From NCBI GenBank assembly GCA_030123585.1, contig CP126120.1, positions 930,001 through 994,000 of the forward strand: a stretch of 64,000 bases of DNA. The letters run 5' to 3'. The notes under the pieces were generated by a model that saw only the letters and a list, made by a program, of their open reading frames with translations, had not been told where the DNA came from and searched no databases. This DNA is from Rhodanobacteraceae bacterium. Its GTDB lineage: Bacteria > Pseudomonadota > Gammaproteobacteria > Xanthomonadales > Rhodanobacteraceae. Shown here piece after piece: positions 1 through 64,000 of this stretch. Both the position numbers and the translations under genes were made by a program. The number at the start of each line of letters is the position of its first letter. Within the stretch, counting starts at the first letter, position 1.

Positions 1-1
1 G

Positions 2-760
2 GTGTATGACTTCGACACCTGGTCGCGCGATGCCGGATTCGAGATTCTCAGCCAGCACGTGAACCTGGTGCTTGGCCCGCGCATGCCAAGCGTCAGCATT
101 TACCGGCCCGAAGCAATACCCATGATCGTGGACTTCCTGCCGCCAAGCCAGGTGGCGCACGCCGCGTCCCGGCCAGTCCCGGAGCAAACCGTTGTCGCGA
201 TGTACATGAACAACCGCGCGGCCGAGGTGATGGTCGGGGGTGACATCAATCGCGCCTACTGGTTCGCCCGTGCGGCGCTCGAGGCCGATCCGGGCTTCGC
301 GGATGCCGCCAATACCCTCGGCGTCATCTATCTGAAGCGGCATTATCCGGCGTTGGCCGAACGCGCCATGCGTTACGCACTGCAACGCGACCCCGACAAC
401 ATCTCGACGCTCTCCAACCTGTCGGAGCTGCTCGCGACGGAAGGCCGCAACGCGGAAGCACGGGTGCTGGCGAAAAGGCTGGCCCAGATCCAGCGCCATC
501 CGCCGTTCGAGTTCTACGATCGCGGCATGGCGGCAATGCAGGCTGGCCAATTCGAGTTGGCGGCGCGGCTGTTCGAGAGGGCGCTGTCGCAGCGCCCCTA
601 CGATGTTCCGTCGCACTACGAACTGGCGGTCGCCGCAGCGCATCTTGGCGACATGCGGCGTGCACGCAAGCAACTGAAGTTGGCGGAGAAGAACAGCACG
701 ACCCCGGAATCGCGCGCCCGCTACGCGGCCAAGCTGCGGCACTTGGAATCTTTGAACTGA
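2..760 (+). CDS. TPR protein, 5' end outside the window
   Basis: The frame is open to the first bases of the window, so this is the C-terminal 252 residues of a longer protein. From about residue 65 it is built of helical tetratricopeptide-like repeats with A/G/L spacing and acidic-Pro turns (DPGFADAANTLGVIYL, DPDNISTLSNLSELL, RPYDVPSHYELAVAA). The first 50 residues do not fit TPRs and could be the end of an N-terminal domain; a papain- or C39-like peptidase domain precedes TPRs in some Lysobacterales proteins, but too little is present to claim that here. TPRs mediate protein-protein contacts; the partner is unknown. It converges on the CadC-like gene on the other strand. Confidence 0.75.
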   Translation: MYDFDTWSRDAGFEILSQHVNLVLGPRMPSVSIYRPEAIPMIVDFLPPSQVAHAASRPVPEQTVVAMYMNNRAAEVMVGGDINRAYWFARAALEADPGFADAANTLGVIYLKRHYPALAERAMRYALQRDPDNISTLSNLSELLATEGRNAEARVLAKRLAQIQRHPPFEFYDRGMAAMQAGQFELAARLFERALSQRPYDVPSHYELAVAAAHLGDMRRARKQLKLAEKNSTTPESRARYAAKLRHLESLN

Positions 761-1066
761 GCTGGCGCCGCGACGCCGTGACCGGTGGGGCCCCGCTCCC
801 TGTTACTTCGACCAAGGCCTGTGCATGGCAGTGGGCCGATGCACCGCTGATCGCGGCGTGCCACCAAGCGCCGCTCAGTGACTCGACAGAAAAGAGACGG
901 GGCAATCAAAGGGGTTCCGCGCTTGCAAAAGGAGTTCTCCTCGCTTGCCCGCCCACTTTTCCAGACCCATTGCGCATCTTTTTCGCGGTCAGGTCGTTGA
1001 ACGGCGAAGGTGCATGCCTGCATTTTCCTGCTCCGTGTCGACGTACTTTGATGGCCCTTCCGTTCT
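761..1066. other. gene-free gap between convergent genes
   Basis: 306 bases between the stop codons of two convergent genes. Short ORFs run through it on both strands, but none has a ribosome site or recognisable product. I saw no terminator with a T-run, no tRNA and no repeat shared with the rest of the window. Confidence 0.5.
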
Positions 1067-3007
1067 TCAATCGCAGCGCGCACCATCGCCATCGGGCTTG
1101 CACTGCGGCGGCCAGCCGTTGGCGTTCCAGAACGGGATCAGCTTCATCTGCTTGAGGAAATCCTGGAACGCGGGATTGCGGCGCACGCGGGCGTATCCGG
1201 GCGCCCAGATCAGACTGCCCCTGGTTTGCTGGTCGCCGGGCTCGAACGTGGCCAGGATGGCCGCGGCGTCCGGCGCGGGTTCGTACAGGCGCAGCACAGT
1301 GGGATGCGAGCCGATGAGGGCCTCGCGTGCGCCGATCGCGGCTTCTGCTTGCGGCCACGCGTCGGGATCGACCAGGGCTTCGGTGACGGCGACATAGGCC
1401 TTTCTAAATTCGCCGCTCTCCGGCATCTGCGCGGCCAAGCTGCGCGCGGCGGTGAAATCTTTCCGCCAGACGGCATTCCGCCAGCGCGCCACCTCGGTGA
1501 ACATCGAGGGCTTGGCTTCCCTGCCGGGCAGCAGGTCGAGATAGGCCTTCGCCTCATCGTGGCGACCGAGCACATCCAGGTGGGTGCCCAGGTTGTAGGT
1601 CACCCAGTAGCCGAGCGGATCGGACGCATAGCTGATTTCGAATTGGGTCAGGGCCTGTTCGCCGTAGCCCAGTCGCGACAGGAACATGCCATCGATGTCG
1701 TGCACGGCCGGATCGGCTGGATCGAGGGCCTTTGCGGTGTCGTATTCCCGCTTGACCGTGGCCCAGTCCTTGTTGTGCGCGGCGACCTGGCCCAGGGTGA
1801 GATGCGCGTACAGGTCGTTGGGGTCGATGGCGAGCGCTTTCTGCGCCTCGCGCAGCGCGGCGTCTTCCTTGCCTTCGCCTTCGAAATCCGACGCCAGGTT
1901 GAGCGCGAGCAGGCCGTGCACCGGCGCGAAGTCGGGCGCGCGCGCAGCCAGCGCATCGAGCGCGGTTTCGGCCTGGTCGAATCCTTCGCTGTAACTCTGC
2001 GTGAGGAAGAAATGGCGCAACTGCAGGTACTCGCGGAACACCTGCGGATCAGGCGCGGGCGAACCGGCGCGTGCAGGCCCGATATGCAGGGCGAGTGCAT
2101 GGGCGACGTCCTGCGCAATATCCTTCTGCAACGTGAACACATCGGCCAGTTTGCGATCGTAACCCTGCGCCCACACGGTGCGGCCCGACGGCGTTTCGAT
2201 CAGGCGCAGGTCGATGCGCAACTGATCGCCGGATTCGCGCAGGCTGCCTTCGAGCGCATGCGTGGTGTGCAGCTTGTCAGCCAGTTGCGACGGATCGAAA
2301 TCTTCCTTCCGCGCGATCGTCGGCGAAATGCCGGAAATCAGGCGCAAGCCGTGGACGCCGGCCAATTGCGTCGTCAATTCTTCGCTCAAGCCGGCGGCGA
2401 AGGCGGACTCGTTCTTGTCGTCGCCGATCACCCGCAGCGGCAACACAACCAGGGTTGGCGACGCCGACGGCACGGGAGATCGCGTGCGCAGGACGAAGAC
2501 CGCAGCGAGCACCAATAAAACGCACGCCGCGGCCGCGATCGCGATCGGAACGCGGGTCCGACGCCAGCGGCTTACGGCCGGACGACCGGCTTCGGCGGGT
2601 TGCGGGGCGGGTGCGGCAGTGACCGGTGCGTCGGCGCTGGCCTCCGAGCGTGTGATCTCCCGCGACAATGGCGTCGACCGCAACAACACCTCGGCGTCGA
2701 AGCGATAACCCACGCCATGCACGGTGTGGATGTATTGCCGCTGCGGCGAATGACCGCCGAGCGCGTGGCGCAGCAGCGCGATCGCCCGGTGCAGGACATT
2801 CTGGGTGACGTGTCGATGGCCCCACACGGCATCGAGGATGTCGTCGTGGGTCAAGGTTCTGCCCGGATTGCTGGCCAGCAGCGCCAGCACGGCGAACGTC
2901 TTCGGTTCGAGCGCGACCACCTTCCCGCCGACGACCAGACGGTGGCCAGCGACATCGATCTCGACGTCGTCGAAGACGATTGCGTCCGATTCATTCGTCA
3001 GCGCCAC
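1067..3007 (-). CDS. CadC-like regulator: winged helix, one TM segment, TolB-like domain and TPRs
   Basis: 646 aa from a GTG start. Residues about 8-105 form an OmpR/PhoB-type winged-helix domain, including the conserved end HTVHGVGYRF. A Pro/Ala linker leads to one membrane segment (about 153-173), preceded by an Arg-rich stretch, which puts the DNA-binding domain in the cytoplasm. Beyond the membrane, residues about 185-310 resemble the TolB amino-terminal-like domain (VVLPL, GLSEELTTQL, WAQGYDR), followed by TPR-like helices to the end. This is the CadC/ToxR-style arrangement: a membrane-tethered transcription factor sensing something outside the cytoplasm. The signal and targets are not visible. 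It is divergent from the secreted-protein gene at 3232, which is a natural candidate target. A paralogous TolB/TPR protein without the winged helix lies at 28.2-30.0 kb. Confidence 0.88.
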   Translation of the reverse strand: MALTNESDAIVFDDVEIDVAGHRLVVGGKVVALEPKTFAVLALLASNPGRTLTHDDILDAVWGHRHVTQNVLHRAIALLRHALGGHSPQRQYIHTVHGVGYRFDAEVLLRSTPLSREITRSEASADAPVTAAPAPQPAEAGRPAVSRWRRTRVPIAIAAAACVLLVLAAVFVLRTRSPVPSASPTLVVLPLRVIGDDKNESAFAAGLSEELTTQLAGVHGLRLISGISPTIARKEDFDPSQLADKLHTTHALEGSLRESGDQLRIDLRLIETPSGRTVWAQGYDRKLADVFTLQKDIAQDVAHALALHIGPARAGSPAPDPQVFREYLQLRHFFLTQSYSEGFDQAETALDALAARAPDFAPVHGLLALNLASDFEGEGKEDAALREAQKALAIDPNDLYAHLTLGQVAAHNKDWATVKREYDTAKALDPADPAVHDIDGMFLSRLGYGEQALTQFEISYASDPLGYWVTYNLGTHLDVLGRHDEAKAYLDLLPGREAKPSMFTEVARWRNAVWRKDFTAARSLAAQMPESGEFRKAYVAVTEALVDPDAWPQAEAAIGAREALIGSHPTVLRLYEPAPDAAAILATFEPGDQQTRGSLIWAPGYARVRRNPAFQDFLKQMKLIPFWNANGWPPQCKPDGDGARCD

Positions 3008-3231
3008 GGACGTCCCCCATCTGCCGCTGTCTTGCCGGCGGATAGCCTAACCGATTGCTCCGCATGCAGAAAAACTTGCGGTCGACGGGTAGCCAAAGCC
3101 ATCCCACAGACATTCCTCAGGAACCCCCATGCAACCCCAACGTTTCCCTCAAGCATTCCCGCCGCGGACTGGGCAGATTGGGCCTCCGGGAGCAACCATT
3201 TGCCTCCCGATCACCTAGGAGGAGTCACACC

Positions 3232-3786
3232 ATGTTCGAAAACGCACGCAAAACCTCGTTGGCCCTGGGAGTTGCCTTGCTCGTCCTGCCGATTGCCCTG
3301 GCACATGCCGATCCGCCGGGCGGTTCGTCGTTCCTGGCGCGAGTACGGCAGGCCACCGCCGCTTACCGGAACATCAACGTCGCCGCGCAAGCGGGCTGGT
3401 TCGGCCGCGACCCGTACTGCGTGAGCGGGGAAGATGGCGGAGCGATGGGTGTGCACGTGGCCAACCCGGCACTGATCGGGGGCAACCAACCCAAGGTGAG
3501 CGAGCCCCAGATACTCATCTACGAACCGCAGGCGGACGGATCGATGGTTCTGGTAGGCGTGGAATACGTCGTGATCGCCGCTGCCTGGAATGCCCAGCAC
3601 CCCGACGGCTCCGTGCCCTCGGTGGGAGGCCAACTGATGGACCTGATCACCACGCCGAACCGCTACGGCCAGCCGGAGGTGTATTCGCTGCACGCCTGGG
3701 CCTGGCGCTACAACCCCAAAGGCGCCTTTTCGCAATGGAATCCCAACGTGACTTGCGAGAAGCAGCCGTTGCCGGCCTTCTCGTGA
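3232..3786 (+). CDS. small secreted protein of unknown function
   Basis: 184 aa. The ATG at 3232 is chosen because a strong ribosome site (AGGAGG) lies about 9 bases upstream and the protein then starts with a good signal peptide (MFENARK, hydrophobic core, ALAHA cleavage region). The frame extends upstream without a stop, but that part does not look coding. The mature part has two Cys residues far apart (about 62 and 178) that could form a disulphide, and several aromatic-rich beta-like stretches. I do not recognise the family. It is followed by an intrinsic terminator at 3879-3903, so it is probably a single-gene transcript, divergent from the CadC-like regulator. Confidence 0.75.
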   Translation: MFENARKTSLALGVALLVLPIALAHADPPGGSSFLARVRQATAAYRNINVAAQAGWFGRDPYCVSGEDGGAMGVHVANPALIGGNQPKVSEPQILIYEPQADGSMVLVGVEYVVIAAAWNAQHPDGSVPSVGGQLMDLITTPNRYGQPEVYSLHAWAWRYNPKGAFSQWNPNVTCEKQPLPAFS

Positions 3787-3878
3787 TGGCATGCACCCGC
3801 CTGCGCGAAGAAGGGTCACCTTCATCGCCCAAGCGGATCAGGTGTGGGTGGCGTAAGCCTCCTCCGAAAGCTTGTGGG

Positions 3879-3903
3879 AAAGCCCGCTTCGGCGGGCTTT
3901 TTC
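3879..3903 (+). terminator. intrinsic terminator
   Basis: The stem AAGCCCGC / GCGGGCTT around a TTCG tetraloop is followed by a T-run. It sits 93 bases after the secreted-protein gene and ahead of the M48 protease gene, and insulates the two. Confidence 0.9.
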
Positions 3904-4019
3904 ATGCGCGAAACGGGCGCGAGGACGACAACCCAACGCTGCGGCAAGCCCCGCTCGACAGCAGAATCCGCACTCCGATTCCTGTAGATTGCAGCCTTTC
4001 CCACGCTGCAGGGGCTTCC

Positions 4020-5360
4020 ATGAAAAAGCTGACGGGCTTGCTGTTGCTGGTGTTGCTGGCCGTGGGCGTGGCGTGGGCGCAAACGCCGCAGGCGGGTTCC
4101 GCGCCGGCGCCGCAAGCGCAGACCAGCGCGGCGCCCGCTGCGCATTTCGATGTCGAGGCCGCGACCAACGCCTACATGGCGGAACTCTCGCCCGCGCAAC
4201 GCGCCCGCTCCGATGCGTATTTCGAGGGCGGCTACTGGTTGATCCTGTGGAATCTGCTGGTCGCGCTGGGCGTGGCGTGGCTGCTGCTCGGCACGCGGCT
4301 GTCCGCGCGCATGCGCAACCTCGCCGAACGCATCACCCGCTGGCGTTGGTTGCAGACGGCGATCTACGTGGTGCAGTACATCGTGCTGACCACGTTGCTG
4401 ACGCTGCCGTGGGACCTGTACGAAGGTTGGTTCCGCGAGCATCAATACGGTCTCTCCAACCTGACGCTGCCCGGCTGGTTCGGCGAGCAGGCCAAGGCAC
4501 TGCTGGTGGGCCTGATCCTCGGCACCATCGCGCTGGTCATCGTGTACGCCGTGATCCGCAAGGCCACGCGAACCTGGTGGCTGTGGGGCGCGGGCGTCGC
4601 GATCGTGTTCATCATCTTCGTCGCGACCATCGCGCCGGTGTACATCTCGCCGCTGTTCAACACCTACAAGTCGCTGCCCGAAAGCCCGCTGAAGGCGCAG
4701 GTGCTGTCGATGGCGCGCGCCAACGGCATCCCCGCCACCGACGTGTACTGGTTCGATGCCTCGCGCCAGAGCAAGCGCATCAGCGCCAACGTCAGCGGCA
4801 TGTTCGGCACCACCCGCATCAGCCTCAACGACAACCTGCTCAACCGCAGCACGCCCGCGGAGGTGAAGGCCGTGCTGGGCCACGAGATGGGCCATTACGT
4901 GCTGAACCACGTTTACAAGGGCATCGTGTTCTTCGGCATCATCATCGTGCTCGCCTTCGCCTTCGTGCGCTGGGGCTTCGATTGGGCGCAGCGCCGCTGG
5001 GGCGAGCGCTGGCAACTGCGCGGCATCGGCGACGTGGCCGGACTGCCGTTGCTCGCCGCATTGTTCGCAATCTTCATGTTCGCGATGACGCCGGTGACCA
5101 ACACCATCACCCGCACGATGGAAGCCGAAGCCGATGCCTTCGGACTGAACGCCGCGCGTCAACCCGACGGCTTCGCGCAGGCCGCGGTGCAGTTGTCCGA
5201 ATACCGCAAGATGCATCCCGGCCCGGTCGAGGAGTTCCTGTTCTACGACCACCCCAGCGGCTGGCAACGCATCCACCGCGCGATGGTGTGGAAGGCGGAG
5301 AACCTCGACGATCCGGCAGTGCGAAGCGGCGATGCGACTGCGCCGGCGGGAGCGCGGTGA
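4020..5360 (+). CDS. Ste24/CAAX-prenyl-protease-like M48 zinc metallopeptidase, integral membrane
   Basis: 446 aa. The start at 4020 gives a clean N-terminal hydrophobic segment (MKKLTGLLLLVLLAVGVAWA); the frame continues upstream but crosses the terminator of the preceding gene. About five further membrane segments surround the zinc site HEMGH (288-292), with the third ligand in EAEADAFGL, and the conserved FYDHPSG motif near the C-terminus. This is the M48A layout. In eukaryotes Ste24 trims prenylated proteins; bacterial members are thought to act in membrane protein quality control, and no prenylated substrate is implied here. The catalytic residues are intact. The last 15 residues (Ala/Gly rich) are probably a disordered tail. 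Confidence 0.93.
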   Translation: MKKLTGLLLLVLLAVGVAWAQTPQAGSAPAPQAQTSAAPAAHFDVEAATNAYMAELSPAQRARSDAYFEGGYWLILWNLLVALGVAWLLLGTRLSARMRNLAERITRWRWLQTAIYVVQYIVLTTLLTLPWDLYEGWFREHQYGLSNLTLPGWFGEQAKALLVGLILGTIALVIVYAVIRKATRTWWLWGAGVAIVFIIFVATIAPVYISPLFNTYKSLPESPLKAQVLSMARANGIPATDVYWFDASRQSKRISANVSGMFGTTRISLNDNLLNRSTPAEVKAVLGHEMGHYVLNHVYKGIVFFGIIIVLAFAFVRWGFDWAQRRWGERWQLRGIGDVAGLPLLAALFAIFMFAMTPVTNTITRTMEAEADAFGLNAARQPDGFAQAAVQLSEYRKMHPGPVEEFLFYDHPSGWQRIHRAMVWKAENLDDPAVRSGDATAPAGAR

Positions 5361-5411
5361 ATCGCTGTCCCGCATTGCAGACATGGTGCAGCCAAGTCCG
5401 TCGCGAGAGCG

Positions 5412-5445
5412 ATAACGCATTGCGTTATATAACGTATTACGTTAT
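5412..5445. promoter_or_regulatory. two adjacent perfect 17-bp palindromes: higBA operator
   Basis: ATAACGCA-T-TGCGTTAT (5412-5428) is followed with no gap by ATAACGTA-T-TACGTTAT (5429-5445). Each is a perfect 8-1-8 inverted repeat, and together they are two near-identical half-turn-spaced sites just before higB. They overlap a plausible promoter: -35 TTGCGT (5420-5425), 17-base spacer, -10 TATAGT (5443-5448). HigA, the HTH antitoxin encoded second, is the expected ligand. Autorepression is inferred from the family. Confidence 0.85.
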
Positions 5446-5454
5446 AGTCGCCTC

Positions 5455-5736
5455 ATGATACGGAACTTCGCGGACAAGGAACCCGAGCAGATCTGGTCCG
5501 GCACCCGTTCTCGCCGCCTCCCCGGAGACATTCAGGCAGTGGCACGCCGGAAGCTGCGTATGCTCAACAACGCCGCAACGCTGGATGACCTGCGGGTTCC
5601 ACCGGCAAACCGGCTCGAAGCCTTGAAGGGAGACCGCAAAGGCCAGCACAGCATACGCATCAACAACCAATGGCGCGTTTGCTTCCAATGGAACGATGGC
5701 GATGCGGTCAACGTCGAGATCGTCGACTACCACTGA
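5455..5736 (+). CDS. higB: HigB-type toxin (RelE superfamily)
   Basis: 93 aa, the usual length for HigB. It shows the family pattern GDIQAVARRKLRML, followed by LRVPPANRLEALKGDRKGQHSIRINNQWR and the C-terminal FQW and VEIVDYH. HigB toxins are ribosome-dependent mRNA interferases; the Arg/His/Lys residues near the C-terminal sheet are conserved here. The toxin gene precedes the antitoxin gene, the typical higBA order, with 14 bases between them. No Shine-Dalgarno is visible before the ATG, and the predicted transcription start falls about on the ATG, so the message may be leaderless. Confidence 0.93.
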   Translation: MIRNFADKEPEQIWSGTRSRRLPGDIQAVARRKLRMLNNAATLDDLRVPPANRLEALKGDRKGQHSIRINNQWRVCFQWNDGDAVNVEIVDYH

Positions 5737-5750
5737 ATGCGGAGAACGAG

Positions 5751-6041
5751 ATGAAAACCCTGCCCAACATCCATCCCGGCGAAGTGCTGCTCGAAGAATT
5801 TCTCGCACCACTTGGTATCAGCCAGAACGCCCTCGCCCGCGCCGCCGGCGTGCCGCCGCGTCGCATCAATGAAATCGTGCTGGGCAAGCGCGGCGTCAGT
5901 GCCGACACCGCCGTGCGCCTTGCCGCTGCACTCGGCACCAGCGAACGTTTCTGGCTTGGCCTGCAGGCCGATTACGATCTCGAAGAAGCGCACCGGACAC
6001 TGGGCAAGAAGGTGGCGCGGATCGAGCGGATCGCTGCGTAA
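5751..6041 (+). CDS. higA: HigA-type antitoxin, XRE/Cro helix-turn-helix
   Basis: 96 aa. ATG 5751 is preceded by GGAGAACGAG and lies 14 bases after higB. It begins with the HigA/VapI signature NIHPGEVLLEEFLAPLGISQ, then the HTH (QNALARAAGVPPRRINEIVLGKRGV) and a C-terminal helix (DTAVRLAAALGTSERFWLGLQADYDL). It should neutralise HigB and bind the palindromes at 5412-5445. The frame extends further upstream but overlaps higB and lacks family similarity there. Confidence 0.93.
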   Translation: MKTLPNIHPGEVLLEEFLAPLGISQNALARAAGVPPRRINEIVLGKRGVSADTAVRLAAALGTSERFWLGLQADYDLEEAHRTLGKKVARIERIAA

Positions 6042-6190
6042 AGCGTCGACGCTGCCCTCCTGGTTTCCTGGCCTTGGCCCCGACTGCTTCCGCCGAATGA
6101 TCGGGCGGCAACTGGGCCGGGAGTTCGGGCCAAGGAAGATCGGCCGACGAAAAGACCTCCATAGAAACCGACGACCTGCTGGACAGTCAC

Positions 6191-6988
6191 GCTGAGCCCT
6201 GTTTTTCCTTGTGCGAGAATTCCCGCTTCAATCCATCGGGCGTTGCACGGCATGAAAACCATCGGGCTGATCGGTGGCATGAGCTGGGAATCCACCCTGC
6301 ACTACTACCAGCGCATCAACGAGCTGGTGGCCGCGCGCCTGGGCGGCCTGCACTCGGCCAGGTTGTTGCTGTGGAGTGTCGAATTCGCCGAGATCGCGCG
6401 CCTGCAACACGCCGATGACTGGGATGCGGCCGGCCGCATCCTCGCAGATGCCGCGCGCCGGCTGGAACACGCCGGGGCCGAAGGCCTGTTGATCTGCGCC
6501 AACACGATGCATCGGGTGGCGCCTGCGGTCGAAGCGGCCGTCGGCGTTCCGGTGCTGCACCTTGCCGACATCACCGCCCACGCCTTGCTGGCCGACGGCC
6601 ACCGCAGCGCCGCGTTGCTCGGCACCCGCTTCACCATGGCCCAGCCGTTCTACCGCGAACGGCTGGAACGCCACGGCCTGTCCGTCAGCGTGCCGACGCC
6701 GGAAGAACAGGATGCGCTGCACCAGATCATCTTCGACGAGCTGGTGAAGGGGCGCGTGGAAGCGGCATCGCGCGAACGTTTCATCACGATCATGCGCCGG
6801 ATGCACAGCGCGGGCGCGCAGGCGGTGATCCTCGGCTGCACCGAGTTCGGCATGCTGCTGCGCGCAGAGGACGCGCCGGACATCCCGCGCGTCGACACCA
6901 CCGAACTCCACTGCCAGGCCGCCGTGGACTGGATGCTCGCGGAAGGCTCCGGTCACGAAGACGCGGCCTGATCGACTTTCAGTCGAGG
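6191..6988 (+). repeat. direct repeat, copy 1 (about 800 bp)
   Basis: This segment, including about 60 bases upstream of the racemase gene and about 15-25 bases after its stop, recurs at 8271-9067 in the same orientation with scattered substitutions. The shared upstream part includes TGCGAGAATTCCCGCTTC. Limits are approximate, judged by eye. Confidence 0.88.
6252..6971 (+). CDS. aspartate/glutamate racemase family protein, copy 1
   Basis: 239 aa, the usual length of the YgeA-like branch of the Asp/Glu racemase superfamily. It has the N-terminal MKTIGLIGGMSWEST, the first catalytic Cys at 82 in CANTMH and the second at 196 in GCTEF. These two Cys perform the PLP-independent two-base racemisation. 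Substrate cannot be told from sequence; Asp or Glu are typical, and some relatives prefer other amino acids. It is 229/239 identical to the copy at 8331, and both catalytic Cys are kept in both. An in-frame TTG at 6243 is less likely than ATG 6252. Confidence 0.92.
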   Translation: MKTIGLIGGMSWESTLHYYQRINELVAARLGGLHSARLLLWSVEFAEIARLQHADDWDAAGRILADAARRLEHAGAEGLLICANTMHRVAPAVEAAVGVPVLHLADITAHALLADGHRSAALLGTRFTMAQPFYRERLERHGLSVSVPTPEEQDALHQIIFDELVKGRVEAASRERFITIMRRMHSAGAQAVILGCTEFGMLLRAEDAPDIPRVDTTELHCQAAVDWMLAEGSGHEDAA

Positions 6989-7142
6989 TGCCCTCAAACG
7001 CTCGCCGGCAGCGCTGGCTGGGACCGATCGGACATTGCCGCACTCCCAACCGCAAGGACCGCAACAGCCCAACGCACCCGCCGCGAACGCCGGCCGGCCA
7101 CGACATCGATGACCTGACAAGTCGACCCTGCCCCCTGTTTAC

Positions 7143-7412
7143 TCACGCCGCCTTGGGGTCGCGGTGCAACTTCCCCTCGTCACGCAAGCGCTGATGCAAC
7201 GAACCTGCGCTCATGTCGAATCCATTCGGCCACGCGAGCGCACCGGCCTCGATGAAGCAGCGCTTGAAGAACGCCGGGTCACGCAGCGGCTCGGTCATCT
7301 CGGTGCCAGCCTCGACGAACGGCTTGAAATCGAAGGTGCCGGATGCTCCATCCGAGAAACGCAGCAGGATTTCATGACCCTGCTTGGGCTCGATGGCGAT
7401 GAGCTTGATCAT
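7143..7412 (-). CDS. DUF2442 family protein
   Basis: 89 aa from ATG 7412. The pattern MIKLIAIEPKQGHEILLRFSDGASGTFDFKPFV, followed by PLRDPAFFKRCFIEAGALAWPNGFDMS, is typical of DUF2442, a small fold found alone or next to DUF4160 genes in toxin-antitoxin-like pairs. No DUF4160 partner is adjacent here. Its function is unknown. It lies on the opposite strand between the two racemase copies. Confidence 0.8.
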   Translation of the reverse strand: MIKLIAIEPKQGHEILLRFSDGASGTFDFKPFVEAGTEMTEPLRDPAFFKRCFIEAGALAWPNGFDMSAGSLHQRLRDEGKLHRDPKAA

Positions 7413-7617
7413 TGTTGGATCCCGGTGTGCGGCTCAAGGGTTCCAATTTTGCCCCGATTCGCCAGGCAGCAGAGGCACCACTCGCGCATCAACGTGCCTA
7501 CGCGTTTGGACGAGCGCCTTTGAAGAATTTCGCTTTCCATTACCCTCTCGCCGCTCATTCCGGGTCATCCTCCGCTCCTGTTAGGATGAATGTACGCACC
7601 CGCAGTGGAGTTTTGCC

Positions 7618-7815
7618 ATGAACGCGCCCGTCAACGCCAAGCAGGAAGTGGAGCAGCTGCTGGCGCAGTTGCCCGACGACGCCACGCTGGAAGACATCCA
7701 GTATCACCTGTACGTGCTGGAAAAAGTCCGGCGAGGTCGCGCCGACGTCGCCAGCGGTCGCAGCTACACCCGCGAACAAGCGCGCGAGCGCCTGTCGCGA
7801 TGGCTACCGAACTGA
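7618..7815 (+). CDS. antitoxin of a RelE/ParE-type pair
   Basis: 65 aa. The helical protein EVEQLLAQLPDDATLEDIQYHLYVLEKVRRG, followed by a C-terminal EQARERLSRWL, matches short antitoxins that precede RelE/ParE toxins. It overlaps the toxin gene by 16 bases. The N-terminal part probably dimerises and the C-terminal helix wraps the toxin. No canonical HTH or ribbon-helix-helix is evident. Confidence 0.85.
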   Translation: MNAPVNAKQEVEQLLAQLPDDATLEDIQYHLYVLEKVRRGRADVASGRSYTREQARERLSRWLPN

Positions 7816-8108
7816 TCTGGTCGAGCGAGTCACTCGACGATATCGACGCTATTGCCGAATTCATCGCGCGTGACTCGCCGCACCACGCGCAACGCGTGGT
7901 GGAAGCATTGTTCGAGTTGAGCGATGCCATCGCCACACATCCGCTGGCCGGCCGTGTCGTGCCGGAGCTCCATGACCAAGCGGTGCGCGAACGCTTCCTG
8001 TACAGCTATCGCGTGATCTACGAAGTGCGGGCGGAGCATGTCGAGGTTCTGGCGGTGCTGCACGGCAGACGCCTGCTGGATTCCATCGAGGAGCGATTCG
8101 AGGACTAA
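7800..8108 (+). CDS. RelE/ParE-family toxin
   Basis: 102 aa from ATG 7800, inside the antitoxin gene. The family pattern is clear: IWSSESLDDIDAIAEFIARDSPHHAQRVVEAL, PLAGRVVPEL, RERFLYSYRVIYEV and EVLAVLHGRRLL. Members are either ribosome-dependent mRNA endonucleases (RelE) or gyrase inhibitors (ParE). The RVIYEV...VLAVLHGRR end is shared by both, so the mechanism is open. The pair sits between the two racemase repeats. Confidence 0.9.
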   Translation: MATELIWSSESLDDIDAIAEFIARDSPHHAQRVVEALFELSDAIATHPLAGRVVPELHDQAVRERFLYSYRVIYEVRAEHVEVLAVLHGRRLLDSIEERFED

Positions 8109-8270
8109 CCGACGCCGACACTGTCCTGCGACTCGCCGCGGCGCTCGGAAACCAGGGTCAGAGTCGACTTTCCCGACAGCCGCTTAGGGCCAACGGTCGC
8201 GGCCCGTGCTTCTTCGCCGGGCTCGCAGCGCAAGATCGCGCGGCGCGAAGGCCGCTGCGCCGTGATCGAA

Positions 8271-9067
8271 TGCTGACCCTTTTTTCCTTATGCGAGAATT
8301 CCCGCTTCCATCCATCGAGCGTTGCACGGCATGAAAACCATCGGGCTGATCGGTGGCATGAGCTGGGAATCCACCATGCACTACTACCAGCGCATCAACG
8401 AGCTGGTGGCCACGCGCCTGGGCGGCCTGCACTCGGCCAGGTTGTTGCTGTGGAGTGTCGAGTTCGCGGAGATCGCGCGCCTGCAGCACGCCGATGACTG
8501 GGATGCGGCCGGCCGCATCCTCGCGGATGCCGCGCGCCGGCTGGAGCACGCCGGGGCCGAAGGCCTGTTGATCTGCGCCAACACGATGCATCGGGTGGCG
8601 CCTGCGGTCGAGGCGGCCGTCAGCGTTCCGGTGCTGCACCTTGCCGACATCACCGCCCACGCCTTGCTGGCCGACGGCCACCGCAGCGCCGCGTTGCTCG
8701 GCACCCGCTTCACCATGGCCCAGCCGTTCTACCGCGAACGGCTGGAACGCCACGGCCTGTCCATCAGCGTGCCGACGCCGGAAGAACAGGACGCGCTGCA
8801 CCAGATCATCTTCGACGAGCTGGTGAAAGGGCGCGTGGAAGCGGCATCGCGCGAACGTTTCATCACGATCATGCGCCGGATGCACACCGCGGGCGCGCAG
8901 GCGGTGATCCTCGGCTGCACCGAGTTCGGCATGCTGCTGCGCGCAGGGGACGCGCCGGACATCCCGCGCGTCGACACCACCGAACTCCACTGCCAGGCCG
9001 CCGTGGATTGGATGCTCGCGAAAGACTCCGGTTACAAGGACGCGGCCTGATCGACTTGCAGCCGAGG
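8271..9067 (+). repeat. direct repeat, copy 2 (about 800 bp)
   Basis: Second copy of the segment at 6191-6988, same orientation, offset about 2,079 bases. It starts within TGCTGACCC and ends shortly after the racemase stop. Confidence 0.88.
8331..9050 (+). CDS. aspartate/glutamate racemase family protein, copy 2
   Basis: 239 aa, differing from copy 1 at ten positions: 16, 28, 98, 145, 186, 206, 231, 232, 235 and 236. The changes are conservative in the body and cluster in the last ten residues. Catalytic Cys82 and Cys196 are intact. Both copies also share upstream sequence, so both are probably expressed, although the leader differs by a few bases. The role is as for copy 1. Confidence 0.92.
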   Translation: MKTIGLIGGMSWESTMHYYQRINELVATRLGGLHSARLLLWSVEFAEIARLQHADDWDAAGRILADAARRLEHAGAEGLLICANTMHRVAPAVEAAVSVPVLHLADITAHALLADGHRSAALLGTRFTMAQPFYRERLERHGLSISVPTPEEQDALHQIIFDELVKGRVEAASRERFITIMRRMHTAGAQAVILGCTEFGMLLRAGDAPDIPRVDTTELHCQAAVDWMLAKDSGYKDAA

Positions 9068-9139
9068 CGTCTCCCGTTCCCTGTCAGAAAACCGCCCCGA
9101 CCATCTTTTTGGTGGACTCGAGCGTTGATTCTGACCCTG

Positions 9140-10273
9140 CTAGGTGAGACCCGCTCTCCTCAATACGGCGCGGAGTTCGGGAATTTCCAGCGAAAACGTT
9201 TTTTCCAGCTTTTGCACATGGTCGACCAACCACATGGCTATTTCGGGCCAGGTTTCCCTGTCGTGCCCCTCAAACGACTGTCCATAACTTATGATCGAGA
9301 CCTTCTTATCGTCGTTGCGTCGCCACTCAAACGGCGCTCCGAACCTACCTTCGAGCTCTTCCTTCCGAGAAAAAAGTGCATCAAACATCGCCTTATTCTG
9401 ATCCTTGGATACCAGATCGAGAACAAATTCGACACGAGCTGCGTCGCGAGTAAATATCATCGAGTAGTGTGCGCCGCTCAGACCAGAACCCGCATTCAGC
9501 CAGTGATCCTTGCTGGCGCCGACATTGCCGAACAGGTGCACCCCCGACTGCTTTAGCTTTTCCAGTGCCAGTAGCCAAAACTCCGTGCGCAACTGGTGAC
9601 GGCTGGCCTGACCACGTTCAGACGATTGCTCTTCAGCCTCCTTTTCCGACATGCCGATCATGAACTCTTCAGCCTCAGGTAGCGGAATCACCTGCTCAAT
9701 GTTTAAAAACAATGCCTCTCCATCGCGATAGGGCGTCGCCCGAAAGCAAGTAATGGGAATCTTGTAGCCCAACAGCCAAAGTACAGTGGAAGTGACCTCC
9801 TTCCGAAACTGGGCGGCAACCATCACAACCCGCTGGCCATTTCCAGAATTGAGCACCACTTCCCCGAAATCCTCCTCACCCAAGAATTCGCAGATGAGCG
9901 CCCGAGCATCCTTTCCAGCCTCGGTCCTGTCAAGGTAACGCTGATAAATTTCAGCAATATTCGATTTGGACAAGGTCGAGCAATAGGACGCGTACTTGAG
10001 GCTTTGCCAAACCACGTCCCGACCTGAGTCATCCAGCTTGTTCTCGATGATCACCAGAGCGCCTTGCTTGTCCAGAGCAAGCAAATCAAGGCGCTCGCGC
10101 GTTTCATCGAACCCGTCGAACTCCTTCTGAATGATTAGCAACTCTTCGCCAAGCGCATCAGGCTGATTGGCGAGCCATTCTTGAAGATGATTGCGCTCCG
10201 TAAACCCGAGATCGGAAAACGTGACCGCCTCAAGCTTCGAAATGCGATTGGTTACATGATCGATGCGAAACAT
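9140..10273 (-). CDS. DUF4268 protein with NucS-like PD-(D/E)XK nuclease domain
   Basis: 377 aa from ATG 10273, which has AAAGGAGG about 6 bases upstream; an in-frame start further out lacks this. Residues 40-180 look like the NucS/DUF91 nuclease core: Asp63 in RERLDLLALD, then Glu77-x-Lys79 in VIIENKLDDSGRD and the following QSLKYASYCS helix. The C-terminal half carries DUF4268 (EFWLLALEKLK, GLSGAHYSMIF, WRRNDDKKVSII). Such proteins are predicted DNA endonucleases and occur on genomic islands. The tight D-ExK spacing suggests it is active. Directly upstream is a small acidic pseudogene. Defence is inferred from context, not shown. Confidence 0.85.
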   Translation of the reverse strand: MFRIDHVTNRISKLEAVTFSDLGFTERNHLQEWLANQPDALGEELLIIQKEFDGFDETRERLDLLALDKQGALVIIENKLDDSGRDVVWQSLKYASYCSTLSKSNIAEIYQRYLDRTEAGKDARALICEFLGEEDFGEVVLNSGNGQRVVMVAAQFRKEVTSTVLWLLGYKIPITCFRATPYRDGEALFLNIEQVIPLPEAEEFMIGMSEKEAEEQSSERGQASRHQLRTEFWLLALEKLKQSGVHLFGNVGASKDHWLNAGSGLSGAHYSMIFTRDAARVEFVLDLVSKDQNKAMFDALFSRKEELEGRFGAPFEWRRNDDKKVSIISYGQSFEGHDRETWPEIAMWLVDHVQKLEKTFSLEIPELRAVLRRAGLT

Positions 10274-10295
10274 TCCGCCCTCCTTTTCTATGCCG

Positions 10296-10571
10296 CTAAT
10301 CGAAATAATCGAGGAAATAGATCGCATCAGGCGTCGAGTCGACCCACGGCTTTCTAGTCATCACGTAGCCGAGTTTGTTGACAACGTGAAAGCCGGGGTG
10401 CGCGCACTAGTTGCCGTCGCTGTCGTCGCCGGTTTCGACCACCGTCCAGACATGGTTGGCCGGCTGATCGCGGACGTCCTCGAATTCGAACACGTCGCCG
10501 GACGGCTTGAGGTAGGCGCCCCACACTTCGTCAAACTCTCGCTCCGAAATGCACCCCATGTCGGTATTCAT
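10296..10571 (-). pseudogene. small acidic protein gene broken by an in-frame stop
   Basis: Read on the minus strand from ATG 10571, this encodes a clear paralogue of the intact 93-aa protein at 13767-14048. Shared stretches are ISERxFxxVWGxYL, VWTVV, GDDSDGN, PGFHVVNKLGYVMTRKPW and DSTPDAIYFLD. Codon 55 is TAG (10407-10409) where the intact copy has TGG (Trp). The rest of the frame stays open to 10296, so the damage is recent or the stop is read through. It is immediately upstream of the DUF4268 nuclease gene, 22 bases away. Function unknown. Confidence 0.85.
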
Positions 10572-10662
10572 GCGCACGACCTCACTACATGACTAACGAC
10601 TCCGAAGTCTACCGCGCCGGCTGCTCCAAGGCGCTTCGACACTGGCTTCGCGCTACGCCGCT

Positions 10663-11535
10663 CTATCCTTGGCCGTAGCATTCCTCGATGGCCGTCATGA
10701 TTCTGCGCCGCTGGGGCTCCGGGATCGGTCTACCACGATCATCCGCCATGAAGTTGCGCATTGCAGGGTTGATGACGTGGACGTCGGTTGACGGTACGGA
10801 AGTCGTGACGAACCAGCCTGGCAACGCCAGCACGGGCTCAACAGGCACTCGTTCCCCGGTCTTGCGGTGCAGGTAATCGCTCAGCCAACGAGTTTGGCCG
10901 CGGGCTTGATCAAGCATCTTCGTTTCGCGCCAACCCGGAAATACGAGTGACTGGCCATCGAACTTGACGGTTGCCTTTCCCGTTCCGCGCCCCGCTGGCT
11001 TTCGCCGCGACTTGGCTTCAATCATGAAAACGGTGCTCGGCCCCACCACGACGTGATCGAGGTTGAACTTGTCAGTGGGAATGTCGTGGTAGACCGCACA
11101 ACCCTTGGATGTCAGGGGCGCCAAGGCTTGGGCGGTTGCACGTTCCGCCGCGAGACCATCGAGATAGTCGCGCCGCTGACGAAGCCGCTTTCCGGCCGAC
11201 CACGCCGCCCAGCCACCGAACCCGACAACGAAGACAAGAAGAATCGCCTCAACAAGGCCAAATCGGAGCAGGTGCTTGTCGAGCTTTTGAACGGCCCAGA
11301 ACGCCAGTATCAGCGGGCCCACCAGCGTGGCCATGATCAGGCGGTCGCCCGCCGCTTCCATAAGCCTGTCTGCCTGCTGCTGCGCCTGTTGACCCGGCAG
11401 ATTGTGCAGGACAGACGTCAGAGGAGAACGACGCTTGTCCGTCTTGCGATCCCACCAAACCCAAAGAATGAGCAACCCCAGCGGCAGCAAGCCCAGTGCC
11501 ATGGCTGCAAAGAGCAAGAGTTCCGCAGCAATCAT
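10663..11535 (-). CDS. NERD-domain membrane protein
   Basis: 290 aa. Membrane segments lie at about 4-27, 66-83 and 93-113. After a short coiled linker comes a NERD (nuclease-related) domain with the core Asp160 in FNLDHVVVGP and Glu173-x-Lys175 in FMIEAKSRRKP, the PD-(D/E)XK-like triad. Then come GWRETKMLDQARGQTRWLSDYL and a short strand-rich tail. NERD proteins are probably DNA-processing enzymes and often sit in mobile or defence loci. The membrane anchor suggests it acts at the inner face of the membrane. It is divergent from the helicase gene at 11722, with 186 bases between the starts. Confidence 0.85.
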   Translation of the reverse strand: MIAAELLLFAAMALGLLPLGLLILWVWWDRKTDKRRSPLTSVLHNLPGQQAQQQADRLMEAAGDRLIMATLVGPLILAFWAVQKLDKHLLRFGLVEAILLVFVVGFGGWAAWSAGKRLRQRRDYLDGLAAERATAQALAPLTSKGCAVYHDIPTDKFNLDHVVVGPSTVFMIEAKSRRKPAGRGTGKATVKFDGQSLVFPGWRETKMLDQARGQTRWLSDYLHRKTGERVPVEPVLALPGWFVTTSVPSTDVHVINPAMRNFMADDRGRPIPEPQRRRIMTAIEECYGQG

Positions 11536-11721
11536 TGGCTGACTCCCCAGTCAGAATAGGTCTAAGCGGTCCGAGCTTGAGCGGCCGAGCGATACGGAGC
11601 GGCCCGCGGCTCGCGCACATCTTCTGCCTAGACGCGCAGCGGCGCCATTCCACGGTTTGCGTAACGTGAACAAGGTCATGCAATGCGGTAACCTGGCGAA
11701 CATCGGGGGCATAGCCAGTCA

Positions 11722-13725
11722 GTGATGGACCAACGCGCGTTACGCAAACGGTGGGGCTACGGGGCGTCCATCGCCGAATTCCTGGCGACGGATCCCGAAT
11801 TCATCCTCGGGGCGCTCGCGCGCTGGTCCGGTTTTGCAGATGAGGTCGCGCAAAAGGCGGCTTGGTCGGAGCAAATCGAAATCCTCAAGGGTTTGCTGCG
11901 GCCTTACGCCGGGTCGAACGGCGCGCTGTTCTTCGAATACGACATTCCCCGGCTGGGCCGACGCGTGGACACCGTGCTCGTGCTCGAGCACGTTCTGTTC
12001 GTCATCGAATTCAAGGTCGGCGCAAACACCTTCGCGCGCGACGCGATTGATCAGGTTTGGGACTACGCGCTGGACCTCAAGAACTTCCACGAGCCAAGTC
12101 ACCATATTCCGATTGTTCCCGTGCTCGTCGCCACCCATGCTGGCGCGGGGCCGAATGCATTGGCGCCAGCGCCACACGACGACGATGTTGCAAGGCCAAT
12201 GTGCTGCGGCGCCGCCGAACTGGCAGACGTCATCCGGCTAGGACTCAAACGATTCCCGCCGCCTCCGATCAATCCCGAGGTCTGGCAAAGTGGGCGGTAC
12301 CACCCAACGCCTACCATCGTCGAAGCGGCGCGCGCCTTGTACGCCGGACATTCGGTCGACGAAATCTCGCGCAGCGATGCCGGCGCTGCCAATTTGACGG
12401 CGACCGCGAACCGATTGGCCACGCTGATTGCGCAAGTGCGCCAGCGCGGTGAAAAGGCCATTTTCTTCGTGACCGGTGTGCCGGGTGCGGGCAAGACACT
12501 GGTTGGGCTGGATGTTGCCAACCGGCACACCGACAAAGACGATAGCCTTTACAGCGTGTACCTGTCCGGCAACGGGCCGCTGGTCAGCGTGCTCCACGAG
12601 GCGTTGGCGCGCGATCAGGTGGCGCGCAGCAAGGGCAAAGGCGAAGGCTTGCGCATTGGCCAAGCGCGGAGCGCCGTCAAGCAGTTCATCCAGAACGTCC
12701 ACCACTTCCGCGACGATTGCCTTGCGAGTGCCGGCGCGCCCCTCGAACACATCGCCCTGTTCGATGAAGCGCAACGTGCGTGGGATCTACAGGAAACCGC
12801 GCACTTCATGAAAAGCAAAAAGGGCATCGATGGTTTCGGTGAATCCGAACCGGCGTTCCTGATCTCCTGCCTTGATCGGCACGACGATTGGGCCGTGATC
12901 GTTTGCCTCGTGGGAAGCGGCCAGGAAATCAATCGCGGTGAAGCCGGCATCAGCGAATGGCTGGCGGCCATCCGCACGCGTTTCCACAACTGGTCCGTCT
13001 ATCTCTCACCCCGCCTGCGCGAGGTCGAGTATCACGCTGACACTGAATTGAGCGCACTTAAGTCGAATCCACACGCGCATTGGGACGATGCCCTGCACCT
13101 CGCAACGTCAATGCGTTCGTTCCGCGCCGAACGCGTGTCGGAGTTCGTGAATCTGTTGCTTGCGCTGGAGATCGATGGCGCACGCGCAGCCCTCGCCGAT
13201 GTACTGCCAACCTTCCCCATCCGCCTCACTCGCAACCTAACCCACGCCAAACAATGGCTGCGCCAGCAGGCGCGCGGCAGCGAGCGCTATGGCATCGTCG
13301 TGTCATCACAGGCGCAGCGCCTCAAGCCACACGCTATTGATGTGCGCGTGAAAGTGGATCCGGTGCGCTGGTTCCTCGAAGACAAGGATGATGTGCGATC
13401 GTCGTATTACTTGGAGGATGTCGCGACGGAATTCCAGGTCCAGGGCCTTGAGCTCGACTGGACCTGCGTTGTCTGGGATGGTGACCTGCGACTCAACGGC
13501 GGCCAATGGGATTATTTCGGGTTCAAAGGCAAACGTTGGAAACGCGTCCGCAAGCACGTGCGCCAGCGCTATCTACTCAACGCATACCGGGTGCTGCTTA
13601 CACGCGCGCGGCAAGGCATGGTCATCGTCGTTCCGGAAGGAAGCACCGATGATCCGAGCCGCGCGCCCGCGTACTACGACCCTGCATTCCGGCTTCTTGC
13701 TGAGCTTGGCATCCCCGCGTTGTAG
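11722..13725 (+). CDS. DUF2075 (Schlafen-like) helicase/ATPase with N-terminal nuclease-like domain
   Basis: 667 aa from GTG 11722 (ATG 11725 is equally possible). Residues 65-130 look like a PD-(D/E)XK fold: Asp83 in GRRVDTVLVLE and Glu96-x-Lys98 in FVIEFKVG. The C-terminal two-thirds is the DUF2075 superfamily-1-like ATPase: Walker A GVPGAGKT (252-259), Walker B FDEAQ (347-351), then RNLTHAKQWL, a VQGLELD motif and LLTRARQGMVIVVP, which matches helicase motif VI. A nuclease joined to an SF1 motor suggests DNA processing, as in several anti-phage proteins. It is followed by a small acidic gene and a membrane Mrr-like nuclease on the same strand. Confidence 0.88.
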   Translation: MMDQRALRKRWGYGASIAEFLATDPEFILGALARWSGFADEVAQKAAWSEQIEILKGLLRPYAGSNGALFFEYDIPRLGRRVDTVLVLEHVLFVIEFKVGANTFARDAIDQVWDYALDLKNFHEPSHHIPIVPVLVATHAGAGPNALAPAPHDDDVARPMCCGAAELADVIRLGLKRFPPPPINPEVWQSGRYHPTPTIVEAARALYAGHSVDEISRSDAGAANLTATANRLATLIAQVRQRGEKAIFFVTGVPGAGKTLVGLDVANRHTDKDDSLYSVYLSGNGPLVSVLHEALARDQVARSKGKGEGLRIGQARSAVKQFIQNVHHFRDDCLASAGAPLEHIALFDEAQRAWDLQETAHFMKSKKGIDGFGESEPAFLISCLDRHDDWAVIVCLVGSGQEINRGEAGISEWLAAIRTRFHNWSVYLSPRLREVEYHADTELSALKSNPHAHWDDALHLATSMRSFRAERVSEFVNLLLALEIDGARAALADVLPTFPIRLTRNLTHAKQWLRQQARGSERYGIVVSSQAQRLKPHAIDVRVKVDPVRWFLEDKDDVRSSYYLEDVATEFQVQGLELDWTCVVWDGDLRLNGGQWDYFGFKGKRWKRVRKHVRQRYLLNAYRVLLTRARQGMVIVVPEGSTDDPSRAPAYYDPAFRLLAELGIPAL

Positions 13726-13766
13726 CCAGGGTAGTATGCGCGAAGCCGCCTGCGCAGGTCACAACT

Positions 13767-14048
13767 ATGCCTTCCGATCAGGACCTCATATCCGAGCGCG
13801 ACTTTGAAAACGTCTGGGGTGTGTACCTCACGCCATCCGGCGATCTGTTCCAGTTCGACGAGGTCCGCGAGCAACCGGAAAATTGTGTTTGGACCGTCGT
13901 CGATTCGGGCGACGACAGCGATGGCAACTGGTACGCGTTGCCGGGTTTTCACGTCGTCAACAAGCTGGGGTACGTCATGACCCGGAAGCCTTGGTCAGAC
14001 TCGACGCCCGACGCCATCTACTTTCTCGACGATTTTGAGGACGACTAG
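13767..14048 (+). CDS. small, very acidic protein, intact paralogue of the 10.3-10.6 kb pseudogene
   Basis: 93 aa with about 21 Asp/Glu against 5 Lys/Arg, ending in FLDDFEDD. It is Trp- and Tyr-rich, beta-looking, without signal peptide or membrane segment. I do not recognise the family. It lies 41 bases after the DUF2075 helicase and 62 bases before the Mrr-like nuclease. The broken paralogue lies just before another nuclease gene, so this gene type twice accompanies predicted nucleases. An inhibitor or DNA-mimic role would fit its charge, but that is speculation. Confidence 0.72.
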   Translation: MPSDQDLISERDFENVWGVYLTPSGDLFQFDEVREQPENCVWTVVDSGDDSDGNWYALPGFHVVNKLGYVMTRKPWSDSTPDAIYFLDDFEDD

Positions 14049-14110
14049 GCGGTTAGTCGGCATCGTTTGTGCTTGCATACCGATGGTGGGCGCTCAGTGG
14101 GGGAAGGGAG

Positions 14111-14917
14111 ATGGCGCGGCGCAAACAGGGCGGGTTTGAATTGATCGCATCGGCACCGTGGCCGGTCGGGTTGGTGCTGGGGATTGTTGCCTACGTGGCC
14201 GTGCGCTACGGAATCGGCTGGTATCTGTCTTCGTCAGGCAATCAATTTCTCGTACCGATCGGCAAGGCGGCGAACCGCGGCGCCACCACGATCCTTGCAT
14301 GGGCGTTGCTCGGGATTTGCTGGGCCGCTGCGCTCGCCTCATTCGTCGCGCGTCGCCAGCGCGGTCGCTTGCTCGAAACACAAACAGGTCTCGACAGCCT
14401 GCGCGCAATGAGCTGGAAGCAATTCGAGATGCTAGTTGGCGAAGCGTTCCGCCGCCAAAGCTATCGGATCGAGGAAACCGGGCTTGGCGGCGCAGACGGC
14501 GGCATCGACCTGCGGCTGAGTAAAAATGGCAAAAGCACGCTTGTGCAATGCAAGCAGTGGCGCAACCAGCGCGTGGACGTCAAGGTCGTGCGGGAGATGT
14601 ACGGGCTGCTTACCCATCACCGCGCGGACGCTGTGAAGATTGTCGCCGTCGGGGATTTCACGCCGGACGCACGACGATTCGCACAAGGCAAGCCCATCGA
14701 ACTCATTCATGGCGAGGCACTGCTCGCAATGATCCGGGGTGCGCAAAACGCGACACCTGTCATGACCGATTCAACCTCAAAATCGACGACGGGAGCGGCT
14801 TTGCCCGACTGCCCGAACTGCGGCGCTCCAATGATCAAGCGCACGAACCGCCGTTCCCACGAAGCATTTTGGGGATGCCCGAAGTATCCGAGTTGCCGCG
14901 GGACGCGCCCAGCCTGA
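14111..14917 (+). CDS. Mrr-like restriction endonuclease with two TM segments and a topoisomerase-type zinc ribbon
   Basis: 268 aa. ATG 14111 follows a strong GGGAAGGGAG ribosome site. Two membrane segments (about 16-40 and 60-80) precede the Mrr_cat domain: LRAMSWKQFEMLVGEAFRR, Asp133 in GADGGIDLRL and Gln146-x-Lys148 in VQCKQW, a canonical D...QxK site. Then comes ADAVKIVAVGDFT. The C-terminus (about 228-264) is a four-Cys zinc ribbon (CPNCGAPM...GCPKYPSC) like those appended to topoisomerase I. Type IV restriction of modified DNA is typical for Mrr; the membrane-anchored version has no firmly known role. Likely co-transcribed with the two upstream genes. Confidence 0.9.
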   Translation: MARRKQGGFELIASAPWPVGLVLGIVAYVAVRYGIGWYLSSSGNQFLVPIGKAANRGATTILAWALLGICWAAALASFVARRQRGRLLETQTGLDSLRAMSWKQFEMLVGEAFRRQSYRIEETGLGGADGGIDLRLSKNGKSTLVQCKQWRNQRVDVKVVREMYGLLTHHRADAVKIVAVGDFTPDARRFAQGKPIELIHGEALLAMIRGAQNATPVMTDSTSKSTTGAALPDCPNCGAPMIKRTNRRSHEAFWGCPKYPSCRGTRPA

Positions 14918-15046
14918 GCTCCATCCGACACGGGAGACTTAATTACCTCCGTCTGCATTTGCCCGCCAGAAAATGTCCCTGACACCTTTTTACTGACATG
15001 AGATTCGTGGGGAAACCTCAGACTCTGACCCCTGTTTTCCCGCCAT

Positions 15047-15235
15047 TTACGACCTTGGCTTCGGTTCTCGACTTGGTGAAGCGAAAACACCCGATTTCTC
15101 CAACCGCTTCCGAACTGCCTCAACATGTCTTTCATCCATAGACAATCGCTTTCGAGGAAAACAAGTGACTGACGACGCCACATTCTTGAACTGGAGTTCC
15201 CCTTGAGGAATCCGGCTAGTCTCTTTACGCTTCAT
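15047..15235 (-). CDS. small basic ORF overlapping the deaminase stop
   Basis: 62 aa. Its ATG (15235) lies inside the last codons of the deaminase gene, an 11-base overlap typical of translational coupling. It is basic (MKRKETSR, FPRKRLS, VRKRLEK), with a predicted helix at DERHVEAVRKRLEK. I know no family. It could be a real partner protein or a chance frame; the overlap and the operon position argue for real. The following 130 bases up to the Mrr-like gene carry a CAGACTCTGACCCC remnant also seen near 7.1, 8.3 and 9.1 kb. Confidence 0.5.
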   Translation of the reverse strand: MKRKETSRIPQGELQFKNVASSVTCFPRKRLSMDERHVEAVRKRLEKSGVFASPSREPKPRS

Positions 15236-16832
15236 TCTCTTTCACCTCGAATTGTTGAGCCACATCGCTGACAACCTTGTCCTCATAAACTGTAAAACTG
15301 TCAAGATGCCTTCTATAAATAGGTAGCGCTTCCTTACGATCTACCTCCAATAATTTGCCAAGCTTCTTTCGTTCACCTTTTACCTGAAACAAGTCCAAGA
15401 TATGTCGGGGCGCAAACCCTTCAAATTGAATAAAGTGGCATTTATTAGTATCTCGTTCATCTTCTGAAATCGAGTCAGGATGCAAATGTGTCGCAAGGCT
15501 CTTTTCATAAGGTTCAATATAGATAACTTTAACAACGCCCGCAGCCACAATGTGGCGAGCGCAATTATGGCAAGGGTAGGTAGTAACTACCAAAGTGCTA
15601 TCTCTGAGACTGTGCCGCTTGTCTCGCGCCACTGCCAAAATAGCTGACATTTCAGCATGGATCGCTCGTGAGAATTCAATCAGCGAAGAAATTCCGGAAC
15701 TCTCTATAGCACCCCGAATCTCCTCGTCGGAGAGCGTGACGGGAATCTGCTTCGCCCCCTTGATTAGCGGGGCATCTGCAGCTTTCTTAGTTAGTGCGTT
15801 CCGAATACCAGATACGATTTTGCTTTCAATCTTTGCCTTCTCGTTATCATTGTGACAAATTCGCTCTCGCCATCTATAACAGCGGTGGTCATTATCAGAT
15901 GGGGTTTGCTCCATATGAGCGTCTTCGTAAAGACCACCACCGAATTTCGGCACATCATTCCAGCCCACGGAAATTAGCTGATCGTCACTCCCAACCAGCG
16001 CCGCACCCACCTGTCGCGACATGCAGGCCGACTTTGAGGCAGCGGTGGTCGCATGAAACATGGCAGACTCTTCGACCGTTGGACTTCTGATCTCAGCACC
16101 AAATAATACATCCAGGAACCGATTTACAATCGGATTCAAATTGTCAATACTCTCTGTTGCATTCCTGATAAAAAAATCAGACCGTGAAAACGCCTTACGT
16201 ACCTTTTGCCCAAACTCTGACGCCTCCCCTTGGTCTCTTTTTAAAATCGGATAGATCTTTTCTCGGTCTACTCCTAATGCCATCAACCGCGCCTCACGAA
16301 CATAATCTGGTGCAAATACGCCAACAAGCCAAAAAAGATTTCCATAAATTTCTTTAAGCTGATCTACTTCCTCTGGGTGCTTTAGTGAGTCAATCAAATA
16401 AATTCGACGAACAGACTTCGGAATTTCCATCCCATCTGCAGCACCCATTTCAAAACCATCTTTGTGGCGGATTTCGGAAATCCGCTTAACAGCAAGCCGA
16501 GCCAATATCGACGCTCCATGATTTGCCCGCAGCAGATTACCCGCGTCCTGATAAGACTGAATCCGTTGATCCAAACTACTACCCTCAGAGACATTGCTAC
16601 TATAAGTCCGGATAAAATCACTCACCTTTATTATCTCCGGAACATCGTAACGGAACTCCGACTCTAAACGCTTCTTTACCAGGCGAGCAACAGAGCTAAC
16701 TCCAGACGCAACCGGACCAATAAACGCAACAACGAGCTCCTCGGAAAGCCGTTCCCTGATCGAGGTCGAAAATTTATGCACTTCATGTGTAGTCTCGGAA
16801 GGCAGCTTTACACCAGCAACGGCAGTGTTCAT
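15225..16832 (-). CDS. AvcD-like anti-phage dCTP/dCMP deaminase (P-loop domain plus deaminase domain)
   Basis: 535 aa. The N-terminal P-loop kinase-like domain has GPVASGVSS (39-47) where a Walker A would be, lacking the usual GKS/T lysine. The C-terminal cytidine/deoxycytidylate deaminase domain has SRQVGAALV (272-280), the zinc ligand and proton shuttle HAE (392-394) and PCHNC (420-424). This two-domain build is that of AvcD, which defends by deaminating dCTP/dCMP and starving phage of deoxycytidine. In the known system the toxin is held by a small RNA, AvcI, encoded beside it; only 76 bases separate this gene from the one upstream, so any such RNA would have to overlap genes. A TTGAGGA site precedes the ATG. 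It is AT-richer than the flanks. Confidence 0.9.
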   Translation of the reverse strand: MNTAVAGVKLPSETTHEVHKFSTSIRERLSEELVVAFIGPVASGVSSVARLVKKRLESEFRYDVPEIIKVSDFIRTYSSNVSEGSSLDQRIQSYQDAGNLLRANHGASILARLAVKRISEIRHKDGFEMGAADGMEIPKSVRRIYLIDSLKHPEEVDQLKEIYGNLFWLVGVFAPDYVREARLMALGVDREKIYPILKRDQGEASEFGQKVRKAFSRSDFFIRNATESIDNLNPIVNRFLDVLFGAEIRSPTVEESAMFHATTAASKSACMSRQVGAALVGSDDQLISVGWNDVPKFGGGLYEDAHMEQTPSDNDHRCYRWRERICHNDNEKAKIESKIVSGIRNALTKKAADAPLIKGAKQIPVTLSDEEIRGAIESSGISSLIEFSRAIHAEMSAILAVARDKRHSLRDSTLVVTTYPCHNCARHIVAAGVVKVIYIEPYEKSLATHLHPDSISEDERDTNKCHFIQFEGFAPRHILDLFQVKGERKKLGKLLEVDRKEALPIYRRHLDSFTVYEDKVVSDVAQQFEVKENEA

Positions 16833-16908
16833 TCCTCAATCCCCCAACATTATGGAACGTTATAGTTTGTAGGACACTTTGTTCGCTTATACGCATTCGC
16901 CACTATCC

Positions 16909-17853
16909 TCAGACCTCTCGGATGAGTCGCTGAAGTGTGTAAAAGCGTTTGGCGGGCTTGTTCGGCCGCCTGACTTCTCTAACGTCAAACTCACCAAGCC
17001 ACCTATGCCCAACTGGATTGGATAAGCCTTGAAGTACTTGCTCGCCTATTTCTCTACTGGCATCGGTCGCAACTTTGCCCGAAATTGTTTCACCCGACTC
17101 CTGAAGCACAAATTCAAATCTACGATGAGCCGGTAATAGTCCAAAGAGTAAACCAGTTAGTTGTACAGCATTTTGCTCAACTAGTTCGATTCCCTCCGTC
17201 CGTTCTTTTGCTCGCTCCACATCCTCGCGTCCGAGCGAGACTTCCCGCGCACCCTCCACGATTTTTAGTGTTGCTTGGGCATTCGCCAAGGAATCAAAAA
17301 ATGCCTTGGTTGAACTGAGGAGCCTAGAATCTATGTCCGCTATGGCATCGATGAAGGGATCTTCAGCAGGGTCAGCGATTTTGGCTACAAAATCAACCAC
17401 ATCTGTCACGACTTCGCTTAGTTGCGTACGCAGGGCCTCTTCTTGATCCCCAACTTCCTCAAGCACAAATCCAAACGAACCTCGAGTAACTGCGGTCACC
17501 ATCAGTTTAGAATCCGATTGAGCCGCAATCGGCCCGCGCGCACCCAGTGATCCTAGTTCTCGGCGAGCGAACACCTTTGACACGAGGTCTTGAAACCGTT
17601 CTAGAGCATCGCCTGCAAAGCTCGCATCTATTCCTCGCGAACCTAGTACTTTGGGCCCCCCAAAAAATAATGCTGCGGACGCATTCTTTTCCACAAGAGA
17701 ATTAAGCAGATTAAGTTCTGCGTTTAATTTCTGAAGACGCTGTTCAAATTGTCTTGCACCAAGAACGTCTCCGACCTCGGTAGCCTGCGCAAGCAGGTCT
17801 CGTACAGTCGCTCGCTCTGCCGACACTTCTTCATGGCGCAATTTAGTTGGCAT
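16909..17853 (-). CDS. unrecognised 314-aa protein, partner of the nucleotidyltransferase-like gene
   Basis: Start ATG 17853, overlapping the upstream gene by 11 bases (ATGCCAACTAA contains its stop); a longer in-frame start exists but reaches deep into that gene. Residues about 8-60 are predicted helical or coiled (ERATVRDLLAQATEVGD, FEQRLQKLNAELNLL). The middle (KLMVTAVTRGSFGFVLEEV) and the C-terminus (HRRFEFVLQESGETISGKV, GHRWLGEFDVREV) look beta-rich. There is no signal peptide, membrane segment or catalytic motif I can name. It is AT-richer than the host genes. The tight coupling to an NTase-like protein suggests a two-protein toxin-antitoxin or defence module; this is inference. Confidence 0.78.
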   Translation of the reverse strand: MPTKLRHEEVSAERATVRDLLAQATEVGDVLGARQFEQRLQKLNAELNLLNSLVEKNASAALFFGGPKVLGSRGIDASFAGDALERFQDLVSKVFARRELGSLGARGPIAAQSDSKLMVTAVTRGSFGFVLEEVGDQEEALRTQLSEVVTDVVDFVAKIADPAEDPFIDAIADIDSRLLSSTKAFFDSLANAQATLKIVEGAREVSLGREDVERAKERTEGIELVEQNAVQLTGLLFGLLPAHRRFEFVLQESGETISGKVATDASREIGEQVLQGLSNPVGHRWLGEFDVREVRRPNKPAKRFYTLQRLIREV

Positions 17854-18409
17854 TGGCCTCTCCCTCGAGAAGAGCCGCCGCTGACGCATCGTCCTCGTCA
17901 AGGCTAACCTGCACGAGTCCCTTCCACAGGGCCGTTTCTCTTTGATGCGAAAACAAGCCGAACCAGAATACGGATTGCCTGATTACTACTGAAACAGGGA
18001 TGGTCAAATCCACAAAAAAACAATGAAGACCTAGTCCCTCCGCAGTCAGAACCGCGATATTTTGCTCTACGAATTCTTCCCATGCTGCCTTATCGGATGC
18101 TCCTGCGGGCCGACTGAGAAAGGTAACGACATCGATGTCACCTGGGGGCCTGCCGCGCTGCATTTCAACATCTTCAACAAAGCTTCCATCAATCCACTGA
18201 TATCCGCGAATTCCGAGTTGTCGCAGTGATCGTCGATACTGGAAGAGGTCTCGAAGTAATAATTTTCGCTCCGGACTTGTCGCAAAAGTTGAGACGAGCT
18301 CATGTGGTGTGATTTGGTAGGGTGAACGGCCAGCAACGTTGTCCTTCGTCGCCCCTAGCTCTGGGAGATATGGCGGCAATACACCCGATAACGTGAATGA
18401 TGGAAGCAC
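17843..18409 (-). CDS. nucleotidyltransferase-like protein (DUF6932 type)
   Basis: 188 aa. The core GYQWIDGSFVEDVE...PPGDIDVVTFL matches the nucleotidyltransferase pattern G-S, about 14 residues, then D-x-D, as in minimal nucleotidyltransferases and the DUF6932 family. A third acidic residue is plausible in LHCFFVDLTIP. The C-terminus is acidic (DEDDASAAALLEGE). Members of this fold act as antitoxins (MNT of MNT-HEPN pairs), AMPylators or signal synthases; the sequence does not say which. It is first in a run of minus-strand genes: this, its 314-aa partner, the AvcD-like deaminase and the 62-aa ORF. It begins just beyond the 3' end of icmF. Confidence 0.72.
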   Translation of the reverse strand: MLPSFTLSGVLPPYLPELGATKDNVAGRSPYQITPHELVSTFATSPERKLLLRDLFQYRRSLRQLGIRGYQWIDGSFVEDVEMQRGRPPGDIDVVTFLSRPAGASDKAAWEEFVEQNIAVLTAEGLGLHCFFVDLTIPVSVVIRQSVFWFGLFSHQRETALWKGLVQVSLDEDDASAAALLEGEANAN

Positions 18410-18521
18410 TAGTCGTCCCCCTGAGATCAGTTGCTACCTAAGCTCCTGGCTGCGAAATCGACTACTTATTCTGCACCGTTGGCTGCGTCGCACTATCCGC
18501 AGAAGCAAATGCGAGGATTCT

Positions 18522-21500
18522 TCACATATTCCGCCGATACTCGCCACCCACATCGTACAGCGCATGGCTGATCTGCCCCAGCGAGTGGGTCTTCACCGCT
18601 TCCATCAGCGCTTCGAACACGTTGCGGCGTTCGCGGGCGGTGTCCTGCAGGTAGCGCAGGCCGTGGCCGTCGTGGACTTGCTTGACGGGTGTGTCGGCGG
18701 AATCGACTTCGTGCGTGCGGTCGGTTTCGCCTGAGGGCGCCAGCGGGTTGCGGGCTTGCTGGAAGGCTTGCACGTTGTCGATCTGCTGGTGCTTTTCTTC
18801 CTCGGTCGAGCGGATCAGTTCGATGGTGGTGGCGACTTCGCCGGCGTGTTCCTTGGGCAGGAAGGTGTTGACGCCGATCAGCGGCAGCGAGCCGTCGTGT
18901 TTCTTGTGCTCGTAGTACAGCGATTCTTCCTGGATCTTGCCGCGCTGGTACATGGTGTCCATCGCGCCCAGCACGCCGCCGCGATCGCTGATGGCCTCGA
19001 ACTCCTTGTACACGGCCTCTTCCACGAGGTCGGTGAGCTGCTCGATGACGTAGCTGCCCTGCCACGGGTTTTCGTTGAAGTTGAGCCCCAGCTCGTGGTT
19101 GATGATGAGCTGGATGGCGACCGCGCGGCGCACCGATTCCTCGGTGGGCGTGGTGATGGCCTCGTCGTAGGCGTTGGTGTGCAGGCTGTTGCAGTTGTCG
19201 AACAGCGCGTACAACGCCTGCAGCGTGGTGCGGATGTCGTTGAACTGGATTTCCTGCGCGTGCAGCGAGCGGCCGGAGGTCTGGATGTGGTACTTCAGCA
19301 TCTGGCTGCGCGGTGACGCGCCGTAGCGCTCGCGCATCGCGCGCGCCCAGATTCGCCGGGCCACGCGGCCGATCACGCTGTATTCCGGGTCCATGCCGTT
19401 GGAGAAGAAGAACGACAGGTTGGGCGCGAAGTCGTCGATCTGCATGCCGCGCGCGAGGTAGTACTCGACGATGGTGAAGCCGTTGGACAGCGTGAAGGCG
19501 AGCTGCGAGATCGGGTTGGCCCCGGCCTCGGCGATGTGGTAGCCCGAGATCGACACCGAATAGAAGTTGCGCACCTTGTGGTCGACGAAATACTGCTGGA
19601 TGTCGCCCATCATGCGCAGCGCGAATTCGGTGGAGAAGATGCAGGTGTTCTGCGCCTGGTCTTCCTTCAGGATGTCGGCCTGCACGGTGCCGCGCACGGT
19701 GGAGAGCGTTTGTTCCTTGATGCGCGCGTAGGTTTCGGCATCGACGAGCTGGTCGCCGGCGACGCCGAGCAGCGCGAGACCGAGGCCGTCGTTGCCCTGC
19801 GGCAGGTCGCCGTGGTACTGCGGGCGCGGCTTGCCCTTGAAGAGTTGGTCGATCTTCTTTTCGGCGGCCGCCCAGCGCGAGCCGTCTTCCTTCAGGTATT
19901 TCTCGACCTGCTGGTCGATCGCGGTGTTCATGAACATCGCGAGGATCATCGGCGCGGGGCCGTTGATGGTCATCGACACGCTGGTCTTGGGGTTGCACAG
20001 GTCGAAGCCGGAATACAGCTTCTTCATGTCCACCAGCGTGGCGATGGACACGCCGGAGTTGCCGATCTTGCCGTAGATGTCCGGGCGCGGCGCCGGGTCT
20101 TCGCCGTACAGGGTCACGCTGTCGAAAGCCGTGGACAGGCGCGCGGCGGGCTGGCCGAGGCTGAGGTAATGGAAGCGCCGATTGGTGCGCTCGGGCGTGC
20201 CCTCGCCCGCGAACATGCGGGTCGGGGCTTCGCCGCTGCGGCGGTACGGATACACGCCGCCGGTGTAGGGATACGCGCCCGGCAGGTTTTCCAGCAGCAG
20301 GTACTTGAGCTGCTCGCCCCAGTCGTTGGTGGTGGGTGGCGCGATCTTCGGCACCTTCTGGTGCGAGAGGGTTTCGCGGTAGTTCGAAACCTTGATGGCC
20401 TTGCCGCGGACGGTGTATTCGTTGAATTCGGCTTGGACCGCTTCGCGGCGGGAGGGCCAGTCGCGCAGGGCGTGGATGGCTTCGGATGAGAGTTCCTTTA
20501 CCGCTTCGTTGTAGCGTTGGCGGAGAAGAACCATCGATCGATCAGCCAAATTGGCTGTTGTAGGAGCGCCGGAAGGCGCGACCGTTTTCGCGGCGTAGGT
20601 CGGGCCTTCCGGCCCTCCTACAGAGGCGCTTTGGAGGGCGGCGCTGTCGTACAAATCCAGCGCGCGCGGCAATTGCGCGTCACCCAGTTCCTTCAACGAT
20701 TCGTAATAGTGCTGCGCCTTGGACGCCGCCTCCGCCATGCGTTTGGCATCGGCATTGATGCCACGGCCTTGCTCGGCGATCTCGGCGAGGTAGCGCACGC
20801 GCTTGCCGGGGATCAGCACGGTGGCGCGCGGTTCCTTGAGCGACGTATCGACGTGAGGCTGGAAGTCGCAATGGCCGTTGTAGGAGCCCGCCTTGCGGGC
20901 GACCGCTTCACCGGCATTGGCCGGGTCGCGCGCAACAGAAGAAGCAGGCGCTTCGCGCCGGCGCGCTCCTACATCGTCCAGATGCAGTTTCTCGCGAAGA
21001 AGCCTGCACAAATTCACGAACATCCAGGTGACGCCCGGATCGTTGAACTGGCTGGCGATGGTGGGATACACCGGCACGTCTTCGTCCGGCATCTGGAACG
21101 CGGTGTGGTTGCGCTTCCACTGCTTGCGCACGTCGCGCAGCGCGTCTTCGGCGCCGCGGCGGTCGTACTTGTTCAGCACGACGAGTTGCGCGAAATCCAG
21201 CATGTCGATTTTTTCGAGCTGCGACGCCGCGCCGTAGTCGCTGGTCATCACGTACACCGGGAAATCGACCAGATCGACGATCTCGGTGTCGGCCTGGCCG
21301 ATGCCGGCGGTTTCGACGATCACCAGGTCGAACGGCATGGATTTCAGGAACGCGATGCAGTCGTGCAGCACCGCGTTGGTGGCGACGTGCGCGCGGCGGG
21401 TCGCCATCGAGCGCATGAACACGCGATGCGAGCGCAGCGCGTTCATGCGGATGCGGTCGCCCAACAGCGCGCCGCCGCCCTTGCGGCGGGTCGGATCGAC

Positions 21501-22304
21501 GGCCAGCACCGCGATGCGCATGTCCGGGAACGAATGCAGGAAGCGCAGCAGCAGTTCATCGACCACGCTGGATTTGCCCGCGCCGCCGGTGCCGGTGATG
21601 CCGATCACTGGCGTCGTCGGAATCCGGGACTCGGGACTCGGGACTCGGGACTCGGCAGAGCGCGCCCACTGCTTGCGCAGCATCTTCAATTCGGATTCGG
21701 AGAATGTTCCATCTTCGATAGCCGAAAGCATCCGCCCAACGCTTATCTCGTCGTCAATGTTTGCACTGGCGATGGCTGCGAGTCCCGAGTCCCGAGTCCC
21801 GAGTCCCGGCTTTGCCGAGTCCCGAGTCCCGAGTCCCGAGTCCCGAGCCGCACTCGCGCGGCCCACCACATCCTCGATCATGTGCACCAGCCCCATGTGC
21901 ATGCCGTCGTTGGGGTGGTAGATGCGCTCGACGCCGTAGTCCTGCAGTTCCCTGATTTCCTCGGGCGTGATGGTGCCGCCGCCGCCGCCGAACACGCGGA
22001 TATGCGCGGCGCCGCGCTCCTTCAGCATGTCCACCATGTACTTGAAGTATTCGATGTGGCCGCCCTGGTAGCTGGACAGCGCGATGCCGTCGGCGTCTTC
22101 CTGCAGCGCGGCGCGCACCACGTCCTCGACCGAACGGTTGTGGCCGAGGTGGATCACTTCCGCGCCTTGCGCCTGGATGATCCGGCGCATGATGTTGATG
22201 GCGGCATCGTGCCCGTCGAACAGGCTGCCGGCGGTGACGAAACGCAGCGGGGTCGCGTCGGCGCGGGGTTCGGATTCGGGAAGCCTGGATGCAGTCGTGC
22301 TCAT
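18522..22304 (-). CDS. icmF: fused isobutyryl-CoA mutase IcmF, with in-frame repeat insertions
   Basis: 1260 aa from ATG 22304 (a GTG lies 12 bases earlier). Order: B12-binding domain ([24 protein letters not shown]), MeaI-type GTPase chaperone (Walker [24 protein letters not shown]), then the large acyl-CoA mutase barrel ([20 protein letters not shown]-like [25 protein letters not shown]). IcmF interconverts isobutyryl- and butyryl-CoA using adenosylcobalamin; some also act on isovaleryl-/pivalyl-CoA. It is about 170 residues longer than typical IcmF (about 1090). The excess is at least four repeat-derived insertions in linkers: 7-bp tandem repeats near residues 153-175 and 216-229, and REP-like segments coded at 20879-20973 and 20559-20634. 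Catalytic motifs are intact. Divergent from leucine dehydrogenase. Confidence 0.95.
20559..20634. repeat. REP-like doublet inside icmF
   Basis: The segment is bounded by TGTAGGAGCGCC and GGCCCTCCTACA, with an inner GGAAGGCGCGACC / GGTCGGGCCTTCC inverted pair. It encodes a Gly/Pro/Ser-rich linker of IcmF that other IcmF proteins do not have. The same end sequence (TAGGAGC...GCTCCTA) marks the repeat at 20879-20973. Confidence 0.75.
20879..20973. repeat. second REP-like element inside icmF
   Basis: It runs from TGTAGGAGCCCGCC to GGCGCGCTCCTACA, with GCCCGCCTTGCGGGC and GCGCTTCGCGCCGGCGC inner hairpins. It is read in frame as an Arg/Ala-rich linker ([20 protein letters not shown]) between the GTPase and mutase parts of IcmF. 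Confidence 0.75.
21623..21654. repeat. 7-bp tandem repeat inside icmF, four copies
   Basis: About four copies of GGGACTC in a row, read on the minus strand as [10 protein letters not shown] within IcmF, just before the GTPase Walker A. Confidence 0.88.
21779..21847. repeat. 7-bp tandem repeat inside icmF, two blocks of four
   Basis: Four GAGTCCC copies, the spacer GGCTTTGCC, then four more copies. Read on the minus strand they encode RDSGLGT-type heptads after the B12 domain. A 7-base unit shifts the frame unless copy number changes in threes. Confidence 0.9.
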
Positions 22305-22641
22305 GCGCAGTTTCACCAGAAGGCTCTTTCAACCCTCTGATTGTACAGCCTGGGTCCTCGATCCACCGCCACCGGGAACCCGAGAGCTGCGCAACACCGG
22401 GATGGCGCGCCCCGATGCCGTTCACGGCCGTTGTCGCGTTGGTGTTGCATGAAGAATCCCGCGCAACGGCTTGATCGGCACGGCATTCACGTCGGCTGGC
22501 ACGCAACGGCTACAATAGGGGGCTGCGAACGCGGGACCGGGCCATTTCGAAGTCCGGCCAGCGCTCGCGATTCCATCCATGGCGCCTCGTGGCGCCTTTT
22601 TGCCACCCGCGCCGACCCCGTGCGCCACTGGAGCAACCCCG
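22305..22641 (+). promoter_or_regulatory. icmF / leucine dehydrogenase divergent region with a terminator-like hairpin in the leader
   Basis: 337 bases without a gene. A candidate -10 box TACAAT (22511-22516) faces leucine dehydrogenase; no good -35 is seen. At 22581-22600 the stem GGCGCC-TCGT-GGCGCC is followed directly by TTTTT, a terminator-like hairpin about 40 bases before the ldh ATG. It could attenuate leucine dehydrogenase transcription, or end a short upstream transcript. Confidence 0.5.
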
Positions 22642-23745
22642 ATGCTTTTCGAAACCATCGCCACCACCGGCCACGAGCAGGTCGTGTTCTGCCAGAACAA
22701 GGACGCGGGCCTGAAGGCCATCATCGCGATCCACAACACCGTGCTCGGCCCCGCGCTGGGCGGCCTGCGCATGTGGCCGTACAAGACCGACGAGGAAGCA
22801 TTGAACGACGTGCTGCGGTTGTCGCGCGGCATGACCTACAAGAACGCGGTCGCCGGCCTGAACCTCGGCGGCGGCAAGGCGGTGATCATCGGCGATCCCG
22901 CGAAGGACAAATCCGAGGCGCTGTTCCGCGCGCTGGGACGCTTCATCAATTCGCTGCACGGCCGCTACATCACGGCCGAGGACGTCGGCATCGACGTCAA
23001 CGACATGGAATACGTGTATCGCGAAACCGAATTCGTGACCGGCGTGCACCAGGTGCACGGCGGTTCGGGCGATCCCTCGCCATTCACCGCCTACGGCGCG
23101 CTGCAGGGCGTGATGGCGACGCTCAACTACAAGCACGGCAACGAGGACATCGGCAAGTACAGCTTCGCGGTGCAGGGCTGCGGCCACGTGGGCAGCGAGT
23201 TCATCAAGCTGCTGCGCGAACAGGGCGCCAAGGTGTTCGTCACCGACATCAACAAGCAGGCCGTGCAGCGCTGCGTCGATGAGCTGGGTTGCGAAGCCGT
23301 CGGCCTCGACGAGATCTACGACGTCGATTGCGACGTGTACAGCCCGTGCGCGCTGGGCGGCACCGTCAACGAGCAGACCATCGACCGCATCAAGGCGCCG
23401 ATCATCTGCGGCATCGCCAACAACCAGTTGTCCACCGATTCGATCGGCGACGAGCTGATGAAACGCGGCGTGGTGTATGCGCCCGACTACGCGGTCAACG
23501 CCGGCGGCGTGATGAACGTGTCGCTGGAAATCGACGGCTACAACCGCGAACGCGCGATGCGCATGATGCGCAGCATCTACTACAACGTCGGCCGCATCTT
23601 CCAGATCGCCGACCGCGACGGCATCCCGACCTACAAGGCCGCCGACCGCATGGCCGAGGAACGCATCAACGCCATCGGCAGGATCAAGCTGCCGACGATG
23701 GGCAATGATGGGGCGAGGTTCCTGGGCAGGATGCGGGGGCAGTAA
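22642..23745 (+). CDS. ldh: leucine dehydrogenase (Glu/Leu/Phe/Val dehydrogenase family)
   Basis: 367 aa, the normal length for leucine dehydrogenase. ATG 22642 has GGAG upstream; the frame extends further but only through the leader. N-terminal substrate domain: GPALGGLRMWPY, Lys67 in MTYKNAV and catalytic Lys79 in GLNLGGGKAVI. The NAD-binding Rossmann motif is GCGHVGSEF, with VTDINK beyond. It oxidatively deaminates Leu, Val and Ile to branched 2-oxo acids with NAD+, feeding branched-chain catabolism or iso-fatty-acid primers. Next to isovaleryl-CoA dehydrogenase and icmF it forms a branched-chain carbon cluster. Confidence 0.93.
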   Translation: MLFETIATTGHEQVVFCQNKDAGLKAIIAIHNTVLGPALGGLRMWPYKTDEEALNDVLRLSRGMTYKNAVAGLNLGGGKAVIIGDPAKDKSEALFRALGRFINSLHGRYITAEDVGIDVNDMEYVYRETEFVTGVHQVHGGSGDPSPFTAYGALQGVMATLNYKHGNEDIGKYSFAVQGCGHVGSEFIKLLREQGAKVFVTDINKQAVQRCVDELGCEAVGLDEIYDVDCDVYSPCALGGTVNEQTIDRIKAPIICGIANNQLSTDSIGDELMKRGVVYAPDYAVNAGGVMNVSLEIDGYNRERAMRMMRSIYYNVGRIFQIADRDGIPTYKAADRMAEERINAIGRIKLPTMGNDGARFLGRMRGQ

Positions 23746-23761
23746 GAACCGGATCTCGGAT

Positions 23762-23935
23762 CAGGACTCGGGACTCGGAACTCGGAACTCGGAACTCGGG
23801 AAAGCGTAAAAGCAAAGCCGTCATTCCGGGGCCGACCCGGCTTCATCGGGTCGGAACCCGGAATCGGTCTCTCGACACCGAAAAACCGATTCCGGGTTCC
23901 GCGCTGCGCGCGGCCCCGGAATGACGGGAAACGTG
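23762..23935. repeat. intergenic 7-bp repeats plus CCGGAATGACG inverted repeat
   Basis: 23762-23801 has about five copies of GGACTCG/GGAACTCG, degenerate versions of the units in icmF. Then 23820-23935 holds a long inverted element with outer ends GTCATTCCGGGG and CCCCGGAATGACGG and inner GACCCGGCTTCATCGGGTCGG and CGCGCTGCGCGCGG hairpins. The same outer ends recur at 39490-39604, near 39045-39070 and inside mfd. Confidence 0.85.
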
Positions 23936-24000
23936 GCCAACCGGCGCGAATGCGGCACAATGAGTTCCTCCTCGCAGGAACGGCGTCAACAAGGATTCCC

Positions 24001-25158
24001 ATGCGGCCATTTCAACTCGGCGAAGACATCGACCTCCTGCGCGAAAGCGTGCACGCGTTCGCGGAGAAGGAAATCGCGCCGCGCGCGGACCAGATCGACC
24101 GCGACAACCTGTTTCCGTCCGACCTGTGGAAGAAGCTCGGCGAGATGGGTCTGCTCGGCATCACGGTGCCGACCGGGTACGGCGGCAGCGGGATGGGTTA
24201 TCTCGCGCACCTGGTGGCGATGGAAGAAATCTCGCGCGCGTCGGGTTCGGTCGGGCTGTCCTATGGCGCGCATTCCAACCTGTGCGTCAACAACATCTTC
24301 CACAACGGCAACGAAGCGCAGCGCAAGAAGTACATTCCGAAACTGTGTTCGGGCGAATACGTCGGTGCGCTGGCGATGAGCGAACCTGGCGCCGGTTCGG
24401 ACGTGGTCGGCTCGATGAAGTGCAAGGCCGAGAAGCGCGGCGACCACTGGGTCGCCAACGGCAACAAGATGTGGATCACCAACGGCCCGGACGCCGACGT
24501 GGTGCTGGTCTATATGCGCACCGCCGACCGCACCGCCGGCAGCCGCTGCATCACCGCCTTCATCGTCGAAAAAGGGATGAAAGGTTTCTCGACGGCGCAG
24601 AAGCTCGACAAACTCGGGATGCGCGGCTCCAACACCTGCGAACTGGTGTTCGAGGATTGCGAAATTCCCGACGCCAACCGCGTGGGCGAGGTCAACGAAG
24701 GCGTGCGCGTGCTGATGAGCGGCCTCGACACCGAACGCCTGGTGCTGTCGGGCGGCCCGATCGGATTGATGCAATCGGCCCTCGACGTCACCCTGCCCTA
24801 CGTGCGCGAACGCAAGCAGTTCAACGCACCGATCGGGAGCTTCGAGATCATGCAGGCCAAGGTCGCTGACATGTACACCATGCTGCAGTCCGCGCGCGCC
24901 TACGCGTACATGGTCGCCCAGCAGTTCGACCACAACGTGAAATCGCGCATCGATCCGGCCTCGTGCCTGCTGCACGCCTCGCGCAGCGCGGTGGACGTGG
25001 CGCTGGAAGCCATCCAGGCGCTGGGCGGCAACGGCTACATCAACGAATTCCCCACCGGCCGCATCCTGCGCGACGCCAAGCTGTACGAAATCGGCGCCGG
25101 CACCAACGAGATCCGGCGCATGCTGATCGGACGCGAGTTGTTCTACGGCAACGCTTGA
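24001..25158 (+). CDS. ivd: isovaleryl-CoA dehydrogenase
   Basis: 385 aa. ATG 24001 gives the standard N-terminus ([26 protein letters not shown]). Acyl-CoA dehydrogenase features: [24 protein letters not shown], and the FAD/tetramer end [32 protein letters not shown]. In IVD the catalytic base is the Glu in GLDxERLVL, here Glu245, whereas the Glu of medium-chain enzymes (YEGT) is replaced by Ala in GAGT; both point to IVD rather than a straight-chain enzyme. It converts isovaleryl-CoA to 3-methylcrotonyl-CoA in leucine breakdown, passing electrons to ETF. The other leucine-pathway genes are not in the window. Confidence 0.93.
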
Positions 25159-25163
25159 AAAGC

Positions 25164-25245
25164 CGTTGGGCTTCGCTACGCTCAGCCCAACCTACGGAGG
25201 ATTGCGTAGGTTGGGCTGACCCGGCTTCATCGGGGAAGCCCAACA
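25164..25245. repeat. REP doublet left of the RAYT gene
   Basis: It starts GTTGGGCTTCGCTACGCTCAGC and contains CCAACCTACG...CGTAGGTTGG and CCCGGCTTCATCGGGG hairpins. The same layout recurs at 25819-25903, flanking the transposase gene. Confidence 0.88.
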
Positions 25246-25255
25246 ACCATCGCGG

Positions 25256-25786
25256 TCAATCCCGCTCGCCAACCGACACCACGCCGTCCGGCTCGCACGC
25301 CCATTCCTTCGTCAACCATCCACGTTCGATGTAACGATGGATCGAGGAATGCGGCCAATCTGCCGCGCGTGCGACGTGCCCATGCTTGACGGGGTTGATG
25401 TGCACGTAATCGACGTGGCGTTGCAAATCGGTGTCGTCACGGATCAAATGCTCCCAGAATCGCCGTTGCCATATGCCGCGCTCGCGCTTTCCCGCGCGTG
25501 AAGCCGAGACGGCTTCCTTCCACGCAATGGCCCGTGAGAAGCCACCCTTGATCAGGCTCCAGCGCCCGGAGAAATCGTGGTCGCCTTCGGGCAACGTCCA
25601 GATCGCATGCATGTGATCGGGCAGGACAACCCACGCAACGATTTCGAAAGAATGCTGGGATTTCACCATTCGCACGGCATCGCGCAAGGCATCGATGTGC
25701 TCGATCAAGAGGCGGCTGGAACGATCGGCAAGATTGACCGTGAAGAAATACGTTCCACCGGCGACGTTGGACCTCCTGTACCGCAT
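25256..25786 (-). CDS. REP-associated tyrosine transposase (RAYT, IS200/IS605-like)
   Basis: 176 aa from ATG 25786. Y1-transposase core: MRYRR...GGTYFFTVNL, the metal-binding HUH motif D57-HMH60 in LPDHMHAIWTLP, and the catalytic Tyr127 in RHVDYVHINPVKHG; then WPHSSIHRYI, typical of RAYTs. RAYTs cut single-stranded REP hairpins and spread them; they are not classical mobile IS and are vertically kept. All catalytic residues are present. It lies between two REP doublets in the same orientation, the expected arrangement. It may be the source of the many REP-like elements in the window. Confidence 0.93.
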   Translation of the reverse strand: MRYRRSNVAGGTYFFTVNLADRSSRLLIEHIDALRDAVRMVKSQHSFEIVAWVVLPDHMHAIWTLPEGDHDFSGRWSLIKGGFSRAIAWKEAVSASRAGKRERGIWQRRFWEHLIRDDTDLQRHVDYVHINPVKHGHVARAADWPHSSIHRYIERGWLTKEWACEPDGVVSVGERD

Positions 25787-25818
25787 CGAGCGCCCCCGGG
25801 TTTTGTGTTCGATCCGAT

Positions 25819-25903
25819 CGTTGGGCTTCGCTGCGCTCAGCACCAACCTACGCGGTTTCGTAGGTTGGGCTGATCCCGGACTTGCTCCGGGAGAAGCCCA
25901 ATG
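25819..25903. repeat. REP doublet right of the RAYT gene
   Basis: Partner of 25164-25245 in direct orientation: starts GTTGGGCTTCGCTGCGCTCAGC, with CCAACCTACG/CGTAGGTTGG and TCCCGGACTTGCTCCGGGA hairpins. It overlaps the region upstream of the RAYT start and ends just short of the next gene. Confidence 0.88.
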
Positions 25904-25906
25904 TGT

Positions 25907-26788
25907 TCACAACGTCTGCGCGTGGAAGGTATCGCAGGCGTTGACGTCGCCGGCCTGGAAGCCGGTCTTGAACCAGCGCACGCGTTCGGCCGAGGTGCCG
26001 TGGGTGAAGGAATCGGGCACGACCGTGCCGCGTGCTTCGCGCTGCAGGGTGTCGTCGCCGATCTGCGACGCCGCGTTCAGCGCGCTTTCGATGTCGCCCG
26101 GTTGCAGCCATTGCAACTGCTGTTGCGACTTGTTGGCCCACACGCCGGCCAGGCAGTCGGCCTGCAGTTCCAGGCGCACCGACAGGCCGTTCGCGCCCTG
26201 CATCGGTTGGCCGCGCTGCGCGAGCTGCTGCTCCATGTCCATGATGCCGAGCTGGTCCTGCACGTGGTGGCCGACTTCGTGCGCGATCACGTAGGCTCGC
26301 GCGAAGTCGCTGTCGGAATGGAAGCGCGTCGCGAGTTCCTGGAAGAAGTCGAGGTCGAGATAGACGCGCTTGTCGCCGGGACAATAGAACGGCCCGACCG
26401 CGGAAGATGCGCCGCCGCAGGCGGTGGCGACCTGGCCGTGGAACAACACCAGTTTGGGATCGACGTATTGCTGGCCGGCCTGCTGGAAATACGCGGTCCA
26501 CACGTCCTCGGTGCTGCCAAGGATCTTGCACGAGAACTGCGTCTGCGCGTCGGTGTCGCAGTTGGCCTTGGAAACCTGCGCCGGTGCGTTGGACGTCGTC
26601 ATCCCGCTGTCGCCGCCGGTCAGCAATCCGAAGATGATGCCGCGGGTGGACGGGAAGATCATCGCGATGATGACCGCGATGATGGTGCCGCCGACGCCGA
26701 GATGGATGCGGCCGATGCCGAAGCCGCCGCCACCACCGCCGGTCGCCTCTTCCACGTTGTCGCTGGAACGGCCTTTCTGCCAGAGCAT
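25907..26788 (-). CDS. YpfJ-type neutral zinc metallopeptidase
   Basis: 293 aa. ATG 26788 has a GAAAGGAGA ribosome site and gives the family start MLWQKGRSSDNVEE; the frame runs further upstream without sense. A Gly-rich stretch leads to one membrane segment (about 33-55), then Cys-containing spacer and the zinc site HEVGHH (170-175), with a later acidic ligand in RLELQADCLAGVWA, followed by DIESALNAASQIGDD and FTHGTSAERVRWF. This is the full-length neutral zinc metallopeptidase (YpfJ/Zn-binding PF04228) family; its substrate is unknown. It is periplasm-facing by inference from the single N-terminal anchor. Confidence 0.92.
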   Translation of the reverse strand: MLWQKGRSSDNVEEATGGGGGGFGIGRIHLGVGGTIIAVIIAMIFPSTRGIIFGLLTGGDSGMTTSNAPAQVSKANCDTDAQTQFSCKILGSTEDVWTAYFQQAGQQYVDPKLVLFHGQVATACGGASSAVGPFYCPGDKRVYLDLDFFQELATRFHSDSDFARAYVIAHEVGHHVQDQLGIMDMEQQLAQRGQPMQGANGLSVRLELQADCLAGVWANKSQQQLQWLQPGDIESALNAASQIGDDTLQREARGTVVPDSFTHGTSAERVRWFKTGFQAGDVNACDTFHAQTL

Positions 26789-26971
26789 CGCGATTCTCCT
26801 TTCCCCGTTGGCGTGCGCAACGCCGCGCGGCGGGAACTTTGCGGCAACCGCGGGCCGTGCGCAAGTGCGGCGATCGCGTGGCCCGCCGCGCCCGCGCCCG
26901 GCTGCGGATATGCCAGAATGCGGAAGCCGCGCACCTCGCGCGGCGCTTTTCTTTTCGACCACGCAGCCTCC

Positions 26972-27895
26972 ATGTCGTCCGTCACGCGCGCCCACTGGCA
27001 ATTGCACCTCTGCGTGCTGCTGTGGGGCTTCACCGCCATCCTTGGCAAGCTGATCACGCTGACCGCGCTGCAACTGGTGTGGTGGCGGATGCTGCTGGTC
27101 ACGCTGGCGCTGCTGCTGGTGCCGAAGGTGTGGCGCGAATTGCGCGTGATGCCGATGCGGCGCATCGCGGCTTACGCCGGCATCGGCGCACTGGTGGCGC
27201 TGCACTGGCTGACGTTCTACTCGGCGGTGAAGCTGGCCAATGCTTCAGTCGCTGCAACGTGCATCGCGCTGGCGCCGGTGTTCCTCGCGATCATCGAACC
27301 GCTGGTGGTGGGACGCCGGTTCGATCCGCGCGAACTGCTGCTGGGCGCGGCGGTGGTGCCGGGTGTCGCGCTGGTGGTGGGTGGCGTGCCGGCCGGGATG
27401 CGGCTCGGGGTCGCAGTGGGCGTGCTGTCGGCGGTGCTGTGCGCGGTCTTTGGCGCGTTCAACAAGCGCATGGCCGATCGTGGCGGGGCGCTCACGGTGA
27501 CCTGCATCGAACTCGGCGCCGGCACGGTGCTGCTGACGCTGCTGACAGTCGTGTGGCATGGCGAAGGCACGTTCGCGCTGCCCGACCTGCACGACGCACT
27601 GTTGCTGCTCGCGTTGGCGCTGGCCTGCACCCTGCTGCCGTTCGCGCTGGCGCTGGCGGTGCTGCGCAAGCTCAGCGCGTACACGGTGCAACTCGCGACC
27701 AGCCTGGAACCGGTCTACGCGATCGTGCTGGCGGTGATCCTGCTCGGCGAGCAGCACCAGCTCGACGCGTGGTTCTATGCCGGCGTCGCGATCATCGTGG
27801 GCGCGGTGTTCGTGCATCCGCTGCTGACACGCCATACGGCCGCCAAACCGCCTGAAGCGATGCTGGGTACGGCGGAATCGAAGGCCATGGAGTAA
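26972..27895 (+). CDS. EamA/DMT-family transporter
   Basis: 307 aa with about ten membrane segments in two EamA repeats. The first runs from LHLCVLLWGFTAILGKLI through LVWWRMLLVTLALLLVP and LTFYSAVKLANASVAATCIALAPVF. The second ends with the conserved SAYTVQLATSLEPVYAIVLAVILLGEQ. Such proteins export or import metabolites such as amino acids; the substrate is unknown. It is convergent with the small Lys-rich gene at 27980. Confidence 0.9.
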   Translation: MSSVTRAHWQLHLCVLLWGFTAILGKLITLTALQLVWWRMLLVTLALLLVPKVWRELRVMPMRRIAAYAGIGALVALHWLTFYSAVKLANASVAATCIALAPVFLAIIEPLVVGRRFDPRELLLGAAVVPGVALVVGGVPAGMRLGVAVGVLSAVLCAVFGAFNKRMADRGGALTVTCIELGAGTVLLTLLTVVWHGEGTFALPDLHDALLLLALALACTLLPFALALAVLRKLSAYTVQLATSLEPVYAIVLAVILLGEQHQLDAWFYAGVAIIVGAVFVHPLLTRHTAAKPPEAMLGTAESKAME

Positions 27896-27926
27896 GCGAG
27901 CGCGATTGCCACGCTCCAACCGCAAA

Positions 27927-27965
27927 CCGGGCGCACAACGACGAATCCGGCATTGTGCGCCCCGG
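27927..27965. terminator. hairpin between convergent genes
   Basis: CCGGGCGCACAA pairs with TTGTGCGCCCCGG (one unpaired base) around a 14-base loop, placed between the stops of the EamA gene and the Lys-rich gene. There is no clear T-run; a bidirectional terminator or processing hairpin is likely. Confidence 0.6.
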
Positions 27966-27979
27966 TCCCTCGCTTTGAA

Positions 27980-28132
27980 TCACTCCTGCTTCTTCGCGCT
28001 CGGCGACACGACCTCCTGCTTCTTGGCGCTCGGGGGCACTGGCCCATTCTGCAGCAGCTTTGCGGGCTGCATCACTTCCTGCTTCTTGGCGTTGGGTGAC
28101 ACTGCTGCCGGTTTCTTGGCCTTGCCACTCAT
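27980..28132 (-). CDS. tiny Lys-rich repeat protein (50 aa)
   Basis: A 50-residue protein starting MSGKAKKPAAVSP, with three copies of (S/N)AKKQE, the last at the C-terminus (PSAKKQE, repeated at the end). ATG 28132 is preceded by GGGAGGG at about 8 bases, a strong ribosome site. The strict repeat and good start make it probably real. It is strongly basic and disordered-looking, as expected of a nucleic-acid or membrane-binding peptide, but I know no family. A second unrelated-looking tiny Lys-rich gene lies at 30986-31087. Confidence 0.65.
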   Translation of the reverse strand: MSGKAKKPAAVSPNAKKQEVMQPAKLLQNGPVPPSAKKQEVVSPSAKKQE

Positions 28133-28234
28133 TGCACCACCCTCCCTTCCTGTGCCAGGGATACGACGCCGCCCCGGCTTCGGCGTGCTGCGGCATCCGC
28201 TTCATTTGCGCGACGACAAAGGCGTGCGGTCGCC

Positions 28235-30004
28235 TCATGCGCCCGCCGTACTGCCCGGCTTGGGCGGCGGTGGCGGCGGCAGACCGATCTTCCGGCAGAA
28301 CGCGGTGAAGCGGGGATCGTTCCTGAAAACCAGCACGAACGGATCGTAGAGCAGGTACGAGACGCCGGGATCGCGGTTGGCCCACGCGCGCTCCAGCCAC
28401 GCGAACATCGGTTCCGGCTGTTTGCGCAACGCGTAGATCTGGGCGATCTGGTAGGCGTTGCCGTCGCCGTATTTCGCGATCACGTCGCGCAGCACCGCGT
28501 CGGCCGCCGCCGGGTCGCCGCCGATCTGCCGTGCCAGGGCAATCGCGAGATCCTGCCACGAGCCGGGCGGCCCCGCCTCGGCGGCGTGCAGCGCCGCCTG
28601 CGCATCGCCGCGCTGGATCGCGATCACGGCGAGGGTTTGGTGGAAGCTCGCGCCGTTCGGCTGCAGGGCGATGGCCTTGTCGATGGCGTGCTGCGCGTCG
28701 TCGAGACGCTCGATCGCGGAGTAGTAGGTCGCCAGCGCCTCGTACCAGGTGGCGTGCAACGGATCCTTGTCCAGCGCACGCCGTTTCATCTCGACCGCCT
28801 GATCGGGATGGCCGAGCGTCGCCATCAGGCCGGCCAGCAGGCCCATCGCGTCGCCGTCGTTCGGCGCCAGTTGCAGCGCCCGGCGGAACTCGGCTTCCGC
28901 GCCCTTCCAGTCGAAATCCGCCCACGACAGCAACACCCCGCGCGCGATGTGGGCAAAGGCCAGATCAGGATCGAGCGACAGCGCGGTGTCGGCCGCCGCG
29001 CGCGCCCTGACGTAGGCCTGCTGCATCGCGGGCCCCTCCAGGAACGCACCCGCCAGCATCGTCCATGTGTAGGACATCGCGGCGTACGCGCTCGCGTAGC
29101 GCGGATCGATCCGCACCGCTTCCTGGTAGTGCGCGATCGCGGTGCGGTCGTCGGCCTCGGTGCTGCGCGCACGATAGAAGTTGCCTTGCAGGTAGGCGTT
29201 GTACGCCGCGAGATCGCCGCCCGGCGGCTCGTCGGTGGACTCGAGCGTCTTGCCCAGCAGGGTGGCGCGCATGGAGCTCGCCACGGAATGCGCGATGTCC
29301 GACTGCACCTCGAAGATGTCCTTCAGTTCGCGGTCGTAGGTCTGCGACCAGATCACGCGGCTGTCCGCCGCCGAGATCAGGCTGGCGACGATGCGCACGC
29401 GCTCGCCCTGCCGGCGCACGGTGCCTTCCAGCAGGTTCGCGACGCCGAGCTTCGCACCGATGCCGCGGCTGTCGCTGAGGTCGCCGCGGAAGCGGAACGC
29501 GGAATTGCGGCCGATCACCTTGAGTTCCGGGACCTGGCTGAGCATCGAGATCAGGTCCTCGGACAGGCCGTCGGAAAAATACTGGTCGCCCGCATCGCCG
29601 TTTTCGTTCAACAGCGGCAACACCGCCACCGACTTGTCCGGGATCGCGCCGGCATCGTGGCGGCGGACGAGGGTGTTCGCCAGCAGCAGCACCACGATCA
29701 CGCACAGCACCGCGATGATCGCGTGGTCAATCCGCTTGCCGGTCCGGTGCCGGATCGATGCCTCCCGCGGCACCTCGCTTTCGAGTTTCAGCCCCTCGGG
29801 CGTGATCTCGTAATACCAGGCCACCGCCAGCACCACCGGGAATCCGATCGCCGCCGCGATCACGATCAGCCGCACCACCCAATCGGCGATCGCGAAAAAG
29901 GGAAACACCTGGGTGGCGACCTGCACGATCAGCCAGGCGACCGCGGCATACAGCGTGCCCGCGCGGAACACGTTGCGGCGCCTGAGCTCGGCCAGGAACC
30001 TCAT
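28235..30004 (-). CDS. TolB-like/TPR membrane protein
   Basis: 589 aa from ATG 30004; a longer frame upstream is not supported. N-terminal MRFLAELRRRNVFRAGTLYAAVAWLIVQVA is the typical start of the adenylate-cyclase-like TPR family of Lysobacterales. Three membrane segments (about 16-35, 43-70 and 92-113) are followed by a TolB-like domain (KSVAVLPL, FSDGLSEDLISML, VIGRNSAFRFRG, WSQTYDRELKDIFEVQ) and about six TPRs. The tail is Pro-rich (GLPPPPPPKPG). It shares the TolB/TPR outside half with the CadC-like regulator at 1.1-3.0 kb but has no DNA-binding or cyclase domain. Role unknown, perhaps signalling. Confidence 0.87.
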   Translation of the reverse strand: MRFLAELRRRNVFRAGTLYAAVAWLIVQVATQVFPFFAIADWVVRLIVIAAAIGFPVVLAVAWYYEITPEGLKLESEVPREASIRHRTGKRIDHAIIAVLCVIVVLLLANTLVRRHDAGAIPDKSVAVLPLLNENGDAGDQYFSDGLSEDLISMLSQVPELKVIGRNSAFRFRGDLSDSRGIGAKLGVANLLEGTVRRQGERVRIVASLISAADSRVIWSQTYDRELKDIFEVQSDIAHSVASSMRATLLGKTLESTDEPPGGDLAAYNAYLQGNFYRARSTEADDRTAIAHYQEAVRIDPRYASAYAAMSYTWTMLAGAFLEGPAMQQAYVRARAAADTALSLDPDLAFAHIARGVLLSWADFDWKGAEAEFRRALQLAPNDGDAMGLLAGLMATLGHPDQAVEMKRRALDKDPLHATWYEALATYYSAIERLDDAQHAIDKAIALQPNGASFHQTLAVIAIQRGDAQAALHAAEAGPPGSWQDLAIALARQIGGDPAAADAVLRDVIAKYGDGNAYQIAQIYALRKQPEPMFAWLERAWANRDPGVSYLLYDPFVLVFRNDPRFTAFCRKIGLPPPPPPKPGSTAGA

Positions 30005-30131
30005 CACCGTCACACCTCTGCGGCGGTCACCCGCATCGGAGTATACGCCCGGCATCGTGCCACCCCGCGTCTTCGGCAAGCCCGCCTATACTTCCGGGAA
30101 AACAGCGGCGGAATTACAGTTCGGGCGCGCG

Positions 30132-30959
30132 ATGAGTTCGATCGAGCCAAGCCGGGGCCTGTCGACGGCCCGCACGCAACGCATCCGCGACGAGCGCAGG
30201 GAAGAAAGCCTCGACCGGGTGATCGAGGAAACCCCGGTCGCGCTGGTCTACAACGGCCAGTCGTTCGCGGTGATGATGGCGACCCCGTGCGACCTCGGGG
30301 ATTTCGCGCTGGGTTTCACGCTGGCCGAAGGCATCGTCGAGAGTCCGTCCGAATTCGAGCTGGTGGACGTGCTGCGGACCGAACGCGGCGTCAGCCTGCA
30401 GGGATTGATTCCGTCCGCGCGTTTCGAAGCCTTGCAACGGCGCCGGCGCAGCCTCGCCGGACGCAGCGGCTGCGGCTTGTGCGGAATCGAATCGCTGGAG
30501 GAGGCGGTGCGCCCGGTGCCCGCCGTGGCTTCGACGCTGCGCTTGGAGCGCGCTGCCATCGCCGCCGGCATGCGCGCGCTGGCGGACCGCCAGCCGTTGA
30601 ATGCCATCACGGGCGGCGCCCACGCAGCGGCCTTCGTTGCCACTGGCGGCCACGCGATCGTGCGCGAGGACGTCGGCCGCCACAACGCGCTGGACAAGCT
30701 GATCGGCGCGCTGGCCGCATCGGCGCAGGATCGCGACGCGCTGCTGGCGCGCACGGCCGCGGGATTCCTCGCGATCACCTCGCGCGCGTCGTGGGAGATG
30801 GTGCACAAGGCCGCGCACGCCGGCATCGCGGTGATCGCCGCGATTTCCGCACCCACCTCGTTGGCGATCGAAGCCGCCGACGTCGCCGGCGTCACCCTGA
30901 TCGCGTTCGCCCGCGACGCCGCGATGAATGTCTACACGCACACGGAGCGCGTGACCTGA
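30132..30959 (+). CDS. fdhD: FdhD sulfurtransferase for formate dehydrogenase
   Basis: 275 aa, normal length. ATG 30132. It shows PVALVYNGQSFAVMMATP, GFTLAEGIV, the Cys114-x-x-Cys117 loop in GCGLCGI that passes sulfur, and the binding-site stretches ITGGAHAAAF, REDVGRHNALDKLIGAL and SRASWEMVHKAAHAGI. FdhD moves sulfur from IscS to the molybdenum cofactor of formate dehydrogenase. No fdh structural genes lie nearby. Confidence 0.95.
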   Translation: MSSIEPSRGLSTARTQRIRDERREESLDRVIEETPVALVYNGQSFAVMMATPCDLGDFALGFTLAEGIVESPSEFELVDVLRTERGVSLQGLIPSARFEALQRRRRSLAGRSGCGLCGIESLEEAVRPVPAVASTLRLERAAIAAGMRALADRQPLNAITGGAHAAAFVATGGHAIVREDVGRHNALDKLIGALAASAQDRDALLARTAAGFLAITSRASWEMVHKAAHAGIAVIAAISAPTSLAIEAADVAGVTLIAFARDAAMNVYTHTERVT

Positions 30960-30985
30960 TCCGGTCACGCACTCCGGATGAGTCA

Positions 30986-31087
30986 TCAGACCTTGGCGTT
31001 CTTCTTCGCGTGCTTCTCGGCACGCTTTTCCTTCAGCGTCTTCTGCGGCTTCTTCTTGTCTTCCTTCTTCTTCTCGAGACCTTTCAT
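30986..31087 (-). CDS. tiny Lys-rich protein (33 aa)
   Basis: Reads MKGLEKKKEDKKKPQKTLKE and ends AEKHAKKNAKV; more than 40% Lys. ATG 31087 has GAGGAG about 7 bases upstream. Length and composition fit a short nucleic-acid-binding or ribosome-associated peptide found as hypothetical protein in related genomes; this is inference. A longer frame runs upstream but has no coding look. Confidence 0.62.
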   Translation of the reverse strand: MKGLEKKKEDKKKPQKTLKEKRAEKHAKKNAKV

Positions 31088-31234
31088 GGACGGCTCCTCA
31101 TGGCAGTGGTCCGTGGGCACAAAGATGCGCCAGTCGGCGTGACTTCGCAAGGGGGTACGCAGGGGCCGGTACAGGTTCCGATACGGATTGGCTAGACTCG
31201 AAACGCGCAGCCATCCGCCAGTGAGATCCGCACC

Positions 31235-31672
31235 ATGCCTTCGCCCGCAAGAAATACCGTCGCCACCGTGATTCCCTCGCTGCGTTACCGCAATGCGCCC
31301 GCCATGATCGACTGGCTGTGCAAGGCCTTCGGCTTCGAGCAACACGCCGTGTATGCCGACGGCGACGTGGTACACCACGCGCAACTCACGTTCGGCCACG
31401 GCATGATCATGCTGGGTTCGACCGCCAACGATTCGGCATGGAACAGCCGGATGGTGCAGCCCGATGAAACCGGCGGACGCGAAACCCAGGCCTGCTACGT
31501 GGTGGTCGCCGACTGCGCGGCGCACTACGCACGGGCCCAGGCCGCTGGCGCGGAAATCGTGGACGCACTGGAAGCCAGGGACTACGGCGGCAGCGGTTAC
31601 AGCGCCCGCGACCCCGAGGGCCACCTGTGGTCGTTCGGTGACTATGATCCGTGGGCGGAACCCTCGACGTGA
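31235..31672 (+). CDS. VOC-superfamily protein (glyoxalase/bleomycin-resistance fold)
   Basis: 145 aa. PSLRYRNAPAMIDWLCKAFGFEQ, HHAQLTFGHGMIMLGS, CYVVVADCAAHYARAQAAGAEIV and YSARDPEGHLWSFGDYDPW make up the betaalphabetabetabeta pair of the VOC fold of the PhnB-like/YdfO type. The enzyme reaction is not predictable. It heads a tightly overlapping set: VOC, DUF72, PBP4, RNase. Confidence 0.88.
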   Translation: MPSPARNTVATVIPSLRYRNAPAMIDWLCKAFGFEQHAVYADGDVVHHAQLTFGHGMIMLGSTANDSAWNSRMVQPDETGGRETQACYVVVADCAAHYARAQAAGAEIVDALEARDYGGSGYSARDPEGHLWSFGDYDPWAEPST

Positions 31673-32511
31673 AGGCGATCGACGCGCCCATCGCGGATGC
31701 GCTGGCCGGTACGCGTACCACGCGCATCAAAGCCGGCATCGGCGGCTGGAACTTCCCGCCGTGGCGCGACAACTTCTATCCGAAGGGCCTGCCGCAGCGT
31801 CGCGAACTGGAATACGCCAGCCGTCGCCTGGCTGCGATCGAAATCAACAGCACGTTCTATCGCGCGCAGACGCCGAAGGTGTACGCGAAATGGCGCGAAG
31901 AAACGCCGCCGGGCTTCGTGTTTTCGCTGAAGGCGCCGCGACAAATCGCCGAGGTGCGCAAGCTCGCGTCCGCCGGTGCGCTGGTGCGCGGCTTCGTGTT
32001 CGGCGGACTGGAAGAATTCGGCGAACGGCTCGGCCCCATCGTCTGGCAATTCCCGCCCTCGCGCACATTCGAGCGCGACGACTTCACCGGGTTCCTCGAC
32101 CTGCTGCCACGCGAGTTGAATGGACGCACATTGCGGAACGCCTTGGAAGTGCGCAACAAAACCTTTCTGTGCGAAGCGTTCCTCGAACTGGCGCGCGCCC
32201 ATCGCTGCGCATGCGTGTTCACCGATTCCCGCGAATATCCGAACTTCGCCGACCTCACCGGCGATTTCGTCTATGCACGCCTGATGCGCAGCCGTGCGGG
32301 CGAGCCCGACGGCTATCCATCGGCCGAACTCGATGCCTGGGCCGCACGCGCACGCACCTGGGCGCAAGGCGGCGAGCCGGACGACCTGCCGCGCATCGCA
32401 CCCGCAAGCGGAACGCCAGCATCGCCGCGCGACGTGTTCATCCATTTCATCAGCAGCGCGAAGGCACGCAATCCCGCGGCCGCGATGGCGCTGCAAAGGC
32501 GCGTCGCATGA
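31669..32511 (+). CDS. DUF72 family protein
   Basis: About 280 aa. GTG 31669 overlaps the previous stop as GTGA; an in-frame GTG at 31651 also exists. TIM-barrel family DUF72 features: AGIGGWNFPPWRDNFYPKGLP, LAAIEINSTFYR, PGFVFSLKAPR, GPIVWQFPP, NALEVRNKTF, CVFTDS and FVYARLMRS. Function unknown; some relatives sit with DNA-repair genes. It overlaps the next gene as ATGA. Confidence 0.9.
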   Translation: MKAIDAPIADALAGTRTTRIKAGIGGWNFPPWRDNFYPKGLPQRRELEYASRRLAAIEINSTFYRAQTPKVYAKWREETPPGFVFSLKAPRQIAEVRKLASAGALVRGFVFGGLEEFGERLGPIVWQFPPSRTFERDDFTGFLDLLPRELNGRTLRNALEVRNKTFLCEAFLELARAHRCACVFTDSREYPNFADLTGDFVYARLMRSRAGEPDGYPSAELDAWAARARTWAQGGEPDDLPRIAPASGTPASPRDVFIHFISSAKARNPAAAMALQRRVA

Positions 32512-34085
32512 AGACACGCTTTTCTTCGCTGCTCGCCCTCTTTCTGCTGGCCGGTTGCGCCAGCGCACCGGCACCAAAGCCCGTCGCACCCGCACCGCTA
32601 CCCGCGCACCCGGCGACGGCCGCACCGGCGCAAACCGTTGCCCCGGCGCCCACGCTCGCGGCAGGCATCGACGCCTATCTCGCGCAGCCGCAGTTCATGC
32701 GTGCCGACTGGGGCATCGCGGTGCGTTCGCTGGACACCGGCCGCGTTTTGTACCAGCACAACGCCGACCGCCTGTTCGTGCCGGCGTCGAACGCGAAGCT
32801 GTTCACCACCGCGCTCGCGCTCGCCAAGCTTGGCGGCGCGACCCGGATCGCGACCACGCTGTACGCGACTTCCACGCACGTCGATGCGAAGGGCACGCTG
32901 CGCGGCGATCTGATCCTGTACGGGCGCGGCGATCCGTCGCTGGGCCTGAAGGACATTTCGCCGGATTGGGCCGACCGCTTCGCCGCGGCGCTCGCGCAAC
33001 GCGGCGTCAAGCGCGTGGTGGGCGACCTGATCGCCGATGCCACGTATTTTTCCGGCGCGCCGATCGGCAGCGGATGGGAAGCCGACGACCTGCAGGCCGG
33101 CTACGGCGCCGTGCCGTCCGCGCTCGTCGTCCAGGGCAATCTGATCCGCGTGGATGCCGCGCGCGACGCGCGGCGCTGCTGCACGATCGCGGTGACGCCC
33201 GGCGCCGCGAACGTGCAAGTCATCAACCAGACCGGCGATCCGACCGCTGCACCATTCGGCCTGTACCGCCCGGCCGGCTCGTCCACGCTGTACGCGCTCG
33301 GCCAGTTGCCCGCGCGCACGCGCCAGCACACCTACGTGCTGGCGATGCCCGACCCAGCGCTCGCCGCCGGCAACCTGCTGCGCGACGCGCTGGCCCGCCA
33401 GGGCATCCAGTTGGCCGGACGCGTGCGCGCGCTGCACTGGCCGCAATCCGATCCCGCGCTGACCCAGCCCGGCACGCAAGCCATCGCCCGCATCGACTCG
33501 CCCACCATCGCGGAACTGGTCGACCACACGCTCAAGCATTCCGACAACCTGTTCGCGCAATCGCTGTTGCTGCAGACCGGCGTGCTCGCGGCGCAGCGGC
33601 ATGATTGCGATTTACCCCGTTCGCCGGACAGCAGCGCCGGCTGGGGCCTGTGCGCGTTGCGCGGATTGCTGGCGCAAGCCGGCATCCCGCCCAGCGCGGT
33701 GCTGCTGGACGAAGGCAGCGGGCTCGCGCGCCGCGACCTGGTCACGCCCAACGCCCTGGTGCAGTGGCTGACCTGGGCGACGACGCAGCCGTGGGGGCCG
33801 AACCTGCGCAACGCGCTGCCGGTCGCGGGCGTCGACGGCACACTGCAATACCGTTTCCGCGACGGCACCGCCACCGGCAACCTGCAGGCCAAGACCGGCA
33901 CGCTCAGCCACGTGTACACGTTGACCGGCTTCGTCACCGACGCGGCGGGCGAACACCTGGTGTTCTCGATCATGTTGAACCGTTACCCTCGCCGGGAAAT
34001 CGAGCGCGAAGGCCTCGCCGCGCCGCCGCCGCAGCAGGCCCTCGACGACATCGCCCGCATGTTGGCGGACCACGGAGCACGCTGA
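32508..34085 (+). CDS. dacB: D-alanyl-D-alanine carboxypeptidase/endopeptidase (PBP4 family), lipoprotein
   Basis: 525 aa. Lipobox LLAGC with Cys17, then a Pro/Ala linker, then the S13 peptidase domain: SxxK as SNAK (94-97) in VPASNAKLFTTALAL, SxN in KHSDNLFAQSL and KTG in LQAKTGTLSHVYTLTGF. Periplasmic enzyme cleaving the D-Ala-D-Ala bond and cross-links of peptidoglycan. Start chosen for the ATGA overlap with DUF72. The lipid anchor is not usual for E. coli PBP4 and should place it at a membrane. Confidence 0.93.
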   Translation: MKTRFSSLLALFLLAGCASAPAPKPVAPAPLPAHPATAAPAQTVAPAPTLAAGIDAYLAQPQFMRADWGIAVRSLDTGRVLYQHNADRLFVPASNAKLFTTALALAKLGGATRIATTLYATSTHVDAKGTLRGDLILYGRGDPSLGLKDISPDWADRFAAALAQRGVKRVVGDLIADATYFSGAPIGSGWEADDLQAGYGAVPSALVVQGNLIRVDAARDARRCCTIAVTPGAANVQVINQTGDPTAAPFGLYRPAGSSTLYALGQLPARTRQHTYVLAMPDPALAAGNLLRDALARQGIQLAGRVRALHWPQSDPALTQPGTQAIARIDSPTIAELVDHTLKHSDNLFAQSLLLQTGVLAAQRHDCDLPRSPDSSAGWGLCALRGLLAQAGIPPSAVLLDEGSGLARRDLVTPNALVQWLTWATTQPWGPNLRNALPVAGVDGTLQYRFRDGTATGNLQAKTGTLSHVYTLTGFVTDAAGEHLVFSIMLNRYPRREIEREGLAAPPPQQALDDIARMLADHGAR

Positions 34086-34516
34086 TGCATCGCACCTGGC
34101 GCACACTTCTTCCACTGGTCATCCTGGTGCTGCTGGTCGGCTACCTCTACTCGCAGAGCCATCGCCGCATCACGGTCAACCTGCCGACGACACCGATTGC
34201 AACGCCTTCGGCGCCGGAATCGTCCGCTGCCGCTCCGTCACTGGCCGCCTTCCTGCCGCCACAGGCGATCCACACGCTGGCGCTGATCGCAAGCAACGGC
34301 CCCTTCCCGCACGCGCAGGACGGCGTGGTGTTCGGCAACTACGAACACCGGCTGCCGGCCGAACCGCGCGGCTACTACCACGAATACACGGTGGAAACGC
34401 CTGGCGCGCGCGACCGCGGCGCGCGCCGCATCATCACCGGCGGCAACCCGCCCGTCGTGTACTACTACACCGACGACCATTACCGCAGCTTCCGCGAATT
34501 CAAGGCGCCGCGATGA
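34085..34516 (+). CDS. barnase-like guanyl-specific ribonuclease (N1/T1 family), membrane-anchored or secreted
   Basis: 143 aa, start overlapping the dacB stop as TGATG. An N-terminal hydrophobic stretch (8-22) and an Ala/Pro/Ser linker lead to the RNase domain: GVVFGNYEHRLP (barnase GGDIFSNREGKLP), Glu100 in YYHEYTV as the catalytic base, Arg114 in GARRIITGG, and His132 in YYTDDHYRSF as the catalytic acid. The whole triad Glu-Arg-His is kept. It is expected to cut RNA after G; secreted relatives scavenge RNA or kill competitors. A barstar gene follows, supporting that it is active and dangerous. Confidence 0.9.
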   Translation: MHRTWRTLLPLVILVLLVGYLYSQSHRRITVNLPTTPIATPSAPESSAAAPSLAAFLPPQAIHTLALIASNGPFPHAQDGVVFGNYEHRLPAEPRGYYHEYTVETPGARDRGARRIITGGNPPVVYYYTDDHYRSFREFKAPR

Positions 34517-34523
34517 CGCTGTT

Positions 34524-34585
34524 CTCCCTCTCCCGTTTACGGGAGAGGCGGCCGAAGGCCGAGCGCGTAGCGCTGGGCGAGGGGA
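34524..34585. repeat. CTCTCCCG hairpin repeat
   Basis: CTCTCCCG-TTTA-CGGGAGAG (34528-34547) is followed by GGCCGAAGGCCG and AGCGCGTAGCGCTGGGCGA. This is a common intergenic repeat type of gammaproteobacteria. It separates the RNase and barstar genes and may act as a terminator or mRNA-stability hairpin. Confidence 0.75.
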
Positions 34586-34612
34586 AACACTGCGTGACGT
34601 GAGAAGATCTGC

Positions 34613-35056
34613 ATGGACCAAAGCATCGACCTGAGCGACACCAGTCAAAACGCCGCGTACCTCGTCGGCGCAACCGACCTCGACACGCTCGACGCCGCCG
34701 CCCACGCCGAAGGCCACCTGGTTCGGCGCATCAGCCTTGCCGGATGCCACGCCAAGGACGACCTGCTGCAACGCATCGCCAAGGCGTTGGCATTTCCGAA
34801 AACCTTCGGCGCCAACTGGGACGCGCTGGCCGATTGCCTTGGCGACCTCGCATGGTTGCCGCAGGCCGGCGGCTACGCGTGGCTGTTCGACCACGCCGGC
34901 GACTTGCGCGACACTTCGGAAAGCGACTTCGACACGCTGTGCGACATCCTCGACGGCGCTTGCAAGCGCTGGCAGGACCGCGACACGCCCTGCTTCGCGT
35001 TCCTCGCGTTGCCCGATGACGCGTTTCCCGTCCGCGTTTCGAGCGGCGCGCGCTGA
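34613..35056 (+). CDS. barstar-family ribonuclease inhibitor
   Basis: 147 aa. The C-terminal part shows the barstar fold: HLVRRISLAGCHAKDDLLQRIAKALAFPKTFGANWDALADCLGDL, where FGANWDAL is the barnase-binding helix region and the acidic residues (D, E) match barstar Asp35/Asp39. It inhibits barnase by plugging the active site. It is 96 bases after the RNase gene, separated by a hairpin repeat, so expression may be separately adjusted. A cytoplasmic inhibitor protects the cell while the RNase is exported. Confidence 0.9.
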   Translation: MDQSIDLSDTSQNAAYLVGATDLDTLDAAAHAEGHLVRRISLAGCHAKDDLLQRIAKALAFPKTFGANWDALADCLGDLAWLPQAGGYAWLFDHAGDLRDTSESDFDTLCDILDGACKRWQDRDTPCFAFLALPDDAFPVRVSSGAR

Positions 35057-35077
35057 ATGCCGGAGCATCGCGGCCGG

Positions 35078-35713
35078 TCAAAGCGAACGCCAGCCCTCGA
35101 ATCCCGTGAACAACGCCGCGCCGATCAGCACGGTCCCGACCACGCGCGCAACGACCAGGCCCGCGGCAGGCTTTCGCAACAGCCAGCCGCGCGCCTGCGC
35201 CGCCGCGAGCGCGATGCCGCCGTAAACCGTGAGTTGCGTGATCGCGATGATCATCCACAGTTGCAGCGATTGCGACCACAACGGCCCGTATTCCGCGTGC
35301 AGGAATTGCGGAAACACGGCCAGCATGAACAGGTAGGCCTTGGGATTCATCAGGCAGGTCAAGGCGCCGCGCCGGAACGTGGTCCACGCCGACATCGCGC
35401 GGCCCTCCGTCCGCATGCCGAAGGCAGAGTCGGCGCGCAGCAGGGAAATGCCGATCCACGCGATGTACAGCGCGCCGGCCAGCAGCAGCGCGTTGAACGC
35501 CGCCGGAATCACCTTCAGCAACACGCTGATGCCGAGCGTCGTCATCGTGACGTGGCAGATACCGCCCGCCGCAATGCCCGCGACCGCCGCCAGCCCGTGC
35601 CGGCGCCCGGCCGTGAGCGAACTGCCCATCACGAACGCCATGTCCAGTCCGGGCAGCACGATGATCCCGAACACCAGCACCGCGAACAGCAGCAGCTCGG
35701 ACGCGTGGCTCAT
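35078..35713 (-). CDS. LysE/RhtB-family exporter
   Basis: 211 aa with about six membrane segments. LysE signature: ELLLFAVLVFGIIVLPGLDMAFVMGSSL, GISVLLKVIP, ALYIAWIGISLLRA and FRRGALTCLMNPKAYLFMLAVFPQF. Exports amino acids or homoserine lactones; substrate unknown. Its start overlaps the stop of the NIPSNAP gene as ATGA, so the two are one operon. Confidence 0.92.
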   Translation of the reverse strand: MSHASELLLFAVLVFGIIVLPGLDMAFVMGSSLTAGRRHGLAAVAGIAAGGICHVTMTTLGISVLLKVIPAAFNALLLAGALYIAWIGISLLRADSAFGMRTEGRAMSAWTTFRRGALTCLMNPKAYLFMLAVFPQFLHAEYGPLWSQSLQLWMIIAITQLTVYGGIALAAAQARGWLLRKPAAGLVVARVVGTVLIGAALFTGFEGWRSL

Positions 35714-36561
35714 GGCGAGGATTTCGCGTCCGCAGCGGGCCACCAGCGCAGGCGCGAGCGCGGCGTCGGATCCAGCACCAACCGTTCCGGCGCACCACGC
35801 AACAAGCCGGTGCCTTCGAGCGAATGTTCGACCTGCGCCGCTAGCACTCCGAAATGCTTCAGCGCCCCGTCGTTTTCGACCACGCCCAGCCACACCAGGA
35901 ACGGCCCATCGGTGCGGATCGGCAGTTGCGGGAAATTGTTCGGCACGTCCAGCGTCACCAGCACGCCGGCCGAATGCACCCCTGTTTTACCGTAGCGCGC
36001 GAAAGCCGCCTGCACGCGTTGCGCGAATGCATCCTCGTCGCCCTTCTTCACCGCGAAAATCTGCGCGACCACCACGCCGCGCGCGCCTTGCGGTTCGTCC
36101 ACCGGATCCACCGCCGGCAACACGGGAATCTCCGTTTGCGGCTTCAACGGGCGCAGCAGCAACACGTTGTCGCTCGCACCGGGAAACAACGTGTTGACCT
36201 TGGTGCGATGTTCGCGCCACACCGGCCCGTAATAAAACGCCGCATCCGCGATCGGGCGCGTGTTGATGTCGCGGTAGCCGCGCAGCCAGACGAATTTGGT
36301 GGGCGCGGCGCGATCCTCGAATTGCCCGAACACCATGCAATCCAGTTGCTCGAACGCTTCCGGGAAATACGCATCGAAATAACGCACGAAGCGATCGCGC
36401 TGGCCGGGCGCGATGTCGTAGCGGCGCAACTCGATCACCTGGTAATTGTTGAGATGCGCGACGCTCTCCAGCGCGGCGCGGGTGTCGGTGTTTGCGTGCG
36501 CGGTGGTGACGAATGTGCTCATGCAGAATGCTCCAAGCAGCAGGATTGAAAGACGGGGCAT
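35710..36561 (-). CDS. secreted NIPSNAP-family protein
   Basis: 283 aa. ATG 36561 gives a signal peptide (MPRLSILLLGAFCMSTFVTTAHA). NIPSNAP motifs: YQVIELRRYDIAPGQRDRFVRYFDAYFPEAFEQLDC, VFGQFEDRAAPTKFVWLRGYRD and a second half GVVVAQIFAVKKGDEDAF. These dimeric alpha-beta barrel proteins have no clear enzymatic role. It is divergent from the WYL regulator and shares its operator region. Confidence 0.88.
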   Translation of the reverse strand: MPRLSILLLGAFCMSTFVTTAHANTDTRAALESVAHLNNYQVIELRRYDIAPGQRDRFVRYFDAYFPEAFEQLDCMVFGQFEDRAAPTKFVWLRGYRDINTRPIADAAFYYGPVWREHRTKVNTLFPGASDNVLLLRPLKPQTEIPVLPAVDPVDEPQGARGVVVAQIFAVKKGDEDAFAQRVQAAFARYGKTGVHSAGVLVTLDVPNNFPQLPIRTDGPFLVWLGVVENDGALKHFGVLAAQVEHSLEGTGLLRGAPERLVLDPTPRSRLRWWPAADAKSSP

Positions 36562-36604
36562 TGCGATCTCCGGTCGGCGTGAACCATGCGCACACGCTAA
36601 ATCC

Positions 36605-36631
36605 GAATCAGGGCAATCCATGTCCTGATTC
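36605..36631. promoter_or_regulatory. inverted repeat operator between NIPSNAP and WYL regulator
   Basis: GAATCAGG (36605-36612) and CCTGATTC (36624-36631) are perfect 8-base arms 11 bases apart, centred in the 86-base divergent region and about 17 bases from the regulator ATG. Candidate binding site for the WYL regulator. Confidence 0.7.
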
Positions 36632-36647
36632 AGGTTAGACTGCACGC

Positions 36648-37673
36648 ATGCCCCACCCCGCCTCCCGCGTGCTGGCCGTCCTGGAGCTGCTGCAAAGCCG
36701 CGGCCGCATCAGCGGCCCCGAACTGGCGCAGCGCATCAACGTCGACGTGCGCACCTTGCGGCGCTACATCGTGCTGCTGGAGGAACTCGGGATTCCGATC
36801 ACCACCGATCGTGGCCGCCACGGCGCGTACATGCTGGTACCGGGGTTCAAGCTGCCGCCGATGATGTTCACCGACGCGGAGGCGCTGGCGCTGTCGATGG
36901 GCCTGCTGGCCGCGCGCAGCCTCGGCCTGCACGCGGGCGAATCGGCGCTGGCGAGCGCACAGGCCAAGCTGGAACGCGTGATGCCCGAGTCACTGAAATG
37001 CAGGCTGCACGCGGTGGAAGCCTGCGTCTCGATCGAATCACCCGGTGTGCTGGCCGCGCATGCGAACGCCACGGCGCTGATGCTGCTGACGCACGCCGCC
37101 CACGCGGCGGAACGCGTGCACCTGCATTACCGCTCCGCGCAGGGCGATGCAAGCGAACGCGACTTCGACACCTACGGACTCGGCTTCCGCGGCGGCGCCT
37201 GGTATGCAGTCGGCTACTGCCACCTGCGCCGCGGCGTGCGCGGGTTCCGCGTCGACCGCATCGTCGAGGCGCAGCCGTTGACCGTCCGATTCGCGCGACC
37301 CAAGGATTTCGACGTACTGGAATGGCTGAACCGCAGCATCGCCACGCTTCCGCGCGCACACCGCGTGGAAGTGCTGCTGCACACAGACCTCGCGAAGGCG
37401 CGCGAGTCGTTTTCGCCGGCTATCGGCCTGTTCGAAGAAACCGATGGCGGCGTCCTGCTGCGCGTGCGCACCGACGATCTGGCCTGGTTCGCGCGCCAGC
37501 TTGCGCGCGTGCCGTTCGAGTTCGAGATTCGTACCCCGCTGCAGCTGCGCAAGGAACTGCTCTCACACGCGGCGCGGCTGCAAAAGCTCGCAGCGACTCG
37601 CTTGCGCCAGCGCATGGCGAGTGCGAAGATCGAGCGGAGCCATTCTCGCCATGGGGAAGGACGGCCGGATTAA
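36648..37673 (+). CDS. YafY-like HTH plus WYL-domain transcription regulator
   Basis: 341 aa. N-terminal HTH_11-type winged helix (RVLAVLELLQSRGRISGPELAQRINVDVRTLRRYIVLLEELGIP), then TDRGRHGAYMLVPGFKLPPM, and the WYL domain near DTYGLGFRGGAWYAVGYCHLRRGVRGFRVDRI, followed by a WCX tail. WYL domains bind ligands, often nucleotides or small molecules. It likely controls the divergent NIPSNAP-LysE operon through the inverted repeat. No Shine-Dalgarno before the ATG, and the likely -10 is close, so a leaderless message is possible. Confidence 0.9.
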   Translation: MPHPASRVLAVLELLQSRGRISGPELAQRINVDVRTLRRYIVLLEELGIPITTDRGRHGAYMLVPGFKLPPMMFTDAEALALSMGLLAARSLGLHAGESALASAQAKLERVMPESLKCRLHAVEACVSIESPGVLAAHANATALMLLTHAAHAAERVHLHYRSAQGDASERDFDTYGLGFRGGAWYAVGYCHLRRGVRGFRVDRIVEAQPLTVRFARPKDFDVLEWLNRSIATLPRAHRVEVLLHTDLAKARESFSPAIGLFEETDGGVLLRVRTDDLAWFARQLARVPFEFEIRTPLQLRKELLSHAARLQKLAATRLRQRMASAKIERSHSRHGEGRPD

Positions 37674-37783
37674 ACGACGCGAGTGGCGCAAAGCATGGAT
37701 TTGCGCGGAGCTGTGCTGACGATCCACGGCAGGGGACCCGCGTCATGCGGCGGAGTTATGCCCTACTTTGAAACCTACCTGTA

Positions 37784-37790
37784 GTTAGAT
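37784..37790 (+). other. GTTRRRY-type cassette boundary (candidate)
   Basis: The sequence GTTAGAT matches the integron core-site consensus GTTRRRY and lies 69 bases before the membrane-protein gene that ends just before an attC-like palindrome. A 7-base match alone is weak. Confidence 0.35.
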
Positions 37791-37858
37791 GCTGTCGTGT
37801 TTGTGATCGAGTGTTTGTAAATGCGGTTTGTTGAGTTTGCGACTTGAGGAATATTGAT

Positions 37859-38443
37859 ATGACCTATTTCGAATACTCGGCTATTTACTTCGGCATCATT
37901 ATTGGCCTCGCGCTGACCAATATTCTCTTCAGCATCCACAAGCTCATCGAAGCCCGTTCGCGGGTACGCTGGGGCTGGATGGCGCCCGCTTCCGCCGGTT
38001 ATGCGGCGACGTTGGCAATCAACGAATTTTGGTACGTTTGGGCTCGCCAACAGGACATGGGGCACCAGACGATCCTGACGTGGTATCCGCTCGCAATCGC
38101 CTTTGCGCTGCTCTTTTTGATGTGCGCCGCGGCACTTCCAGACGATGCCGCGGATGGCGACGTCGATCTCGTTGGTTACTACATCGAGAATCGCAAACGC
38201 TTCTGGGGCTTCTCTGCTGCCCTGCACGCCCTGAACCTGGTTACTTGGGCGATCACATTATTACTCTTAGGAGCTTCAATGCAATTTGCCCGAGACCATG
38301 CGAGTGCAATCCTTTTGAACGCGACCGAGCTGGGCCTGAGTCTGACGCTGATGTTCACACGCGCGAAATGGTGGCATGCGTTGGTGCTCGCAAGCTTGTG
38401 GATATTTACGATATATTATTTTGGCCCAACGTCGTTGAATTGA
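37859..38443 (+). CDS. integral membrane protein, possibly an integron-type gene cassette
   Basis: 194 aa. ATG 37859 with GAGG about 10 bases upstream. Five to six membrane segments: YSAIYFGIIIGLALTNILFSIHKLI, WGWMAPASAGYAATLAI, ILTWYPLAIAFALLFLMCAAAL, FWGFSAALHALNLVTWAITLLLLGAS, ILLNATELGLSLTLMF and WWHALVLASLWIFTIYYF. No family named. It is AT-richer than its flanks, stands alone, and is followed 25 bases later by an imperfect palindrome with attC features (38469-38526). Confidence 0.75.
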   Translation: MTYFEYSAIYFGIIIGLALTNILFSIHKLIEARSRVRWGWMAPASAGYAATLAINEFWYVWARQQDMGHQTILTWYPLAIAFALLFLMCAAALPDDAADGDVDLVGYYIENRKRFWGFSAALHALNLVTWAITLLLLGASMQFARDHASAILLNATELGLSLTLMFTRAKWWHALVLASLWIFTIYYFGPTSLN

Positions 38444-38468
38444 TTTCACGGCGTCATCGTGGCACAGC

Positions 38469-38526
38469 ATTTAACTATGCGGTCAAGCGGATGACGTTCC
38501 GCCGCCGCTTACCGCAGGCGTTATCT
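38469..38526 (+). other. attC: attC-like recombination site
   Basis: The left arm TAACTATGCGGTCAAGCGG (38472-38490) pairs with the right arm CCGCTTACCGCAGGCGTTA (38505-38523): same order TAAC, GCGGT, AAGCGG, with one extra unpaired C in GGTCAAG against GGTAAG. Ends are ATTTAAC (RYYYAAC match) and GTTATCT (three bases off GTTRRRY). Unequal arms with extrahelical bases are how integron attC sites look. No integrase gene is in the window. Confidence 0.5.
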
Positions 38527-38570
38527 GCAACGCAAGAAGCAGCGCCAGCGTCGTCAACCCAACTGACACG

Positions 38571-38643
38571 CCCTGGTTTCACGCACTTCGATAATCGCCA
38601 TTCGGCGGCTGGGCACAGTACGGCGAGTTCGACTGCTTCCTCG
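38571..38643 (-). pseudogene. fragment of a YCII gene
   Basis: About 73 bases match 39117-39190, the 3' end of the YCII gene 0.5 kb further on, in the same orientation; the core CCATTCGGCGGCTGGGCACAG is identical apart from neighbouring changes. On the minus strand it reads EEAVELAVLCPAAEW, but the rest of the gene is missing. Probably left from a local duplication or insertion. Confidence 0.75.
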
Positions 38644-38692
38644 GCCCATCCAACAGCATTCTCAAGCAAGCATCTTTCAATAAGTAGCCGCC

Positions 38693-38904
38693 ATGCGTTA
38701 CGCCATCGTCATCGAAAAAGCCGCGGGAAATTATTCGGCCTATGTTCCCGACCTTCCGGGGTGCGTCGCTACGGCAGCACTTTCGAGGAGGCAGCGGAAC
38801 AGATCCGGGAGGCTGTTGCCTTTCACCTCGACGGCCTCCGCGAGGACGGCGTGCCCGTGCCTCCGCCGAACAGCCATGTCGAGTACGTGGACATTGCGGC
38901 CTGA
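38693..38904 (+). pseudogene. HicB-family antitoxin gene with a one-base frameshift
   Basis: MRYAIVIEKAAGNYSAYVPDLPGCVAT is read from ATG 38693; then the frame must shift by one base near 38773-38774 (ACGGCAGC where ACGGGCAGC is expected) to continue as GSTFEEAAEQIREAVAFHLDGLREDGVPVPPP and end at 38904. Joined, it is a typical 70-residue HicB-like partial RNase H fold. No hicA toxin is adjacent. A missing G in a G-run could also be a sequencing error. Confidence 0.82.
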
Positions 38905-39100
38905 TGCTCATCCCAGGTAACGCCGTTCCATCAACGGTCGATCACGCAAAGGCACTGGATAGACTCGCGCCATCCATGGCGCTCGCCCCACGGGTCGCCT
39001 TCGGCGTTCGCCTTTGCTCCTGCAAACGCAGTCAGGTTCCGCCGCAAAGAGCTGCGGCGGCCCCGGAATGACGAGCAAAATCTGAGAATCCCTTGGGCCA

Positions 39101-39457
39101 TCAACCGAGATAGCACGGCCCGGTTTCGCGCACTTCCAGGGTCGCCCATTCGGCGGCTGGGCACAGCGCGGCGAGTTCGACGGCTTCGTCGCGCGTGGCG
39201 CAATCGACCAGGAAGAAGCCGCCGATCATTTCGCGTGCTTCGGCGAACGGGCCGTCGCGCAGGCTGCGCTTGCCGCCGCGGATTTGCAGGCGTTGGCCTT
39301 CGGAGTCGTTGCGCAAGGAGGAGTACGCGCGCAGCACGCCGCGTTCCTTCAGGCCGTCGGCGTAGTCCTGCATGCGCTGGTACAGCGCCCTGCCCTCTTC
39401 CTCGGTGCGCTCGGCGCGCTGGCCGCGCGGTTCGGCTACGAACAACATGTAAGCCAT
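39101..39457 (-). CDS. YCII/DGPF-domain protein 1
   Basis: 118 aa. MAYMLFVAEP, YQRMQDYADGLKERG, the DGPFAEAREMIGGFFLVDCATRDEAVELAALCPAAEW block of the YCII family, and GPCYLG. AGGAGAAAATC precedes the ATG. YCII proteins often flank ECF sigma factors of the ECF42 group and are presumed regulators or enzymes of unknown reaction. A fragment of its 3' end is duplicated at 38571-38643. Confidence 0.9.
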   Translation of the reverse strand: MAYMLFVAEPRGQRAERTEEEGRALYQRMQDYADGLKERGVLRAYSSLRNDSEGQRLQIRGGKRSLRDGPFAEAREMIGGFFLVDCATRDEAVELAALCPAAEWATLEVRETGPCYLG

Positions 39458-39489
39458 GATTTTCTCCTGTCCCGAAATGGTTGGTTCTC

Positions 39490-39604
39490 GTCATTCCGGA
39501 GCGGGCCGCAGGCCCGAATCCGGAATCGGTTTGAGGCTTGGCACGCGTCGACACCGATTCCGGGTTCGGCCTGCGATGAAGCCGCAGGCCGCCCCGGAAT
39601 GACG
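39490..39604. repeat. CCGGAATGACG inverted repeat
   Basis: Outer ends TCATTCCGGAGCGG and CCGCCCCGGAATGACGA, with inner GGGCCGCAGGCCCG and GGAATCGG/CCGATTCCGG pairs. Same family as 23820-23935 and the piece inside mfd. A half element also occurs near 39045-39070. Confidence 0.85.
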
Positions 39605-39627
39605 AACCGACGGTGGTCCGGAGTCAT

Positions 39628-40893
39628 CTATCTTTCCACGCACGCTTCCGCACGCTGGCGCAGCAGTTCCGATTCGCGCGCGTTGCCGGTGAGCGCGGCC
39701 GCGCGTTCGAACTCCGCGCGGGCCTCGTCGCAGCGGCCCAGCTTGAACAACAGGTCACCGCGCACGCTGGGCAGCAGGTGGTAGTCGCGCAGGGCGCGCT
39801 CGTTTTGCAGCGCATCCACCAGGTTCAAACCCGCTTCGGGGCCTTCGGCCATCGACACCGCAACCGCGCGATTCAATTCCACTACCGGCGACGGCGCCAC
39901 CACGGCAAGCTTCGCATACAGCGCCGCGATCCGCGCCCAGTCGGTGTCCCGCGCGTGCAGCGCGCGTGCATGGCAGGCGGCGATCGCGGCCTGCAACGCG
40001 TAATTGCCGTCCGCGCCGTCGAGTTGCTCCACGCGTTCCAGACCGGCCAGCCCGCGCCGGATCAGCAGGCGATCCCAACGCGCGCGGTCCTGATCCAGCA
40101 AAAGAATCGGCGTGCCGTCGGCGGCGGTGCGCGCGTGCAGGCGCGAGGCCTGGATTTCCATCAGCGCGAGCAAGCCGTGCACTTCCGGTTCGCGCGGCGC
40201 GAGGCCCGCGAGCACGCGGCCCAGCCGCATCGCTTCCTCGCACAACGCGGGCCGCGACCAGTCTTCGCCCGTAGTCGCGGTGTAGCCTTCGTTGAAGATC
40301 AGATAAACCACTTCCAGCACCGCGGCGAGTCGCGGCGCGAGGTCTTCGCCGCGCGGCACTTCGAACGGAACATGTTTTTCCGCGAGCGTGCGCTTGGCAC
40401 GCACGATACGTTGCGCGACCGTGGGCTCGGGCACCAGGAAGGCGCGCGCGATCTCGGGCGTGGTCAGGCCGCCCAGCATGCGCAGGGTCAGCGCGACCTG
40501 CATGTCGCGGGTGAGCACGGGATGGCAGGCGGTGAAGATCAGCCGCAGCAGGTCGTCGCCGATGTCGTCATCCAGCGCGTCCGCATGGTCCGGCGCGTGC
40601 GTCATGGCGTCAGGTTGGAGTTCGTAGTCGAGCGCGGCCTGCTTGTCGTCGCGCATCCGGTTGTGGCGCAACTGGTCGATCGCGCGGCGCTTGGCCGTGG
40701 TCATCAGCCAGGCGCCGGGATTGTCGGGCACACCATCGTGCGGCCAGCGTTCCAGCGCGACGACCAGCGCTTCCTGCGCCAGATCCTCGGCCTGGCCCAC
40801 GTCGCGCAGCATCCGCGCCAGGCCCGCGATCAGGCGCGGCGCCTCGATCTTCCAGACCGTCTCGATGGTGCGGTGGACGTCGGCCGTCGTCAT
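39628..40893 (-). CDS. ECF-type RNA polymerase sigma factor with TPR-like C-terminal domain (ECF42-like)
   Basis: 421 aa. Region 2: APRLIAGLARMLRDVGQAEDLAQEALVVALERWP, DNPGAWLMTTAKRRAIDQLRHN. Region 4: VALTLRMLGGLTTPEIARAFLVPEPTVAQRIVRAKRTL. The long C-terminal part (about 200-421) is DUF6596/TPR-like (VYLIFNEGYTAT, AIRLGRVLA-like, DYHLLPSVRGDLL). No anti-sigma factor is seen; in ECF42 the C-terminal domain itself is needed for activity. It sits between two YCII/DGPF genes, the family's usual context. Confidence 0.9.
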   Translation of the reverse strand: MTTADVHRTIETVWKIEAPRLIAGLARMLRDVGQAEDLAQEALVVALERWPHDGVPDNPGAWLMTTAKRRAIDQLRHNRMRDDKQAALDYELQPDAMTHAPDHADALDDDIGDDLLRLIFTACHPVLTRDMQVALTLRMLGGLTTPEIARAFLVPEPTVAQRIVRAKRTLAEKHVPFEVPRGEDLAPRLAAVLEVVYLIFNEGYTATTGEDWSRPALCEEAMRLGRVLAGLAPREPEVHGLLALMEIQASRLHARTAADGTPILLLDQDRARWDRLLIRRGLAGLERVEQLDGADGNYALQAAIAACHARALHARDTDWARIAALYAKLAVVAPSPVVELNRAVAVSMAEGPEAGLNLVDALQNERALRDYHLLPSVRGDLLFKLGRCDEARAEFERAAALTGNARESELLRQRAEACVER

Positions 40894-40938
40894 GACGGCC
40901 GATCACATCACCCCTTCGGCTTGTGTGCAAGCGCGGAT

Positions 40939-41382
40939 TCAGTGCTTCGCCGCTTTTTCGCGGAGCTTCGCAGCTTTTTTGAGCACCTTGGTCTCGTACT
41001 CGCGGATCGTCTCGGGCGTCACCGCGTCGCCGAAATCCTCCATTTCGGCCACCGGGCGCAGTTCGATCTCCATGCCGCCGTCGAACAAGGGCGCGCGCTT
41101 GATCCATTCGATGGCCTCCTCCATCGAGCGCACCTGCCACAACCAGAAACCTGCAACGAGTTCCCTGGTTTCGGCGAACGGCCCATCGATCACGGTGCGC
41201 TGCTTGCCGTCGAAGCGCACCCGCACGCCTTTCGAACTGGCCTGCAGGCCTTCGGCCATCAGCAGCACGCCGGCTTCGGCCAGCTTTTCGTTGAACTTGC
41301 CCATCTCGGCCAGTTCCCTGGCATCCGGCATTCCGCCGGCTTCGGAATCCGCACTTGCCTTCACGATCACCATCACGCGCAT
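40939..41382 (-). CDS. YCII/DGPF-domain protein 2
   Basis: 147 aa from ATG 41382 (MRVMVIVKASADSEAGGMPDARELAEM). YCII block: TVIDGPFAETRELVAGFWLWQVRSMEEAIEWIKRAP. C-terminal tail is Lys/Ala-rich. It lies upstream of the ECF sigma gene on the same strand (45-base gap), probably in one operon with it and the 39.1-kb YCII gene. Confidence 0.9.
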   Translation of the reverse strand: MRVMVIVKASADSEAGGMPDARELAEMGKFNEKLAEAGVLLMAEGLQASSKGVRVRFDGKQRTVIDGPFAETRELVAGFWLWQVRSMEEAIEWIKRAPLFDGGMEIELRPVAEMEDFGDAVTPETIREYETKVLKKAAKLREKAAKH

Positions 41383-41452
41383 GACTTGTCTCCCGTAATC
41401 CGGCAACGGCCGGTTTCAATGCAGCGACGAACGATGCACTCCGGAATCGACA

Positions 41453-41466
41453 TTGATCCGCATCAG
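41453..41466. promoter_or_regulatory. FNR/DNR-type box upstream of nnrS
   Basis: TTGAT-CCGC-ATCAG matches the Fnr/Dnr consensus TTGAT-N4-ATCAA at 9 of 10 positions. It is centred at 41459.5. A start of transcription 41.5 bases downstream (about 41501) would leave a leader of about 22 bases to ATG 41523. Confidence 0.72.
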
Positions 41467-41522
41467 GGCAGCCATGACATCGAGGGCCCAGCATGAGAGG
41501 ATTGCCGACGAACCGAAAGCCC

Positions 41523-42695
41523 ATGGCCACCATCGCCCAAACCACCGTGGATAGCCCCGCCCCGCCGCTGCACCCGTTCCGCCCGCTGTTCTTCTGCTCG
41601 GCGCTGGCCGCCAGCCTGGGCATGCTGGCGTGGGGGGCATTCCTGCATTTCGGCTGGCTGCCTTCCGCGGCGCTGGCGAATCCGTTCTACTGGCACGCGC
41701 ACATCATGCTGTACGGTTTCGGCGGCGCGCTGGTGGGCGGATTCCTGCTGACCGCGGCGGCCAACTGGACCGGCATCGCCACCACCACGCGGCGCGGGCT
41801 GTGGCTGCTGACCGCGACCTGGGTCATCGCGCGCGTGCTGTTGCTGACACCGTTGCCGTTCTGGATCGGCGCGCTGTTCGACGTCGGCTACCTGTTCGGG
41901 CTGGCATTCCTGATCGGGCGCGTGCTGTGGCTGTCGCGCAACAAGCGCAATGCGTTCCTCATCCTGATCCTGCTGTTCTACGCCGGCCTGGACATCGCGT
42001 TCTACGCGGGCCTGCTGGCCGGCAACGACACGGTCAGCACGCGCGCCCTGCTCGGCACGGTCGATCTGCTGACGGTGCTGATGCTGACCATCGGCGGGCG
42101 CGTGATCCCGTTCTTCACCAGCCGCAAGCTGGCCGGCCACACGACGTGGACCCACAAGTACCTGATCTGGGCGGTGAACGGCGGCGGTGCGCTGGTGCTG
42201 CTGTGCGGGTTGTGCGGCGCGCCCGACCGCCCGCGCGGCGCGTTGATGCTGATCGTCGCGGCGCTGGCAGTGGTGCGCCTGGTCGGTTGGCGTGGCTGGC
42301 GCGCGTGGCGCGAGCCGATGTTGTGGGTGCTGCACGTGGCGTACTTGTGGTTGGCGATCGGGTTGGTCGTGCGCGGGCTCGCATTGCTTGGCGTGTATGC
42401 GATGCCCGAGATCGACACCCTGCACGGCCTCACCGTGGGCGCGCTGGGCACGCTGTCGCTGGGCATGATGACGCGCGTGGCGCAGGGCCACAGCGGCGTG
42501 CCGATCCAGTCGAATGCCGCGCTCACGGTGATGTTCGTGTTGCCGACCGTCGCCGCCGCGGTGCGGTTGTGCCACAACCAGCCGGGCGGCTGGGTGTGGG
42601 CCGCAGCGCTGTGGTTCGTCGCGTACACGATCTACCTGCTCGCGATCGGGCCGCTGTTGGTGCGCGGACGCGTCGCAAGCGCAACGATGAGGTAA
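41523..42695 (+). CDS. nnrS: NnrS family protein
   Basis: 390 aa with about twelve membrane segments. NnrS features: PFYWHAHIMLYGFGGALVGGFLLTAAANWTG, VIPFFTSRKL, TLHGLTVGALGTLSLGMMTRVAQGHSG. His residues in WHAH and TLHG are candidate haem/copper ligands. NnrS protects against nitric-oxide stress in denitrifying and other bacteria. ATG 41523 is preferred to the ATG at 41493 because the FNR-type box at 41453 would place transcription start between them. Confidence 0.9.
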   Translation: MATIAQTTVDSPAPPLHPFRPLFFCSALAASLGMLAWGAFLHFGWLPSAALANPFYWHAHIMLYGFGGALVGGFLLTAAANWTGIATTTRRGLWLLTATWVIARVLLLTPLPFWIGALFDVGYLFGLAFLIGRVLWLSRNKRNAFLILILLFYAGLDIAFYAGLLAGNDTVSTRALLGTVDLLTVLMLTIGGRVIPFFTSRKLAGHTTWTHKYLIWAVNGGGALVLLCGLCGAPDRPRGALMLIVAALAVVRLVGWRGWRAWREPMLWVLHVAYLWLAIGLVVRGLALLGVYAMPEIDTLHGLTVGALGTLSLGMMTRVAQGHSGVPIQSNAALTVMFVLPTVAAAVRLCHNQPGGWVWAAALWFVAYTIYLLAIGPLLVRGRVASATMR

Positions 42696-42756
42696 CCATT
42701 CCGACGCCCGATGCGAATACTGTTGCAGAACCCACGCAAGGGCGAGGAACCCATCC

Positions 42757-43500
42757 ATGTCCAGATGGCATTTCACGCGGACACCCAGTCCGATCGTCGC
42801 CGCGCTGCTGCTGTTGCTCGTCACGGCGTGTGCGCCCGCCGCGAGTGACGGCACGGCATCCGTTCCCGTGCCCGCACCAAAAATCGACGTTCCGCTCGCG
42901 AACCATGCCGGCGACGCCACCGCGGTGTTGGCGGGCGGCTGTTTCTGGGGCATGCAATGGGTGTTCGAGCACGTGCCCGGCGTGACCAACGTGACCTCCG
43001 GCTATTCGGGCGGCGCGGCGACCACCGCGACCTACGAGCAGGTCAGCCAGGGCGACACCGGGCATGCAGAAACGGTACGGATCCATTTCGATCCGTCCAA
43101 GGTCAGCTACGGGCAATTGCTGCGCGTGTATTTCTCGGTGGCGACCGACCCCACCGAATGGAACCGACAAGGCCCGGATACCGGCAGCCAATATCGTGGC
43201 GTGATCTTCTATGCCAATCCGGAGCAACGGAAGATCGCCCGTGATTACATTGCGCAACTCACCGCCGCGCATGCGTTCGCGGCGCCCATCGTGACCCAGG
43301 TCGTTCCGTTCCGGGCGTTTTATCCGGCCGAGGATTACCACCAGGACTACGCGCGCCTGAATCCCGATGCGCTCTATATCGCGATCAACGACGCGCCCAA
43401 GGTCGCCGCGCTGCAACGCGAGTTGCCGAAGCTGTATCGCGCGCAACCCGTGATCTGGCACACCACCGATCCGCAGACCATCATGGTCGACGTGCATTGA
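42757..43500 (+). CDS. msrA: peptide methionine sulfoxide reductase MsrA, lipoprotein
   Basis: 247 aa. Lipobox LVTAC with Cys25, then MsrA: AVLAGGCFWGMQWVFEHVPGV with catalytic Cys62, GYSGG, YEQVSQGDTGHAE, YFSVATDPTEWNRQGPDTGSQYRGVIFY, and FYPAEDYHQDYARLNP. It reduces methionine-S-sulfoxide in proteins. The lipid anchor puts it outside the cytoplasm, fitting repair of periplasmic proteins. Typical cytosolic resolving Cys residues at the C-terminus are not evident. Confidence 0.93.
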   Translation: MSRWHFTRTPSPIVAALLLLLVTACAPAASDGTASVPVPAPKIDVPLANHAGDATAVLAGGCFWGMQWVFEHVPGVTNVTSGYSGGAATTATYEQVSQGDTGHAETVRIHFDPSKVSYGQLLRVYFSVATDPTEWNRQGPDTGSQYRGVIFYANPEQRKIARDYIAQLTAAHAFAAPIVTQVVPFRAFYPAEDYHQDYARLNPDALYIAINDAPKVAALQRELPKLYRAQPVIWHTTDPQTIMVDVH

Positions 43501-43509
43501 CGGTCGGAG

Positions 43510-44298
43510 TCAGAACCAGAAGCGCAGCCCCGCCACCAGACGTGCGTCGAACGCGGATTCGCCGGCGTCGCGCGCCAGCTTGGCGGTCGCACCGAACTTG
43601 CGATCGAACTCCACGCCGACGTAAGGCGCGAACTGCCGCGTGAATTCGTGGCGCAGGCGCAGGCCCAGCGTCGCGTCGGACAGGCCCGAACCGATGCCGC
43701 GTTGCGGATCGTCGCGGCCGTACACGTTCACCTCGAAGCGCGGCTGCAGGATCAGCCGCTGCGTCAGTCGCAGTTCGTAGTCGGATTCGAAACGGAATGC
43801 GGCGCGCCTCGACGGGCCGGCGTACGCTGTGGCCTGTACCTCGAACCAGTACGGCGCCAAACCCTGCACGCCGAACGCCGCCCAGTTGCGATCCGGGCCG
43901 ACGCCGGCATCGTGACGCGCACCGATCTGGATGTCCCAGAACGTGCTGACCGGATGATCCCACAGCGCTTCCGCGCGCAAAGCCTGCAAGCGGCCCGCTG
44001 CGGTTTCGCCTTCAGCCTTCAGCCACAGTTTGTTTTCGTCGTTGCCGTACCACGCCTGCGCATCGAACGCGGCGCCGTGGTCGTTGCGGCCGTCGAACCA
44101 TTCCAGCCGGTCGAACCGCAGCATGCCGAGCGGCGCGTCGTCGCGCATGTCCATGCCGGGCATCGCACCGTAGCCGATGCCGTCGGAGTAATCGGCGCCG
44201 CGCGGTTGCGCCGGCGCGCTCGCGTCCTGCGCCACTGCAGGCGCTGCTGCGAGCAATGCAACCAGCGCCACCGCAACCATGCATGCAGACATCTTCAC
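43510..44298 (-). CDS. copB: copper resistance protein CopB
   Basis: 262 aa. GTG 44298 overlaps the copA stop as GTGA (ATG 44292 is also possible). Signal peptide ending VAQ, then short Met-rich stretch (YGAMPGMDM), and the CopB/PcoB outer-membrane beta-barrel: FDRLEWFDGR, WLKAEGE, ALWDHPVSTFWDIQIGARHDAG, RNWAAFGVQGLAPYWFEVQATAYAG, FESDYELRLTQRLILQPRFEVN, FAPYVGVEFDRKFG and terminal Phe. It is expected in the outer membrane, where it works with CopA to sequester or oxidise copper. Confidence 0.93.
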   Translation of the reverse strand: MKMSACMVAVALVALLAAAPAVAQDASAPAQPRGADYSDGIGYGAMPGMDMRDDAPLGMLRFDRLEWFDGRNDHGAAFDAQAWYGNDENKLWLKAEGETAAGRLQALRAEALWDHPVSTFWDIQIGARHDAGVGPDRNWAAFGVQGLAPYWFEVQATAYAGPSRRAAFRFESDYELRLTQRLILQPRFEVNVYGRDDPQRGIGSGLSDATLGLRLRHEFTRQFAPYVGVEFDRKFGATAKLARDAGESAFDARLVAGLRFWF

Positions 44299-46043
44299 GT
44301 CACCACCACTTCGCGGAACATCCCCGCTTCCATGTGGTACAGCAGGTGGCAGTGGTAAGCCCAGCGCCCCAGCGCGTCGGCTTGCACGCGATAGGTGATG
44401 CGCTGCGCCGGTTGCACGCTGATCGTGTGCTTGCGTACCTGGAATTGCTGCTCCGGCGATTCGAGTTCGCTCCACATGCCGTGCAGGTGGATCGGGTGCG
44501 TCATCATGGTGTCGTTGACGAGGATGATGCGCAGGTGCTCGCCGTAACGAAAATGGATCGGCTTGGCCTGCGAGAACTTCAGACCATCGAAACCCCAGGT
44601 GAAACGGTGCATGTTGCCGGTCAGGTGCAACTCGATCTCGCGCGTGACCGGCTGCGGATACAGCGAGCCGCCAAGCGTGTGCAGGCCGGCATAGGTCAGC
44701 ACGCGGCGACCGTTGTCGCGCAGGCCGGCACCGGGATCGTCGAGACGGGTGCGCGGCATGTCCACGCGCATGTCGACGTTCGGATTGTGGAATTCGGTGC
44801 GCGCGTGGTGCGCTTCGGGCATCCCGTCCATGTCTTGCATGTCGTCGTGCCCGCCCATGTCCATGCCGTGCATCGAATGCTCGCCCTCGCCCATCGCGCC
44901 CATCATGTCGGCCATCGACAGCCGCGGCAGCGGATCGAGCCGCGGCACTTCGGCCTGCATGCCCGCGCGCGGCGCCAGCGTGCCGCGCGCGTAACCATCG
45001 CGGCTCATCGACTGCGCGAAGATCGTCCAGGCGCGGTCCTCCCACGGCTGCACGAGCACGTCGTAGACCTCCGCCGTGCCGATCCGGAACTCGTCCACCT
45101 CGACCGGTTCGACGTCCTGCCCGTCGGCGGCGACCACGCTCAACTTCAACCCCGGAATCCGCACGTCGAAGAAACTGTTCGACGAGCCGTTGATGAAGCG
45201 CAGCCGCACGCGCTCGCCGGGCTTGAACAGGCCCGTCCAGTTGCCCGCGGGCGTCGCGCCGTTCATCAGATACGTGTACGTCGCACCGGCGACATCGACG
45301 AGATCGCGCGGACTCATGCGCATCTCGTTCCACATCCTGTGCTCTGCCAGCGCCCGCTTCAGCCCCATCCGATCCACGTCGGCGAAGAAATCGCGCACGG
45401 TCAACTCGCCGCGGTTGTAATAGTCACTTTGCTTCCTGAGATGCGCGAAGATCGCTTCCGGATCCTCGTCGCTCCAGTCGTTCAGCATCACCACGTAATC
45501 GCGTTCCGCACGCACACGCTCGGGCCGCGCCGGATCGATCACCAATGCGCCGTACAGGCCCGTCTGTTCCTGGAAGCCGGAATGCGCGTGGTACCAATAG
45601 GTGCCGCTTTGTTTCACCGGAAAGCGGTACACGAAAGTTTCGCCCGGCGCGATGCCGGGAAAACTGATGCCCGGCACGCCATCCATGTCGAACGGCAGCA
45701 GGATGCCGTGCCAGTGGATCGAAGTCGGTACGCGCAGGCGATTGGTGACCCGCAACGTGACAGTGGTGCCCTCGCGCCAACGCAGCAGCGGGCCGGGCAG
45801 CGAGCCGTTGACGGTGGTCGCGTGCCGTGCGGCGCCCGTGAAGTTCACTGGCGCCTCGCCGACTTCCAGTGCGAAGTCGGCACCCGCCAGCACCACAGGC
45901 TCGCCCAAGCCCTGCAGCGCCCACGCCGGCTTGACGAGGCCGCCCAGCAACGCAGCCGTGCCGCCCAGCGCCAGACCTTGCACGAAACGGCGGCGCGCGA
46001 GCACCGGAATCGCCGATCCCGAATTGCGAAATGTGTGTTTCAT
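44295..46043 (-). CDS. copA: multicopper oxidase CopA, TAT-exported
   Basis: 582 aa from ATG 46043. The TAT signal is [19 protein letters not shown]. Copper sites: HWHG, WYHAH, HPIHLHG and [12 protein letters not shown], i.e. T1 and trinuclear ligands complete. A Met/His-rich copper-binding loop lies at about 390-420 ([16 protein letters not shown]). It oxidises Cu(I) to Cu(II) in the periplasm. Middle gene of copL-copA-copB, the order of Xanthomonas species. Confidence 0.96.
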
Positions 46044-46149
46044 GGAACTTCCCGCCGGCGCGTCACGCGCGCCGATTGCGCCCGCAGGCCCGCTTCGCGC
46101 AACGCGATGCGGGTACCGTGGAATGCGGCGCTGCGCGCCGCGAACGCGA

Positions 46150-46548
46150 TCAGGCGATCGGTGGTCGCAGCGGGGGCGCGGCTGCCATCGCCGGCACGCG
46201 GTCAGGCGGCACGGCGGCTGGTTCAAGACGGAAAGATGGAATACTTGGCAACACGGCCGGCACCGCGATCATTACGCTGCACGCAGACAAGCAGTGAGAC
46301 CCTGTGTGGCAGCAATCGCCATGCCCCGTCGGCGCAGCAGGTGTGTACCCGTGGTGTGTCCCGGCACCAGCCATCGCCATGGCGTGGCAATGCGCACGCT
46401 TGCCGGCTGTTTGCACCTTTGCGGATCCCGTAGTCGCGCCGGAGACAGATGCGGGCATCGCCGGCGCGCCGAACGCGAGCACGGTCCACGCCAGCATCGC
46501 CAACGCGAGGACCAGTCTGAACGTCGTGGAATGCGGACGCACCGGCAT
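46150..46548 (-). CDS. copL: CopL-like copper-responsive small protein
   Basis: 132 aa from ATG 46548. An N-terminal hydrophobic stretch ([23 protein letters not shown]) is followed by a His/Cys/Met-rich part ([31 protein letters not shown]) suited to Cu binding. In Xanthomonas a short Cys/His-rich copL precedes copAB and is needed for copper induction; position and composition match. Sequence identity could not be tested here. Confidence 0.75.
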
Positions 46549-46740
46549 GCGCGGAGCATAGTCGCGCCCCGCGCACCGCTCAACCGTGGAGCAGGCTGCA
46601 TGCGCATTGCGGCCCATGATTGTGAAAGCACGCGGTCGCTTTTCACGCTCCAGTCGCCCGGTCAAAACCCGCCGCGACTTGTCGCGCGCGATGAGACGCA
46701 GTTGGCTACACTCACAGGTTCCCAAACCTCACCCGTATCA
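46549..46740. promoter_or_regulatory. divergent promoter region copL / jetA
   Basis: 192 bases between the copL and jetA starts. A perfect inverted repeat CGCGAC-TT-GTCGCG lies at 46673-46686, and a possible -10 TACACT for jetA at 46707-46712; no convincing -35. Which operon the repeat serves is unclear. Confidence 0.4.
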
Positions 46741-48204
46741 GTGAAAACCCGTTCGCGCATCGCCACCTGGCAACGCCTACGCCAACAGGCAACCTGGAAA
46801 ATGCTGGCGGCCGACAATGCGCCCATGGTCGCCGCGTTGCTCCAGGGCCTGCTCTTCGACGCCGAGCGTCAATTGCCGGCTTCGCTGCTGCACGAAAGGC
46901 TGGCGCGTGAACTGGAGGAATTGCGCGCGCACGGCCACGACCTTCCGCGCACGGCCCAGGCCTACGTGGCCGAATGGCTGGCCGCAGGCTGGCTGGAGCG
47001 GCGCTTTCCGGCGGCCGCCAGCGAAGAACAATACGAACTGTCCACCCAGGCGATCGTCGCGCTGCGCTTCCTGGCCACCCTCGACAACAGCCGCAGCGTG
47101 GCGACTGAAAGCCGTCTCGCCCTGGTGATCCAGCAACTGGTGCAACTGGCCCGGCAGACCGACACCGATCCGCACAGCCGGCTGACGGAATTGCTGGCCG
47201 AACGTGAACGCATCGACGCCGAGATCGCGACGGTCAACGAGGGCCGGGTGGACGTCCTGGATGACACACGCGCGCTGGAACGCGCGCGTGAAATCGTCGC
47301 GCTGGCCGACGAACTGGCCGAGGACTTCCGCCATGTGCGCGACGAGTTCCAGCGGCTCGACCGCGATTTCCGCGAGCGCATCATCGACGACGAACGCCAG
47401 CGCGGCGAAGTGCTGGAGGCGCTGTTCGCCGGCGTGGACGTGATCGCCGAAAGCGAATCAGGCCGCAGTTTCGATGCATTCTGGCGGCTGCTCACCGACC
47501 CGGAGCAAAGCGGCCAACTGGAAGCGGCGGTGGATGCGGTCACCGGCCGTCCCTTCGCAAGCAGACTGGATCGGCGCGAACGCGGTTTCCTGCTGCACCT
47601 CACCCGTACCCTGCTCGATCGCGGCGGCCACGTGCACGACGTGTTGCAGCATTTCGCGCGCAGCCTCAAGGGCTTCGTGCAAAGCCGCGCCTATCTTGAG
47701 CAGCGCCGCCTGCACCAACTGCTGAAGCAGGCCCAGGCCGACGCGCTGAAATTGCGCGACCAGGTGCGCGGCAACCGGGAAATCGGCTACACGCTTGCAC
47801 TGAGCAGCGCGCGGCTGCATTCCCTGGCGCGATGGCGTCTCGACGATCCGCGTGCCAGCCAGGTCGATGGCAGCGTCGCTCGCGCTGGCGCCGCGGCAAT
47901 CACACTCGACGGGATAGGCGAACTGGTGGCGCAGTCCGAAATCGACTTCAGGACGCTGAAGCAGCGGGTGCGCGCGCTGCTGGACGAACACGCCCAGTGC
48001 TCCATCGGCAACGTGCTCGATCACTACCCGGCTGAACAAGGCCTGGGCAGCGTGGTCGGGTATGTGGCGCTCGGCAGCCGCCACGGAACGCAAGTATCCC
48101 ATCAGTTTGAGGCAGTCACCTGGCGCGGCGGTGACGGATGCGAGCGCCATGCGCGCATTCCACTCATCTATTTTCTCCGGGACAACCGCGATGAACTGGT
48201 CTGA
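46741..48204 (+). CDS. jetA: Wadjet type I protein JetA (DUF3375)
   Basis: 487 aa from GTG 46741, family length. DUF3375/kleisin-like: [76 protein letters not shown], and the long helical middle ([43 protein letters not shown]). C-terminal [15 protein letters not shown]. JetA bridges the SMC-like JetC heads. First gene of jetABCD; the next gene starts 14 bases before its stop. Confidence 0.94.
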
Positions 48205-48877
48205 CGACATCGATGCAGCGGCGACGCACGATACAGCGCCGGAAAGCGCGAACGGATCCGGCCTGTTCCCAGGCGATACCGGCAGCCTGCCGCTCGACGC
48301 GCGCCGCGTACTGTGCCAATTGCTGGCCGGCCCAAGCCTGGACGCCGAGCGCCACGGATTGCTCTGGCCGGTGCTGTTGCGCGAGGAAACCGCGATTCGT
48401 GCGCGTCTCGCCGAATTGTTTCTTGAACTGGTACTCGATCGCGACCTGCGCGTGGCCTTCGTGCGCCAGGCCGATACCGGCGAGATGGAAACGCCGATCC
48501 TGCTGCGATCGAGTCCGCTCACCTTCATCGATTCGGTGTTGCTGCTGAACCTGCGCCAGCGGTTGGCCGAAGCCAGCGCGCAGGGCCAGCGCGCGGTGGT
48601 GGACGCGGACGAACTGCACGCGCAGTTGGCCGTGTACGAACCGCCGCAAGGAACCGACCGCGCAGGTTTCACCAAGAAGCTGAACGCCGCCATCGAGAAG
48701 ATGAAGAAGAACAACGTGCTGCAATCCATTCGCGGCAGCGAAGGCCGCTACGAAGTAGCGCCGACCTTGAAACTGCTGTTCTCGGCCGAGGAAGTGCAGG
48801 CTTTGGGAGCGGTTTATCGCGAGCTGGCGTCGAGTGGACGCCCCTTCCGCGATGATGAAGGCGGAGAGGACGAGTGA
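48191..48877 (+). CDS. jetB: Wadjet type I protein JetB (DUF4194)
   Basis: 228 aa. DUF4194/KITE-like: [114 protein letters not shown]. It forms the small dimeric subunit bound to JetA, like MukE/ScpB. Its stop overlaps the jetC start. Confidence 0.94.
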
Positions 48878-51800
48878 TGGGCAAGCCCGAGGGCCACGCC
48901 ACGACCTTGTTCGTGTCCGACCTGCCCACGCCGCGCGATGAGCAGTTCCGGATGCGCCGGTTGCAGGTATTCAACTGGGGCACCTTTTCCGGCCTGCACG
49001 ACATACCGGTCGCCGAACGCGGTTTCCTGTTCGTGGGCCGTTCAGGTTCAGGAAAATCCACGCTGCTGGACGCGATGTCGGCGCTGCTGGTGCCGCCCGC
49101 CCTGGTGGATTTCAACGCCGCCGCCCGCGAAGCCGAGCGCGCCGGTCGCGACCGTTCGCTGCTGTCCTACGTGCGCGGCGCCTGGGCCGACCAGCACGAC
49201 GAGGATTCCGGCGAGGTCGCCACCCAATACCTGCGCCGCGGAACGACCTGGTCGGCGTTGGCGCTGGAATACCGCAACGCGCTGGGCCGCTGCGTCACGC
49301 TGGTGCGGCTGCTGTGGATCCGCGGCAACGGTTCCGCCGCCACCGACGTGCGCAAACACTTCATCGTGGCGGAACGCCCGTTCGATCTGGCGACGGAACT
49401 GCAGGGCTTCGATCTGGACATCCGCCGCCTGAAGCAGCGGCTGCCCGACGTGCATCATCACGAAACCTTCAGCGCCTACGCCGAACGCTTCCGCCGCCTG
49501 CTCGGGATCGCCAACGACACCGCACTGCGCCTGCTGCACAAGACCCAGTCGGCGAAGAACCTGGGCGACCTCAATCATTTCCTGCGCGACTTCATGCTGG
49601 ACCGCCCGGAAACCTTTGCCGTGGCCGACCGTCTGGTATCCGAATTCGCCGAACTGGACGAGGCGCACAAGGCCGTGGTCACCGCGCGCCAGCAGATCGA
49701 GACCTTGCGCCCGGCGCGTGCAGCACACGAACGCCTGCTGGACGTGCAGCGCGAGCGCAGCGAACTGGACGAACTGCTGATCGGCATGGACGGCTACCGC
49801 GAGCAACAGCGGATGCGGCTGCTGGACGCGCGGCTCACGGAACTCGACATCCTTGACCGCGGCCTCGAAGGCGAGGAGGACCGCCGCCTGCAAACGCTGG
49901 AACAACACCAGCGTGAACTTCGCGAACTGCAAGCGCGCCATCGCGAACAGGGCGGCGCGCGGATCGAGCAGCTGGAACACGAACGCGACGACGTGGCCCG
50001 CCAGCGCGATGCCTGTCTGCGCCATCGCGGGGTGACCGAGGCTGCCTGCCGGCAACTGGGCTGGGCGCTCGCCGGCACGCCGCAGGGTTTCGCCGAACAA
50101 CTCGGCGAGGCCCGCAACCTGCTCGATGCCAGCCACAGCGCCGCCGCCGGCGCCGATCAGCGGATGCTGGAACTGGGCATGCAAAAAAACGAGGCCGAAC
50201 GCGCTTTCACCCGTGCGCGCGCCGAAGTCGCCGCGCTGGAGGCCCATGCATCGAACATCCCCGCTCAGCTGCAAGCCTTGCGCAGCCGCCTGTGCACTGC
50301 AGTGAATTTGGCCGAGACCGCATTGCCGTTCGCCGGGGAGCTGATCCAGGTGCGGGCGGACGAATCGGCCTGGCGCGGCGCAATCGAGCGCCTGTTGCAC
50401 GGCTTCGCGCTGTCGCTGCTGGTGGACGAACGGCACTACGCGAAGGTTGCCGCGTGGGTCGATGCCACCCACCTGGGCGGCAAGCTGGTGTACCACCGCG
50501 TCACCGCCGTGGATATCCCGGACGCGTCCGCGTCACCGCCGCGCTCGCTGCTGCACAAGCTGGAGCTGGCGCCGCACGCACACCACGAGTGGCTGCGCGC
50601 CGAACTCGCCCGTCGCTACGACTATGCCTGCGTGGACAGCGTGCAGGCGCTGCAACGCAGCGAACGCGCGATCACCCTGCAGGGCCAGATCAAGCACAGC
50701 CGCAGCCGGCATGAAAAGGACGACCGCCACGCCATCGACGATCGCCGTCAATGGGCATTGGGATACGACAACCGCGACAAGCTGGCGCTGTACAAGGACG
50801 AGGCCACCATACTGGCGCAGTCGATCGCCGAAGCGGACACCGCCATCGGCGCGGTCAAGGCCGAGCGCGCGCGGCAGGCCGAGCGCTCGGCCGCCGCGCA
50901 GTCGCTCGCCAACCTGCGCTGGGGCGACATCGATGTAGCACCCTTGCTGACGCGGCTGGATGCGATCGGCACCACGCTGAAGGAGTTGCGCGAAGGCGAC
51001 GTGGCCCTGCGCGAGCTGGGCGAGCGCATTGCGACGAAGACCCGACAGGTGGCCGTCGCGCAGAACCTGCTGAACGACGTGCGCGTGGAGCGCGCCGGCC
51101 ACCGCCGCGAGCGTGAAAGGCTGGGCAAGGACCGCGAACGCTGCGCCGCAGAGGCGGCCATCCGGCCGCTGACGCCCTGGCAGCAACAGGGACTGGACAC
51201 GCGCTGCGAAGCCGGCGCGCCGTTCAGCCTAGGCAATCTCGAAGAGCGCCTGCGCGGTGTTGAGCGCGTTCTGCGCAACGACGTGACCGCTTTGAACGAA
51301 GAAGCCAACGAGCAGTCCCACCGCATCGTCGGCTGCTTCGAAACATTCCGCCGCCAGTGGGCGCAGGATGCCGGCGACGTGCAGGCCAATCTGGAAAGCG
51401 CAGGCGATTTCTTCGCGCGGCTGGAACGGCTCGAGCGCGACGGTTTGCCTGCCCATGAAGCGCGCTTCTTCGACATGCTGCGCACCCAGAGCGGGCAGAA
51501 CCTGGTCGCGTTGCAGCAATACATCGCACAGGCGCACAAGCAAATCCGTGCGCGCATGGAAGACGTCAATGCCAGCCTGGAAAGGGTGCCGTTCGATCGC
51601 GGCAGCATCCTGCAGATCAAGCCCGAGGATCGCCGCCTGCCGGAAGTGATCGAATTCCGGCAGCAACTGGCCGACGTGTTGAGCAACCCAAAAACCGATG
51701 ACCGCACGCGCGCCGAAGCGCAGTTCGAAGGCCTGCGCGGACTGGTGGCGCGCCTCGGCTCCGCCGACCCCGAACACAAACGCTGGCGCGAACAGGTGCT

Positions 51801-52254
51801 GGACGTGCGCCTGCATGTGGAATTCATCGGCGAAGAAATCGATGCGCACAGCGGCCGCCAGCTGGAGGTCTATCGCAGCGGCGCCGGCAAGTCTGGCGGC
51901 CAGCGCCAGAAACTGGCCACCACCTGCCTGGCCGCCGCGCTGCGCTACCAGCTCGGCGACGAGGACGGCGGCGTACCGCAGTACGCGGCGGTCGTATTGG
52001 ACGAGGCGTTCGACAAGGCCGACAACGAATTCACCGCGATGGCCATGCGCATTTTCGAGAACTTCGGCTTCCAGATGATCGTGGCGACGCCGCTGAAATC
52101 GGTGATGACGCTGGAGCCATTCATCGGCGGCGCCTGTTTCGTCGCGATCAACGGCCGCCACGATTCCAGCGTGCTGATGATCGAATACGACGCCGGCAAC
52201 CAGCGGCTGGACCTGCCGCGTGCCGTGCGCGAGCATGGCGATGCGCAATCCTGA
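48877..52254 (+). CDS. jetC: Wadjet type I SMC-like ATPase JetC
   Basis: 1125 aa (GTG 48874 is an alternative giving one more residue). ATPase head: LQVFNWGTFSGLHDIPV, Walker A GRSGSGKS (about 54-61). Very long coiled coil with a hinge-like middle (HYAKVAAWVDATHLGGKLVYHRV). C-terminal head: signature AGKSGGQRQKLATTCLAAALRYQL, Walker B VVLDEAFDKADNEF and switch FQMIVATPLKSV. It is the DNA loop-extruding motor of Wadjet, which detects small circular DNA. All ATPase motifs are intact. Confidence 0.96.
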   Translation: MGKPEGHATTLFVSDLPTPRDEQFRMRRLQVFNWGTFSGLHDIPVAERGFLFVGRSGSGKSTLLDAMSALLVPPALVDFNAAAREAERAGRDRSLLSYVRGAWADQHDEDSGEVATQYLRRGTTWSALALEYRNALGRCVTLVRLLWIRGNGSAATDVRKHFIVAERPFDLATELQGFDLDIRRLKQRLPDVHHHETFSAYAERFRRLLGIANDTALRLLHKTQSAKNLGDLNHFLRDFMLDRPETFAVADRLVSEFAELDEAHKAVVTARQQIETLRPARAAHERLLDVQRERSELDELLIGMDGYREQQRMRLLDARLTELDILDRGLEGEEDRRLQTLEQHQRELRELQARHREQGGARIEQLEHERDDVARQRDACLRHRGVTEAACRQLGWALAGTPQGFAEQLGEARNLLDASHSAAAGADQRMLELGMQKNEAERAFTRARAEVAALEAHASNIPAQLQALRSRLCTAVNLAETALPFAGELIQVRADESAWRGAIERLLHGFALSLLVDERHYAKVAAWVDATHLGGKLVYHRVTAVDIPDASASPPRSLLHKLELAPHAHHEWLRAELARRYDYACVDSVQALQRSERAITLQGQIKHSRSRHEKDDRHAIDDRRQWALGYDNRDKLALYKDEATILAQSIAEADTAIGAVKAERARQAERSAAAQSLANLRWGDIDVAPLLTRLDAIGTTLKELREGDVALRELGERIATKTRQVAVAQNLLNDVRVERAGHRRERERLGKDRERCAAEAAIRPLTPWQQQGLDTRCEAGAPFSLGNLEERLRGVERVLRNDVTALNEEANEQSHRIVGCFETFRRQWAQDAGDVQANLESAGDFFARLERLERDGLPAHEARFFDMLRTQSGQNLVALQQYIAQAHKQIRARMEDVNASLERVPFDRGSILQIKPEDRRLPEVIEFRQQLADVLSNPKTDDRTRAEAQFEGLRGLVARLGSADPEHKRWREQVLDVRLHVEFIGEEIDAHSGRQLEVYRSGAGKSGGQRQKLATTCLAAALRYQLGDEDGGVPQYAAVVLDEAFDKADNEFTAMAMRIFENFGFQMIVATPLKSVMTLEPFIGGACFVAINGRHDSSVLMIEYDAGNQRLDLPRAVREHGDAQS

Positions 52255-53419
52255 GCAGACCATCGCGCTGCTGCGCAGCCGCTGGCAACGCCACGCCGGC
52301 GACTGGCTGGGCGGCGGCGGCGAATGGCCGCTGCGCTTGCCGCTGGCTACCCCGGACGAACGGAGGGCTGCCGCAGGCTGGGCGGCGTTCGAGGCTTGGC
52401 GGGAGGCGTGGAAAAACTGGCGCGGCGGTGAAATACAGTGGGTCGAACGGCGTTGGCCGAGTCTGGGCCGCCAGAACGTGCCCACCGCCTTGTCGATACC
52501 TGATGCAAGCGCCCTCGCCGCTCTGCTGAATGAAAGCGTGCGTTGGCAGCGTGCCGACGCGCGTTTCGACGCATGGACGCAACACTGGCCCGCGCTGACT
52601 GCCAACCTGCGTGGCCAGTACGCACTGCTGGCCGACACCGACGATTTCGAACTTGACCGGCTCGGAGAGATGCTGGCATGGCTCATGGCGCATCCAGCAT
52701 CGAATCTGTTTGCGCGCCAATTGCCAGTGTCCGGACTGGACAGCAAATGGCTGGAAACCCGCACGGGTCTGCTCGGTGATTGGCTGCGCACGCTGCGCGG
52801 CCTCCCCCGCGATGCGGATTTCTGGCAAACCAGCGGACTGCGCCGCGAACCCGACCGGTTGCGTCTGCGCGTACTCGATCCGGTCCTGCGCCTGCGCGTC
52901 GGTGGCCTCGCAGATATCCACGCGCCGTTCGTCGAACTGGCCGCTCTCACGCTGCCGGCACGGCATGTCTTCATCGTCGAAAACAAGCAAACGGGCCTTG
53001 CCTTCGATGACCTGCCCGGCGCCGTGGTATTGATGGCGCGCGGTTACGCCGTCGAACAACTGGCGCAACTGCCGTGGGTGCGCTGCGCGGATTCAGCGCA
53101 CTACTGGGGCGACATCGACACCCATGGCTTTGCAATCCTTGGACGCCTGCGCGGCCACCTTCCCCGAGTGCGCTCGCTGCTGATGGACGCAGCAACGTTG
53201 CTGGCGCACCGCGAACTGTGGGTGACCGAACCCCTGCCGCACCCCGCCGAATCCATCGAACACCTCGATGCGGTTGAACAGCAGCTTTACCAGGATATCC
53301 GCAGCGACCGATTCGGCGTGCGCGTGCGGCTGGAACAGGAGCGCATCAACTGGTGCCTGGCATGGCGCGAGATTTGCCGCGCCGTCGAAGCGCCGGAGCG
53401 TGCTCACGCCGGGTTGTAG
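52235..53419 (+). CDS. jetD: Wadjet type I nuclease JetD (DUF3322/DUF2220, TOPRIM-like)
   Basis: 394 aa; start ATG 52235 overlaps jetC by 20 bases (ATG 52241 also possible). DUF3322 N-terminal part, then the TOPRIM-like DUF2220 nuclease: Glu in HVFIVENKQTGLAFDDLPGAVVLMARGYAV, the DxD in HYWGDIDTHGFAILGRLRGHLP, and LLMDAATLLAHRELW. JetD cuts the captured circular plasmid. With jetABC it completes a type I Wadjet system, all four genes overlapping, with active-site residues present. Confidence 0.94.
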   Translation: MAMRNPEQTIALLRSRWQRHAGDWLGGGGEWPLRLPLATPDERRAAAGWAAFEAWREAWKNWRGGEIQWVERRWPSLGRQNVPTALSIPDASALAALLNESVRWQRADARFDAWTQHWPALTANLRGQYALLADTDDFELDRLGEMLAWLMAHPASNLFARQLPVSGLDSKWLETRTGLLGDWLRTLRGLPRDADFWQTSGLRREPDRLRLRVLDPVLRLRVGGLADIHAPFVELAALTLPARHVFIVENKQTGLAFDDLPGAVVLMARGYAVEQLAQLPWVRCADSAHYWGDIDTHGFAILGRLRGHLPRVRSLLMDAATLLAHRELWVTEPLPHPAESIEHLDAVEQQLYQDIRSDRFGVRVRLEQERINWCLAWREICRAVEAPERAHAGL

Positions 53420-53772
53420 GCCATTCGCAGATCGGCTGCCACGCTCGCGAGACGTGTGTCGCGCGTCCACAGGCGCGCGTCCGCCGCCAATGCGGTGCTG
53501 GCCAACAGGTGCACATCCAGCCAGCCGATGCCGCGCCCGGCCAACGCATGGCGATCGAGAAACAGGACCGCTTCGTGATGCGCGGCGACCGGAGCGGAAG
53601 CAAGACTCCCCAGCGCGTCAAGGATCCGGCTCCGCTCACGCAGGTTGCCACAGGCAAGCTCGCCGATCACGAACGGGTGGCACAGCACAAGCCCCGCGTC
53701 GAGCAAGTGGACCAGCGAAGCGTCCGGGCGCCGGAAGTGGTCGATCCAGACCGAGGTGTCAACCAATATCAC
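53404..53772 (-). CDS. vapC: VapC-type PIN-domain toxin
   Basis: 122 aa; GTG 53772 overlaps the antitoxin stop as GTGA. PIN motifs: Asp5 in ILVDTSVWIDHF, VIGELACGNL with the conserved Glu, GWLDVHLLASTALAADARLWTRD with the two C-terminal Asp. Mg-dependent RNase that cuts tRNA or rRNA when freed. Its 3' end overlaps the end of jetD on the other strand by 16 bases. Confidence 0.94.
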   Translation of the reverse strand: MILVDTSVWIDHFRRPDASLVHLLDAGLVLCHPFVIGELACGNLRERSRILDALGSLASAPVAAHHEAVLFLDRHALAGRGIGWLDVHLLASTALAADARLWTRDTRLASVAADLRMAYNPA

Positions 53773-53990
53773 GGTGCTGCGCGACGCCGCGGCCGCGCGG
53801 GCGTTTCACGCCGCCGCCGCGGTGCACGCGCCTTCGGATCGCTCCCGCCGAGTCGCGCCAGCCTGCGCGCCGCATCGCGCTCGATCAGGGCGCGCAGCGC
53901 TTCGTGCAGGACGACCGAACGCTCGGCCGTGCCCGCTGCCGCGCTGGCCGCCTCCAGCAGCTTGTCATCGAGTGTAACGGTCGTACGCAT
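53769..53990 (-). CDS. vapB: VapB-type antitoxin
   Basis: 73 aa from ATG 53990 (GTG 54002 in frame), GGAAA just upstream. MRTTVTLDDKLLEAASAAAG, the start typical of ribbon-helix-helix VapB, then ERSVVLHEALRALIERDAARRLARLGGSDP and an unusually Arg/Pro-rich tail (ARAPRRRRETPARPRRRAAP). Partner and repressor of vapC. Confidence 0.92.
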   Translation of the reverse strand: MRTTVTLDDKLLEAASAAAGTAERSVVLHEALRALIERDAARRLARLGGSDPKARAPRRRRETPARPRRRAAP

Positions 53991-54117
53991 GGCGGTTTCC
54001 ACAAAATGTCCATGTGCATCTTACATCACTTCCCGACTCATTTGATGCGTAGTCTGATGACGCAGCCCCCCAGTATTTCCGCCTTGTTTATACTTCACGG
54101 ACTTCCCGGATCCGTCG

Positions 54118-54960
54118 ATGAACTACCGCCACGCCTTCCACGCCGGCAATTTCGCGGACGTGTTCAAGCACGCGATCCTGCTGGCGTCGCTGGATGCGCT
54201 GACGGCCAAGGACAAGCCGTTGTGCCATTTCGATACGCACGCGGGGCGCGGGAGTTATCGCCTCGACGATGCCGAGGCGCAGAAAACCGGCGAATGGCGG
54301 GACGGCATCGGGCGATTGTTCGAGATGCCGGATGTGCCGAATCCGTTGCGCCGCTACGTCGATGCAATCCGCGCCTGCAATCCCGATGGCGCGTTGCGCG
54401 AATACCCCGGCTCGCCGCTGCTGGCGGCACGGGCGTTGCGCCCGGTCGATAGGTTGGTGCTGTGCGAGGTGCAGGACGACGAGGTGTCAGCGCTGCGCGC
54501 CTTGTTCCGCGACGATCGCCGCGTGCACGTGCACCAGCGCGACGGTTACGCGGCGCTCAACGCGTTGCTGCCGCCTGCGGAAAAACGCGGTCTGGTATTG
54601 ATCGACCCGCCGTTCGAGGCGCAGGAAGCCGAGTTCACCGTGATCGAAACCGCGCTCGCCAAGGCACACGCGCGCTGGCCGAATGGCGTGTACGCCGTGT
54701 GGTATCCGATCAAGTCGCATCGCGCCATCGCGCCGTTCCACCGCCACCTGTCGCAAGGCCCCTTCGACAAGGCGCTGGTTGCGGAACTGATGGTGCAGCC
54801 GGACGATTCCCCGCTGCGCCTCAACGGCTGCGGCATGCTGATCGCGAATCCGCCGTGGAAACTCGACGCCACGCTGGCCGCGATGCTGCCCGCGCTGCGC
54901 GGGGCGCTGGCGCAATCCGGCAGCGCATCCTGGCAATTGCGCTGGCTGTGCGGTGAATAA
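54118..54960 (+). CDS. rlmJ: 23S rRNA adenine-2030 N6-methyltransferase RlmJ
   Basis: 280 aa, family length. MNYRHAFHAGNFADVFKHAIL at the N-terminus, DTHAGRGSYRL, and the N6-adenine methyltransferase motif DPPF (163-166) in LVLIDPPFEAQEAE; then NGVYAVWYPIK and LRLNGCGMLIANPPWKL. Modifies A2030 of 23S rRNA. Stand-alone housekeeping gene. Confidence 0.96.
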   Translation: MNYRHAFHAGNFADVFKHAILLASLDALTAKDKPLCHFDTHAGRGSYRLDDAEAQKTGEWRDGIGRLFEMPDVPNPLRRYVDAIRACNPDGALREYPGSPLLAARALRPVDRLVLCEVQDDEVSALRALFRDDRRVHVHQRDGYAALNALLPPAEKRGLVLIDPPFEAQEAEFTVIETALAKAHARWPNGVYAVWYPIKSHRAIAPFHRHLSQGPFDKALVAELMVQPDDSPLRLNGCGMLIANPPWKLDATLAAMLPALRGALAQSGSASWQLRWLCGE

Positions 54961-55035
54961 GCGGCACACCCGGCACTCCGCGCCACCGGTTTCTCGCTAT
55001 CCTTGTGGCGTCGCTTCGCGCCGGAGGCCTTGGCC

Positions 55036-55551
55036 ATGCATGCAACCCGACGTTCCCCGTTTCGACTGCTCTCCGCATTCGCAGTGACCGCTGCGCTTGC
55101 GGCCTGCGCGCCGGCGCCGATCTACAAGACCGGGCCGTCCGCGGTGACGGCGACGCCACAGCAGGTTGCGACTGCGCCCGCGAACTTCCGGAACCTGCAA
55201 GTCGTCTGGGGCGGCAGCGTGGTGGGCGTGCACAACCTCGCCGACAGCAGCGAAATCGAAATCCTGGCCTATCCGCTGGATTCGTCGCAGCGGCCGCGCC
55301 TCAAGGAACCCGCGATCGGGCGCTTCATTGCCATCGTGCCCGGCTTCGTGGAACCCATGAACTATCCGCCGGGTGCGCTGGTGACGTTGCGCGGCACGCT
55401 GGATGGATCGCGCAATGGTGTGGTTGGCCAGGCCGACTACACGTTCGCGCTGGTGCGCAGCGATACGATGCATCGCTGGACGCCCGACGAAATGCGCCAG
55501 GGGCATCCGAACGTCAGCTTCGGTGTGGGCGTGGGTGTCGGGATCCACTGA
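55036..55551 (+). CDS. Slp-family outer membrane lipoprotein
   Basis: 171 aa. Lipobox LAAC (Cys24). Slp fold: ANFRNLQVVWGGSVVGVHNLADSSEIEILAYPLDSSQRPRL, AIGRFIAIVPGFVEPMNYPPGALVTLRGTLDG, GQADYTFALV. Starvation/stress-type outer-membrane lipoproteins of unknown exact role. Tail is Gly/Val-repetitive (GVGVGVGIH). Confidence 0.9.
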   Translation: MHATRRSPFRLLSAFAVTAALAACAPAPIYKTGPSAVTATPQQVATAPANFRNLQVVWGGSVVGVHNLADSSEIEILAYPLDSSQRPRLKEPAIGRFIAIVPGFVEPMNYPPGALVTLRGTLDGSRNGVVGQADYTFALVRSDTMHRWTPDEMRQGHPNVSFGVGVGVGIH

Positions 55552-55562
55552 TTCGCGCCTCG

Positions 55563-56099
55563 ATGCCGTCGTGTGCCGGCATGTCCGCAGAACCCAACGC
55601 CGATACGCAAACCATCCGGCTCGACGACGGCCGCACCTTCCTGTTGCGCCCTCTGCGCCCCGATGACCTCGATGCCCTGCGTCGCGCCTTCCTGCGCCTG
55701 ACGCCCGAGGAAGTCGAATACCGGTTCTTCTACCGCTCGCGCGAATTGCCGGCTTCGGTGCAGGCGCAACTGCGCGGCTGGGATGCCGCGCGCGACGCCG
55801 CCTTCGTGATCGACGACCAGGGCGAGATCCGTGCGGTGGCAGACCTGCACGCGACCGGCGCGGGCGCGCGCGAAGCCGAATTCGGATTGATCGTGGGCAA
55901 GGCGATTTCCGGGCACGGGATCGGTTGGCGGTTGATGCGGCAATTGCTCGGCGAGGCGAAACGCCGCGGTCTCGTCGCGCTGCACGGCAGCGTGCGCACC
56001 GACAACGGCCGCATGCTGGAACTCTGCCGCGACCTCGGCGCCGTGATTGCGTCCGACCCCGACGATCCGACCATACGCCGCGTGACGTTCGCGCCGTGA
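55563..56099 (+). CDS. GNAT-family N-acetyltransferase
   Basis: About 178 aa; ATG 55563 or 55581 are equally good starts. TFLLRPLRPDDLDALRRAF, EVEYRFFYRSREL, AFVIDDQGEIRAVADLHA, then the acetyl-CoA loop ISGHGIGWRLMRQLLGEAKRRGL and LHGSVRTDNGRMLELCRDLG. Substrate unknown. Similar domains sit at the C-terminus of protein-lysine acetyltransferases of the Pat type, here without the large domain. Confidence 0.88.
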   Translation: MPSCAGMSAEPNADTQTIRLDDGRTFLLRPLRPDDLDALRRAFLRLTPEEVEYRFFYRSRELPASVQAQLRGWDAARDAAFVIDDQGEIRAVADLHATGAGAREAEFGLIVGKAISGHGIGWRLMRQLLGEAKRRGLVALHGSVRTDNGRMLELCRDLGAVIASDPDDPTIRRVTFAP

Positions 56100-56189
56100 C
56101 CGCGCGCGGCCACTGCTAAAATTGCCGATTGCATCGTCTGCTGGCGCCGCGACATGGCTCCGGCAGCGGTGTGCTTTGTGCGATCGACC

Positions 56190-59100
56190 ATGCCCGACAC
56201 CAACATCCCGATTCCCGCGCTGCCGCGCAATCCCGGCCAGCCACGCGACTGGCGCGAGCCCGCGGGTTCGTCGCTGGCGTTGCTGCTGTGCGAAACGGCG
56301 CACCAACGCGACGGCGTGGTCGTCGCGGTCACTGCGGACAGCCGCGCGGCACGCCTGCTGGAAGACGAACTCGGCGTGTTCGCCGGCGGCTTGCCAATCC
56401 TGCATTTCCCGGATTGGGAAACCCTGCCCTACGACCTGTTCGCGCCGCACCCGCAACTGGTGTCGCAGCGCATCGACACGCTGTACCGCCTGCCGGCGAC
56501 GCGCAAGGGCGTGCTGGTGGCGCCGGTCGCGACGTTGATGCAACGCCTGGCTCCGCGTTCGTACATCGCGGGCAGCGGACTGGCGGTCGCGCGCGGCGAA
56601 CGGCTCGACCTTGCGGAAGAACAGCGCCGCCTCGAAGCCTGCGGCTATCGCCATGTGCCACAAGTCGGCGAGCACGGCGAGTTCGCGGTGCGTGGCGCGC
56701 TGCTCGACATCTTCCCGATGGGCGCCAACGAACCGTACCGGATCGAGTTGTTCGACGACGCGGTCGAATCCATCCGCGCGTTCGATCCGGAAACGCAGCG
56801 CTCGCTGCACCAGGTGGACGCGGTCAAGCTGCTGCCCGCGCGCGAATTCCCGTTGACCGACGAGGCGATGCGCGCGTTCCGCGACCGCCTGCGCGAACGC
56901 TTCCCGATCGACGTGCGGCGCTGTCCGCTGTACCAGGACATGAAGCAGGGCGTGACGCCGGGCGGCATCGAGTACTACCTGCCGCTGTTCTTCGAGGCTA
57001 CCGAAACGCTGTTCGATTATCTCGGCGACGACGCGCTGTTCGTGCTCGGCCGCGGCGCGCTGGACGCCGCGGAACCGTTCTGGAAGCAGACCGAAGACCG
57101 CTACGACCAGCGCGCGCACGACATCGAACGGCCGGTGCTGCCGCCGATGGAGTTGTACCTGCCGCCACAATCGTTGCGCGAACGCCTGAACAAGGTGCTG
57201 CGCATCGATATCGTCGCGGCCGACGACGCGCGTGCGGCCGGCACCGGCACGCAGGCGGCGCCGGATTTCTCCGGGGGCGGAACGACGGCAGGCGGTTTCG
57301 CTGCGCGGCTGCGCGAGTGGCTGGGATCGCATCACGACACGCGCGTCCTGATCGCCGCCGATTCGCCCGGCCGGCGCGAGGCGTTGCTGGAACAACTGGC
57401 CGCGGCGGAGCTGCGGCCGGAAGTAACCGAATCCTGGCAGACCTTTCTCACCCGCCGCACTGGCGAAAACCAGAACCCGGCTTCTTCTCAAACAAGGACG
57501 CTGGATTCCGGATCGCCGCAGCGCGGCGTCCGGAATGACGATCAAAAGCCGCAACTCGCCATCACCGTCGCGCCGCTGGAGCGCGGTTTCACGCTCGCGG
57601 AACCGGCGCTTGCGGTATTCACCGAGCGCGAACTCGCGGGCGAGCACGCCCGCCGCGAACGCCAGCGCCGGCGCGTCGCCGAACGCGATCCCGAAGCGAT
57701 CCTGCGCGACCTCAGCGAACTCGAGATCGGCGCGCCGATCGTGCACGTCGATCACGGCGTCGGCCGTTACCTCGGCCTGGTTGCGCTGGACGTCGGCGGC
57801 ATGCCGGGCGAATTCCTCGCGATCGAATACGCGCGCGGCGACAAGCTGTACGTGCCGGTCGCGCAGCTCGCGCTGGTCAGCCGCTACAGCGGGGCCGACG
57901 ACGAACACGCGCCGCTGCATTCGCTGGGCGGCGAAAGCTGGGAACGCGCCAAGCGCAAGGCCGCGGAAAAGGTGCGCGACGTCGCCGCCGAACTGCTGGC
58001 GATCCACGCGCGACGTGCGGCGCGCCAGGGCAATGCCATCGACATCGACCGCACGCTGCTGGCGCGTTTCGCGGAAGGCTTCCCGTTCGAGGAAACGCCC
58101 GACCAGCAGGCCGCGATCGACGCGGTGCTGGCCGACCTCGCCGCGCCGCAGCCGATGGACCGCGTGGTGTGCGGCGACGTCGGTTTCGGCAAGACCGAAG
58201 TCGCGTTGCGCGCCGCGGTCGCGGCCGCCAGCGCCGGCAAGCAGGTCGCGGTGCTGGTGCCGACCACCCTGCTCGCGCAGCAGCACTACGACAACTTCCG
58301 CGACCGGCTGGCGGACTTTCCGGTCAAGGTGGAACTGCTGTCGCGTTTCCGCGCGAAGAAGGACGTGGACGACGCACTGAAGAAACTCGCCGACGGCAAG
58401 CTCGACATCGTGGTCGGCACGCACAAGCTGTTGCAGCCGGACGTGAAGTTCCGCGACCTCGGCCTCGTGATCGTGGACGAGGAACACCGCTTCGGGGTGC
58501 GCCACAAGGAGCAGTTGAAGAAGCTGCGCGCCGAGGTGGACCTGCTTACCCTCACCGCGACGCCGATCCCGCGCACGCTCAACATGGCGATGAGCGGGAT
58601 GCGCGACCTGTCCATCATCGCGACGCCGCCCGCGGCGCGCATGGCGGTGAAGACGCTGGTCGCGCAATACGACCCGGCGCTGGTGCGCGAAGCCTTCCAG
58701 CGCGAACTCGCGCGCGGCGGCCAGGTGTATTTCCTGCACAACAGCATCGACACGATCCAGCGCACTGCACGCGAACTGGCCGAGTTGGTGCCCGACGCGC
58801 GCATCCGCGTCGCGCACGGCCAGATGTCGGCGCACGAACTGGAGCAGGCGATGCTGGATTTCCACCGTCAGCGCTTCAACGTGCTGGTGTGCACCACCAT
58901 CATCGAATCCGGCATCGACGTGCCGACCGCCAACACCATCGTGATCGACCGCGCCGACCGTTTCGGCCTCGCGCAGCTGCACCAGTTGCGCGGGCGCGTC
59001 GGCCGTTCGCACCATCGCGCCTACGCCTACCTGATCGTGCCGGATCGGAAGGCCATGACCGCCGACGCCGAAAAGCGCCTGATGGCGCTGGAATCGCTGG

Positions 59101-59741
59101 AGGAACTCGGCGCCGGTTTCACCCTCGCCACCCACGACATGGAAATCCGCGGCGCCGGCGAACTGCTGGGCGAAGCGCAATCCGGCCAGATCGAGGCGAT
59201 CGGTTTCGCGCTGTACAACGAACTGCTGGAACGCGCGGTGCACGCGCTGCGTTCGGGCAAGGTGCTCGACTTCGACCTCGGCAGCGACAGCGGCACCGAG
59301 ATCGAACTGCACCTGCCCGCGCTGATCTCGGACGACTACCTGCCCGACGTGCATGCGCGCCTGACCCTGTACAAGCGCATCGCCGGCGCGCGCGATGACG
59401 AAGCACTGCGCGACCTGCAGGTCGAGATGATCGACCGCTTCGGCCTGTTGCCGCCGTCGACGAAAAACCTGTTCGCGATCGCGTCGCTGAAACTGCGCGC
59501 GGATGCGCTCGGCATCCGCAAGCTCGACCTCGGCGCGGCCAATGGGCGCATCACCTTCCGCGCCAAACCCGACGTCGATCCCGCCACCATCATCCGGCTG
59601 ATCCAGCAGAAGCCGCGCGTCTACAAACTCGACGGGCAGGACAAGCTGCGCATCGTCATGGAATTGCCGGAACCCGCCGACCGTTTGCGCATGGCCGGCG
59701 AATTGCTGGAAATCTTGTCGGCGCGCAGCAAGGCTGCCTGA
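56190..59741 (+). CDS. mfd: transcription-repair coupling factor Mfd, with an in-frame repeat insertion
   Basis: 1183 aa from ATG 56190 (an ATG at 56154 extends it by 12). Order: UvrB-like damage-interacting part (LHFPDWETLPYDLFAPHPQLVSQRI, GEFAVRGALLDIFPMG), RNA polymerase-binding CarD-like part (GAPIVHVDHGVGRYLGLVALD), RecG-like motor with Walker A GDVGFGKT (about 662-669), DEEHRFGV, TATPIPRTLNMAMSGMRDLS, RGRVGRS, and the C-terminal TRCF domain. It removes stalled RNA polymerase and recruits UvrA. Residues about 427-452 (TGENQNPASSQTRTLDSGSP and on) are coded by a CCGGAATGACG-type repeat and have no place in normal Mfd (about 1150 aa). Confidence 0.96.
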   Translation: MPDTNIPIPALPRNPGQPRDWREPAGSSLALLLCETAHQRDGVVVAVTADSRAARLLEDELGVFAGGLPILHFPDWETLPYDLFAPHPQLVSQRIDTLYRLPATRKGVLVAPVATLMQRLAPRSYIAGSGLAVARGERLDLAEEQRRLEACGYRHVPQVGEHGEFAVRGALLDIFPMGANEPYRIELFDDAVESIRAFDPETQRSLHQVDAVKLLPAREFPLTDEAMRAFRDRLRERFPIDVRRCPLYQDMKQGVTPGGIEYYLPLFFEATETLFDYLGDDALFVLGRGALDAAEPFWKQTEDRYDQRAHDIERPVLPPMELYLPPQSLRERLNKVLRIDIVAADDARAAGTGTQAAPDFSGGGTTAGGFAARLREWLGSHHDTRVLIAADSPGRREALLEQLAAAELRPEVTESWQTFLTRRTGENQNPASSQTRTLDSGSPQRGVRNDDQKPQLAITVAPLERGFTLAEPALAVFTERELAGEHARRERQRRRVAERDPEAILRDLSELEIGAPIVHVDHGVGRYLGLVALDVGGMPGEFLAIEYARGDKLYVPVAQLALVSRYSGADDEHAPLHSLGGESWERAKRKAAEKVRDVAAELLAIHARRAARQGNAIDIDRTLLARFAEGFPFEETPDQQAAIDAVLADLAAPQPMDRVVCGDVGFGKTEVALRAAVAAASAGKQVAVLVPTTLLAQQHYDNFRDRLADFPVKVELLSRFRAKKDVDDALKKLADGKLDIVVGTHKLLQPDVKFRDLGLVIVDEEHRFGVRHKEQLKKLRAEVDLLTLTATPIPRTLNMAMSGMRDLSIIATPPAARMAVKTLVAQYDPALVREAFQRELARGGQVYFLHNSIDTIQRTARELAELVPDARIRVAHGQMSAHELEQAMLDFHRQRFNVLVCTTIIESGIDVPTANTIVIDRADRFGLAQLHQLRGRVGRSHHRAYAYLIVPDRKAMTADAEKRLMALESLEELGAGFTLATHDMEIRGAGELLGEAQSGQIEAIGFALYNELLERAVHALRSGKVLDFDLGSDSGTEIELHLPALISDDYLPDVHARLTLYKRIAGARDDEALRDLQVEMIDRFGLLPPSTKNLFAIASLKLRADALGIRKLDLGAANGRITFRAKPDVDPATIIRLIQQKPRVYKLDGQDKLRIVMELPEPADRLRMAGELLEILSARSKAA
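57497..57545. repeat. CCGGAATGACG-type repeat inside mfd
   Basis: ATTCCGGATCGCCGCAGC then GCGGCGTCCGGAATGACGA. Same ends and hairpin as intergenic copies at 23820-23935 and 39490-39604, but within the coding frame of mfd. Confidence 0.78.
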
Positions 59742-59821
59742 CGAATCCTGTGCACCATGTGCCACACAGGCCAGCCGACATGCGGCACTCTATACTGCGG
59801 GCCTCCGACAAGGAGCAAGGG

Positions 59822-60202
59822 ATGATCCCGCACTTCTCCGACCACGCCGCCAACGAGCGCACGTTCTTGGCATGGGTGCGTACGGCAATCGCGATCATGG
59901 CATTCGGCTTCGTGATCGAGCGTTTCGATCTGTTCCTCGCCTACCTGAGCGGGACGGCAAGGTCGCTTCCGCACCACTCGCACGCGGCCCAGCTTGTCGG
60001 TCTGGTGCTGATCGTGGCGTCGGTGGTCATGATGTTCACCGCGACCCTGCGCTACATCCACCATCGCAAGGCCATCGATGCGGACGGCGAGAAAGGCTAT
60101 GGCAGTGCACTGGGCGACACCCTGCTGGCCGTGATGCTCATCTGCCTCGGCGTATTTCTGATCGCCTACGTGACGCATCAGGTGCTGATGCTCGGCCGCT
60201 GA
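59822..60202 (+). CDS. DUF202 (YidH-like) inner membrane protein
   Basis: 126 aa, three membrane segments. DUF202 start DHAANERTFLAWVRTAIAIMAFGFVIERFDLFL, then HAAQLVGLVLIVASVVMMFTATLRYIHHRKAID and TLLAVMLICLGVFLIAYVTH. Function unknown; related to the cytoplasmic end of yeast VTC. ATG 59822 chosen as the start nearest the conserved motif. Confidence 0.92.
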   Translation: MIPHFSDHAANERTFLAWVRTAIAIMAFGFVIERFDLFLAYLSGTARSLPHHSHAAQLVGLVLIVASVVMMFTATLRYIHHRKAIDADGEKGYGSALGDTLLAVMLICLGVFLIAYVTHQVLMLGR

Positions 60203-60336
60203 GAACGTTGGCACCAGTTGAACGCAACCTGATCGCCGCTGCAGCCATGACACAACCTTGACGAACGGTGGTTCAGGATCACGGTCTCATAGTCGTGAGC
60301 GTGGCGCCGCGCGCCCATCCCGCAAAGGAGACACCC

Positions 60337-60840
60337 ATGAACACGCGACATGCATTACGTTTGTCTCTGGCCGGCGCGATTGCGCTGGCATTGTTGGGCG
60401 GCGCATCGATCGGCATTGCACAGACGCCACCGCCACCGCCGCCACCCGCGGCTTCGACGCCAACCCCGCCACCGCCGCCTCCGGCCAATCCCGCGCCGCC
60501 GGCGCAACCGGCAACCCCGATGGCCGCACCGCAACAACCCGCCACGCCACCGCAGGATGCGTCCGGCCAGTTCTACCAGGGCACGGAAACCAGCGCGACC
60601 TATCCCCTGCCCGACAGCCACGGCGGCACGCTCACGGTGAACGCGGGGATGCCCGCCCACGTCCAGAGTTACGGTCCGCCGCCGTCCTTCCAGTCGCTGG
60701 ACACCAACCACGACGGCCGCATCAGCGAATCGGAAGCGCAGGCCTATCCACCGCTGGACAGCGATTTCCTGTACGCCAGTGGCGGCGGCAACAGCATCAG
60801 CCGCGCGCAATACGAAAAGTGGGTGCAGAACCAGCATTGA
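60337..60840 (+). CDS. secreted Pro-rich EF-hand protein
   Basis: 167 aa. ATG 60337 with AAAGGAG. Signal peptide LRLSLAGAIALALLGGASIGIAQ, a Pro-run linker (PPPPPPPAAST, PPPPPPANP) and a classical Ca-binding loop DTNHDGRISESE, followed by a weaker SGGGNSISRAQYEKWV second loop. Periplasmic or secreted calcium-binding protein of the EF-hand family. Confidence 0.85.
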   Translation: MNTRHALRLSLAGAIALALLGGASIGIAQTPPPPPPPAASTPTPPPPPPANPAPPAQPATPMAAPQQPATPPQDASGQFYQGTETSATYPLPDSHGGTLTVNAGMPAHVQSYGPPPSFQSLDTNHDGRISESEAQAYPPLDSDFLYASGGGNSISRAQYEKWVQNQH

Positions 60841-60928
60841 CTTTCCGTGGCCACGCCATGTGACCGCGCTTGCGCGGCCACGTGGCGCGTGGGCATGATG
60901 GGCGATCCCGCCCTAATCGGCTCCACGC

Positions 60929-61402
60929 ATGTCCACGCCCACGCAAGCACCGGTCACGCTGTCGCGCGCCAGCCTCGACGACCTGGAAGCGCTGGCGCCG
61001 CTGTTCGACGCCTATCGCGTGTTCTACCGGCAGGCGAGCGATCTCGCGCGAGCGCGCGCATTCCTCGATGAGCGCCTGCGGCTCGGCGAATCGACGATCT
61101 TCCTCGCGCGCGACGCGGCCACGGGCGCCGCGCTGGGCTTCACCCAACTGTATCCGGCATTTTCATCGGTGGGCGCGCGGCGGATATGGATCCTCAACGA
61201 CCTGTTCGTGGCGCCGGAAGCGAGAAGCCGCGGCGTGGCGCGCGCGCTGATGTCGACGGCGCGCGCCTTCGCGATCGAAACCGGCGCGCTGCGCCTGGTG
61301 CTGGAAACGGCCGAGGACAATACGCCGGCGCAGGCGCTCTACGAATCGCTGGGCTATGCGCGCGAATCGGACACGCGCCACTACTCGCTGGAACTCGCCT
61401 GA
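60929..61402 (+). CDS. GNAT-family N-acetyltransferase
   Basis: 157 aa. VTLSRASLDDLEALAPLFDAYRVFYRQ, ESTIFLARDAATGAALGFTQLYPAFSS, RIWILNDLFVAPEARSRGVARALMSTARAFA with the acetyl-CoA loop, and LVLETAEDNTPAQALYESLGYARESDTRHYSLEL. Complete GNAT fold; substrate unknown, close in layout to diamine/aminoglycoside-type acetyltransferases. Confidence 0.92.
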   Translation: MSTPTQAPVTLSRASLDDLEALAPLFDAYRVFYRQASDLARARAFLDERLRLGESTIFLARDAATGAALGFTQLYPAFSSVGARRIWILNDLFVAPEARSRGVARALMSTARAFAIETGALRLVLETAEDNTPAQALYESLGYARESDTRHYSLELA

Positions 61403-61408
61403 CGTGCT

Positions 61409-62083
61409 TCAGGCGCGCGACGCCTGCCTGACGCTGGCGATGTAGTGGGAACGCAGGCGCTGGTACACGTACACGGTCGCGGGCGGCAGGTTGCGCGGAG
61501 CGAATCCCGTGCGCCGCATGCGCAAGCCCAACGCTTCGCGCTCCCGTCGCCGGACCGGACTGAACGGGCCGTAGGTGAACTGGATGAAGCGGCCGTCATC
61601 GCGCAGCGCCGCGAACGCCGCGCGCAGGATGTCGCAACGCAGCCCGCTGCTCATGGACAACATGCCCAGTCCGCTGACGACGGCGTCCGGTTTGCCGTCC
61701 GCGAGCAGGCCGTGTTCCGCGGCCAGCGCGTCCAGATGGCGCGCGTCCGCGCAGGCAACCGCCACGCCCGGAAACCGCTTGCGCAGGAAGTCCACCAGGT
61801 CGGGGTTGATTTCCACCACCAGCAACCGCGCAGGCGCGATGCCTGCATCGAGCAGCGCACGCGTGAATACACCGGTGCCCGCGCCGACTTCGATCACGCG
61901 CGAACATCCCGGCGGAAGCTGTTCGATCATCAGCCGCGCCAACTGGCGGCCCGACGGCGTCACCGACGCCATCTTCACCGGATCGCGCAGCCACTGGCGC
62001 AGGAAGGCGCGGATCGACTGCAGATCGATCGCGGCTTCCCCGCCGTTGGGTTCATCCAGCGATGGGTCGGATATCCGGTTCAT
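61409..62083 (-). CDS. class I SAM-dependent methyltransferase, PmtA-like
   Basis: 224 aa. SIRAFLRQWLRDPVKMASVTPSGRQLARLM is the amphipathic N-terminal part typical of phospholipid N-methyltransferases (PmtA). SAM motif I: VIEVGAGTGVFTRALLDAG; motif II near LLVVEINPDLVDFL; ACADARHLDAL; then GLGMLSMSSGLRCDILRAAF and FIQFTYGPFSPV. It may methylate phosphatidylethanolamine, but rRNA dimethylases share the fold. Convergent with the GNAT gene (6-base gap). Confidence 0.82.
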   Translation of the reverse strand: MNRISDPSLDEPNGGEAAIDLQSIRAFLRQWLRDPVKMASVTPSGRQLARLMIEQLPPGCSRVIEVGAGTGVFTRALLDAGIAPARLLVVEINPDLVDFLRKRFPGVAVACADARHLDALAAEHGLLADGKPDAVVSGLGMLSMSSGLRCDILRAAFAALRDDGRFIQFTYGPFSPVRRREREALGLRMRRTGFAPRNLPPATVYVYQRLRSHYIASVRQASRA

Positions 62084-62189
62084 GCGCGGGACGTTTTAAC
62101 ACACCGCGCATGCGAAATCCGTAAAGCCCTGTTCCACTGTCGCGCGCCCGATCCGGAGGCGCGACGCACCGTTCGCGAGCAACCCGGCG

Positions 62190-62561
62190 TCAATCGTCGT
62201 CGTCATCGTGATGGCGGTGGTGGCGGTAGTAGCCGTCGCGATCCCGCCAGTGATGGTACCGGTAGTAACCGCGGTCATACGGGTAATAGTAGCCGTACCC
62301 GTAGTACGCCGGCCGCGGCGTGTAATACACAGGGGCCGGGTAATAGACGGGCGCCGGATAGGCCGGCGCGTAGTACACCGGTGGCCCGGCCCAGTACCCG
62401 CAACGCCAGCAGTTGCCGACGCCCACCGCGACACCCGGAACCGAAATGCCTATGCCGACACTCACGTGTGAATGCGCGACGGCATTCGACGCGAAACCCA
62501 GCGAGGCGGCCGACGCGACCATCGCCAGCGCTGCACCACGAATCCATCCGCGAATCTTCAT
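62190..62561 (-). CDS. secreted Tyr/Pro-rich repetitive protein
   Basis: 123 aa from ATG 62561. Signal peptide IRGAALAMVASAASLGFASNAVAHS, then GVGISVPGVAVG, a CWRCGY pair, and a low-complexity stretch of P-x-YY units (PPVYYAPAYPAPVYYPAPVYYTP), followed by YYYPYDRGYYRYHHWRDRDGYYRHH and an Asp tail. Exported structural or envelope protein type common in proteobacteria; no known function. Confidence 0.8.
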   Translation of the reverse strand: MKIRGWIRGAALAMVASAASLGFASNAVAHSHVSVGIGISVPGVAVGVGNCWRCGYWAGPPVYYAPAYPAPVYYPAPVYYTPRPAYYGYGYYYPYDRGYYRYHHWRDRDGYYRHHRHHDDDDD

Positions 62562-62645
62562 GGCATGCCTCCGTCTTCGAACGACGGAATCATGCTCGCG
62601 CCGCGGCACTGAATCACCACTGAAAGCGCGCGGCCAAGTCCTTGT

Positions 62646-64000
62646 TCACACTAAGTGTTTCCTAAGCAACCAGCAGCCGTGGATGTGCGGCCGGCGCGCA
62701 AAATCGGGCGGAATGCTGGCGTGACTGATGTCATCGATGCTGAACGTGTGCGACAGAGCTTCCAAATCCAGCTTGAAGCGCCGGAAATTGTTGGAGAACA
62801 CGATCACGCCGTCATCGTGCAGGCGCTTGCCGCAGGCTTCCAGCAACGCGACATGGTCGCGCTGCACATCGAAATCACCGGCGCGCTTGGAATTCGAAAA
62901 CGTGGGCGGATCGACGTAAACCAGTCCGTAGCTTGCGCGCGTTTCCGCGAGGAACGCCATGGCGTCGGCGCGCGCCAGCACGTGGTTGCGGCCACCGAAT
63001 CCGTTGAGTTCCAGATTGCGTGACGCCCATTCCAGGTACACCTGCGACAGATCCACGCTGGTGGTGCTGCGCGCGCCGCCCGCGGCGGCATACACGCTGG
63101 CCGCGCCGGTGTAGGCGAACAGGTTCAGCATGTCCCGGCCGTGCGCGAGTTCGCGCACCCGCGCGCGCACGAGGCGGTGATCGAGGAACAGACCGGTGTC
63201 GATGCGATCGCGCAGGTTGACGAGGAAGCGCAGGCCGCCCTCCTCCACGATCAGGAATTCCTCGCGCTCGGCGAAGCGACCGTACTTCGTGCCGCCCTTG
63301 CCACGCGTGCGGGTTTTCAGCACCACGCGTTCGCGCGGCACCTCCAGCGCCACGCAGGCCGCGCGCTGCAGGTCGCGCAGGCGCACCCGCGCGGCGCCCG
63401 CGTCGACGCTGGCGGGTGGCGCGTATTCCTGCACGTGCAGCCATGTTTGCGCGGTCGCACCGTTGCCGATGTCTGCCGACTCTTCCGGCCAGCCGCGATA
63501 CACGTCGATGGCAGCGGCGTATTCCGGCAGGTCCGCGTCATAGGCACGAAAGCAAGTGATGCCCGCGCGCGACAATTCCTTGCGCAGGTTGCGCAGGTTC
63601 TTGCGGATACGGTTGGCAACCATTTCCGCGCCCCGCGACAGCGATGGCGTTGCGTCGGTGGCCGCGCGTTCCCGGACGTCGAACAGGGCGAGCCGGCATT
63701 CGATCGCGCCGTTGAACAGCGCGTAGTGTTTTTCCGCGTGCAGGCCAATCGCGCGTTCGAGCTCCGGCTCGCTGGTGAGCACCGCCGCGCGCCAGCCCGC
63801 GAAGTCCGCTTTCAGACGTTCGCCCATTTCGCGATACAGCGCCGGCAACGCCGCGAGGTCGCCCATGCGCTCGCCGTAGGGCGGATTGGTGATCACGAGC
63901 CCCAGCGCGAAATCGCGCGGGCGCTGCAGGTGCGCGACGTCGTGTTTTCCCAGCGTGACGAAACCCGCCACGCCCGCCGTCTGCAGGTTGTGCGTGGCAA
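62646..64000 (-). CDS. rlmL: bifunctional 23S rRNA methyltransferase RlmKL, N-terminal part outside the window
   Basis: The frame is open to the window edge, so the protein start is missing. The RlmL-type part has the motif NPPYGERMGD, and the RlmK part (from GAEMVANRIRKNLRNLRKEL) has CFRAYDADLPEYAAAIDVY, VVLKTRTRGKGGTKYG, LFLDHRLVRARVRELAHGRDMLNLFAYTGAASVYAA, and YVDPPTFSNSKR. It makes m2G2445 and m7G2069 of 23S rRNA. The N-terminal THUMP region is not included. Confidence 0.94.
   Translation of the reverse strand, partial: ATHNLQTAGVAGFVTLGKHDVAHLQRPRDFALGLVITNPPYGERMGDLAALPALYREMGERLKADFAGWRAAVLTSEPELERAIGLHAEKHYALFNGAIECRLALFDVRERAATDATPSLSRGAEMVANRIRKNLRNLRKELSRAGITCFRAYDADLPEYAAAIDVYRGWPEESADIGNGATAQTWLHVQEYAPPASVDAGAARVRLRDLQRAACVALEVPRERVVLKTRTRGKGGTKYGRFAEREEFLIVEEGGLRFLVNLRDRIDTGLFLDHRLVRARVRELAHGRDMLNLFAYTGAASVYAAAGGARSTTSVDLSQVYLEWASRNLELNGFGGRNHVLARADAMAFLAETRASYGLVYVDPPTFSNSKRAGDFDVQRDHVALLEACGKRLHDDGVIVFSNNFRRFKLDLEALSHTFSIDDISHASIPPDFARRPHIHGCWLLRKHLV

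Follow-up and report, generated by a model that had tools for sequence, protein, structure and literature searches.

Several described systems pair a nucleotidyltransferase with a second gene. In AbiE (AbiEi/AbiEii) and MenAT the nucleotidyltransferase is the presumed effector and is accompanied by a cognate second gene, and HEPN/MNT (HepT/MntA) likewise combines a small nucleotidyltransferase with a second gene. The described system closest to the locus analyzed here is PDC-M63, a catalogued two-gene defense candidate. PDC-M63AB has been deleted from E. coli NILS69 with no evidence of defense (PMC12409345), which is the single published test and was done on another branch of the family with a limited phage panel.

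We analyzed a stretch of 64,000 nucleotides from a Rhodanobacteraceae genome, hereafter the window, which carries a nucleotidyltransferase gene followed by a partner gene. The features of the pair are:

17843..18409, minus strand: nucleotidyltransferase-fold gene, 188 aa, GTG start; Pfam DUF6932, PADLOC PDC-M63A, PHROG 9194
18131..18187, minus strand: active-site stretch of the nucleotidyltransferase, codons 75-93, G75-S76-F77-x-E79-x-x-E82 ... P89-x-D91-I-D93
18023..18025, minus strand: His codon 129 of the nucleotidyltransferase, Asp in 33/37 homologues
17843..17853, minus strand: overlap of both reading frames, 11 bases
16909..17853, minus strand: partner gene, 314 aa, ATG start; PHROG 18731, homologous to PDC-M63B

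The 11-base overlap reported in the initial annotation agrees with these coordinates. A ribosome-binding-like stretch, GAGGGAGAGG, lies just 5′ of the partner start within the 3′ end of the nucleotidyltransferase gene, and AGGGGGA sits just 5′ of the GTG start of the nucleotidyltransferase gene itself. Both genes are AT-richer than the genome, as had been claimed, with GC fractions of 0.515 (nucleotidyltransferase) and 0.502 (partner), whereas the window without the island that holds them has 0.659. A chance pair of open reading frames is ruled out because homologues of both genes occur in the same order, mostly overlapping, at about 70 loci.

Homology of both proteins to PDC-M63

The nucleotidyltransferase matches Pfam DUF6932 (PF22014) over nearly the whole profile with 95.9 bits against a cut-off of 27 (E 3.9e-27), and it also matches PADLOC PDC-M63A (E 1.5e-11) and PHROG 9194; a literature search found no paper that names DUF6932. 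The sole database family matched by the partner is PHROG 18731 (E 8.6e-37), with no match in Pfam, NCBIfam or PADLOC (PADLOC down to E ≤ 1). The module had been called unrecognised, which does not hold, as it is already represented in Pfam, in two PHROGs and in PADLOC. The partner had been described as having no nameable family, and no named family was indeed found, but it belongs to a PHROG and is homologous to PDC-M63B. The initial annotation had also set its proposal against a match to a characterised system or housekeeping enzyme, and no characterised system was matched.

Using hhalign, the first proteins align with PDC-M63A at 99.3% (E 1.2e-20), and the partner family profile aligns with PDC-M63B at 97.5% (E 8.7e-12, 288 columns), the homology extending over the whole length of the partner. 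The partner profile also detects the M63B protein of L116 at 6e-9. The genuine PDC-M63 loci (L114-L116) share with the window pair the two-gene order, similar protein sizes and the overlap, and their first proteins have in common with it W-x-D-G-S-F ... P-x-D-I-D, a later Asp, and the YW/W and KG motifs. Because both proteins are homologous to PDC-M63A and PDC-M63B by profile comparison, we conclude from sequence that the window pair belongs to PDC-M63 as a divergent branch. There are also differences, in that the first protein of the window has greater length and carries the signatures GSFxExxE and WKG, and that the second gene is below the reach of current PADLOC models, which miss the window partner and match only a few of its 46 relatives. 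The partner thereby escapes standard defense-finding models, so that such loci go unannotated, and tying DUF6932 and PHROG 18731 to PDC-M63 unites scattered unknowns in one testable superfamily. Two of the 46 partner relatives (alignment A3) weakly match PDC-M32A (7.5e-8), a hint in the sequences that PDC-M32 and PDC-M63 may share a partner superfamily. Identification of the partner as DUF7946/DUF7947 was unsupported in genomes with genuine PDC-M63 loci, and L011, considered as a partner homologue, was a false match inside an unrelated long open reading frame.

The G-S...D-x-D core proposed for the first protein was found as G75 S76 ... D91 I D93. Its G-S then D-x-D arrangement, a trait of the pol-beta-type superfamily, is present in 37/37 homologues, among which G75-S76-F77-x-E79-x-x-E82, P89-x-D91-x-D93, H155 and W162-K163-G164 are invariant. 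The third carboxylate typical of that superfamily, carried on a following strand, is present in the family and absent from the window copy: at position 129, where the third metal ligand would probably lie, 33 of 37 homologues have Asp and the window copy has His, and at position 123 it has Ala in place of the Lys of 34 of 37. His129 is common to the window copy and its closest relative, from Dyella (L002), which makes a sequencing error unlikely, and a relative in Lysobacter arvi retains Asp; from this comparison we take His129 to be a genuine feature of a small clade. With the likely third ligand replaced by His and the conserved Lys by Ala, the activity of the window copy is uncertain, and the enzyme may be weak or inactive.

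The AlphaFold2 model of the nucleotidyltransferase has a pLDDT of 94.1. Its top PDB fold matches are mostly nucleotidyltransferases, including the MNT antitoxin 7ae9 (best, E 0.024), HI0073 (1no5), FAM46 and CdnC, and all are weak (E 0.02-0.1, none below 0.001). Neither Pfam nor PADLOC gave a CD-NTase match for the first protein or an AbiEii or AbiEi profile match for the pair. The locus differs from AbiE and MenAT in this respect, in having the enzyme gene first, and in that no winged-helix match was found for the partner model. A profile search of PDB sequences with both proteins returned nothing useful.

The partner model is also confident (pLDDT 93.1) and agrees with the coiled N-terminus and beta-rich C-terminus that had been proposed. 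In the model, residues 3-52 form an N-terminal two-helix coiled coil, the center is an alpha/beta part that carries FxG..V.G..GI and GSxGF motifs, and the C-terminus (~223-313) is an OB-like beta barrel resembling OB and cold-shock folds. PDB fold matches of the partner are weak. Conserved positions are chiefly glycines, phenylalanines and the GSxGF motif, and conservation among homologues gave no evident catalytic residue set. The barrel is missing from the partner in one lineage of four related genomes of a single genus (L013, L014, L015, L016). In these genomes the pair is inserted between conserved chromosomal genes, with YicC-like and potassium-transporter families among the neighbors.

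The best viral fold match of the partner is a phage protein named DUF6575 (E 3.1e-13, probability 1.00). A DUF6575 protein belongs to an experimentally selected E. coli defense locus (PMC9519451). The likeness in fold is set against a superposition that is only partial (TM 0.42/0.36) and a DUF6575 profile that does not detect the window partner, is rare in the phylum and is absent at the pair, and we treat this modeled resemblance as only a lead.

Conservation and mobility of the pair

Searching viral contigs with the first gene recovered the partner immediately 3′ in 53/53 loci, and searching with the second gene recovered the nucleotidyltransferase immediately 5′ in 23/23; the same order is kept on plasmids and chromosomes. 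The junction overlaps in 27 of 29 homologous pairs measured, and the distance matrices of the two proteins are strongly correlated (Mantel r = 0.905, with 0 of 5000 permutations above 0.31). No case was found of the partner standing without the first gene in a core genome position, an outcome that had been named as one that would speak against the module. We conclude on these comparative grounds that the pair is a real, conserved and translationally coupled unit.

DUF6932 genes occur in 10 of 234 genomes of the family (~4%) and in 1 of 16 of the genus, so the module is accessory. Carriers of the pair include prophages, plasmids and genomic islands. The nearest relative pair, with 74-75% identity, is in Dyella, where it is followed by an Mrr-like nuclease (assigned by eye) and then by the antiviral reverse transcriptase DRT2 (448.6 bits, cut-off 390). 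This setting, like that of the window pair ahead of the anti-phage deaminase, speaks for the defense reading given below. Neither window protein had a match in INPHARED phages by tblastn, and a pair of the L093 type was found at the DNA level in no E. coli genome. On a Bradyrhizobium plasmid (L005:6946-9778), a multiubiquitin / ThiF-type / DUF6527 gene set lies next to the pair.

Among the genes near the pairs are matches to type I restriction and MADS models. IetAS, AbiE and MADS models are present as well in 16 usable control regions from the same genomes (one control stretch of the genome that the window comes from is N throughout), and the neighbor tally counts families, not genes; for both reasons we claim no enrichment. 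The gene-neighborhood check thus did not establish a concentration in defense islands. The earlier interpretation of the locus as a conserved, coupled and mobile two-gene module in a defense-type island stands, and its description of the module as unrecognised does not.

Proposed function and competing readings

The explanation that we consider best, with a probability of roughly 0.5, is a mobile two-protein complex of the PDC-M63 superfamily in which the enzyme is the effector and the partner a regulator or adaptor, and the best reading of its role is a lysogeny-expressed defense or toxin-antitoxin-like complex. The first protein, a putative DNA-polymerase-beta-type nucleotidyltransferase, would be the catalytic part. 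The partner, with no conserved catalytic residues, would most likely be a regulator or target adaptor, whose coiled coil could serve assembly and whose OB-like barrel could bind either nucleic acid or some factor of the phage or host. The partner would keep the enzyme inactive or steer it in lysogens and island carriers; upon phage infection the enzyme would modify an RNA end or a protein by nucleotide addition, and phage growth would be stopped, often with loss of the infected cell. In this scheme we infer complex formation, trigger, target, defense and the identity of the harmful protein alike. A more ambitious version, which we put forward only tentatively, is that of a widespread anti-phage system that is expressed during lysogeny and works by a new mechanism, in which a minimal nucleotidyltransferase is gated and aimed by an infection-sensing OB-barrel partner, unlike HEPN/MNT, AbiE and CBASS. 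The family itself is not new, as DUF6932 / PDC-M63 is already a catalogued candidate.

Expression in lysogens is suggested by position. Of 42 non-redundant prophage-type loci, 19 have a CI-like repressor encoded on the same strand 1-4 genes upstream of the pair, and the site just downstream of the repressor is where temperate phages express genes in lysogens. This placement would also suit a prophage module for lysogeny control or host fitness, where the pair modifies host or phage RNA or protein and keeps lysogeny or excludes its own phage type only, and the negative defense test in E. coli (PMC12409345) is consistent with such a role. However, the pair is also found outside evident prophage, on plasmids and chromosomal islands (e.g. 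the window and L004-L006), and copies adjoin the anti-phage deaminase or DRT2. We judge this reading of a pure lysogeny role rather improbable overall. The repressor-linked position is at the same time a reason to consider superinfection defense despite the negative E. coli result.

Somewhat less probable again is an arrangement like that of HEPN/MNT, in which the partner is a toxin and the nucleotidyltransferase an antitoxin that silences it by adding nucleotides. The small enzyme, the two genes and their tight coupling would fit, and the MNT antitoxin is the best, though weak, fold match of the first protein. The partner, however, is predicted as a coiled coil, an alpha/beta part and an OB barrel rather than a HEPN four-helix fold, and by model and conservation it lacks the HEPN fold and R-x4-6-H or any other catalytic set. 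The pattern of decay across loci points the same way. Among 70 loci checked, the nucleotidyltransferase is broken beside an intact partner by a stop (L010), a frameshift (L021) and perhaps also at L098, and a deletion at L023 leaves a remnant of the nucleotidyltransferase with the partner intact. The partner is missing at one locus, L008, where a transposase-like open reading frame (named by eye) follows instead. The first gene is thus broken beside an intact partner at 3-4 loci and the reverse is seen once, an asymmetry that is small in numbers and comes in part from draft genomes. Repeated loss of the enzyme with the partner kept fits the enzyme as the costly part and speaks against the partner as toxin with the first protein as antidote, since a free toxin would hardly permit such loci. 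The HEPN/MNT logic is therefore disfavored by both the predicted structure of the partner and the decay pattern.

A CBASS-like pair, in which the first protein makes a cyclic-nucleotide signal and the second senses it, is very improbable. CdnC is among the weak fold matches of the first protein, but 188 aa is too short for a two-lobed CD-NTase and the partner lacks any known domain of the cyclic-nucleotide receptor, nuclease or membrane kind, so that enzyme size and the missing receptor both argue against this reading.

The variable island and its deaminase gene

The island that holds the pair and the deaminase gene beside it are:

9056..18521, no strand: variable island holding the pair, GC 0.552, 9.5 kb
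15225..16832, minus strand: anti-phage dCTP deaminase (AvcD-type), next gene downstream of the partner

Genus relatives align exactly to 18522, the end of a mutase gene, which gives the island a sharp right edge; on the left, homology ends near 9055, and the relatives carry other DNA in between. The deaminase matches NCBIfam NF041025 with 447.9 bits (cut-off 400) and PADLOC dCTPase at 1.6e-155. The pair had been placed directly upstream of an anti-phage-type deaminase on the same strand, and this was confirmed, with a gap of ~76 bases between partner and deaminase. The adjacency holds, but a functional link does not follow from it, as the evidence is one of neighborhood and the arrangement is seen only here. 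Because none of the other fetched loci has a close deaminase homologue beside the pair, it is most reasonable to regard the deaminase as a neighbor within the island. A three-gene system in which nucleotidyltransferase, partner and AvcD-type deaminase act jointly on nucleotides during infection would account for the shared strand, island and short gap, but the deaminase has its own family, known without the pair, and with no such homologue at those loci we regard this as the least probable reading of all. Rfam gave no match at all in 9000-19000, and so none to an AvcI regulatory RNA, although Rfam may not include AvcI and the interval between the deaminase and partner genes is shorter than 80 bases.

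The rest of the island (9140-14917) encodes four further proteins. One gave a weak match of the NucS-like kind. The other three, which matched nothing in NCBIfam, were assigned by eye as a membrane protein possibly related to nucleases, a P-loop protein of 667 aa and an Mrr-like restriction endonuclease that has a zinc ribbon. Beside the island lie two near-identical aspartate/glutamate racemase genes (6243-6971 and 8322-9050). Two relatives (L160, L163) have a single region that matches both at ~95-97%, which suggests a recent duplication of the racemase gene.
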